Of a DNA stretch of 30,332 nucleotides, positions 1 to 30,332 are shown in pieces. A program made the position numbers and the translations under genes. The stretch lies in the IMG/VR virus record IMGVR_UViG_3300010413_000120, positions 1 through 30,332 of that record; one strand, written 5' to 3'. Below the pieces are notes generated by a model. It saw nothing but the letters and a program-made list of their open reading frames with translations, had not been told where the DNA came from and ran no database searches. Each line of letters opens with the position of its first letter. Position 1 is the first letter of the stretch. This stretch comes from a virus.

Positions 1-1482
1 GTTATTTTCATCTATGATAACATTCTCTACGGTAGTTGCTAATTCTACATTAATGCCAGTTACACCAAATATATTGCCCAATATTGATCCATTTGTGCCT
101 TTAAAGTATATACCATCATTAACAGTGTTATATATTTGGTTATCCTCTATAAGTATAGAATCTACTGTATCTTCTATCTGGATATTGTAAGCTCCATCAG
201 AGGCAAACCAATTGTCATTTACCTGTATATTTGACACATTATTCATATACAAGCCAACTCCATTATCTGCCCCATCGAAATCATTATCTTGAAATTTAAA
301 TGAAAGTAACCCATTAGCTTCAATAGATGAACTAACTGTTACTATATCACTTGACATATTATAAAATATATTATTTCTTACAAATAGCCCTTCTACGAAA
401 TCCCATGCGGCTATAGCAGTTGCACATAGTTCTATTCGGCATTCTGTTATAACAGTATCTACTGTACGATCACCTCCTGTTCCAGTACCTTGTAGGTATA
501 TACCATTCAACACACAACCCTGTATAAGATTTTCTACCAGTGATACTACTATACCCCTATATACGGTTATTCCTATGTATATCTTGCTATCTCCGTATAT
601 TCTGCACCCTTTAACTAATGACACACCAGCATAGTTAAAATAGACTGCACTCCCACCAGTAGCTGCCTGTGATCTAACGAAGGTTATATTCTTTATCTTT
701 ACTTCATTAACCTGAGTAATTCCATCTCCTACTACTATATGGCTAAGTAGTCCTGTGTCATCATCCATAGTTAGTTCTCCGTGCCCAAAATCTATCACAA
801 TAGCACTTGTTATGGATAATTCATCTGTTATTTTATAAGATAGAGACTTATTTGACTTTATACTAAGGATGCCTGAATCAATTGCAGCTTGTAATGGGAG
901 AGTATCATCTGTAATATTATTCCCAACAGCTCCAAATTGTTTTGGTGATACTTCCCCAGAGTGTTGCAATACAGCTACATCATCAGTATTTACAGTATGA
1001 TCCCCATATTCATCAGGAGTACCTCCATATTGAGCAGCAGTCTTAATTAAATATGTAGATTCTCCACCATCTCCTGCTGAGTAGTATCCTTTTGTTGAAT
1101 ATATATTACCAACAATTGGTGCAGCAGCTTTCATATCCGCTACCGTATCAAAAATAAATATTTCTCCTGCTATTGAGGCATAATTACTTGGCACATACTG
1201 TAACTGAGACCCTACAAAATTCTTTACAGTAATCGAGTAATCTCCATCTACATATAGCGAGATAACACTACCATTATAAGTTGGATTACCGCCAGGAGAA
1301 AGTGAGATAGGCTGAGACAATGAAACAAAAGAACCATTTTCCTGTAATGCTGAAACTATTTTTTGATTAGCTTCTATAGTAGGATCTGTATCAGGTTCAC
1401 CAATATATACATAACCACTAGAGGCAGGTCTACCAGTAGAAGGATCACTAAAATAATCTATTGAGTTTATAACTTTATTCAT
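1..1482 (-). CDS. Tailspike protein, P22-like head-binding domain plus beta-helix (partial)
   Basis: This encodes the receptor-binding tailspike; 494 residues are visible and the C-terminus lies outside the window. Residues 1 to about 110 match the P22 tailspike head-binding domain (start MNKVINSIDYFSDP, then VYIGEPDTDP, QPISLSPGGNP and YNGSVISLYV), which docks the spike onto the tail. Residues about 130-200 look like the pectate-lyase-3 entry segment (QFGAVGNNITDDT, LQAAIDSG). The remainder is a series of short strands rich in N, G, V and I, typical of a right-handed parallel beta-helix that binds and often cleaves surface polysaccharide. The start overlaps the end of the upstream ejection gene by 8 nt. 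Being last in the late operon fits the P22 order (gp16, then gp9). Glycan specificity cannot be read from the sequence. Confidence 0.9.
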   Translation of the reverse strand, partial: MNKVINSIDYFSDPSTGRPASSGYVYIGEPDTDPTIEANQKIVSALQENGSFVSLSQPISLSPGGNPTYNGSVISLYVDGDYSITVKNFVGSQLQYVPSNYASIAGEIFIFDTVADMKAAAPIVGNIYSTKGYYSAGDGGESTYLIKTAAQYGGTPDEYGDHTVNTDDVAVLQHSGEVSPKQFGAVGNNITDDTLPLQAAIDSGILSIKSNKSLSYKITDELSITSAIVIDFGHGELTMDDDTGLLSHIVVGDGITQVNEVKIKNITFVRSQAATGGSAVYFNYAGVSLVKGCRIYGDSKIYIGITVYRGIVVSLVENLIQGCVLNGIYLQGTGTGGDRTVDTVITECRIELCATAIAAWDFVEGLFVRNNIFYNMSSDIVTVSSSIEANGLLSFKFQDNDFDGADNGVGLYMNNVSNIQVNDNWFASDGAYNIQIEDTVDSILIEDNQIYNTVNDGIYFKGTNGSILGNIFGVTGINVELATTVENVIIDENN

Positions 1483-3454
1483 TATTTGTTACCTTTTGGC
1501 TCTGTAATGTTGATGCTAATCTCTTGAGTAGTGCTGCTTCTTCTTTACTTCCTGGAGTAGTTCTTGGCAATCTTGTAAGTATATTTCTTACTGCTCTTGA
1601 TTCAAATATTCTAGCCAACATACCAGCTCCTGCTGTTACAGCTACAGTTGAAGGCACTGTACCAAGTAAATGCATTAAGGCACTACCAGAAAGAAACTGT
1701 AGACTGCTTACAAGTAATGGGTTATTATCAGCTACATCAGCCCTACGAGTAGCATTTAATGCTCTTATTAGCCCTTCTGTTCTATCTTTCTGCTGCTTAT
1801 TAAAAAATACCCCAATAGATTTAGACTCTTTATTTATAGCATTGATAAACTTTTTAGGGTTAATTTCCCCATCAGTCATACTGTCTTTAGCTACTCTACT
1901 TATTACAGCAGTTCTAGCTATAGCTTTACCTTCTGGTGTTAAGTTTCTATACAATCTTTGGTTAGAGCTTCTTTTAGTCCTTGAAAGCATATTATAAATA
2001 GCTTCTGGCTCATAATTACCTTTCTTTAATACTGCTTTTATATTTGTTACTCCAAGTTCATCCATCATATTGGAAAGTCTTTTATTAGCTACTTTCCATT
2101 TATCATAATCTTTTCTTCCGCCAAATTGCTTTATAGTGTCTCCAATGTCTTCATTTAAAGCACTATAGATTTTATTATAAGATTTATCAGCTTCAGATTT
2201 TACATTAGCTAAATCCTCAGCTTTTAAGGAGTCGCCAAGTAGCTTTCTCTTAGATTCAGCTATATTTAAATCTTTTCCTGGTAATGTATCTCTTAGTTCT
2301 TCTAATTGCTTTATAAAAGGTTTTAGTTTAGAACTTTCGATACTATTAAGATAATCTATTTGATCATTTATAGTTTGTACTGCTTTTGGGTAACTTCTTT
2401 CTCCAGCTAATGCAGAAACATTATCAATTATATTCTTTTTATCTGTAGAATATTTAGATACTATTTCTCCCCTCTTCTTTAGAAACTCATTCATTAAATC
2501 ATCAGTAAGAGATTCACTTGGATTAATAGCACTATAATCTTCAAGAAAGGATTTTACTGCTTCTATTCTTTCTTTCTTCTGTGCTGCCCTAACTCCACCT
2601 GTACCAAAGAAAGGTATTTTCTCACTTATTACCTGAAATAACTTAGCTTGAGGAGTATCCGGAGGAAGTACATCAGTTGTTAATGCTCTTACTCCAACTT
2701 TATTAGCTTCTTCTATTACACTAGGAACTCCCACATTCCTTAATGTAGCAGCTTTAGCACCAGCCATACCTCCAGCCATAGATGCTGCTAATTGGCCTAT
2801 AGTACCTACTCCAGCCTCTTCTGCTGCTTGTCCTGCTGTTCCTCCAGTAGCTCCACCAACTACTTGTGCTGTAGGTTGTTGTGCTAACATACTGCCAAAC
2901 TTCTGAATAGCTGGAATACTTGACTTAGATAGCATCGAGCCAAGAGAAGCAAATCCTCCTGCTCCTGCTGCTCCTTTAGTTGTAGATTCAACTATTCTTT
3001 CAGCTTCAGTATCAGGTTCAGGAACTCCCATCTTTGTAAATAAATCACTTAATGCCTCTGAAGGTAAAGTATATTTAGTGCCAAGTAATTTATTTACCCC
3101 CATAACAACAGGATCACCAAGAACATCAGCTATAGCATATGCTCCTGTACCTGCTACTGCTCCGGGAATACCTCCACCTAATAAAGCTCCAGTGCCAGCA
3201 GCAACAGCATAAGGTGCAGCACCTCTGGTAGCAGCCCCTATTAATCCTGTTGCAGTAGTTTCTGGTTGACCAGTTTGTAGGGTAACACCTTGTTCGTGTG
3301 ATACAATTTCTGGTATTTGTTCCTGCTGAGAATTTACTTGTTCTTGTGGAGAAGTGACAGCCTGTTGCCCTCCATACTTAGCAACTAAGTCTATTGGAGC
3401 ACTTGCTTGTCCGCTAGATTGTCCACCATATTTTTGTACTAAATCAATAGGCAT
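1475..3454 (-). CDS. DNA ejection (internal virion) protein, gp16-like
   Basis: This is a 659-residue protein in the P22 gene 16 position, between a gp20-like gene and the tailspike. The ATG at 3454 is preferred over an upstream in-frame GTG at 3478 because AAGGA lies 7 nt before it and the upstream gene ends just before it. The N-terminus carries a duplicated motif (PIDLVQKYGGQ, then PIDLVAKYGGQ), seen in many phage ejection proteins. Residues about 80-240 are Gly/Ala-rich and hydrophobic, as expected for a protein that inserts into the membrane. The middle is charged and helical, and a second hydrophobic stretch lies near residues 590-625. Such proteins travel with the DNA and help it cross the cell envelope. 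No transglycosylase motif is evident. The role is inferred from position and composition. Confidence 0.72.
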   Translation of the reverse strand: MPIDLVQKYGGQSSGQASAPIDLVAKYGGQQAVTSPQEQVNSQQEQIPEIVSHEQGVTLQTGQPETTATGLIGAATRGAAPYAVAAGTGALLGGGIPGAVAGTGAYAIADVLGDPVVMGVNKLLGTKYTLPSEALSDLFTKMGVPEPDTEAERIVESTTKGAAGAGGFASLGSMLSKSSIPAIQKFGSMLAQQPTAQVVGGATGGTAGQAAEEAGVGTIGQLAASMAGGMAGAKAATLRNVGVPSVIEEANKVGVRALTTDVLPPDTPQAKLFQVISEKIPFFGTGGVRAAQKKERIEAVKSFLEDYSAINPSESLTDDLMNEFLKKRGEIVSKYSTDKKNIIDNVSALAGERSYPKAVQTINDQIDYLNSIESSKLKPFIKQLEELRDTLPGKDLNIAESKRKLLGDSLKAEDLANVKSEADKSYNKIYSALNEDIGDTIKQFGGRKDYDKWKVANKRLSNMMDELGVTNIKAVLKKGNYEPEAIYNMLSRTKRSSNQRLYRNLTPEGKAIARTAVISRVAKDSMTDGEINPKKFINAINKESKSIGVFFNKQQKDRTEGLIRALNATRRADVADNNPLLVSSLQFLSGSALMHLLGTVPSTVAVTAGAGMLARIFESRAVRNILTRLPRTTPGSKEEAALLKRLASTLQSQKVTNNE

Positions 3455-3455
3455 A

Positions 3456-4850
3456 TTATTGTCCTTGTGGTACAGCACCTACCATTTGCATAATAGATTC
3501 AAATGATCTATCAGGATATAGTTTCATTGTATCAAATACTGCTTGTGGTGTTACATCAGAAGGTATATTAGTATATCCTGTCATTCTAAAACCAAGGAAC
3601 TCTGTTGCTGCTTGTGGGCTAAGATTTTCTGGTAATGGAGTAGCAGTAGGTTCACCAACAGGTTGTTGTTTAGATTGAGCAGTTTGTTGTTGTTCAGCAG
3701 GTTGCTCTTGTTGACGTTGTGGTAAACTTCCACTTTGTTTAACAAGTCTTTCTAAGCTAGTATTAAGTTTACCTGATACTCCTTGATATCTCTTCTTTAA
3801 ATCCTCAAGATTTTTAACTAGCACTTTTGATCCAAGAAGGGGGTCAAGATCAGTAATGTTCTTTTGGATAATATCAAGTTCAGGAGCGCTAAGAGCACCA
3901 AATCCAGTAGCGCCAGTTCTTGACTGAGATTTCATCCTAGATATAGTCTCAAGTGCATTTTTAGACTTAATTATATCAAGTTTAGAATTTAATTGTCTAG
4001 CCAGAGTTTCTGGTAATTGACCAAGAGCAAGATTAGCGTAACCTGTTGCCCATTGATTCTTAGCTAAATCTAATGCTTCATCTATAAACTTTACTGCTTC
4101 ATCTGTTTGAGAAAGAGATTCATCTACATTAGTTTTAGCGAGATTAATTTTGTCTTCCCGCTTCATTTGATTCTCTTCTTCTTTAGCAGTAGCAGCTCTA
4201 AGATCAGCTTTAGCTTGCATTAATTTTATTTCGTCTAGTTTACCTTTTTCATCAGAGACATTAAGCATTTTAGCAAATCTATCTTTTGCTGGTCCTTCAG
4301 GTAGGCTCTCTAAATATTCAAGATTCTGAATTGCTGCTGTAGGTTTTTGCCCTACTGCACTACCTTGTCCAGTAGCCTTAGCATAAGCATTATATTCATC
4401 AGGAGCATAAAGAGCTAAAATTTTCTCAGCTTCTTTCTTAGCTACACCTGGATTATTAACTTCAGCTTGAGCTAATTGTATTGTACCAGAAGGATCGCCA
4501 CCTTCATTCATTACGGTTTCAGCTCTATCTGTAAGGACTTTAGTAGGTGATTCCCCACCAATAAGAATCTTTCTAGCAGATTCTATAGCATTCTGTTTGG
4601 TGAGTTCATTCTTGAATCCTATAGCTTTACTCATTTCATCAGCTATCCAAGGATTCTCAGCAGCAAAAGCAGATATCTCTTCTGGAGTCCCCGTACTAAG
4701 AATTTGACCAGCTTGCTTACGAGTAGCCATCATTTGTTCTTCTTGAGCTTTCTTCAATCTAGCCTCTTTCTTAGCTTCAAGAAGACCACCTAATTGCATT
4801 AATCCAGGTCCAAGATTCATTCCTGGTTCTACATAAAATGGATTAGCCAT
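3456..4850 (-). CDS. DNA ejection (internal virion) protein, gp20-like
   Basis: This is a 464-residue, mostly helical and charged protein. The N-terminus (MANPFYVEPGMNLGPGLMQL) is followed by a Lys/Glu-rich coil, and residues about 365-400 form a Gln-rich low-complexity linker. P22 gp20 has a similar size and sits between gp7 and gp16, as this gene does between the neighbouring ejection-type genes. AAGGTGA lies upstream of the ATG. The stop is separated from the next start by one base, so translation is probably coupled. It is likely packaged in the capsid and ejected to help DNA transit. This rests on gene order and composition; no enzymatic motif was seen. Confidence 0.68.
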   Translation of the reverse strand: MANPFYVEPGMNLGPGLMQLGGLLEAKKEARLKKAQEEQMMATRKQAGQILSTGTPEEISAFAAENPWIADEMSKAIGFKNELTKQNAIESARKILIGGESPTKVLTDRAETVMNEGGDPSGTIQLAQAEVNNPGVAKKEAEKILALYAPDEYNAYAKATGQGSAVGQKPTAAIQNLEYLESLPEGPAKDRFAKMLNVSDEKGKLDEIKLMQAKADLRAATAKEEENQMKREDKINLAKTNVDESLSQTDEAVKFIDEALDLAKNQWATGYANLALGQLPETLARQLNSKLDIIKSKNALETISRMKSQSRTGATGFGALSAPELDIIQKNITDLDPLLGSKVLVKNLEDLKKRYQGVSGKLNTSLERLVKQSGSLPQRQQEQPAEQQQTAQSKQQPVGEPTATPLPENLSPQAATEFLGFRMTGYTNIPSDVTPQAVFDTMKLYPDRSFESIMQMVGAVPQGQ

Positions 4851-4858
4851 GATTCACC

Positions 4859-5443
4859 TTAAAATATTAATCCTGCAAGACCAAAAAGATTACCCCATCC
4901 TTGCTGATTAGATGCTTGTTGTGCTTGTGCTGAAGCTGTAGTTCCTGCTGCTAGTGTAGAACCAATACCACTTATCTGGTTAGCAATTTGATTGGCATTA
5001 CTCGATAGTCCTGCCAGTCCTTGTAGCCCAGATAACTGTTGATTATATGATTCTAGCAATGCTTTATTCTGTAGTTGTGTATTATAATCAGCTAAAGCAC
5101 TTTGTACATTACCAGAACGTAATCCTCCAGTAGCTCCTGCATTACGTAGAATTGATTGCTCTCCAGCTTGTTGGCCACTCATAATAGCAGAATATAATGG
5201 ACTAGCTTGTGCTTGATCAATTAATTGCTGTTGAGACCCTGTCCCTCCTTCAAGTCCATATAATCCCCCAAGCTGCTGTAAAGCACTCGATCTAAACTGT
5301 TGGGGAATCTGCTCAATTTCTTTTAGATAATTTAATGCTTGAAGTTGGGCATCAGCACTAATACTAGCAGCTTCAGTAGCAGCATCAGAAGCATCACTAC
5401 CACCACCAAATACACTTCCTACTACGTCACTTACAAATCCCAT
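4859..5443 (-). CDS. DNA ejection (internal virion) protein, gp7-like
   Basis: This is a 194-residue Ala/Gln/Gly-rich protein. It starts MGFVSDVVGSVFGGG and ends in a hydrophobic Leu/Gly stretch (WGNLFGLAGLIF). The middle segment (SPLYSAIMSGQQAGEQSI, then NAGATGGLRSGN) resembles a conserved motif of podovirus internal virion or DNA-transfer proteins, the P22 gp7 type. It is the first of three consecutive ejection-type genes, matching P22 order gp7-gp20-gp16. Its start lies within the last codons of the upstream gene (13-nt overlap), with AGAGAA just before it. The family role is delivery of DNA across the envelope, possibly as part of a transient conduit. The exact equivalence to gp7 is inferred. 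Confidence 0.7.
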   Translation of the reverse strand: MGFVSDVVGSVFGGGSDASDAATEAASISADAQLQALNYLKEIEQIPQQFRSSALQQLGGLYGLEGGTGSQQQLIDQAQASPLYSAIMSGQQAGEQSILRNAGATGGLRSGNVQSALADYNTQLQNKALLESYNQQLSGLQGLAGLSSNANQIANQISGIGSTLAAGTTASAQAQQASNQQGWGNLFGLAGLIF

Positions 5444-5790
5444 AATTGTTCTCTTTGGTATATAAATACATTATATTTATCTGAGTTAGCTATTAGTTCA
5501 AACCCCAGTTTTGATATAAATCTTTCTACTGAAGATTTAATTGTCTTAGCTACTATAACCTCACACCAATAATAGAAACTAAATACAAATTTAATCCAAT
5601 CTTTGCAGGCTTGTTTTAACTTTCTAAGACCTTTCTTATCACTAGCTAAATGGCAAGATATAGCATTTCCTTGTCTAGTTGCAGAGAATAGTATTTTACA
5701 ATCTTTATCATGCCATCTAAATACTACATGATTTTTATTTGTTGGTAGCCCAATAAGATCATCACCATTATAAATATGGAATAATTTCAT
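5431..5790 (-). CDS. Small virion-operon protein, possibly GNAT-like acyltransferase fold
   Basis: This is a 119-residue protein between the tail-assembly genes and the ejection genes, the same place as P22 gene 14 (a head assembly gene). The C-terminal half (AISCHLASDKKG, then SVERFISKLGFELI) resembles the last helix-strand of GNAT acetyltransferases, where a helix precedes a 'kLGFe' turn. The N-terminal strands (LFHIYNGDDLIGL, HVVFRWHDKDCKILF) could form the front of such a fold. No acetyl-CoA P-loop (R/QxxGxG/A) is seen, so catalysis is doubtful. It overlaps the upstream gene by 4 nt (ATGA type). The call is weak, and a purely structural role is equally possible. Confidence 0.4.
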   Translation of the reverse strand: MKLFHIYNGDDLIGLPTNKNHVVFRWHDKDCKILFSATRQGNAISCHLASDKKGLRKLKQACKDWIKFVFSFYYWCEVIVAKTIKSSVERFISKLGFELIANSDKYNVFIYQREQLWDL

Positions 5791-7064
5791 ACTATAGCTG
5801 CTGTAATATATCCATTAATTGTACAAGCAAATTGATCTAATCCAGTAAGATCATCTTGGATAATAACTTGAAATTCACCATTTTCAGTAGCATCTAATTC
5901 ATAGATAATACCTCCGACATCTGGTATTACTTTCTTAGTTCTAAGACCATATTGACCAGCAGGTGCTTTAGATGCATATGTAAGATCAAATCCTTGTTCT
6001 ATGAATCCAAGATTATTTGTGATTAATGCAGTATTTTTTGTATAACCATCTTTTAATCTAAATACCACACCATTTGTTAGTGCAGTTAACCCTCCAAATA
6101 GGCCATCATCCATTGCACTAGCATCTAGCATAGTACAGTTAATTGAATGTATATGAATATTTGATGTAGTTAATGCTCTAAATGAAAATATTTGTGGTGT
6201 TACTGATCCATTTACATTTAAGTTCCAAGAGCCTGTTTCTAATATTGCTGATGATGTAAATATATTGTCTATTGGTGATGCAAAAGTAATTGATGTTCCT
6301 GTTGTACTTATTACTATGCTTTGGAATATATTTACTCCCTCGAATATAGTTATAGCATCGCCAGCAGATACACCAGTAGTATCATCTACATTTATTGTGT
6401 AGTCATCTACTGCTGTAGAAGAAGTAATTGTAGGGGTAGCTGCTGCTTGATACAAGTAATAGTTTACAGGAATATCTGCTTTATATTCAGGAGAAACATT
6501 AAGGCTACCATTTCTTGAAAGGATATTCTCAGAATCGCCTGTTATCTCATTTACTGATTGTAGTCTAGCATTTACATTAATAGATTTAAAAATAATGATA
6601 TTAGAAAGGCCAACTTCATCAGCAGTATGAAATTCTATTATTACCCCATTTAACTTCTGAGGCGACATATCAATTACAAGGCTATTTCTTTTGGTACTAT
6701 CATTCTCATACTCATTATTTGTAAATCTTACTACTTCACCAGAACCAAGTGCTTTAACAACAATATTAGAAAAAGACTTAGTAAGGTCATTACAACCAAA
6801 GCCTATTGATGTTGATTGTAATGTTCTCTTAAACCATATTTTTATTGACTTAGGATTAGTAGCTGAAGCATCACTATTTACAGTTTCAAGGTTATCAAAA
6901 TAATCTGTAATTGAACCAGAGAAACCCCCATTATCAGAGTTAGCTACATCTATATCCTTAACATATACAGAATCATTATCTGTTGATATAGGATATTGTG
7001 AATCAATATTTTCAAAAGCATCTGAGAAAACATCTTCTAACGTTATTTGTCTAATTATGCTCAT
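5787..7064 (-). CDS. Beta-rich virion structural protein, function unknown
   Basis: This 425-residue protein is rich in Ser, Thr, Asn, Ile and Val, with alternating hydrophobic strands and few charges, as expected for a beta-structured virion part. Its N-terminal region contains acidic turns (YPISTDNDSVYVKDIDVANS). A central segment around residues 200-290 (PTITSSTAVDDYTINVDDTT, GVSAGDAITIF) looks like a beta-sandwich or Ig-like domain of the kind found in adhesins and fibres. Its start codon shares one base with the upstream stop (TAATG). Lying between the gp10 homologue and the ejection genes, it could be a tail accessory or head fibre. I do not recognise a named family. Confidence 0.55.
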   Translation of the reverse strand: MSIIRQITLEDVFSDAFENIDSQYPISTDNDSVYVKDIDVANSDNGGFSGSITDYFDNLETVNSDASATNPKSIKIWFKRTLQSTSIGFGCNDLTKSFSNIVVKALGSGEVVRFTNNEYENDSTKRNSLVIDMSPQKLNGVIIEFHTADEVGLSNIIIFKSINVNARLQSVNEITGDSENILSRNGSLNVSPEYKADIPVNYYLYQAAATPTITSSTAVDDYTINVDDTTGVSAGDAITIFEGVNIFQSIVISTTGTSITFASPIDNIFTSSAILETGSWNLNVNGSVTPQIFSFRALTTSNIHIHSINCTMLDASAMDDGLFGGLTALTNGVVFRLKDGYTKNTALITNNLGFIEQGFDLTYASKAPAGQYGLRTKKVIPDVGGIIYELDATENGEFQVIIQDDLTGLDQFACTINGYITAAIV

Positions 7065-7501
7065 TAATGCCAGCCTTGTGTTGATTCAAAACAGATATCT
7101 ATTACCTCAGCATCATATAATGCAAAAGGTACAGTTTCTCCAAATATAGCTTCTGAAGTTGTTGAGGATACGGTTACATTATTATTTGATCGTCCTGTAT
7201 TAATAATCCTATGCTGATAGCCACTTACTCCTTCTGGTAGCTGGATATTAATTGCCCCAAAATTAGTATCACAAAACATTACTTCACTATCAAATTCTGG
7301 AGTATATGGTGAAGATGTAACTAATACTGTTTCTTTTATTATTCCTGACTTTGTATCTACTTCGTCTGCAAGTAATGTAAGATTATTAAATATGTTTAGA
7401 TAATCCTCAATCATGGCATCTGTCCAATCAGGATGCATTGTCCTAAGCTCAATAGCACTAAGGATTAATCCCCTTAATAATCGTGCTGTGTTATTAGCCA
7501 T
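7064..7501 (-). CDS. Small tail-region protein, tail needle or knob candidate
   Basis: This is a 145-residue protein directly after the gp10 homologue, the place of the tail needle gene 26 in P22. Residues about 1-55 are predicted helical (LLRGLILSAIELRTMHPDW, DYLNIFNNLTLLADEVD), and residues about 60-145 are short strands ending in a Trp-His pair. A helical stem followed by a small beta knob is the general plan of needle tips, but the stem is far shorter than the trimeric coiled coil of P22 gp26 (233 residues). It overlaps the gp10 gene by 8 nt. It could equally be a small fibre or an assembly factor. The needle role is a positional inference only. Confidence 0.42.
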   Translation of the reverse strand: MANNTARLLRGLILSAIELRTMHPDWTDAMIEDYLNIFNNLTLLADEVDTKSGIIKETVLVTSSPYTPEFDSEVMFCDTNFGAINIQLPEGVSGYQHRIINTGRSNNNVTVSSTTSEAIFGETVPFALYDAEVIDICFESTQGWH

Positions 7502-8903
7502 AAGTTACCTTGAAGTTAGAGAATGCCATCCTCGATTTAGTAGCTCCACGCATCTTAAACCCAACATAATCACCGACATAACCAAGGCGGCGAATAGTAA
7601 AACGCTGGTGATAGTCAAGCGGCTGACCATAAGTTTGAAACCACTCTTTGCCATATGTTAAGCCATCATATGTTAAAGATAATGCTACTGTTGCGTCTTC
7701 ATCTACAGTATGACCAGGAATTGTATCTAATTCTATTTCGTCAATAGATAAAGTTTCTAATTTAAGAAATGGGGTATATAAAAGCCATTCTACTTTTTCT
7801 CCAAATTGAGTAAATATAGAATTATCTAATTTTCCTATCTTATCTGAAGTTTTGTTCCCATATACCCATGCACCTAAATTAGCATCAAATATACCATTAA
7901 TTGCTTTATATGGAGTATCGCCTTCAATATCTGTTTTAAGAATTGTCCACGCTGCTTCTATTCCAAAAGATGATGCTATAGTTTCATTAAAACATAAAGT
8001 TTCTTCTGGTAAATGTACAAGAATAAAAGTAGTATCATCCTCCATTCTACTTTCCATTCTCATATCTGATAATTCTGGTTCAGTGTATTTAGATATTATT
8101 TTATCTATTTCTCTTGTAGATATTTTTTGTGATGATCCTACTCCGAGCATAAATACACTAATAGAATCATTCTTTCTCCCCCCAGTAAAATACCAAGAAG
8201 TTCCAGATTCACATTTAGCGTGAGTAGCTACAATACCTATTTTCTGTGCTCTTGTTTCTACTCTTTGAAAAGAAAAGTTATCTGTTGCTATATCTACAAA
8301 ATATTCAATTGTATATCTACCAAATACAATTACTTTATTGTCTTGAGTTTTGCCAACGCCAAGTGAAGGATCTGGCATAAATTCAGCAGTAGCAAATTTA
8401 AGTGGATCTATACTAGTTTCATCATCAATATCTGTGTGGTAAATATATTCTCCATCAGTAAGAAAATAATACCCATCTATCCATACACCATCAATTGGGC
8501 TACCTAAATCAGAATCAGTTATCTGAGAGAATCCAGTATCTGGTGAGTAAAGAAACATGTTACCATCAGCAATAATAGCCTGAGTATTAAAGCTATAAGG
8601 CATTGCTACTTGAGAAGATCCTGCAATATCTCCTAATGAAGTTACTGTACCACTAGAGGATATTTTTATTAATTTATCATTAGACACTCTAAATTGAGTT
8701 TTTTGTCTTTCATTATAAATAGCTCCCCTATCAATACCATACCCAGTGGTAAAACTAGAAATGCCAGGGTAGCATAGCATATAACCTTTAGAACCAAGAA
8801 TGTCTCTTTTAACAGCATACATATTAACAGGCAATGAATCCCTGTAATCTGTTAGACTAGAGACTTTATCACCTTTAATTAAATTAACTTGCGCTGTCGG
8901 CAT
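7494..8903 (-). CDS. Packaged-DNA stabilisation (tail hub) protein, P22 gp10-like
   Basis: This 469-residue protein matches P22 gp10 (472 residues) along its length. Shared features in order: an N-terminal MP-x-QxxxxKG start with SLPVNMYAVK; SNDKLIKISSSG and GDIAGSSQVAMP; TIEYF in the middle; a run like STREIDKIISKYTEPEL followed by FILVHLPEETL; and a C-terminal RRLGYVGDYVGFKMRG. gp10 forms a hexameric ring under the gp4 ring, closes the portal channel after packaging and carries the needle and spikes. It starts 20 nt before the end of the gp4-like gene, which indicates coupled synthesis of interacting parts. Confidence 0.93.
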   Translation of the reverse strand: MPTAQVNLIKGDKVSSLTDYRDSLPVNMYAVKRDILGSKGYMLCYPGISSFTTGYGIDRGAIYNERQKTQFRVSNDKLIKISSSGTVTSLGDIAGSSQVAMPYSFNTQAIIADGNMFLYSPDTGFSQITDSDLGSPIDGVWIDGYYFLTDGEYIYHTDIDDETSIDPLKFATAEFMPDPSLGVGKTQDNKVIVFGRYTIEYFVDIATDNFSFQRVETRAQKIGIVATHAKCESGTSWYFTGGRKNDSISVFMLGVGSSQKISTREIDKIISKYTEPELSDMRMESRMEDDTTFILVHLPEETLCFNETIASSFGIEAAWTILKTDIEGDTPYKAINGIFDANLGAWVYGNKTSDKIGKLDNSIFTQFGEKVEWLLYTPFLKLETLSIDEIELDTIPGHTVDEDATVALSLTYDGLTYGKEWFQTYGQPLDYHQRFTIRRLGYVGDYVGFKMRGATKSRMAFSNFKVTYG

Positions 8904-9597
8904 CTTGTATCACGAATTGTTTTTTACGAGTCTCTACTCTTCCAGTGCTCGTAGTGATTGTGATAATTACTTGCTGTAATTCACTAGCTTCATCAAACTG
9001 TAATCTATAAGATACAGTAGGAGTTGTAAGGGATTCCGAGACTACTGTTAACTTATCATCTGCTGTTAAAGTATAGCTAGCTACTGTTTCACCATATACA
9101 AGATAATCTCCAAAGTATTCTTCAAAGTCTTGTATATCATTAGTTATAGCTTGATATGCTCCAGCCAATGCTTGAGTATCAGTTTTATAGAACCTAGTAT
9201 AACGATAGAATTTTCTTTGCGTACCAGACCCAATAGGTTGCCTTGTAGGATACTGAACAGATTTAATCCTATTATAATCAGCAGTCAATCTTGAATAAGC
9301 AGCATTAGCTAATCTCATAAGTTGTTGAGGAATTTCTTTACCAAAATCTGGCAATAGTTCCATAGCTAGACTTGTCTCAAATGCTGCCCAATGCTTTCTT
9401 GGTATAGTATGAGGAGTAGTTGGTTCAGGGATTTCCTCAAAGAAATACTCTATATCATAATTATCTGCCCAAGATGCAGCTATACCTTCAAGCCTATCAA
9501 GAGCTAATTCTACATCTTCTGGTGAAGGATTAACTGTTAAGCCAGAGATACGCATTCTTGAATATGCTTTATTTATAATATCAATCTTCGTTGACAT
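8884..9597 (-). CDS. Tail accessory factor, P22 gp4-like portal adaptor, with C-terminal extension
   Basis: This is a 237-residue protein. Residues 1 to about 160 match the P22 gp4 family: the helical start STKIDIINKAYSRMRISGL, 'DVELALDRLEGIAASWAD', a conserved PHTIPRKHWAAFETSLAMEL, and the RYTRFYKTD strand. gp4 binds the portal after DNA packaging and starts tail assembly. P22 gp4 has 166 residues; this protein carries roughly 75 more at the C-terminus, predicted to be beta strands (VASYTLTADDKLTVV, SYRLQFDEASELQQVIITI). The extension may decorate the tail neck or contact the extra virion proteins encoded nearby. The gene overlaps both neighbours (17 and 20 nt). Confidence 0.88.
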   Translation of the reverse strand: MSTKIDIINKAYSRMRISGLTVNPSPEDVELALDRLEGIAASWADNYDIEYFFEEIPEPTTPHTIPRKHWAAFETSLAMELLPDFGKEIPQQLMRLANAAYSRLTADYNRIKSVQYPTRQPIGSGTQRKFYRYTRFYKTDTQALAGAYQAITNDIQDFEEYFGDYLVYGETVASYTLTADDKLTVVSESLTTPTVSYRLQFDEASELQQVIITITTSTGRVETRKKQFVIQDADSAS

Positions 9598-9826
9598 TTG
9601 CTAATTTCTCCCTTAGCTTATCCTCGCCCATTAAATGCCAATAATTAATTTTATATTTCTGTGCGTATTCTTTTAATTCATCAAGAGTAGCAGTTTCTAG
9701 ACTGGACTTCATTTTTTCCAGTTCGTACTCTTTATTGCTAAATTCCCAACCAGACTTAACATGCATATCTACAAGTTCAGCAGGAACCCAAGCCATTTCT
9801 CCATCTTTATAAAGTTTTGTAGCCAT
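9581..9826 (-). CDS. Small HeH/LEM-like protein of the head-tail module
   Basis: This 81-residue acidic protein is encoded between the probable decoration gene and gp4. The N-terminal part (LYKDGEMAWVPAELVDMHVKSGW) resembles short segments in head-completion operons. The C-terminal part (ATLDELKEYAQKYKINYWHL, then EDKLREKL) has the helix-extended-loop-helix pattern of HeH/LEM domains common beside phage capsid genes. AAGG stands 5 nt before the ATG, and the 3' end overlaps gp4 by 17 nt. A head or neck assembly role is inferred from position; nothing indicates an enzyme. Confidence 0.6.
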   Translation of the reverse strand: MATKLYKDGEMAWVPAELVDMHVKSGWEFSNKEYELEKMKSSLETATLDELKEYAQKYKINYWHLMGEDKLREKLANVNED

Positions 9827-9842
9827 GTCTACCTTAAATTAT

Positions 9843-9868
9843 GGGGAGTATCTTGAAGACTACTCCCC
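9843..9868 (-). terminator. Hairpin after the decoration-protein gene (terminator or processing site)
   Basis: A perfect 8-bp stem (GGGGAGTA / TACTCCCC) encloses TCTTGAAGAC, whose TCTT and AAGA can extend the stem around a bulge. On the minus strand it lies just downstream of the stop at 9876 and upstream of the next start at 9826. Only a weak ATAATTT tract follows, so it may attenuate or protect the 3' end of the highly expressed coat mRNA rather than terminate fully. Confidence 0.65.
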
Positions 9869-9875
9869 TATTTAT

Positions 9876-10349
9876 TTAACTAATGTTACTAATAATTACT
9901 TCCCACATAGTGTCAGCATCAGTATACGCTACAGTAGTATTAGCAGCATTAAGATCAGTTGTACCAAAAGTGAAATCACCATCACTCTTAGTAGCAGTAA
10001 CCCATCCCATACGAGCATGACTATCAGCTACAGCAGGGAGTGCAGCTACAGCCAATGCAGCAGAAGCATACCCAGTAGCATTATTTGGTGCTTCTATAGC
10101 ATCTATAGTTCCATTAGTGCCAATATCAAATGCTACAGCACCATAAGTATCTTGCGGAACTACATCATCTCCTGGCGCAGTTCCAGCAGCTACAGCAGCT
10201 TTACTATATTGTACACCTTCAATAATATAGTCAAATGCTACGTTAGCTACATCAGTAGTTGTAGATCCAATAACAAGCCCTGGCTTAGTTATCACATAAG
10301 ATTTAGTCAATGGACTAAATACTTGATTAACAATAGTACATTTAGCCAT
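9876..10349 (-). CDS. Probable capsid decoration or structural protein
   Basis: This is a 157-residue protein immediately downstream of the coat gene. It is rich in Ala, Thr, Val, Gly and Asp with predicted beta strands (KSYVITKPGLVIGSTTTDVA, EGVQYSKAAVAAGTAPGDD) and a C-terminal DTMWEVIISNIS. Size, composition and position fit small phage head-decoration or stabilising proteins, which are made in high copy and bind the outer capsid surface. The hairpin at 9843-9868 after it would suit a highly expressed coat and decoration transcript. No named family is recognised. Confidence 0.55.
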   Translation of the reverse strand: MAKCTIVNQVFSPLTKSYVITKPGLVIGSTTTDVANVAFDYIIEGVQYSKAAVAAGTAPGDDVVPQDTYGAVAFDIGTNGTIDAIEAPNNATGYASAALAVAALPAVADSHARMGWVTATKSDGDFTFGTTDLNAANTTVAYTDADTMWEVIISNIS

Positions 10350-10359
10350 TATAAACCCC

Positions 10360-11637
10360 TTAGAAAGTTGTAACTACTCCAGCATTTTCAGGACAGCAAA
10401 CAGTAATACCCCACCAGGTAAACAGACGATAGCGGAATGACATATCAACAATAGATCCATCATAGACCATATACATGTTAAGGCCATTAGACATAGTATC
10501 ATTGATTACTTTCTTACCGTCAAAATCTGCCAACAGATTAGCGGGAATAACCCCACCAAGAACCTCTACAGCACTCTTGTCAAAGAACAAGTTAGTCTTA
10601 ACGCTAGTATCAGTATTAAGACGATTAACAGTTGCTCCATTAAGAATTACAGTATCAATATTAGCATAAGCCAACTCAGTAGTTGACAAAGCACTATCAT
10701 CAGCAGCAATAGGCTTAGGATATACTGAGATTGAAGTTCCAGAAGGTTTGGCTACAATAGTAAAAGTCATTGGCTGATTAGAATCAGTCTTATCAGCAAG
10801 ACCAATAGCATTTACAGCTACACCAGCATTACGAATCTCTACTTTATCACCAACATTATAACTTGAAGAGTCAGCTACAGCAATAGTAGCAATACGACAG
10901 TCTACGTTAGTTACAACACCAGTAGAAGTATTAACAGAACCTGCTTCTGGTGCAAAAGATTGATCACCAGTTACAGTAGTTGCAGGATCTGCACCACCTG
11001 AAAGATTAGGCAAGAATGAGCCAGTATATACATCAAACTCAGCTACATTCTGTGCAATCATGCCAGCACCCCATACAGATTCAGGACGCCCCTGAAGAGT
11101 CTGCCTACCTGCAAGATCTTTAGCAAACTTATAGTTATCTCTATCATTGAATACGAATGCACGGCCCATATTACGAAGCTGTCTTTCATTCATAGCTACC
11201 TGAGCTTCACCAAGTACATCAAACCCAGAGGTAGCATCAGTACGAATATAGAGAGATCCTTGCGTAGCGATAGCAGCGGCAATCTGCTTATTCAATTCAA
11301 AAGCCTGACGTTTTCCAGACTCTACAGCACGGCGCTTCCAGAAGATCATGTCTCGCATATCGTCAGCACGTTGCTTAACAAAATCGTTCGAAGGAGTGCC
11401 AAGAATAGCAGGGTAAGTCTCTTCAATAATATCAGTCTCTTCGTCTGTAAGATCCCAACCAGAGATAATAGGAGCATGTTGCTGCTTAGGTCGCCAGATA
11501 ACATTTCCAGCATTCTGCATCATACCAGCATCAGGCTCATTAAAAGTACAAAGATCAAGCATCTGAGGAGACTGCTCAAAAGTTTCTTTGTAAGATTCAA
11601 ACATCACTTCAGCAATTTTACCAGTCGTAAGTGTCAT
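10360..11637 (-). CDS. Major capsid (coat) protein, P22 gp5-like HK97 fold
   Basis: This 425-residue protein is clearly homologous to the 430-residue P22 coat protein. Shared landmarks: IWRPKQQ and GWDLTDEETD (P22 IWMPVEQ, GWDLTDKATG), PSNDFVKQRADDMRD (P22 PDNDFFQLRADDLRD), AFVFNDRDNYKFAKDLAGR, the central insertion region around residues 225-345 ending in YPKPIAADDSALSTTELAYA (P22 [20 protein letters not shown]), and a C-terminal YRLFTWWGITVCCPENAGV. The Ig-like I-domain insertion specific to the P22 lineage is therefore present. It lies just after the scaffold gene, as usual. Confidence 0.95.
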   Translation of the reverse strand: MTLTTGKIAEVMFESYKETFEQSPQMLDLCTFNEPDAGMMQNAGNVIWRPKQQHAPIISGWDLTDEETDIIEETYPAILGTPSNDFVKQRADDMRDMIFWKRRAVESGKRQAFELNKQIAAAIATQGSLYIRTDATSGFDVLGEAQVAMNERQLRNMGRAFVFNDRDNYKFAKDLAGRQTLQGRPESVWGAGMIAQNVAEFDVYTGSFLPNLSGGADPATTVTGDQSFAPEAGSVNTSTGVVTNVDCRIATIAVADSSSYNVGDKVEIRNAGVAVNAIGLADKTDSNQPMTFTIVAKPSGTSISVYPKPIAADDSALSTTELAYANIDTVILNGATVNRLNTDTSVKTNLFFDKSAVEVLGGVIPANLLADFDGKKVINDTMSNGLNMYMVYDGSIVDMSFRYRLFTWWGITVCCPENAGVVTTF

Positions 11638-11646
11638 AATTTATTC

Positions 11647-12579
11647 TCACCATTTAGAGGTATCGAAGCCATTTTGTTTAGCTTCTTTTTTAATTTTATA
11701 TGCGGAACTAATATCACCTTTTTTATGCGCATCATTGTACTTTCGCATCAATGTAGCATTTGAGACTTTCCCCTGTTCTCCATCAGTTTTAGGAGCAGGT
11801 GCAGGGGCTTTACTTTGTCTCTTTACATTATTATTTACCTTACCAGCTATTTTACCAAGATATGCAGCAGCTTTGAGGCCAGTTTTATCTTTTTGGAGAA
11901 GCATTGTAAATTCTGCTAATGCTGATTTATTCCTACCAAGATACAGCATAGCTTTCTCTGAATCATCCCCGATAATACTAATCAATGAATCAGTAATACT
12001 TTCTCCCATTCCAGGCATTATAAGTTCTACAGAATCTCTTACATTCTTTTCTGAGTTTTTATATACTTCAGGCGAAATAGAATGTTTTTGTAAAAGAATT
12101 TCTGCTCTTTTATAATGCTCATTAACAGCCTCTTCTCTTTCCCTAAGGAGCCTATCAGATTCTTCTCTAAGCCTCCTTTCTTTCTCATAACTTTCAAATG
12201 TCCTTTGTGATACTTTAACATTATAATCGTTAAGAGCCTTTCGGTAATCAACAGGATCATCAAAGTCTAATTCTTCAGGTATTTTTAAATCATCAGACTT
12301 GACTTCAGGTTTACGTTGTTTAAGAGATTCTATTTCATCCTTGAGGGCTTGAATTTCATCTTTATACTTCTGTTTCTTTCTTAGATGAGCCGCAAGTGGT
12401 ACAGTATCAGATTTAGGTTCTTCTTCACTTTCTTCCTCTTCCTGCAAATAAAGTGGAGTTTCTTCTACCTCTTCTTCTACTTCCTCAAGAATTTCTTCTT
12501 TTTCTTTCTCTTTAACAATTTCTTCCTGGATTACTTCTTCCTGTTCTTCAACTACTTCATTCTTGATTTCTCCTGGCAT
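11647..12579 (-). CDS. Scaffolding protein
   Basis: This is a protein of 310 residues directly before the coat gene, in the P22 gp8 position (303 residues). Two in-frame ATGs exist. The second, at 12579 (MPGEIKNE), is chosen because AGGAG lies about 10 nt upstream of it, whereas the same site is only one base from the first at 12588. The first 70 residues are almost entirely Glu, Val and Lys. They are followed by TVPLAAHLRKKQKYKDEI and a coiled coil (EIQALKDEIESLKQ). The C-terminus is basic (AYKIKKEAKQNGFDTSKW), as in P22 scaffold, whose basic C-terminal helix-turn-helix binds coat. It guides procapsid assembly and then leaves. Confidence 0.85.
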   Translation of the reverse strand: MPGEIKNEVVEEQEEVIQEEIVKEKEKEEILEEVEEEVEETPLYLQEEEESEEEPKSDTVPLAAHLRKKQKYKDEIQALKDEIESLKQRKPEVKSDDLKIPEELDFDDPVDYRKALNDYNVKVSQRTFESYEKERRLREESDRLLREREEAVNEHYKRAEILLQKHSISPEVYKNSEKNVRDSVELIMPGMGESITDSLISIIGDDSEKAMLYLGRNKSALAEFTMLLQKDKTGLKAAAYLGKIAGKVNNNVKRQSKAPAPAPKTDGEQGKVSNATLMRKYNDAHKKGDISSAYKIKKEAKQNGFDTSKW

Positions 12580-12611
12580 TACCAACATTCTCCTCTGTTG
12601 TATGAGTACGA

Positions 12612-12684
12612 CTAGGTTGTTTACTGCCTAGCTCAGTTTGCGTTTATAACCTGTACGCCTCAGTAAGAAAGGCTTTATGCCTTT
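12612..12684 (-). terminator. Two hairpins between portal and scaffold genes
   Basis: The 107-bp gap between the portal stop and the scaffold start is the longest non-coding gap in the late structural operon. On the minus strand it holds a 6-bp stem at 12668-12684 (AAAGGC / GCCTTT, loop of 5) and a second 5-bp stem at 12612-12631 (CTAGG / CCTAG). Neither has a strong U tract. They may set different mRNA levels for portal (few copies) and scaffold/coat (many copies), for example by processing. No convincing promoter was found in the gap. Confidence 0.45.
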
Positions 12685-12695
12685 AATAAATAACA

Positions 12696-14801
12696 TTATG
12701 CTCTTGTGTTACTACTTGGTCTTAAACTAGATATAACTTTTGCTTTAGATTCTACAGATTTTCTTACTGCATCTTGATTCTTAAAATTTATATCAGCATT
12801 AGTTTGTTGTGCTTTAATCTGAGTATTCAATCTATTTGTTTCAGCATTAAATACATCTATTTGTCTTTTAGCAGCTTCATTCTGAGTATTAAGTTTTAAT
12901 TCCTCCATATTAACTTGTTCTGCAAGAAGATCAGCCTGTGCTTTCTTATCCTCTGCCATAGCAAGAATCATATTAGGATCTGGTTGATTCTGTTGCTGTG
13001 CTGCTTCTTCTATCCATTTCTCTTCTTGTGGATTAGAAGGTTTCTTAATTCCCATAAGAACAAGTTGCTTATTTGCATAGTCTCTTACATCTTCAAAATC
13101 TACTCCATCCATTAATTTAAGAAGTTTAAGTATGAGAATCTGTCTTAGAATACCATCTTGTTCCCCTTGAATTAACATCTGGAGTCTTTCTATAGTCTCC
13201 TCTTTCTGTGAACTATAATTTGCTCCAATAACAGAATATACATCAAATTCTGTATTGCTAATGTCGTGTAGAGTAGTTAATTCTCCAGTCTCATTATCAA
13301 TTACAGTTTCCATTATTTTTACTTGCTTCCTAGTTCCATCAGGATTCATTGTCATAACAGTTCTAGGAACATCATATAGCTCTTTAGCCATAGATACGTA
13401 TACTTCACCATCCCTTCTCATAGCGTATTTCATATGCTCTCTATACACCATAGATTGCATATCAATACGAGCTTGGAGCATTCTTACAGCTTTACCAGAG
13501 GTATCTGTATCAGCATAATCCTGTGGTACTGCTGAATTAGCTACATCTTCTACTGCTTCTCTTGAGAATTGAATAGATTGAACAAGAGCCTGTGGTACAG
13601 GTTGTTCAGGCATTTCTCCTACTGGAGAATTAGGTAGCTCATTTCCTTGATCATCGAATCTATTAAGAAGGTAATATGGGTAGTTATTATCTGCACCCAT
13701 TTCAGCATACATATCCTCAAATCCAGCAACTTGTTCAGCAAAGAATATTGGTTTTCTTCTTGGTGAACGAGAAACTATATCTGCAAGATATGATAACTGA
13801 AAGTTTCTAAGCCTCTGAGGATCTTTTGCTAATCTTGTAACTCCTTCATAATGTTCTTCACCTTCTACATAGGCTCTTTCTCCAAATGCTACTACTACTG
13901 GAATATGCTCTCCTGGTATTTCAAACTCTGCTAGGATCTCTTTACCAGTAACAATATATTTAGTTACTCGATACCTTCTTATCTCTTTCTCTGCTACAAC
14001 TTCATAACCAGCATCTAACATTTCGTCCATTACGTCTTTAATTTCTGATTCACGTAATGTTGTAATTTCCCCAATTACATTCTGGAAAGAGATAACTTTT
14101 TCTTTAACTAATTCTCTATAGTAAAAATTTCCTACATAAACTTGCTCAGTTTCACCTAATGTCCAAGGAAAAGTGTATGAAGTTTGAGGATTCTTAAATG
14201 AATCTTTCTCTACATTATCATCTTCTATTTCTCTCCCAGTTAATTCTTCTACTAACTCTTTATATCCATCATAAGAATAAGGTACTATTACTGAACAATA
14301 ATTAGCATCTGACTTATCAATTAATCTTGAGTTAGGGTCAAAATATACAGTGTTATTTGCTTCATATAATGGCCTACGTTTTATTACCTGCTTGTTTTGA
14401 TCATCTCTTAATGACTCATACTCTGTATATAATTCCCATGCTCCTATTCCACAAATAACAGATTCAGTTCTTGATACTTCAAATGCTTCTAAACTTCTAT
14501 TATCATTCTTATCAGCCCTATAAAGACCATTTAAAAGGTCTGCACCATCCTCTCTTGAATTATCTTTTGATTGAAATGATATATGTACAGGATTTTCAAA
14601 AAGATCAGCTAAGATGCCTCTACCAGCTTTCCGAAGCACATCAAATTGCCCTCTATAAAGCAATTGAGATTCGGCAAGCATATTATCATCCCATTGAGTA
14701 ACCCAATAGAATACTAGATCATCAGCAGCTCTTTCTCTAGTTACTTGGTTTGCCTGATATGCTTTATCATGCAATTTTTTAATTTCAGAAATATCTGGCA
14801 T
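12696..14801 (-). CDS. Portal protein, P22 gp1-like
   Basis: This is a 701-residue portal close in size to P22 gp1 (725). Shared segments include WVTQWDDNMLAE, LLYRGQFDVLRK, the 'GIGAWELYTEYE' patch, ANNTVYFDPNSRLIDKSDA, IPGEHIPVVVAFGE, RDGEVYVSMAKELYDVPR and DYANKQLVLMGIKKP. The C-terminal 100 residues are a Gln/Ala-rich helix resembling the barrel helix of P22 portal. The ATG at 14801 is chosen over an upstream GTG at 14819, because AAGG lies 8 nt before the ATG. The dodecameric portal forms the DNA channel at one capsid vertex and anchors terminase and later gp4. Confidence 0.93.
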   Translation of the reverse strand: MPDISEIKKLHDKAYQANQVTRERAADDLVFYWVTQWDDNMLAESQLLYRGQFDVLRKAGRGILADLFENPVHISFQSKDNSREDGADLLNGLYRADKNDNRSLEAFEVSRTESVICGIGAWELYTEYESLRDDQNKQVIKRRPLYEANNTVYFDPNSRLIDKSDANYCSVIVPYSYDGYKELVEELTGREIEDDNVEKDSFKNPQTSYTFPWTLGETEQVYVGNFYYRELVKEKVISFQNVIGEITTLRESEIKDVMDEMLDAGYEVVAEKEIRRYRVTKYIVTGKEILAEFEIPGEHIPVVVAFGERAYVEGEEHYEGVTRLAKDPQRLRNFQLSYLADIVSRSPRRKPIFFAEQVAGFEDMYAEMGADNNYPYYLLNRFDDQGNELPNSPVGEMPEQPVPQALVQSIQFSREAVEDVANSAVPQDYADTDTSGKAVRMLQARIDMQSMVYREHMKYAMRRDGEVYVSMAKELYDVPRTVMTMNPDGTRKQVKIMETVIDNETGELTTLHDISNTEFDVYSVIGANYSSQKEETIERLQMLIQGEQDGILRQILILKLLKLMDGVDFEDVRDYANKQLVLMGIKKPSNPQEEKWIEEAAQQQNQPDPNMILAMAEDKKAQADLLAEQVNMEELKLNTQNEAAKRQIDVFNAETNRLNTQIKAQQTNADINFKNQDAVRKSVESKAKVISSLRPSSNTRA

Positions 14802-14845
14802 TATATTACCTTGCTGCACTTAATATTCATTTTATATTAGTAGTA

Positions 14846-16312
14846 TTATCGGCAATACTTTTTCTTATAACTACCAAATGATATTGGCTTTGTTACTGGT
14901 GGTCTTTTTATATTTCTTATTACAGTAGGATTAAATGGACTTCTTTCGCTCATCATTACAGAATCAGCAAGGTTAGGAGAAGCTATTTTAAACTTGCTTT
15001 TCATTTCTACTTTTGTATATAACTCAAACTTACCATTAGAGTTAGGTTTAATTGGAATACGACATAATTCTGATCTAAGTTTAGTTAAATTTGTTATTCC
15101 AGAAGAGAAAGATATAAGATCGTCAGGATTACACATCTTTTTTTCTACTACAGCCTGGTAGGTCTTAAATACTCTTTCTCTTAATTTTAAATAATATTGT
15201 GCTCTTTTATTAGCAAGAGCATCCTTATTCTTTTTCTGACCTTGCAAAGCAATATTAGATACAGGATTAAATACAGAATCAGGAAAATCTACTTTCTCTG
15301 ACCCCTTAAACATGGCAATTTTACAATGTTTACCTTGTAGAGCATGTTCTACTTGTCTTGCTAATGCTGCACCTAATCCGTCACAATCCCACGTAAACCA
15401 ATCTGATTTATTCTTTATAGCCTTATCTAATGCCCAATCACAACCCTCATTTACATTGCCCCAGACCATTTCATCAACATCTAAAACAACAGAACCATGC
15501 CTAAAGCAGTAACCTTTGGAATCTGGTCCTGTGTCAGAAGGATCGTGAGACGAAAATCTAGCGCCAGAAGGATTAATACCAAGCCCCAAATGAGAGTCAA
15601 CACAAGCATCAAACCATTCAGCATATACGAGGGCATTTTCAATGGAATCATTAAATTCTCCCTCCCAAATATGGTCATACTCAGCCCTGGAAAGATGTTT
15701 GAAATCATGTTGTCTCTCTGCTTCTAACTCTTCTGGAAACCAAGGGTTATCTCTCCAGTTCATTACTATGATAAGATGGAGATCATCTTCATAGTATCCA
15801 TCTCTATCTAAGAAAGATTTATATGGTACAATAAAACGCCTAGAAAAAGGGTCTTCAGATGATTGCGGGTTTGCTGTAAACCATAGCTGAGAACCTTCTT
15901 CACGAATTGTTGGAGTAATTTGTCTTATTGAATCATCAGATAATGTCTGTGCTTCTTCAGCCCAAAAATACTTAAAACCCTCTGCTGATTTTACTGATTC
16001 AGGTGATCTAGCAAAACCTTTAAATCTAAATCCACCTCTTGGTTTATGATCAATCTTTCTATCTGTAATAGTAAAATTTGTAGCACCTGATTCTTCTATT
16101 ACAGATTTAACTACTTTGTGTACTGAGTCTTCAATCGAGTTCTGAAATTCACGACCACAGAGTACGTCAGCACCTTCTACTTGACATTTATGTGTAAGTA
16201 TATTTGCTGTACCACGAGATTTACCAGAACCACGACCACCAATTAGTACAATAAATCTTTGCTTGGCAGTAAGTGTTTTCTGTAGTTTTCGTGGTATTTT
16301 AATTGATGGCAT
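14846..16312 (-). CDS. terL: Terminase large subunit (packaging ATPase and nuclease)
   Basis: This is a 488-residue motor protein. The ATPase domain has Walker A GGRGSGKSR (residues 25-33), a Walker B region FWAEEAQ (about 116-122) with the catalytic Glu pair, and coupling motif LWFTANPQ (about 143-150). The C-terminal RNase H-like nuclease domain shows acidic positions in SSHDPSDTGPD (about 257) and WDCDGLG (about 309-311) and a late ASPNLADSVMM. It pumps DNA into the procapsid through the portal and cuts the concatemer. Its ATG shares a base with the stop of a 14-codon micro-ORF (TAATG). The 44-bp gap to the portal start is AT-rich with no feature of note. Confidence 0.95.
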   Translation of the reverse strand: MPSIKIPRKLQKTLTAKQRFIVLIGGRGSGKSRGTANILTHKCQVEGADVLCGREFQNSIEDSVHKVVKSVIEESGATNFTITDRKIDHKPRGGFRFKGFARSPESVKSAEGFKYFWAEEAQTLSDDSIRQITPTIREEGSQLWFTANPQSSEDPFSRRFIVPYKSFLDRDGYYEDDLHLIIVMNWRDNPWFPEELEAERQHDFKHLSRAEYDHIWEGEFNDSIENALVYAEWFDACVDSHLGLGINPSGARFSSHDPSDTGPDSKGYCFRHGSVVLDVDEMVWGNVNEGCDWALDKAIKNKSDWFTWDCDGLGAALARQVEHALQGKHCKIAMFKGSEKVDFPDSVFNPVSNIALQGQKKNKDALANKRAQYYLKLRERVFKTYQAVVEKKMCNPDDLISFSSGITNLTKLRSELCRIPIKPNSNGKFELYTKVEMKSKFKIASPNLADSVMMSERSPFNPTVIRNIKRPPVTKPISFGSYKKKYCR

Positions 16313-16356
16313 TACTTCCGTTTACCCTTCTTTTTACCTTTGTTTTTACAGGCCAT
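16312..16356 (-). CDS. 14-residue lysine-rich leader peptide coupled to terL
   Basis: The micro-ORF reads MACKNKGKKKGKRK, with 9 of 14 residues basic. GGAGA stands 9 nt before its ATG, and its TAA overlaps the terL ATG (TAATG), so ribosomes ending here can restart on terL. No comparable ribosome site directly precedes the terL ATG, which makes this short frame the likely entry point for terL translation. It may be a pure coupling device, or a basic peptide like its larger neighbours. Its expression as a stable protein is unproven. Confidence 0.5.
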   Translation of the reverse strand: MACKNKGKKKGKRK

Positions 16357-16379
16357 ATTATTTGTTCTCCATAAATATA

Positions 16380-16568
16380 TTATTTTCTCCTCAACTTTTT
16401 AAGAATTGCTCCAGCTACTCTTTTACCTGCTTCTTTAGAGCCATATTTCTTGCCAGCAGATTCAGCAATCTTGCTAAAGTTCTTACCTTTTTTGCCAATA
16501 TCTTTTCCAGCAGCAGCTTTCTTTGCTGAGTAAGATCTCTTAGGAGATGTGGACTTCTTCTTAGCCAT
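16380..16568 (-). CDS. Small basic protein of the terminase interval
   Basis: This 62-residue protein is very rich in Lys, Arg, Ala and Ser. It starts MAKKKSTSPKRSYSAKKAAAG, continues with a GKNFSKIAESAGKKYGSKEA stretch and ends ILKKLRRK. It resembles histone-H1-like or DNA-coating tails and small conserved phage and plasmid proteins seen near packaging genes. It overlaps the holin-like gene by 8 nt. Plausible roles are DNA binding during packaging or condensation of DNA; nothing in the sequence decides this. It is one of four small basic proteins between the two terminase genes. Confidence 0.65.
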   Translation of the reverse strand: MAKKKSTSPKRSYSAKKAAAGKDIGKKGKNFSKIAESAGKKYGSKEAGKRVAGAILKKLRRK

Positions 16569-17025
16569 TTTTCTTTTCCAAAATATTTTTTATTTGGTTA
16601 TTTTCTTCTTCTTTATGACTTGCACCAAAGAGAAAGTCTACAATAGTATTTACCTTAGTTGACATTGCAGTAAAGACAGAAGAAATTAAAGCTACTTGCC
16701 AATTCTCCATAGGAGGAAGAGATTTAGAGAACATAGCATAAATAATAAAACAAGTAAGAATTATGTAGCCAGAGAGAAAGACTAAAGCAAAAGACTTCTG
16801 AAGAGAAGAATCTTTCTTATACATCTCCCTAGCAGATTGTTTATCTTTAAGTAAGGATTCTTCAACATCAAATTCTAGCTTTTTAAATTGGAAAGATAAT
16901 TCTGATTTCTTTGTTTCCCAAAGAATTCTATCTTGATCTGTAGTAATAAATTTATCTGCAACTTCTCCTACAGATTTAATTATTTCTCCAGCAGATCCAC
17001 CTATTGCTTCACTTAGCCAACTCAT
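16561..17025 (-). CDS. Holin-like membrane protein
   Basis: This is a 154-residue protein. Residues 1-70 are amphipathic and charged ([20 protein letters not shown], then LSFQFKKLEFDVEESLLKDK). Two hydrophobic segments follow: FALVFLSGYIILTCFIIYAMF (about 80-100) and WQVALISSVFTAMSTKVNTI (about 109-128). The tail FLFGASHKEEENN is charged. This plan resembles the holin family used for release of gene-transfer agents and many phages (an N-terminal amphipathic part, two or three membrane helices, and a 'dFlFGaS' end). Holins open the inner membrane to time lysis. No endolysin is recognisable in the window, and the place between terminase subunits is unusual. It overlaps both neighbours. Confidence 0.6.
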   Translation of the reverse strand: MSWLSEAIGGSAGEIIKSVGEVADKFITTDQDRILWETKKSELSFQFKKLEFDVEESLLKDKQSAREMYKKDSSLQKSFALVFLSGYIILTCFIIYAMFSKSLPPMENWQVALISSVFTAMSTKVNTIVDFLFGASHKEEENNQIKNILEKKNG

Positions 17026-17251
17026 ATAATTCTCTTCTTATAGAATCAATAGCACCCCATATTTCTTCTAAATTATTCATAGAGGCTTGTTCATGTGCTT
17101 TTATCCACTGCTCCTGGAGTGCTTGCTTAACTACTACATCATAGAGTAATTTGTGGATCTTTAGTGCAATTACAATAATTGTAGGGAATCCTGTGGTTAT
17201 GACAAAGCACATCACATACCATATAAGATCCTCTACAGTTGTTGGCATCAT
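17009..17251 (-). CDS. Single-pass membrane protein, holin/antiholin or spanin-like candidate
   Basis: This 80-residue protein has an N-terminal membrane segment ([20 protein letters not shown], residues about 10-29) and a helical charged C-terminal half ([30 protein letters not shown]) that could form a coiled coil. The start shares ATGA with the stop of the basic 48-residue protein; a second ATG follows immediately. Lying directly before the holin-like gene, it may be an antiholin partner or an inner-membrane spanin-type protein. Only the membrane topology is visible; the function is inferred from the pairing. Confidence 0.5.
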
Positions 17252-17394
17252 TTCTTTTTCTTTCTTTTCTTTTTAGATTTACCTGCTTCACTAAGAGAAA
17301 TAGCTATAGCTTGTTTCTGAGGATAACCCTCATGTCTTAGTTTAGAAATATTAGAAGAGATCGTTTTTTGAGACTTTCCTTTCTTTAGTGGCAT
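17248..17394 (-). CDS. Small basic phage protein (KGKS...[17 protein letters not shown] family)
   Basis: This 48-residue protein reads [19 protein letters not shown], then [20 protein letters not shown], and ends with a polybasic SKKKRKKKK tail. This pattern recurs in small conserved proteins found near terminase genes of many phages, with '[13 protein letters not shown]' as signature; the family function is unknown to me. GGGGA precedes the ATG by 5 bases, and the stop overlaps the next start (ATGA). The compact helical core plus Lys tail suggests nucleic acid or membrane-surface binding. Confidence 0.7.
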
Positions 17395-17439
17395 TGAATC
17401 CCCAAAAATATTTTAAGAAAATAAATATAAAATCCAACA

Positions 17440-17616
17440 TTATTTGCTTCCAGGTTTCTTCATTCTTTTATTGACACCTTCTGATCCAAAGAGTTCTTTC
17501 TCGAATGCCTCGTACTTCATTCTACGTTTATTCAAAATCTTTCCAGCTTTAGCAGCTTCACCAGATCCAAGCATTTTAGGATTAGGTCTTTTCATTTTTT
17601 GTTTATCAGTTGCCAT
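17440..17616 (-). CDS. Small basic protein coupled to terminase small subunit
   Basis: This 58-residue, strongly basic protein starts MATDKQKMKRPNPKMLGSGE, continues AAKAGKILNKRRMKYEAFEK and ends NKRMKKPGSK. Its ATG shares a base with the stop of terS (TAATG), so the two are probably made together. I recognise no family. Position and charge make a packaging accessory or DNA-binding role plausible, but this is inference. The 45 bp between its stop and the next gene are AT-rich. Confidence 0.6.
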   Translation of the reverse strand: MATDKQKMKRPNPKMLGSGEAAKAGKILNKRRMKYEAFEKELFGSEGVNKRMKKPGSK

Positions 17617-18212
17617 TATTTTTCCTCTTCGATAAGTTTATCTTGTTCAATAAGTATAGTTTCTTTAGTCGTGGGATCAACTACTTCAATCTTCCATTCA
17701 TGTTTAATAGCTCCACCATCAGCTCCAGACATAGTGAAGGAACGGTCATCCCTCCATCCAAAGTTCTTTAAGGCAAATATATCCCCAGCTTTACCATTAG
17801 CTTTAAGACCTAATTCATAAGAATGCTCTACGAGAGTTCTAGCTCTTACTATTAGCTCTTTATAGTCTTCTCTTTCTTCATATTGACCAAGAACTTGTCT
17901 ACTTGTACCAAGAGATAAAGCTACTCCAGTAAGAGTCCATTCTTCAATTGGAGTATTATCAAAGTAATCTTCTAGGGCATCTGCTAGGATTTGGGGAGTA
18001 GGAAATTTCTTGGGTAATTTAGAAAATCTTCTAGATAGTTCTTTCCCCCATTCTGATTTTCTTTCTGTTTCTTTCTCTTTCTTTGCTTCTTTAATTTTCT
18101 CTTCCTTCTTTATAGCATTAGCTTTTCTTTGCTTAGTTTCCCTTATATTAGGGCAAGCATTAGGATATTTTGTACGTTTATATGTACGTTTCTTCTTAGG
18201 AGTTTCTTCCAT
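17616..18212 (-). CDS. terS: Terminase small subunit (DNA recognition)
   Basis: This is a 198-residue protein with a Lys/Arg-rich N-terminus (EETPKKKRTYKRTKYPNACP, residues 2-21) and a coiled, highly charged stretch to about residue 60. A helix-turn-helix-like core follows (WTLTGVALSLGTSRQVLGQY, about residues 93-112), then a region typical of gp3-type terminase small subunits (ANGKAGDIFALKNFGWRDD). It forms a ring that binds the packaging start site and regulates TerL. No clear ribosome site precedes the ATG (TTTCATAGTC), so initiation may be weak, or this transcript may be processed from the tRNA-bearing precursor. It heads the packaging genes, downstream of three tRNA loci. Confidence 0.85.
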   Translation of the reverse strand: MEETPKKKRTYKRTKYPNACPNIRETKQRKANAIKKEEKIKEAKKEKETERKSEWGKELSRRFSKLPKKFPTPQILADALEDYFDNTPIEEWTLTGVALSLGTSRQVLGQYEEREDYKELIVRARTLVEHSYELGLKANGKAGDIFALKNFGWRDDRSFTMSGADGGAIKHEWKIEVVDPTTKETILIEQDKLIEEEK

Positions 18213-18285
18213 GACTATGAAATTCGATTATTAACAGAAAAAATAAAATTTAGAATACAGATTTTATGAAAAGTAAGTACCTAAT

Positions 18286-18372
18286 TGGAGGCAAGCAAAG
18301 GAGTCGAACCCTCAAGTTTTACCTTGGCTCTGGTTTTCAAGACCAGCTGATATCCACATATCGCTACTTGCC
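18286..18372 (-). tRNA. tRNA-Ser (anticodon UGA)
   Basis: The molecule is 87 nt including an encoded CCA. The acceptor stem is GGCAAGT / GCTTGCC with one G-U pair. The anticodon arm CTGGT-CTTGAAA-ACCAG gives anticodon TGA. A long variable arm (class II, as serine tRNAs have) is followed by a T arm GAGGG-TTCGACT-CCTTT. The D stem has three base pairs, as is usual for serine tRNAs. The discriminator base is U, which is unusual for serine. It could supply UCA-reading tRNA in an AT-rich phage. Confidence 0.88.
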
Positions 18373-18379
18373 ATATTTT

Positions 18380-18468
18380 TGGTGCTATCCGAGAGAATCG
18401 AACTCATGCCTATTAGGAACAGATTTACAGTCTGCTGATGCTCCTTGCATCCTTATATTGCGAATAGC
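18380..18468 (-). tRNA. tRNA-Tyr (anticodon GUA), irregular
   Basis: The molecule is 89 nt including CCA. The acceptor stem GCTATTC / GGATAGC pairs fully with one wobble. The anticodon arm GCAGA-CTGTAAA-TCTGT gives GTA. A class II variable hairpin CCT-AAT-AGG is present, as for bacterial tyrosine tRNAs. Two irregularities: about 26 nt rather than about 20 separate acceptor and anticodon stems, and the T stem around TTCGATT has only three firm pairs. It may still function, or it may be decaying like the neighbour at 18475. Confidence 0.65.
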
Positions 18469-18474
18469 ATAATT

Positions 18475-18556
18475 TGGTAGTCCATATAGGATTCGAACTT
18501 ATACTGAATAGGGTCTAAGCCTATTATCTCTGCCAATTGGATTAAGAGGCCAATTA
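18475..18556 (-). pseudogene. Decayed tRNA-like sequence (apparent anticodon UAG)
   Basis: The 3' half is a well-formed class I tRNA: anticodon arm ATAGG-CTTAGAC-CCTAT, five-base variable loop, T arm ATAAG-TTCGAAT-CCTAT with one mismatch, acceptor strand ATGGACT, discriminator A and CCA. The matching 5' acceptor strand (about AGTCCAT) is absent. Instead, the sequence before the D-like arm (CTCT...AGAG around AATTGGC) runs straight into the stop codon of the zinc-ribbon gene. A UAG anticodon would mean leucine, but leucine tRNAs normally have a long variable arm, so the identity is uncertain. A deletion joining gene and tRNA is the simplest reading. Confidence 0.55.
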
Positions 18557-18748
18557 AATATATTCTCCCAAATTCACAATTTCTACTTTTCTTTCAAGGA
18601 GGGTGCAACAATCTTTACAATAAGTTTCCTCTTTATATTCCATTGTATGAACATTACCGGAGGATACTACATAAATTTCCATAGAACCACAAATATGACA
18701 GGGAATTTCAGAAATATCATGAGGATTTATGATGAGACTTATTGGCAT
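18554..18748 (-). CDS. Small zinc-ribbon protein
   Basis: This is a 64-residue protein if the ATG at 18748 is used; an upstream TTG frame start at 18787 has no ribosome site. Two Cys pairs, CHIC (about residue 17) and CKDCC (about residue 46), sit in beta-hairpin-like contexts and would bind one zinc ion. Small zinc-ribbon proteins are common first genes of phage operons and often bind nucleic acid or host polymerase, but no specific function can be assigned. It is the first gene of the leftward arm; its stop abuts a broken tRNA. No strong Shine-Dalgarno sequence precedes either candidate start. Confidence 0.6.
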   Translation of the reverse strand: MPISLIINPHDISEIPCHICGSMEIYVVSSGNVHTMEYKEETYCKDCCTLLERKVEIVNLGEYI

Positions 18749-18790
18749 ATCTAAGTGGTTAATATTGGTAATTGAACTAAAATACAAAAA

Positions 18791-18873
18791 GCTCTAATTG
18801 GGTATATATCAATGTAATTACTATAAATTTATGTATATTCAGCTAAAAATAGGCTAGCTGTAATTGGGTATAT
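18791..18873. repeat. Direct repeat pair GCT[C/G]TAATTGGGTATAT
   Basis: The 17-bp sequence GCTCTAATTGGGTATAT (18791-18807) recurs as GCTGTAATTGGGTATAT (18857-18873), 66 bp apart and one base different. The pair lies just upstream of the zinc-ribbon gene. Read leftward it gives TTGATATA-ACCCAATTA-like elements, so the copies could be promoter parts or operators. No matching -10 at good spacing was found. Confidence 0.6.
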
Positions 18874-18921
18874 CAAAAAATCATGACCAAACCAAAACTC
18901 CCCGCCTACCCCTCGGTTAAG

Positions 18922-19026
18922 CATTTAATTAATTAGTTATATTCTAATTTAATTAATTAGTTGAATACTTTAGCAGATCCCTGGCTATTTCATCATTTAA
19001 TTATATTCTAATTTAATTGGATACTT
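18922..19026. repeat. AT-rich imperfect direct repeat (possible unwinding region)
   Basis: The block CATTTAATT...TATATTCTAATTTAATT...ATACTT appears at 18922-18970 and again, shortened, at 18994-19026. Each is followed by GATC and CCTGG. Inside the first copy AATTAG and CTAATT form a small dyad. The stretch is almost pure A/T, and the iteron array begins 136 bp downstream, an arrangement typical of replication origins with a DNA-unwinding element. Confidence 0.6.
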
Positions 19027-19082
19027 AAACTGGATCTCCTGGTAATGGCTAGCTAATCACGAGGATATCATTGAGAAGCCAC

Positions 19083-19158
19083 TGTAATGCCCTTAGATTC
19101 AATGGGGATATTCTGCTGATATATTCCTATGCATTATCACAATCATTCAATGAGAAGC
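19083..19158. repeat. Structured element A, diverged inverted relative of 22831-22903
   Basis: This stretch aligns to the reverse complement of 22831-22903. Shared blocks in order are TGTAATG, CC.TAGA.TCAA, TGCTGATA, TATGC.TTA.CA..ATC.TT.AATG and GCCAT-like ends; 19 of 25 positions match in the last long block. It can form TAATGC / GCATTA around an inner GGGATAT / ATATTCC hairpin. Direct repeats of TGAGAAGCC flank it on both sides (19072 and 19150). Function unknown. Confidence 0.5.
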
Positions 19159-19161
19159 CAT

Positions 19162-19297
19162 ACATCATAAAATATGATACATCATAAAATATGATACATC
19201 ATAAAATATGATACATCATAAAATATGATACATCATAAAATATGATACATCATAAAATATGATACATCATAAAATATGATACATCATAAAATATGAT
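19162..19297. repeat. Eight perfect 17-bp iterons, each an internal dyad
   Basis: The unit ACATCATAAAATATGAT occurs eight times head to tail with no variation, from 19162 to 19297. Each unit contains ATCATA-AAA-TATGAT, a 6-bp dyad around AAA, so each could bind one protein dimer. A 17-bp period is about 1.6 helical turns, so successive sites point in different directions unless the DNA bends. Such arrays are typical of initiator-binding origins or of cooperative operators. Single related sites occur near 20244 and 20465. No gene in the window encodes an obvious binding partner. Confidence 0.92.
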
Positions 19298-19299
19298 AG

Positions 19300-19371
19300 T
19301 GTGTCAAAAACAACACAGTATACTCTAGAGTATTGTAATAATGTCACATAAAGTGTGTCAAAAATGACACA
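19300..19371. promoter_or_regulatory. Paired TGTGTCA dyads flanking a 14-bp palindrome
   Basis: A perfect dyad TGTGTCA-AAAA-TGACACA lies at 19354-19371. A degenerate copy TGTGTCA-AAAA-CAACACA lies at 19300-19317, 54 bp away and directly after the iterons. Between them is the perfect palindrome ATACTCTAGAGTAT at 19320-19333. Their form and spacing suit operators for a dimeric regulator distinct from the iteron-binding protein. They sit about 180 bp before the rightward promoter. Confidence 0.65.
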
Positions 19372-19379
19372 TATTTTAG

Positions 19380-19397
19380 TGCAACCAAATTGTTGCA
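19380..19397. promoter_or_regulatory. TGCAAC-CAAATT-GTTGCA dyad
   Basis: Perfect 6-bp arms flank CAAATT. It could be another operator or a small hairpin. From here to 19548 the sequence is AT-rich with long T runs (19501-19540) and no further clear element. Confidence 0.4.
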
Positions 19398-19548
19398 GTG
19401 TATCCAATCAGCTACAGTCTTAATCATTCTGGTAAGTTTACTTCGTATCTTATACAGGAATCATGCCAGTATGCTCTATTTAATCTTTTGCTTATACTCT
19501 TTTTTCTTCTTTTTAAACTTTTTTTTAATTATTTTTCAAAAAATGCTA

Positions 19549-19577
19549 TTGACAAGTTTTTAATTACCTCTTATAAA
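19549..19577 (+). promoter_or_regulatory. Rightward sigma70 promoter for the early arm
   Basis: A perfect -35 TTGACA (19549-19554) is followed after exactly 17 bp by TATAAA (19572-19577), predicting a start near 19584. The leader of about 50 nt contains a small GGCT-GATT-AGCC hairpin and ends in the GAGAGGGA ribosome site of the first early gene. T-rich DNA just upstream (19501-19540) could act as an UP element. Confidence 0.88.
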
Positions 19578-19635
19578 GAAGGGACAAGGCTGATTAGCCA
19601 CTTACAAACATTAACTTAAACACGAGAGGGACAAC

Positions 19636-20001
19636 ATGGCAACTGCTAACAAAATGATCGAAAACGCAAACAAAAGAATAGCCAAGCTGGTAGAGCAAAG
19701 AGCAAATGAGTTCAATAACACTGATGAAACAAAATTCTATTTCCTTCACCGTAAGATTAAAAGAATGTCTCAAGAGTTAAGTTCTTTTATTAATTGGTGT
19801 TATTCTCATAACATCGACATGGACAAAGAACTTGAATCAGTTACAAGTGGGTATGGTTATACTAGGTACGAAACAATATCAGGGGAGTTAAGGAAAAATA
19901 TCTTCTGTTTCAATAGCTACCATGTATTTAAAAAGAATGTTTACGGTACTGTTTATGGAATAGCCAATAATCTTAAAGATGCGGTACATTTGTTTACCTG
20001 A
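19636..20001 (+). CDS. First early protein, unknown function
   Basis: This is a 121-residue protein with a helical, basic N-terminal half (ANKMIENANKRIAKLVEQRA, then LHRKIKRMSQELSSFINW) likely to form a coiled coil, and a Tyr/Phe-rich C-terminal half (YGYTRYETISGELRKNIFC, YGTVYGIANNLKDAVHLF). GAGAGGGA lies 6 nt before the ATG. It is the first gene behind the strong rightward promoter, the usual place for host-takeover or anti-defence proteins. I recognise no family. A consensus leftward promoter 320 bp downstream would produce RNA antisense to it. Confidence 0.7.
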   Translation: MATANKMIENANKRIAKLVEQRANEFNNTDETKFYFLHRKIKRMSQELSSFINWCYSHNIDMDKELESVTSGYGYTRYETISGELRKNIFCFNSYHVFKKNVYGTVYGIANNLKDAVHLFT

Positions 20002-20004
20002 TAA

Positions 20005-20024
20005 ATAGTCCTAAGCACGACTAT
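20005..20024. terminator. Hairpin between facing transcripts
   Basis: ATAGTC-CTAAGCAC-GACTAT, a perfect 6-bp stem, lies directly after the first early gene and, on the other strand, about 20 nt beyond the micro-ORF stop. A short TTTAT tract follows it on the minus strand. It could weakly terminate either transcript. Confidence 0.4.
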
Positions 20025-20045
20025 AAACTGCTTTAACTTTAGTAT

Positions 20046-20108
20046 CTAATGATCATAACCAAGGAGAATGAATCCAAGGAGTATTACAGTAATCAATGTC
20101 ATAAGCAT
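20046..20108 (-). CDS. Hydrophobic 20-residue micro-ORF, type I toxin-like candidate
   Basis: The frame reads MLMTLITVILL then GFILLGYDH: a single hydrophobic helix with a short polar end. GAGG stands 9 nt before the ATG. It lies about 210 nt downstream of the start expected from the consensus leftward promoter at 20325-20353. Length and pattern resemble Ibs-type and other type I toxins, which are tiny membrane peptides on long-leader mRNAs opposed by antisense RNA. Here read-through RNA from the early operon would be the antisense. No similar peptide is verified and the frame is short enough to arise by chance, so treat this as a hypothesis. The rest of 20025-20563 holds no convincing plus-strand gene. 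Confidence 0.35.
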   Translation of the reverse strand: MLMTLITVILLGFILLGYDH

Positions 20109-20243
20109 GGTAAATTACCTCAGCAATTTATAGTAAATTTATCTATATATTCTTTTGTACCAGAGAGAATGATCCTGGGAACTCAGGATAGAGTTATCCT
20201 TAAATCTAGTTATGTTATTTACTGTTTCATATCTTCTTTCTAT

Positions 20244-20260
20244 ATCATATTCTATGATGT
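20244..20260. promoter_or_regulatory. Isolated iteron copy, inverted
   Basis: The reverse complement is ACATCATAGAATATGAT, 16 of 17 bases identical to the iteron unit, with arms intact and only the central base changed. It lies in the predicted leader of the leftward promoter, about 60 bp downstream of its start. The same protein that binds the array should be able to bind here. Confidence 0.7.
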
Positions 20261-20262
20261 AT

Positions 20263-20297
20263 CTTTCTTCTTTTGTTTTTGAAGAAGAAGAAGAAAG
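20263..20297. terminator. Long A/T and purine-pyrimidine hairpin
   Basis: CTTTCTTCTT (20263-20272) and AAGAAGAAAG (20288-20297) form a perfect 10-bp stem; the loop contains a T run. It lies between the leftward promoter start and the inverted iteron. It could attenuate leftward transcription or end rightward transcripts, though the T-rich part is in the loop rather than after the stem. Confidence 0.45.
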
Positions 20298-20324
20298 AAA
20301 ACATTCTTTTGATTTAATAACAGT

Positions 20325-20353
20325 ATTATAACATATTGTAATTACTTTGTCAA
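20325..20353 (-). promoter_or_regulatory. Consensus leftward sigma70 promoter
   Basis: On the minus strand TTGACA (20353-20348), 17 bp, then TATAAT (20330-20325): both hexamers and the spacing match consensus exactly. The start would be near 20318, facing the rightward promoter at 19549 head-on. The only features it reads before the array are the inverted iteron, the micro-ORF and the antisense of the first early gene; it might also continue to the late arm. Confidence 0.85.
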
Positions 20354-20464
20354 GCTTTTTCTTACATAATTAACTAATTATTTTATTAATTACTTAAATA
20401 CTAGCATCTTATCATATACTTTCTTGGTATCTCTTGGTAATCACTGGAATAATGAAAATAGTTG

Positions 20465-20512
20465 CATATTTTATGCATTATCTCCTTGACACTCTCCTGG
20501 ATCTGCTATAGT
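20465..20512 (+). promoter_or_regulatory. Rightward promoter with adjacent iteron-core dyad
   Basis: TTGACA at 20486-20491 is followed by an extended -10 TGC-TATAGT (20507-20512). The spacer is short at 15 bp, which the TGn extension may offset. Immediately upstream, at 20465-20475, lies CATATTTTATG, the reverse complement of the 11-bp iteron core, inside a GCATA-TTT-TATGC dyad. The site is placed to activate or repress this promoter, which would serve the genes from 20564. Confidence 0.6.
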
Positions 20513-20563
20513 TGAGACATAACAAAGAAAGTAAACAACAACCAAAACAAAGGAGAAAACACA

Positions 20564-20800
20564 ATGGAAAATAAAGGTCTGGTATTCAAAGCATACAAGA
20601 ATCGGTATGACATCAAAACTATCCGTATCAAAGACAATATCATTCAAGGATCATTCGGTGGAACATGGATAGACTTTGCTCATACTGGAGACATTACCAC
20701 ACATATCGAAAGAAATGGTAATCTTCATGTTCGTAATCGTGGGGAATTGGTTTATACATTCTATCGACCAGATATAGCAAAAAGAGTATATAAAGCTTGA
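20564..20800 (+). CDS. Small early protein, unknown
   Basis: This is a 78-residue protein of predicted alternating beta strands (GLVFKAYKNRYDIKTIRIKD, then IIQGSFGGTWIDFAHTGDIT, NLHVRNRGELVYTFY). AAAGGAG precedes the ATG by 9 nt. The strand-rich, basic pattern could be a small OB- or SH3-like fold, but no family is recognised. It is the first gene after the promoter at 20486 and is separated from the next by a long hairpin. Confidence 0.68.
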   Translation: MENKGLVFKAYKNRYDIKTIRIKDNIIQGSFGGTWIDFAHTGDITTHIERNGNLHVRNRGELVYTFYRPDIAKRVYKA

Positions 20801-20811
20801 CATCCTGAACT

Positions 20812-20842
20812 ATTGCCAGTAATTATAAATGATACTGGCAAT
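20812..20842 (+). terminator. Perfect 10-bp hairpin between early genes
   Basis: ATTGCCAGTA (20812-20821) pairs with TACTGGCAAT (20833-20842) around an 11-nt AT loop. No U tract follows (GTCTTGTG), so it is more likely an mRNA-stabilising or processing hairpin, or an operator, than a strong terminator. Confidence 0.6.
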
Positions 20843-20884
20843 GTCTTGTGATGTTAAGATAAAACTAAAACAAAGGAGAAAACA

Positions 20885-21118
20885 ATGAGCGCACAAATTA
20901 GAAGCGAGATGCAACACGTTATTATGATCAACAATGGTTCACATAAGATGATATGCCATGTAAACAAGATCCATGAGAATGGTAATATCTCTCTTTGGTA
21001 CAAGGGAACTAAAGCAGTCTTACACATTGCCAGGAAGCCACATGTAAAATTCCCATATCTAAATCTAAAAAACTGGTTGACAGGGAAGTATGAATCATTT
21101 ATGGTGAAAGTATACTAA
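20885..21118 (+). CDS. Small early protein, unknown
   Basis: This 77-residue basic protein is rich in His, Lys and Ile (SEMQHVIMINNGSHKMICHV, then NGNISLWYKGTKAVLHIAR), predicted as strands with a C-terminal helix (NLKNWLTGKYESFMVKVY). AAAGGAGAAAACA precedes the ATG, nearly the same leader as the previous gene. It somewhat resembles its neighbour in size and strand pattern, so the two may be distant duplicates. Function unknown. Confidence 0.65.
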   Translation: MSAQIRSEMQHVIMINNGSHKMICHVNKIHENGNISLWYKGTKAVLHIARKPHVKFPYLNLKNWLTGKYESFMVKVY

Positions 21119-21177
21119 CATTTACAGTGTTGCTGAAAGTATAAGAGTATACTGAGATATAACCAATAAACTAAAGG

Positions 21178-21192
21178 TCACATAAAATGTGA
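21178..21192 (+). promoter_or_regulatory. TCACAT-AAA-ATGTGA dyad at a ribosome site
   Basis: Perfect 6-bp arms around AAA end at the first bases of the AAGGAG site of the next gene. The AAA-centred form recalls the iterons, though the arms differ. As RNA it would be a hairpin beside the Shine-Dalgarno sequence, so translational control is possible. The preceding bases also hold AGTATA-AGAG-TATACT (21138-21153). No promoter was found in 21119-21203. Confidence 0.4.
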
Positions 21193-21203
21193 AGGAGATT
21201 ACA

Positions 21204-21467
21204 ATGAACATCTTATCAATTGACGCATGGAAAAATGAAGGTGGTTGGGATTGGAACCAGTGGTATAAAGTGGGTACAATTAGCAAAGAAGATCTTGAGA
21301 AACTTGATACTAACAGAAAGATTCTGAAATGGTTCAGGGACGAAGGTTATCTTCTTGAAACATCAAAAGGTAAATGTTCAATTGAAGATGATCAATACAA
21401 TATAGTTGTATGCGATAGATCAAATGGTCGTCCATTGTACTCTATTGAGTATGGCTCTGAATACTAA
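21204..21467 (+). CDS. Conserved small phage protein (WDWNQWYKVG...EDDQYNI type)
   Basis: This is an 87-residue protein; the ATG at 21204 is chosen because AAGGAG lies 6 nt before it, while an earlier GTG at 21189 has none. Signature segments MNILSIDAWKNEGGWDWNQW, ILKWFRDEGYLLE and EDDQYNIVVCD with a C-terminal PLYSIEYG recur in small early proteins of many unrelated phages. The function of the group is unknown to me. Acidic and aromatic residues dominate. Confidence 0.72.
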   Translation: MNILSIDAWKNEGGWDWNQWYKVGTISKEDLEKLDTNRKILKWFRDEGYLLETSKGKCSIEDDQYNIVVCDRSNGRPLYSIEYGSEY

Positions 21468-21486
21468 TATTAAGGAGAATAATACA

Positions 21487-21768
21487 ATGAAGTATATCAA
21501 TCCATGTTATAAAAACAATAACACATACTCTCAACCATACTACAAACCACAATCAAAACCTGTATTGAGTAATGGTGAATATAATGTGTATAAGTTAGGC
21601 ACAAATAACTACTTGTATACGTACAAAGATGAGGCGGTAGCTAATCTAGCTGGAGTTAATATTGAGTTATTCAATTGCATTACAAAGAATGAAAAACCTA
21701 CTGATTACAAAAAATTATTCTTGTATGATAGGATACTGGCAAGAGTAGAAAAGATTAATAACAAGTAA
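21487..21768 (+). CDS. Small early protein, unknown
   Basis: This is a 93-residue protein; its ATG follows AAGGAGAATAATACA. A longer in-frame start at 21406 lies inside the previous gene and lacks a site. The N-terminus is low complexity with Asn, Tyr, Gln and Pro (YKNNNTYSQPYYKPQSKPVL) and likely disordered. The C-terminal part (YNVYKLGTNNYLYTYKDEAV, LFLYDRILARVEKI) is predicted ordered. No family recognised. Confidence 0.65.
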   Translation: MKYINPCYKNNNTYSQPYYKPQSKPVLSNGEYNVYKLGTNNYLYTYKDEAVANLAGVNIELFNCITKNEKPTDYKKLFLYDRILARVEKINNK

Positions 21769-21780
21769 GGAGACCACAAA

Positions 21781-22065
21781 ATGAAAAAGATTAAATCACT
21801 GCACATAGTAGGAAAAAGATGGTTCCAAAAATCTTATGGCAATACGTATCATAGCGTGTTGATATACGTTAACGACGAAAAAATATATTACCCATTTGCG
21901 TATGGTTATGATAATCAGTTTTTGCAGACAGCTGAAGAGTTATTAAAAAAATCCGGTTACGATTTAAAATTGGAAGAACATGAAAGCTTATCGTTTTGGG
22001 TAGCAATGGAGCGCATAGGCGGGACGTATACAGTCTATGATGTGCCAAGGAAAAAAGATCTATAA
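21781..22065 (+). CDS. Conserved small phage protein (GKRWFQKSYGNTYHS type)
   Basis: This 94-residue protein begins with strands SLHIVGKRWFQKSYGNTYHS and VLIYVNDEKIYYPFAYGY, then a helix QFLQTAEELLKKSGYDL. Similar short proteins occur in many phages and in some bacteria without known function; the fold looks like a small alpha-beta domain. AAGGAG lies about 8 nt upstream. Its codon use seems slightly less AT-biased than its neighbours (ACG, GTT, TTGCG), which could indicate more recent acquisition. Confidence 0.7.
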   Translation: MKKIKSLHIVGKRWFQKSYGNTYHSVLIYVNDEKIYYPFAYGYDNQFLQTAEELLKKSGYDLKLEEHESLSFWVAMERIGGTYTVYDVPRKKDL

Positions 22066-22083
22066 TTATTAACCATCAAACCT

Positions 22084-22156
22084 TCAGGGAGTAAGCTATT
22101 GGTTTATATCGTGAGTTCACTTGCTCCCTGACATTTGCTACGTGAGTTCACTTGCT
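22084..22156 (+). repeat. Hairpin with duplicated CGTGAGTTCACTTGCT
   Basis: TCAGGGAG (22084-22091) and CTCCCTGA (22124-22131) form a perfect 8-bp outer stem. Its loop ends with CGTGAGTTCACTTGCT (22110-22125), which is repeated exactly at 22141-22156; each copy contains the small dyad GTGA-GT-TCAC. The second copy can compete for none of the outer stem, so the two copies may be binding sites for an RNA- or DNA-binding protein. It lies between two early genes, 42 nt before the next start. Confidence 0.6.
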
Positions 22157-22198
22157 GGCTAGTTGTTAAACTTATAAAATTCATAAGAGGAGAATATC

Positions 22199-22570
22199 AT
22201 GAAAAGATATCAACAACTATTCGTTTCACTCCAGGCAAGAGAAAACTGCAAAAAATCAGGAAACGATACCTGGCAAGACAAACATACAGAAACAATTGAC
22301 AAGCTTATAAACGATTTGCCATCAGGTGGTGGCTTTGATTCAGGTAGCCAATTGAAAGATTTTTCATCTAAGCCTGAAAAGATTGTCTTTTCTACTTCAT
22401 TTCACCATATGAATGATGATGGGTATTATATCGGCTGGAGTGATCACGATATAATCGTTACACCATCTTTTACTGGTTTTGATATTCGCGTTACTGGTAG
22501 AAACGTTAGAGATATAAAAGAGTATATAGGTGATGTTTTCTATGAATGTCTCAATAAGGATAATGAATAA
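22199..22570 (+). CDS. Conserved small phage protein (LPSGGGFDSGSQ type)
   Basis: This is a 123-residue protein with helical N-terminus (YQQLFVSLQARENCKKSGND, HTETIDKLINDL), then the signature LPSGGGFDSGSQLK, strands KIVFSTSFHHMNDDGYYIGW and HDIIVTPSFTGFDIRVTGRN, and a C-terminal helix (VRDIKEYIGDVFYECL). The pattern is shared by a widespread group of small proteins in phages and prophages of Gram-negative bacteria, function unknown. AGAGGAG lies 7 nt upstream, and the stop shares a base with the next start. Confidence 0.72.
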   Translation: MKRYQQLFVSLQARENCKKSGNDTWQDKHTETIDKLINDLPSGGGFDSGSQLKDFSSKPEKIVFSTSFHHMNDDGYYIGWSDHDIIVTPSFTGFDIRVTGRNVRDIKEYIGDVFYECLNKDNE

Positions 22571-22653
22571 TGATCAAAGAATCAATCTGTTTTGCAATCC
22601 AACTATTGTCCGGAGTAGCTATTGTAGCTGCTCTCACTTTAGTCTTACAATAA
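22570..22653 (+). CDS. 27-residue membrane peptide
   Basis: The frame reads MIKESICFAIQLLSGV then AIVAALTLVLQ, one membrane-spanning helix with a positive N-terminal end. Its ATG overlaps the previous stop (TAATG), so it is translationally coupled, and the stop is followed at once by the AAGGAG site of the next membrane gene. Such short single-pass proteins in early operons sometimes modulate host membrane processes or superinfection; no function is proven. Confidence 0.6.
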   Translation: MIKESICFAIQLLSGVAIVAALTLVLQ

Positions 22654-22665
22654 AGGAGTAATATT

Positions 22666-22818
22666 ATGGAAATTATGGTCTGTTTGTCTTTTGGTATTAT
22701 CGGCGTATATCTATCACAGGCAATACCCGCATGTTTTAAAGTAGATGTTCCATTGGGAATAGCTATACTTTTAGGTGTTTCATCTTATATCATAGCTGGA
22801 TATTTTTTGTTTCCTTGA
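22666..22818 (+). CDS. 50-residue two-helix membrane protein
   Basis: The frame begins MEIMVCLSFGIIGVYLSQAI and, after a short loop with PACFKVDVPLG, continues IAILLGVSSYIIAGYFLFP: two membrane helices. AAAGGAG lies 8 nt before the ATG. Paired with the preceding 27-residue membrane peptide, it may act with it in the inner membrane, for example in superinfection exclusion or as a small holin-like protein. No family recognised. Confidence 0.62.
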   Translation: MEIMVCLSFGIIGVYLSQAIPACFKVDVPLGIAILLGVSSYIIAGYFLFP

Positions 22819-22830
22819 TAAAATCAATTC

Positions 22831-22913
22831 TAATGCCCCTACATTCAACGATCATGTTAACGCATACTATCAGCACCTGATTGTTGATTCTAGGGCCATT
22901 ACAATGCGTTTTT
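22831..22913 (+). ncRNA. Structured RNA candidate: long imperfect stem with pseudoknot and U tract
   Basis: TAATGCCCCTACATTCAAC (22831-22849) faces GTTGATTCTAGGGCCATTA (22883-22901): 16 of 19 positions pair, and the three mismatches are C-C, C-C and T-T. Inside the loop a second hairpin forms, ATCAG-CAC-CTGAT (22869-22881). Also in the loop, AACGCAT (22859-22865) is fully complementary to ATGCGTT (22904-22910) just outside the main stem, followed by TTTTT. The last pairing makes either a pseudoknot or an alternative terminator-like hairpin. It lies between membrane-peptide genes and the next early genes. Confidence 0.6.
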
Positions 22914-22951
22914 GAATAGGTATCATAAAATTATGGTGGAGTATCTTGATT

Positions 22952-23140
22952 ATGTCTCACGACAAAGCAATAAAATACGGCAAGGAACATCGAAAAGAGT
23001 ATCTTCGTTCTGCTAGATTTGATAAAGAATGTAGGAATCATGGATCATGCACCTGGTGTGAAGGTATGCGTAGGTTTTTCGATAAGAAACGCAGGAAAGA
23101 AGCAGAACTAAAACTAAAGGAATATTACGATGAAAAATAA
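22952..23140 (+). CDS. Small Cys-rich basic protein (CRNHGSCTWCEGMR type)
   Basis: This 62-residue protein starts at the ATG at 22952, after GTGGAGT; an ATG two codons earlier is less well placed. The core CRNHGSCTWCEGMRRFF has Cys and His in C-x2-H-x2-C-x2-C spacing that may bind zinc, flanked by strongly charged helices (KYGKEHRKEYLRSARF, FDKKRRKEAELKLKEYY). Similar proteins recur in other Gram-negative phages. The role is unknown; nucleic-acid binding is plausible. It overlaps the next gene by 11 nt. Confidence 0.68.
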   Translation: MSHDKAIKYGKEHRKEYLRSARFDKECRNHGSCTWCEGMRRFFDKKRRKEAELKLKEYYDEK

Positions 23141-23519
23141 CGATAACGTAGAAAAACTGGTTGAAGCTTGTGTTAAGTGGATCAATGGGAATGAATTTGG
23201 AAACTATCACGGTTCATTGCGTACCTTAGTTTCCTGGTTCGCTAGGACTGACAGAATTTTCCAATGGACTAGCATGTCTGAAATTGATGAAGCTACTGAA
23301 ATACTAATGGATATTCTCGATCGTGGTCCAGTGAAGCTACAGAAGAAGAATGTCTATTATGATGGTCCTACAGTGGTATGTCGTAGTTGTGGCTCCTCTT
23401 TGGTAGCTACTAGATTGAACAAGAAACAATCGGATCTATGCCAGGAATGCTACGATTCTATTTACAACTATGCTATTGAAGGAATTGAGGAAATGAAAAT
23501 AGAAGAAGAAATTGATTGA
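23130..23519 (+). CDS. Zinc-ribbon-containing early protein
   Basis: This is a 129-residue protein. Residues 1-80 are helical and acidic to neutral (VEKLVEACVKWINGNEFGNY, ...EIDEATEILMDILDRG). A C-terminal zinc ribbon follows, with CRSCGSSLVATRL and LCQECYDSIYNY (Cys pairs about 18 residues apart), and an acidic tail (EGIEEMKIEEEID). AAAGGAATATTACG precedes the ATG inside the previous gene. The ribbon suggests nucleic acid or protein binding. The promoter for the next unit overlaps its last codons. Confidence 0.7.
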   Translation: MKNNDNVEKLVEACVKWINGNEFGNYHGSLRTLVSWFARTDRIFQWTSMSEIDEATEILMDILDRGPVKLQKKNVYYDGPTVVCRSCGSSLVATRLNKKQSDLCQECYDSIYNYAIEGIEEMKIEEEID

Positions 23520-23544
23520 CAAAGTGAAAATTGTACGTTACAAT
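23516..23544 (+). promoter_or_regulatory. Sigma70 promoter before the replication genes
   Basis: TTGACA (23516-23521), 17 bp, TACAAT (23539-23544): -35 perfect, -10 one base from consensus. It overlaps the end of the preceding coding region and would start near 23551, giving a 30-nt leader to the pentapeptide gene at 23581 and on into primase, methyltransferase and polymerase. Confidence 0.85.
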
Positions 23545-23580
23545 ATTTATTGTTATTAACTTTAATTTAATAGGAATAGA

Positions 23581-24393
23581 ATGAAAACTTATACAAAAGA
23601 AGAATTAAATAACATTATCACATTACATATAGAATGGATAAAAGGTAATTCAAAAGAAAATTGTGCAAATTTAAGTTATGCAAATTTAATTGGTACAAAT
23701 TTAAGTTATGCAAATTTAATTTATGCAAATTTAAGTTATACAAATTTAAGAAATGCAAATTTAAGTTATGCAAATTTAATTGGTACAAATTTAAGTTATG
23801 CAGATTTAAGTGATGTAGATTTAAGTGATGTAGATTTAAGTGATGCAAATTTAAGTTATACAAATTTAAGAAATGCAAATTTAAATTATGCAAATTTAAG
23901 ATATGCAGATTTAAGTTATGCAGATTTAAGTGATGTAGATTTAAGTGATGCAAATTTAAGTTATACAAATTTAAGTTATACAAATTTAAGAAATGCAAAT
24001 TTAAGAAATGCAAATTTAAATCATGCAAATTTAAGATATGCAGATTTAAATTTTGTTAAATACAATTATTTAACAGCTGGATTTAATTTATCTTGCCCAG
24101 AAGAAGGGGAATTTATTGGATTTAAGAAATCTTTCAATGGTGCCATAGTTAAATTATTAATATGTAAAGATGCAAAAAGATCCTCTGCTACAACTAGAAA
24201 ATGTAGAGCATCAAAAGCTAAAGTATTAGAGATAAGTGGTGGATTAGAGAAAGCATACTCAAAATATGATAGTTCTTTCATATACGAAGTAGGTAAAACA
24301 ATAGAAGTAAAAGATTTTGATGAAGATAGATGGAATGAATGCTCTACAGGTATTCATTTCTTTTTAACCAGAAAAGAAGCGGAGGAATATTAA
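23581..24393 (+). CDS. Pentapeptide-repeat protein with DUF5758-like C-terminal domain
   Basis: This is a 270-residue protein. After a short helical start (TYTKEELNNIITLHIEWIKG), residues 29-158 are 26 uninterrupted pentapeptides of type A/T/V-N/D-L-x-x (ANLSY, TNLRN, ADLSD and so on), which form a right-handed square beta-helix. Residues about 165-270 carry FNGAIVKLLICKDAKRSSAT, TIEVKDFDEDRWNECSTGIH and a final FFLTRKEAEEY, matching the DUF5758 domain often fused to phage pentapeptide repeats. Some pentapeptide proteins mimic DNA and block gyrase (Qnr, MfpA), but most have no known role and the DUF5758 fusion is uncharacterised. It is the first gene after the promoter at 23516. Confidence 0.88.
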   Translation: MKTYTKEELNNIITLHIEWIKGNSKENCANLSYANLIGTNLSYANLIYANLSYTNLRNANLSYANLIGTNLSYADLSDVDLSDVDLSDANLSYTNLRNANLNYANLRYADLSYADLSDVDLSDANLSYTNLSYTNLRNANLRNANLNHANLRYADLNFVKYNYLTAGFNLSCPEEGEFIGFKKSFNGAIVKLLICKDAKRSSATTRKCRASKAKVLEISGGLEKAYSKYDSSFIYEVGKTIEVKDFDEDRWNECSTGIHFFLTRKEAEEY

Positions 24394-24394
24394 A

Positions 24395-24868
24395 ATGGAT
24401 GAATATGAAAAAGTAGAACAAGGTATAATTGAATGGAATAAATCAAGAGGTAATACTATATTTGATCTTGATACTGAAATGAAAATGTTATTGGAAGAAG
24501 CTCAGGAGTACTTCCATTCTAGTACACTTTTTGATAGAATAGATGCATATGTAGATTTTCAATTTGTGGCTATTGGTACAAAATGGAAACATGGAGAAAA
24601 TAAAGTAGTAGAGGATATTATTTTTGATTTTATTGACAATACGGGTTTTATAATTGGGTGTGATTTAGAGAGTATATTTGAAAACCTAAATTTTCCAATG
24701 AGGCATTATTTTAATTTCATTAATGATGGATTGGAAATTGTATTGAAGTATAACAACAAAAAATCATCAATGAAAGACAAGAATGGTAAGATTGTAAAGC
24801 CTGTTAATTTTGTTGGTCCCGAAAAGGAATTGGAAAAGTTATTTAATGAATATATGGACAAATGTTAA
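24395..24868 (+). CDS. MazG-like nucleotide pyrophosphohydrolase
   Basis: This 157-residue all-helical protein has the acidic E-E-x2-E and D-x2-D motifs of the MazG/dUTPase-like superfamily (LLEEAQEYFHSSTLFDRIDA, then YVDFQFVAIGTKW) and the late 'N/D-G-L-E-I-V ... KNGKIVKPVNFVGPE' segment typical of phage MazG-type enzymes. These hydrolyse non-canonical or regulatory nucleoside triphosphates with magnesium, adjusting the dNTP or alarmone pool during replication. GGAGGAA lies 9 nt before the ATG. It directly precedes the primase-helicase. Confidence 0.78.
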   Translation: MDEYEKVEQGIIEWNKSRGNTIFDLDTEMKMLLEEAQEYFHSSTLFDRIDAYVDFQFVAIGTKWKHGENKVVEDIIFDFIDNTGFIIGCDLESIFENLNFPMRHYFNFINDGLEIVLKYNNKKSSMKDKNGKIVKPVNFVGPEKELEKLFNEYMDKC

Positions 24869-24869
24869 T

Positions 24870-26654
24870 ATGGATGAAATACAGAAAATAAAGAATGCTT
24901 TGTCATACATTGATCCAGACGTAAGTTATTCAGAATGGTTATCTATTGGCATGGCATTGCATTCTTGGGATGAGGATATAGGTTTTATAGAATGGGACTT
25001 ATGGTCAAAAAATGGTAGTAAATATGAATGGAGATACATAAAAGATAAGTGGAATAGTTTTAGATCAAATGGAGGAATTACTTTAAATACTTTATTCCAT
25101 ATGGCAAAAGAAAATGGATGGAATAAAGAAGGGGAAGATGAAGAAACGATGCAAAATACATATGATCCCTCACAAATATGTGATCCTAGTGTATTACCTT
25201 TCATTGCATTAACTAAACGTAAAATATCAGCAGAAGTATGTAGATTATATGGCGTACATACTTCTGTTATGGAAGCAGATGGTAAAACATTAGATAAAAG
25301 TTACTTTCCTTATAAAAAGAATGGAGTGGTTACTGGATACCATGTAAGAAATCATAATCCAAAAGATAAGAGGGACAAAATTAATGCTGATATTGGAACT
25401 GGTAGTGGCAATCTTGATCTATTTGGTAAGGAAGTAGCATCTAGATCCAGAAGGAAAAGAATATTTATCACTGAAGGGAGAATAGATTGTTTATCATTAG
25501 CAGAAACCTTTAAAGAGCATACCAAGAAAGATTTTAAAGGATTTGATGGCATAGTATCAATAAATAATGGAAGTAGTTCAGCATTGAAAGACTGCCTTAA
25601 TAACAGAGAATTTATTGAGAGTTTCCAGGAAGTAATTTTAGTATTTGATGCAGATGAAGATGGGAGAAAAGCAGCATCAAAAGTATTAAAATCTTTCCCC
25701 AGATTTAAAGTAGCAAAGTTACCAGAAGGTCTTGATTGCAATGAGATGAGATTGCAAGGTAGAGACAAGGAATTATATGATCTGGTAATGTGGAAAGCAG
25801 AAAATGTAAGACAGGGTGAATCAATAAAGATAGATGATAAATTTATTGAGAAAGCCTTAGAAAAACCTAAGATGGGTTTATCAACACCTTGGCCTAGTGT
25901 TGATAAAAAGATTTTTGGTATTAGGCCACATACAATATGGATTGTTGGTGCTGCACCAAAGATAGGTAAGAGTGAGCATAAGAACCAACTAATCCAACAC
26001 TTATCATTTTATCATAAAAGACCTGTTGGAGTGTATGATTTAGAAGTCCATCCAGTAATAACAGCCAAACAAATAATTTCAAAACATATAGGAGTAAACC
26101 TAATAAGGCCAGATGCAGATTATAATAATGAAGATTTAATAAATAGCTTGAAAGAATTATCTAAAACTGGTATTATGTTTTATGATAGAGGAGCATCAAG
26201 AGAATGGAGTGATATTAGGATATGTATTGAAGAGCAACATATATTAGATGGTGTATGTGAATTTTTTCTTGATCCTTTAACTGCATTAATATCGAGATAT
26301 ACAGCAGCAGAAGCTAATGATAAACTTAATGAGATAATGACAGATGCAGCAGATTTGGTATTTAAATACCCAATAACCTTATTTATGTATTCACATGTAA
26401 ATAATAAACCTAAAGGGTCTCTGCCTCACGAAAGAGGAGGAAAAGTATTAAGCAGTGAATTTACAGGAAGTAGAGCATTAGAGAAGTGGTCCCATTTTGG
26501 GTTTGGAATAAGCAGAAATAGATCAGATGACTGTGAGCCAGAAAATGAAAACTTTTCAGAAATATCTCTATTGTATTCTAGGGAACCAGTCACTGGTTAT
26601 AAATTAAGTAGACTATATTATGATAATGAAACAACAAAATATTTGGAGGAATAA
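24870..26654 (+). CDS. Primase-helicase, T7 gp4-like with PriCT_2-like N-terminus
   Basis: This is a 594-residue protein; the ATG at 24870 directly follows the previous stop. Residues 1-85 (SYSEWLSIGMALHSW, WDLWSKNGSKYEWRYIKDKW) resemble a PriCT_2 domain and take the place of the zinc-binding domain of T7 gp4; no zinc Cys set is seen. A primase core follows, with TOPRIM residues E202 (ITEG) and D260/D262 (VFDADEDG). The RecA-like helicase domain has Walker A GAAPKIGKS (360-368), Walker B CEFFLDP (463-469) and the later MYSHVNN and TGSRALEKWSHFGFGI motifs. It would unwind the fork and lay primers for the polymerase encoded 0.9 kb downstream. Confidence 0.92.
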   Translation: MDEIQKIKNALSYIDPDVSYSEWLSIGMALHSWDEDIGFIEWDLWSKNGSKYEWRYIKDKWNSFRSNGGITLNTLFHMAKENGWNKEGEDEETMQNTYDPSQICDPSVLPFIALTKRKISAEVCRLYGVHTSVMEADGKTLDKSYFPYKKNGVVTGYHVRNHNPKDKRDKINADIGTGSGNLDLFGKEVASRSRRKRIFITEGRIDCLSLAETFKEHTKKDFKGFDGIVSINNGSSSALKDCLNNREFIESFQEVILVFDADEDGRKAASKVLKSFPRFKVAKLPEGLDCNEMRLQGRDKELYDLVMWKAENVRQGESIKIDDKFIEKALEKPKMGLSTPWPSVDKKIFGIRPHTIWIVGAAPKIGKSEHKNQLIQHLSFYHKRPVGVYDLEVHPVITAKQIISKHIGVNLIRPDADYNNEDLINSLKELSKTGIMFYDRGASREWSDIRICIEEQHILDGVCEFFLDPLTALISRYTAAEANDKLNEIMTDAADLVFKYPITLFMYSHVNNKPKGSLPHERGGKVLSSEFTGSRALEKWSHFGFGISRNRSDDCEPENENFSEISLLYSREPVTGYKLSRLYYDNETTKYLEE

Positions 26655-26962
26655 TGAATAAACAAGAAGCAATTAAAAGAGAAAAAGAAAGATATGGTAA
26701 GAATTTCTATATATTAAATTCTCTGCCAGATAATCTAGATATAGAGTTTATTTCTGATAGAGGAGAAGTATTTATAACTCCATATAAAAAGTTTAATGAT
26801 TTGTATAAAGACGGCTTAGATATGGCAATAAATTATTATTTTCTTGATTATGATAGTATTTGTATTTCTTGTGATTATAATGGTATAAATATAGCTTTTT
26901 ATTGTGAGGAAATAGGTAAAACAGAAAATTATTTAGAAAGTATAGGAGCAAAGCGTGCCTGA
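26654..26962 (+). CDS. Small protein between primase and methyltransferase-like gene, unknown
   Basis: This is a 102-residue acidic protein with a helical start (NKQEAIKREKERYGKNFY) and strands rich in Asp, Tyr and Ile (IEFISDRGEVFITPYKKF, INYYFLDYDSICISCDYNGI). One base overlaps each neighbour (TAATG upstream and TGATG-type downstream), so it is part of the replication operon. I recognise no family. Confidence 0.65.
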   Translation: MNKQEAIKREKERYGKNFYILNSLPDNLDIEFISDRGEVFITPYKKFNDLYKDGLDMAINYYFLDYDSICISCDYNGINIAFYCEEIGKTENYLESIGAKRA

Positions 26963-27546
26963 TGAGAGTTTTAATAGGCTGTGAAGAAAATGGAAAGATA
27001 AGAGATGCATTTAAAGCAAAAGGAGCAGATGCTTGGAGTTGTGATTTGCTTGACACAAGGAGGCCAGGAAATCACTACCAATGTGACATAATAGATATAG
27101 TAGTATTAAATTGGGATTTAATTATACTGCATCCGGATTGCACTAAGTTAGCTGTAAGTGGTAATAGATGGTATGGCAAAGGTAAAGAAAGATATAATGA
27201 AAGGTTGGAGGCAATGAAATGGACTGAAGAATTATGGGAAAAGGCTAAACATTATTGTAATCATGTTGTACTAGAAAATCCAATTGGTGTTCTTGGTAAA
27301 ACATTACTTGGGAAACCCTCACAGTATATTCACCCTTGGGAATATGGGCATGAAGAAACAAAAAAGACTTGCTTATGGCTACATAATGTTCCAAAATTAA
27401 AACCAACAAATGTTGTAGAGCCAAAAGAAAACAGAATATGGAAAATGCCACCATCAAAAGATAGAAAAAGGTTAAGAAGTGAAACTTATGATGGATGGGC
27501 AAAAGCAATGGCGGATCAATGGTATGGAATACATATTCGATGCTGA
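26962..27546 (+). CDS. Methyltransferase-like protein of the phage cytosine-MTase-related family
   Basis: This is a 194-residue protein with a SAM-type Rossmann start (MRVLIGCEENGKIRDAFKAK, then GADAWSCDLLD), LILHPDCTKLAVSGNRWY, a VVLENPIGV strand and a C-terminal ETKKTCLWLHNVPKLKPTN...MPPSKDRKRLRSETYDG. The pattern matches a phage group often annotated as DNA (cytosine-5) methyltransferase-like. At the place where the group usually shows P-P-C, this protein has P58-D59-C60; the Cys is kept. It lacks the target-recognition region of full methylases (over 300 residues). It could methylate DNA or a nucleotide, or be inactive. Overlaps the polymerase gene by 23 nt. Confidence 0.72.
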   Translation: MRVLIGCEENGKIRDAFKAKGADAWSCDLLDTRRPGNHYQCDIIDIVVLNWDLIILHPDCTKLAVSGNRWYGKGKERYNERLEAMKWTEELWEKAKHYCNHVVLENPIGVLGKTLLGKPSQYIHPWEYGHEETKKTCLWLHNVPKLKPTNVVEPKENRIWKMPPSKDRKRLRSETYDGWAKAMADQWYGIHIRC

Positions 27547-29395
27547 ATGGAATTATCCACAAAATACTAAGATACTTGTTTTATCAGTAGGTACAGTAGA
27601 AAAAGGTATACTTGATTCTACAAATGATTATGATAGGATGAGAAAGTTTTTTACTAATAAAGATATAACAATAGTTGGCCATAATATATGGAGGGCAGAT
27701 AAACCTATTATAGAGAAGTTGCTTAATATTAAGATTGAATGTAAGATGATTGATACTCTACCACTTTCTTGGTGTATCGAGTTTAATAAAAAGAAACATG
27801 GACTTGAACAATGGGGAGAAGAATTTGGTATAGAGAAACCTAATATTGAAGATTGGAATAATCTTGGATATAAGAAGTATCAACATAGATGTGAGCATGA
27901 TGTAAAGATAAACATCGAACTGTGGAAAAGGTTAAAAGCTAAACTAAATAAACTGTACGAAGGAGATTATCAAAGACTAATAGATTATCTTAATTTCAAG
28001 ATGTATTGTGCAATGCTTCAAGAGAAGTCTCGATGGAAGTTGGATGTTGATAAATGCACTAAAGGTCTTGAGGAATTAACCAAAGAAAAGGAGGAGAAGA
28101 CAAAGATACTTGAATCAGTAATGCCTAAAGTACCAATTAAAGTAAAGAAGACTAAACCAAAGAAACCATTTAAACAAGATGGTACATGGAGTGCAACAGG
28201 TGAGAAGTGGTTTAATCTTCTTAAAGAACAAGATTTACCAGAAGACTATGATGGTGTAATAGAAGTAATCAATGGCTATAAAGAACCTAATCCTGGCAGT
28301 CATGATCAGATAAAAGATTGGTTATGCAGCCTTGGATGGAAACCACAGACATTTAAATTTGTAAGAAATAAAGAGACAAACGAAGTTAAACAGATCCCTC
28401 AGATTAACTTACCACATGGGCAAGGGATCTGCCATAGTATTAAGAAGCTGTATAGCAAAGAACCTAATCTTGAACTACTAGATGGACTATCAATCATAAC
28501 CCATCGAATAACACTACTAGATGGCTTTCTAAGGGGTGTTGACAAAGAAGGGTATGTAACAGCTAAGATACAGGGAATAACCAATACAATGAGGTTTAAG
28601 CACGCTGTATGTGTTAATCTCCCTGGAGTAGATAAAGCCTATGGAAAATTGATTAGGGGTTGTTTGATAGCATCAGATGATGAGCATGAATTGTGCGGAT
28701 CTGACCAGGCACAACTTGAGGATCGCACTAAGCAGCACTATCTCTGGCAATTTGATAAGGATTATGTTATGGAGATGTGCGAGCCAGGATATGATCCACA
28801 TATTGATATTGCAGTACAAGCAGGATTTCTTACCAAAGAGCAAGAAGAAAGGCATAAGACAGGAAACTTTTTAAATGAGCAGGATAAGAAAGAAATAAAG
28901 GAGGGAAGAAAGAGAGCAAAGCCTGTTAACTATGGGGCTGTCTACAATCAACAACCAAAGAGTTTGGCAAGAGATACAGGGATGCCTTTAAAACAAGCGA
29001 AAGAGCTATATGATGTATACTGGAAGCGTAATTGGGCAGTCAAGGCAGTAGCTAGACAGACAAAGACAAAGAAAGAATTTGGCAGTATGTGGTTGTATAA
29101 TCCTGTAAGTAAATTGTGGTACAGTTTGAGAAGTGAAGGAGATAAGTTTTCTACATTGAACCAAGGAACAGGTGCCTATTGTTTTGATACTTGGCTTAAG
29201 CATGTATTAAGTAAAAGGGAACAACTAACAGCTCAGTTTCATGATGAAGGAGTTTGGAATGTAAAGAAAGGATACAGAAAAGAAGTTGAACAATTATTGA
29301 GATGGGCAATTAAAGAAACAAATAAAGAGTTAAGATTGAATAGGGAGTTGGATATAGACGTACAATTCGATGATAACTACGCAGGAATACACTAA
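27524..29395 (+). CDS. DNA polymerase, family A, with 3'-5' exonuclease
   Basis: This 623-residue protein starts at the ATG at 27524, inside the previous gene; earlier starts lack support. The exonuclease domain has DxE (D6-A-E8), D59 in VGHNIWRADKP and D126 in CEHDVKIN. The polymerase domain has motif A GSDQAQLEDR (D394), the O-helix pattern R462-x3-K466-x3-Y470-x3-Y474, and motif C FHDE (H573-D574-E575). Y470 corresponds to T7 Tyr526, the residue linked to weak discrimination against dideoxynucleotides. It is shorter than T7 polymerase (704). At exo III the usual Tyr four residues before the Asp is Arg (R122). It is the genome replicase. Confidence 0.95.
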   Translation: MEYIFDAEWNYPQNTKILVLSVGTVEKGILDSTNDYDRMRKFFTNKDITIVGHNIWRADKPIIEKLLNIKIECKMIDTLPLSWCIEFNKKKHGLEQWGEEFGIEKPNIEDWNNLGYKKYQHRCEHDVKINIELWKRLKAKLNKLYEGDYQRLIDYLNFKMYCAMLQEKSRWKLDVDKCTKGLEELTKEKEEKTKILESVMPKVPIKVKKTKPKKPFKQDGTWSATGEKWFNLLKEQDLPEDYDGVIEVINGYKEPNPGSHDQIKDWLCSLGWKPQTFKFVRNKETNEVKQIPQINLPHGQGICHSIKKLYSKEPNLELLDGLSIITHRITLLDGFLRGVDKEGYVTAKIQGITNTMRFKHAVCVNLPGVDKAYGKLIRGCLIASDDEHELCGSDQAQLEDRTKQHYLWQFDKDYVMEMCEPGYDPHIDIAVQAGFLTKEQEERHKTGNFLNEQDKKEIKEGRKRAKPVNYGAVYNQQPKSLARDTGMPLKQAKELYDVYWKRNWAVKAVARQTKTKKEFGSMWLYNPVSKLWYSLRSEGDKFSTLNQGTGAYCFDTWLKHVLSKREQLTAQFHDEGVWNVKKGYRKEVEQLLRWAIKETNKELRLNRELDIDVQFDDNYAGIH

Positions 29396-29619
29396 TGAAA
29401 ACATGTAAAGGTTGTAAATATGCTGAATGGGACAGAACTAAAACAGGTAGACTTTCCCCAACAGGTGATGGAGAATGTAAGTATAATTATAAAATACCAA
29501 AATTACCAGTATCAATGTGGTTTTCAGGCAGGGTAGAGCCGAGTATCCATGGTGGACATATTAACAGAAAGGAAGAATTAAAAGAACATTGTGTATATTG
29601 GCAGGATGAAAGACTATGA
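29395..29619 (+). CDS. Small Cys-rich phage protein (CKGCKYAEWD type)
   Basis: This 74-residue protein has an N-terminal CKGCKYAEWD, a central GDGECKY, a VSMWFSGRVEPSIHGGHINR segment and a C-terminal CVYWQDERL. The four Cys (two pairs in C-x2-C and single Cys positions) could hold one zinc ion. Such short proteins are common downstream of phage replication genes; function unknown. Its ATG overlaps the polymerase stop, and its stop overlaps the next start (ATGA). Confidence 0.72.
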   Translation: MKTCKGCKYAEWDRTKTGRLSPTGDGECKYNYKIPKLPVSMWFSGRVEPSIHGGHINRKEELKEHCVYWQDERL

Positions 29620-29771
29620 CACTATTTCAAGAACAGGACACTGCATTCCATAAGTTTATGTTATTTGTTAGGATGGATAGAATCTATAGATTCATTATTG
29701 GACAAAGAATTTTTCCAATAGAACCAGAGTATCTTAAAGAGCACAGAATAATGAAGGAGATGAATGAATGA
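29616..29771 (+). CDS. 51-residue basic protein, unknown
   Basis: The frame begins MTLFQEQDTAFHKFMLFVRM and continues DRIYRFIIGQRIFPIEPEYL before a charged helical end (KEHRIMKEMNE). It overlaps both neighbours by four bases (ATGA), which strongly supports translation. The residues are aromatic and basic with no membrane helix. No family recognised. Confidence 0.6.
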   Translation: MTLFQEQDTAFHKFMLFVRMDRIYRFIIGQRIFPIEPEYLKEHRIMKEMNE

Positions 29772-30004
29772 TACATAATATTAGAGTTAAAGATGAGCAT
29801 TTAAATAATTTATTATCTGATAATAAAAAATCAGTAATAATTATAAATGACAAGGACTTTCAAAGAGAGGATGCCATAAGACTTGTAGATTATAGTGGAC
29901 AGTTTACAAAATTTCATACTTTTAGAGTAACACACATACACTCAGGGGAGGGATTAAAAGAAAATTATGTTGTACTTTCACTAGCTTATGTAAAAACTGA
30001 ATAA
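29768..30004 (+). CDS. DUF3850-like (ASCH/PUA-fold) protein
   Basis: This is a 78-residue protein. The pattern HNIRVKDEHLNNLLSDNKKS, then IIINDKDFQREDAIRLVDYS, FRVTHIHSGEGLKENYVVLS follows DUF3850: a helix, a strand with 'N-D-K/R-D-F', a 'GD/ED-x-I-x-L' turn, and a 'V-T-H-I-x-x-G-x-G-L-x-x-x-Y-V-V-L-S' end. The domain belongs to the ASCH/PUA-like group, which binds RNA or modified bases. The usual E-x-R before N-D appears as I-I-N, so a binding residue may be missing. The role in phages is unknown. Confidence 0.68.
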   Translation: MIHNIRVKDEHLNNLLSDNKKSVIIINDKDFQREDAIRLVDYSGQFTKFHTFRVTHIHSGEGLKENYVVLSLAYVKTE

Positions 30005-30010
30005 AAGTTG

Positions 30011-30039
30011 TTTACAGAAGTAAAATTTCATGTTATAAT
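30011..30039 (+). promoter_or_regulatory. Sigma70 promoter before 30067
   Basis: TTTACA (30011-30016), 17 bp, TATAAT (30034-30039): perfect -10 and one change in the -35. It begins seven bases after the DUF3850-like stop, with a predicted start near 30046 and a short leader ending in AAAGGAG. Confidence 0.88.
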
Positions 30040-30066
30040 ATTTATATAAATTTAAAGGAGATTATT

Positions 30067-30267
30067 ATGATTTTTAAAGAAATGTATACTTTAGCATTAG
30101 GTTATTATCTTCCTTTTGTTACTAGCAGTAGAATTAATCAAAGAAAGAGAGATTTTAGATTTCAAAAGAAAGAGCATATTAAAAGGTATTCAACACCTCA
30201 TCAGAGTAAAATAGAAAAAGAAAGAAGAATGAAACAAATTGAAAAAGGAATTATTAAAGCTAATTAA
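30067..30267 (+). CDS. Small basic protein, unknown
   Basis: This is a 66-residue protein: a hydrophobic start (MIFKEMYTLALGYYLPFVTS), then a strongly basic half (RINQRKRDFRFQKKEHIKRY, EKERRMKQIEKGIIKAN) likely to form a charged helix. AAAGGAG precedes the ATG by 7 nt, and a consensus promoter lies just upstream. It could bind nucleic acid or lie on the membrane surface. No family recognised. Confidence 0.62.
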   Translation: MIFKEMYTLALGYYLPFVTSSRINQRKRDFRFQKKEHIKRYSTPHQSKIEKERRMKQIEKGIIKAN

Positions 30268-30279
30268 GGAGAGTAATTA

Positions 30280-30332
30280 ATGAGTGGACTTAAACGTAGA
30301 ACAGTTAATTCAGGAAATAATGGTAGTATTTC
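30280..30332 (+). CDS. Start of next gene (partial)
   Basis: The frame MSGLKRRTVNSGNNGSI runs to the window edge; AAGGAGAG lies 8 nt upstream of the ATG. Too little is present to assign a function. Confidence 0.6.
   Translation, partial: MSGLKRRTVNSGNNGSI

Follow-up and report, generated by a model that had tools for sequence, protein, structure and literature searches.

At the replication origin of phage lambda, dimers of the O protein bind to inverted repeats of 19 bp, and an AT-rich stretch of 40 bp is thereby opened with the help of transcription (PMC5043065). The RepA_N iterons of staphylococcal plasmids and of the V. cholerae satellite PLE are semi-palindromic direct repeats that close on a poly-A tract (PMC7145576). 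Here we describe a tandem array from an uncultured P22-like phage whose unit, a pair of inverted arms around an A-tract, has the design of both. The array may bear on the largely open question of how replication starts in phages with a T7-like helicase-primase and apparently without an RNA polymerase of their own.

The window analysed is a viral contig of 30,332 nucleotides (30.3 kb) and is probably incomplete; by analogy with the related phage G010, about 10-15 kb would be missing. Its leftward arm encodes a P22-like tailspike, coat, portal, TerL, TerS and two tRNAs. TerS, the terminase small subunit, belongs to the P22 gp3 family and is encoded near the start of this arm (17616-18212, minus strand). 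An Rfam scan returned tRNAs only, and the tRNA-Ser(tga) gene at 18286-18372 also scored as tRNA-Sec, below threshold. The rightward arm begins with small genes and continues with a T7 gp4-like primase/helicase of PriCT_2, Toprim and DnaB_C domains (24864-26654, plus strand; best PDB matches T7 gp4) and with a PolA-like family A DNA polymerase (27479-29395, plus strand). PriCT_2 forms the N-terminus of the Toprim-DnaB helicase; the relative of this helicase in the phage G016 has no PriCT_2 and carries a cysteine-rich N-terminus instead. At 23581-24393, a 15-bp unit in 25.7 tandem copies encodes the repeats of a pentapeptide-repeat protein, possibly of the DNA-mimic type, that carries DUF5758 at its C-terminus. 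The first early gene, e1 (19636-20001, plus strand), is placed between the array and its lone extra copy and encodes 121 amino acids of no family. We infer that e1 is a candidate DNA-binding protein; its fold model was too poor for use (mean pLDDT 46). Pfam scans of the proteins in this incomplete fragment returned no initiator family (O-like, RepA_N or other) and no helix-turn-helix or ribbon-helix-helix regulator family, in agreement with the original prediction that neither an initiator nor a repressor is recognisable in the window. Likewise, no partition or lysogeny gene was recognised and no phage RNA polymerase was seen in the fragment.

The two arms diverge from a non-coding junction of 0.85 kb (18788-19635), and the array lies within it at 19162-19297 (plus strand). 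It consists of eight exact head-to-tail copies of ACATCATAAAATATGAT at a pitch of 17 bp and with 17.6% GC, and Tandem Repeats Finder reported 8.2 copies at 19160-19298 with a match of 100%. The eight unchanged copies had been predicted, as had the dyad ATCATA-AAA-TATGAT, which is present in each unit and makes up 15 bp of it, followed by AC. The joins between the units create a second dyad, TATGAT-AC-ATCATA, so that half-sites alternate every 8-9 bp along the array. The 122 consecutive matches at lag 17 correspond to a log10 P of about -68 under the base composition. When the sequence was shuffled with its dinucleotides preserved, matches to the unit with up to three mismatches averaged 0.55, and nine were reached in 0 of 100 shuffles. 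With k = 127, as in common metagenome assembly settings, an assembler would collapse a longer array with these flanks to the shortest version that still reaches 127 bp, and this version measures 139 bp. Since the observed array length is also 139 bp, the eight copies may be a minimum set by the assembly floor and are to be read as at least eight.

By nearest-neighbour energies, the array is the least stable duplex among the 150-bp stretches of the window, with several other stretches near it. The array and its flanks are very AT-rich, yet they are equalled by other stretches of the window; a clear-cut AT peak was found only in the related phage G010. As single strands the arrays of dyads fold well (z of -5.5 for DNA and -4.0 for RNA), as expected of any such array. 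In the leftward RNA the loop would be UUU in the array and GAA in the lone extra copy described below. Recognition as DNA is therefore preferred over an RNA-hairpin function, which we rejected. Hairpin promoters of the N4 type have 17 bp and a 3-nt loop; they were set aside as well, because the stems are weak and a giant virion RNA polymerase was not seen.

Outside the array the unit occurs only once, in reverse orientation at 20243-20263 (minus strand), as GATACATCATAGAATATGATA, with one mismatch in 21 positions (20/21). About 0.02 dyads with perfect arms are expected by chance, and this lone copy exceeds that expectation. Its arms are intact and the divergence is confined to one position in the centre. 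All sites are thus found at one locus (8+1 within 1.1 kb); the array is a real feature, specific to that locus. The unit is also private to this genome among the collections searched: neither a relaxed two-dyad pattern nor one of three dyads with shorter arms had a match in 2.9 million viral contigs, and BLAST of the unit against phage and plasmid records returned nothing. Searches for close relatives returned none with e1 and one distant match with TerS. A scan of a genome collection gave two-dyad pairs only, and four of the six lie in Bacteroides-group records (AATCATAASTTATGATT, pitch about 21-22 bp) and were judged unrelated. These intergenic AATCATAASTTATGATT clusters (L126 at 7097, L128 at 1003, L130 at 5790) have a pitch of 21 bp, and the one in L128 is near a gene that looks HU-like.

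The junction contains further dyads and promoter-like sites, the latter called as matches to the sigma-70 consensus and not as measured starts. PL1 (TTGACA-18-TACAAT, 11/12) lies at 19332-19361 on the minus strand. A perfect dyad, TGTGTCA-AAAA-TGACACA, at 19354-19371 overlaps its -35 element, and the perfect palindrome ATACTCTAGAGTAT at 19320-19333 covers its -10 and start region. An imperfect second copy of the TGTGTCA dyad is found at 19300-19317, 2 bp off the array. PR (TTGACA-17-TATAAA, 11/12; 19549-19577, plus strand) would drive the early arm. PL2 (20325-20353, minus strand) is a perfect match, TTGACA-17-TATAAT with an extended -10 (12/12), and points back through early genes and the array. 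The array starts about 30 bp downstream of PL1, about 35 bp past the start expected for it, and the lone copy lies about 65 bp downstream of the leftward promoter at 20353, at about +67 from the start expected there, so that both are placed 30-70 bp downstream of a consensus match. At a threshold of 9/12, promoter-like sites in the region showed no excess over shuffles. The same sites had been said to occur near promoters; one extra copy about 65 bp past PL2 was found and no others, so this claim comes down to that one site. The leftward stretch 20150-20353 has the perfect sigma-70 promoter and no substantial leftward open reading frame behind it. Its RNA is predicted to fold into a branched hairpin in which the lone dyad forms one of the arms, and might act as an antisense transcript or as a small regulatory RNA. 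A T-rich tract of about 85% AT at 19476-19565 is a candidate unwinding element. The AT-rich direct repeats expected at 18922-19026 are real and were placed at 18923-19029 (ATTTAATTAATTAGTTATATTCTAATTTAATT...). No near-consensus DnaA box was present in the junction.

We tentatively favour the reading that the array forms the central part of an iteron-type origin or control locus that is bound by a phage dimer, and we infer the following steps. A phage-encoded dimer, for which e1 or a gene beyond the fragment is a candidate, would bind each 15-bp dyad, and eight contiguous dimers would build up a nucleoprotein complex and put the very AT-rich DNA under strain. The array itself or the T-rich tract at 19476-19565 would then open and allow the gp4-like primase-helicase to load. 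As at the lambda origin, the opening could be assisted by outward transcription from PR and PL1. At the lone site, 1 kb away, the same protein might influence PL2 or contact the array by looping. The cumulative GC skew of the window has its minimum at 19750, at the junction, and in G010 the minimum at 7016 lies within about 0.4 kb of the dyads. In the phage G001 two minima are near-equal, the first close to the junction and the second at 23.9 kb. The skew analysis suggested with the original prediction placed the minimum of the 30.3-kb fragment at the junction, but gene direction flips there too and the skew cannot be separated from it.

The closest structural relative, G001 (TerL 61%, portal 58% and coat 64% identical), carries an unrelated tandem array of 61-bp units at 19815-20046 in the same junction, and the gene directly after it encodes a helix-turn-helix protein. 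The second array-bearing relative, G010, is circular with 43.5 kb, and its TerL and TerS are 51% and 37% identical to those of the window. It contains nine sites of the dyad ATGAATG-N-CATTCAT with up to two mismatches from ATGAATGNCATTCAT, all of them within its divergent junction of 1.2 kb and none elsewhere in the 43.5 kb. Shuffled junctions are expected to contain 0-3 sites each, at the looser limit of three mismatches. Four of the sites follow each other in exact 18-bp steps, two more are 18 bp apart and three are spaced by 54 and 36 bp. The clusters lie on both sides of the junction, and the order is the dyad pair at 7580-7612, the AT peak, a promoter-like site, a gene for 67 amino acids, an inverted repeat and four more dyads. 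The pair directly abuts the AT peak of the genome, which reaches 92% over 200 bp, whereas the next peak is 75% and the genome 56% AT. The fold model of the 67-residue protein (mean pLDDT 59) was not used. At 7380-7490 of G010 (locus L140), an element of about 105 bp has a perfect 17-bp inverted repeat, CGTGATTCCGATTCAAC, at its ends and partly decayed dyads at 18-bp spacing throughout its interior. Distant relatives have this kind of array at the equivalent position, built from different sequences: of the conservation that had been proposed as a check, the unit itself is absent from the collections searched and the junction position is shared. Because G010 keeps nine diverged and still dyadic junction sites, its layout points to long-term selection for multiple sites.

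An unbiased scan of the related loci for dyad clusters found junction clusters only in the window, G010 and G001; two further clusters were both in coding sequence (L103 and the pentapeptide gene of the window). Among 52 gaps of at least 400 bp, excess repeats were found in 4 of 14 divergent gaps and in 2 of 38 others, a modest excess. The divergent junction of G016, whose helicase and PolA are related to those of the window (49% and 46%), contains no array. Syntenic relatives without the array had been named beforehand as the finding that would speak against an origin, and only this distant, mosaic relative is of that kind.

The origin that had been proposed from the repeats is therefore favoured by the skew minimum, the G010 layout and the lambda-O-like design. 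The T7-like replisome counts against it, as does G016 with a related helicase and PolA and no array. The lack of a recognised initiator and of a DnaA box and the unphased 17-bp pitch also count against it. Among 34 records, the PriCT_2 primase domain was found only in the three array-bearing phages (3/3). In an independent set of 71 PriCT_2 loci, 0 had a dyad cluster within 10 kb. The association failed prospectively and is therefore lineage-bound or due to chance, and we rejected PriCT_2 as the reader of the dyads. A broader proposal is that in the P22-like lineage the junction dyad combs with 17-18-bp steps are origins read by a small initiator together with a T7-like or PriCT_2 replisome, and that their specificity switches completely between phages while position and architecture stay. 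We regard this as rather unlikely.

It is possible, though we give it somewhat less weight than an origin, that the array is an operator array without a role in replication, where a phage repressor or activator dimer coats the array and the lone site. With the same reserve, leftward (structural) transcription would be blocked early and released later, for example when the protein is titrated by replicated copies. The array and the lone site follow PL1 and PL2, which among the leftward promoter-like sites of the region are the two best, two other perfect dyads overlie PL1, and the lone copy keeps the arms and not the centre, as is expected for recognition of DNA by a protein. The dyad clusters on both sides of the G010 junction and the helix-turn-helix gene right after the G001 array fit here as well. 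However, for an operator a row of eight identical copies is a high number, the promoters are calls from the consensus, no regulator gene was found in the window, and this reading leaves the AT peak next to the G010 dyads unexplained. The regulator array considered in the original prediction hence stands as one of two leading readings, and the two are not mutually exclusive.

We consider it quite unlikely that one operator or chance dyad was recently expanded by slippage and that its multiplicity has no function. The perfect identity of all copies and the absence of the unit from every other collection searched would agree with such an event. Array turnover is seen in L062 and L063, which are near-identical at terS and carry 10-bp GAGATACAGA arrays upstream of it that differ between them (L062 240-390, L063 870-965). 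Slippage would not readily account for the nine diverged, still dyadic sites of G010, largely in 18-bp steps and at the same junction, or for a lone copy that has diverged at one centre position only.

A packaging (pac or cos) site upstream of terS, read by the small terminase, is more improbable still. Repeats upstream of terS do recur in the terminase lineage, as the 61-bp units of G001 and the GAGATACAGA units of L062 and L063, with a turnover of GAGATACAGA copies between the latter two. The TerS of the window, however, belongs to the P22 gp3 family, whose pac lies within gene 3. In addition, 1 kb of sequence with two tRNAs separates the array from terS, the lone copy is on the early side, and perfect dyads are atypical of pac. 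Least probable is that the array serves as the partition site (centromere) in a plasmid-like prophage stage, where a ribbon-helix-helix or similar protein would occupy the half-sites that alternate every 8-9 bp. Autoregulated partition systems likewise have repeats close to promoters, but no partition or lysogeny gene was recognised in the incomplete record.

If the array is an origin, a 136-bp element together with one small gene would be a testable iteron replicon in a phage of this type, and dyad arrays that are conserved in position and private in sequence would offer a simple way to find origins in phages that have not been cultured. As an operator comb, the array would instead be a switch of unusual density that selects between early and structural transcription.

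Compared with known systems, the locus shares several 15-17-bp dyads at divergent promoters with lambda OL/OR and with stoperators. It differs from these in copy number and perfect identity, in that no repressor was found and in that the sites are not dispersed over the genome. With the T7 primary origin, a promoter plus an AT-rich region, it has in common the relatives of the helicase-primase and PolA, promoter-like sites and an AT-rich junction, whereas no phage RNA polymerase was seen in the window fragment. To our knowledge, the T7 origin has no iterons and needs none. Iteron plasmids such as P1, R6K and RK2 resemble the locus in their direct-repeat array, a distant extra copy and an AT-rich neighbourhood. 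Their iterons bind monomers and are helically phased (spacing about 21-22 bp), whereas the unit described here is a dyad at a pitch of 17 bp, about 1.6 helical turns, and out of phase. RepA_N iterons are similar in their non-coding location and in inverted repeats that close on a poly-A tract (PMC7145576), but no RepA_N protein was found in the window. The lambda origin also has tandem dyad units of similar size (19 bp) round an A-tract and an early promoter nearby (PMC5043065, PMC7466680). Its iterons adjoin AT-rich DNA; the flanks of the array are very AT-rich too, but no more so than some other stretches of the window. The lambda origin is located inside the initiator gene O and has four non-identical iterons, whereas in the window eight identical units follow each other without gaps between the divergent arms, an O-like gene was not found and the replisome is T7-like. 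In G010, the dyads and the adjoining AT peak follow the plan of the lambda origin, with iterons plus an opening region.
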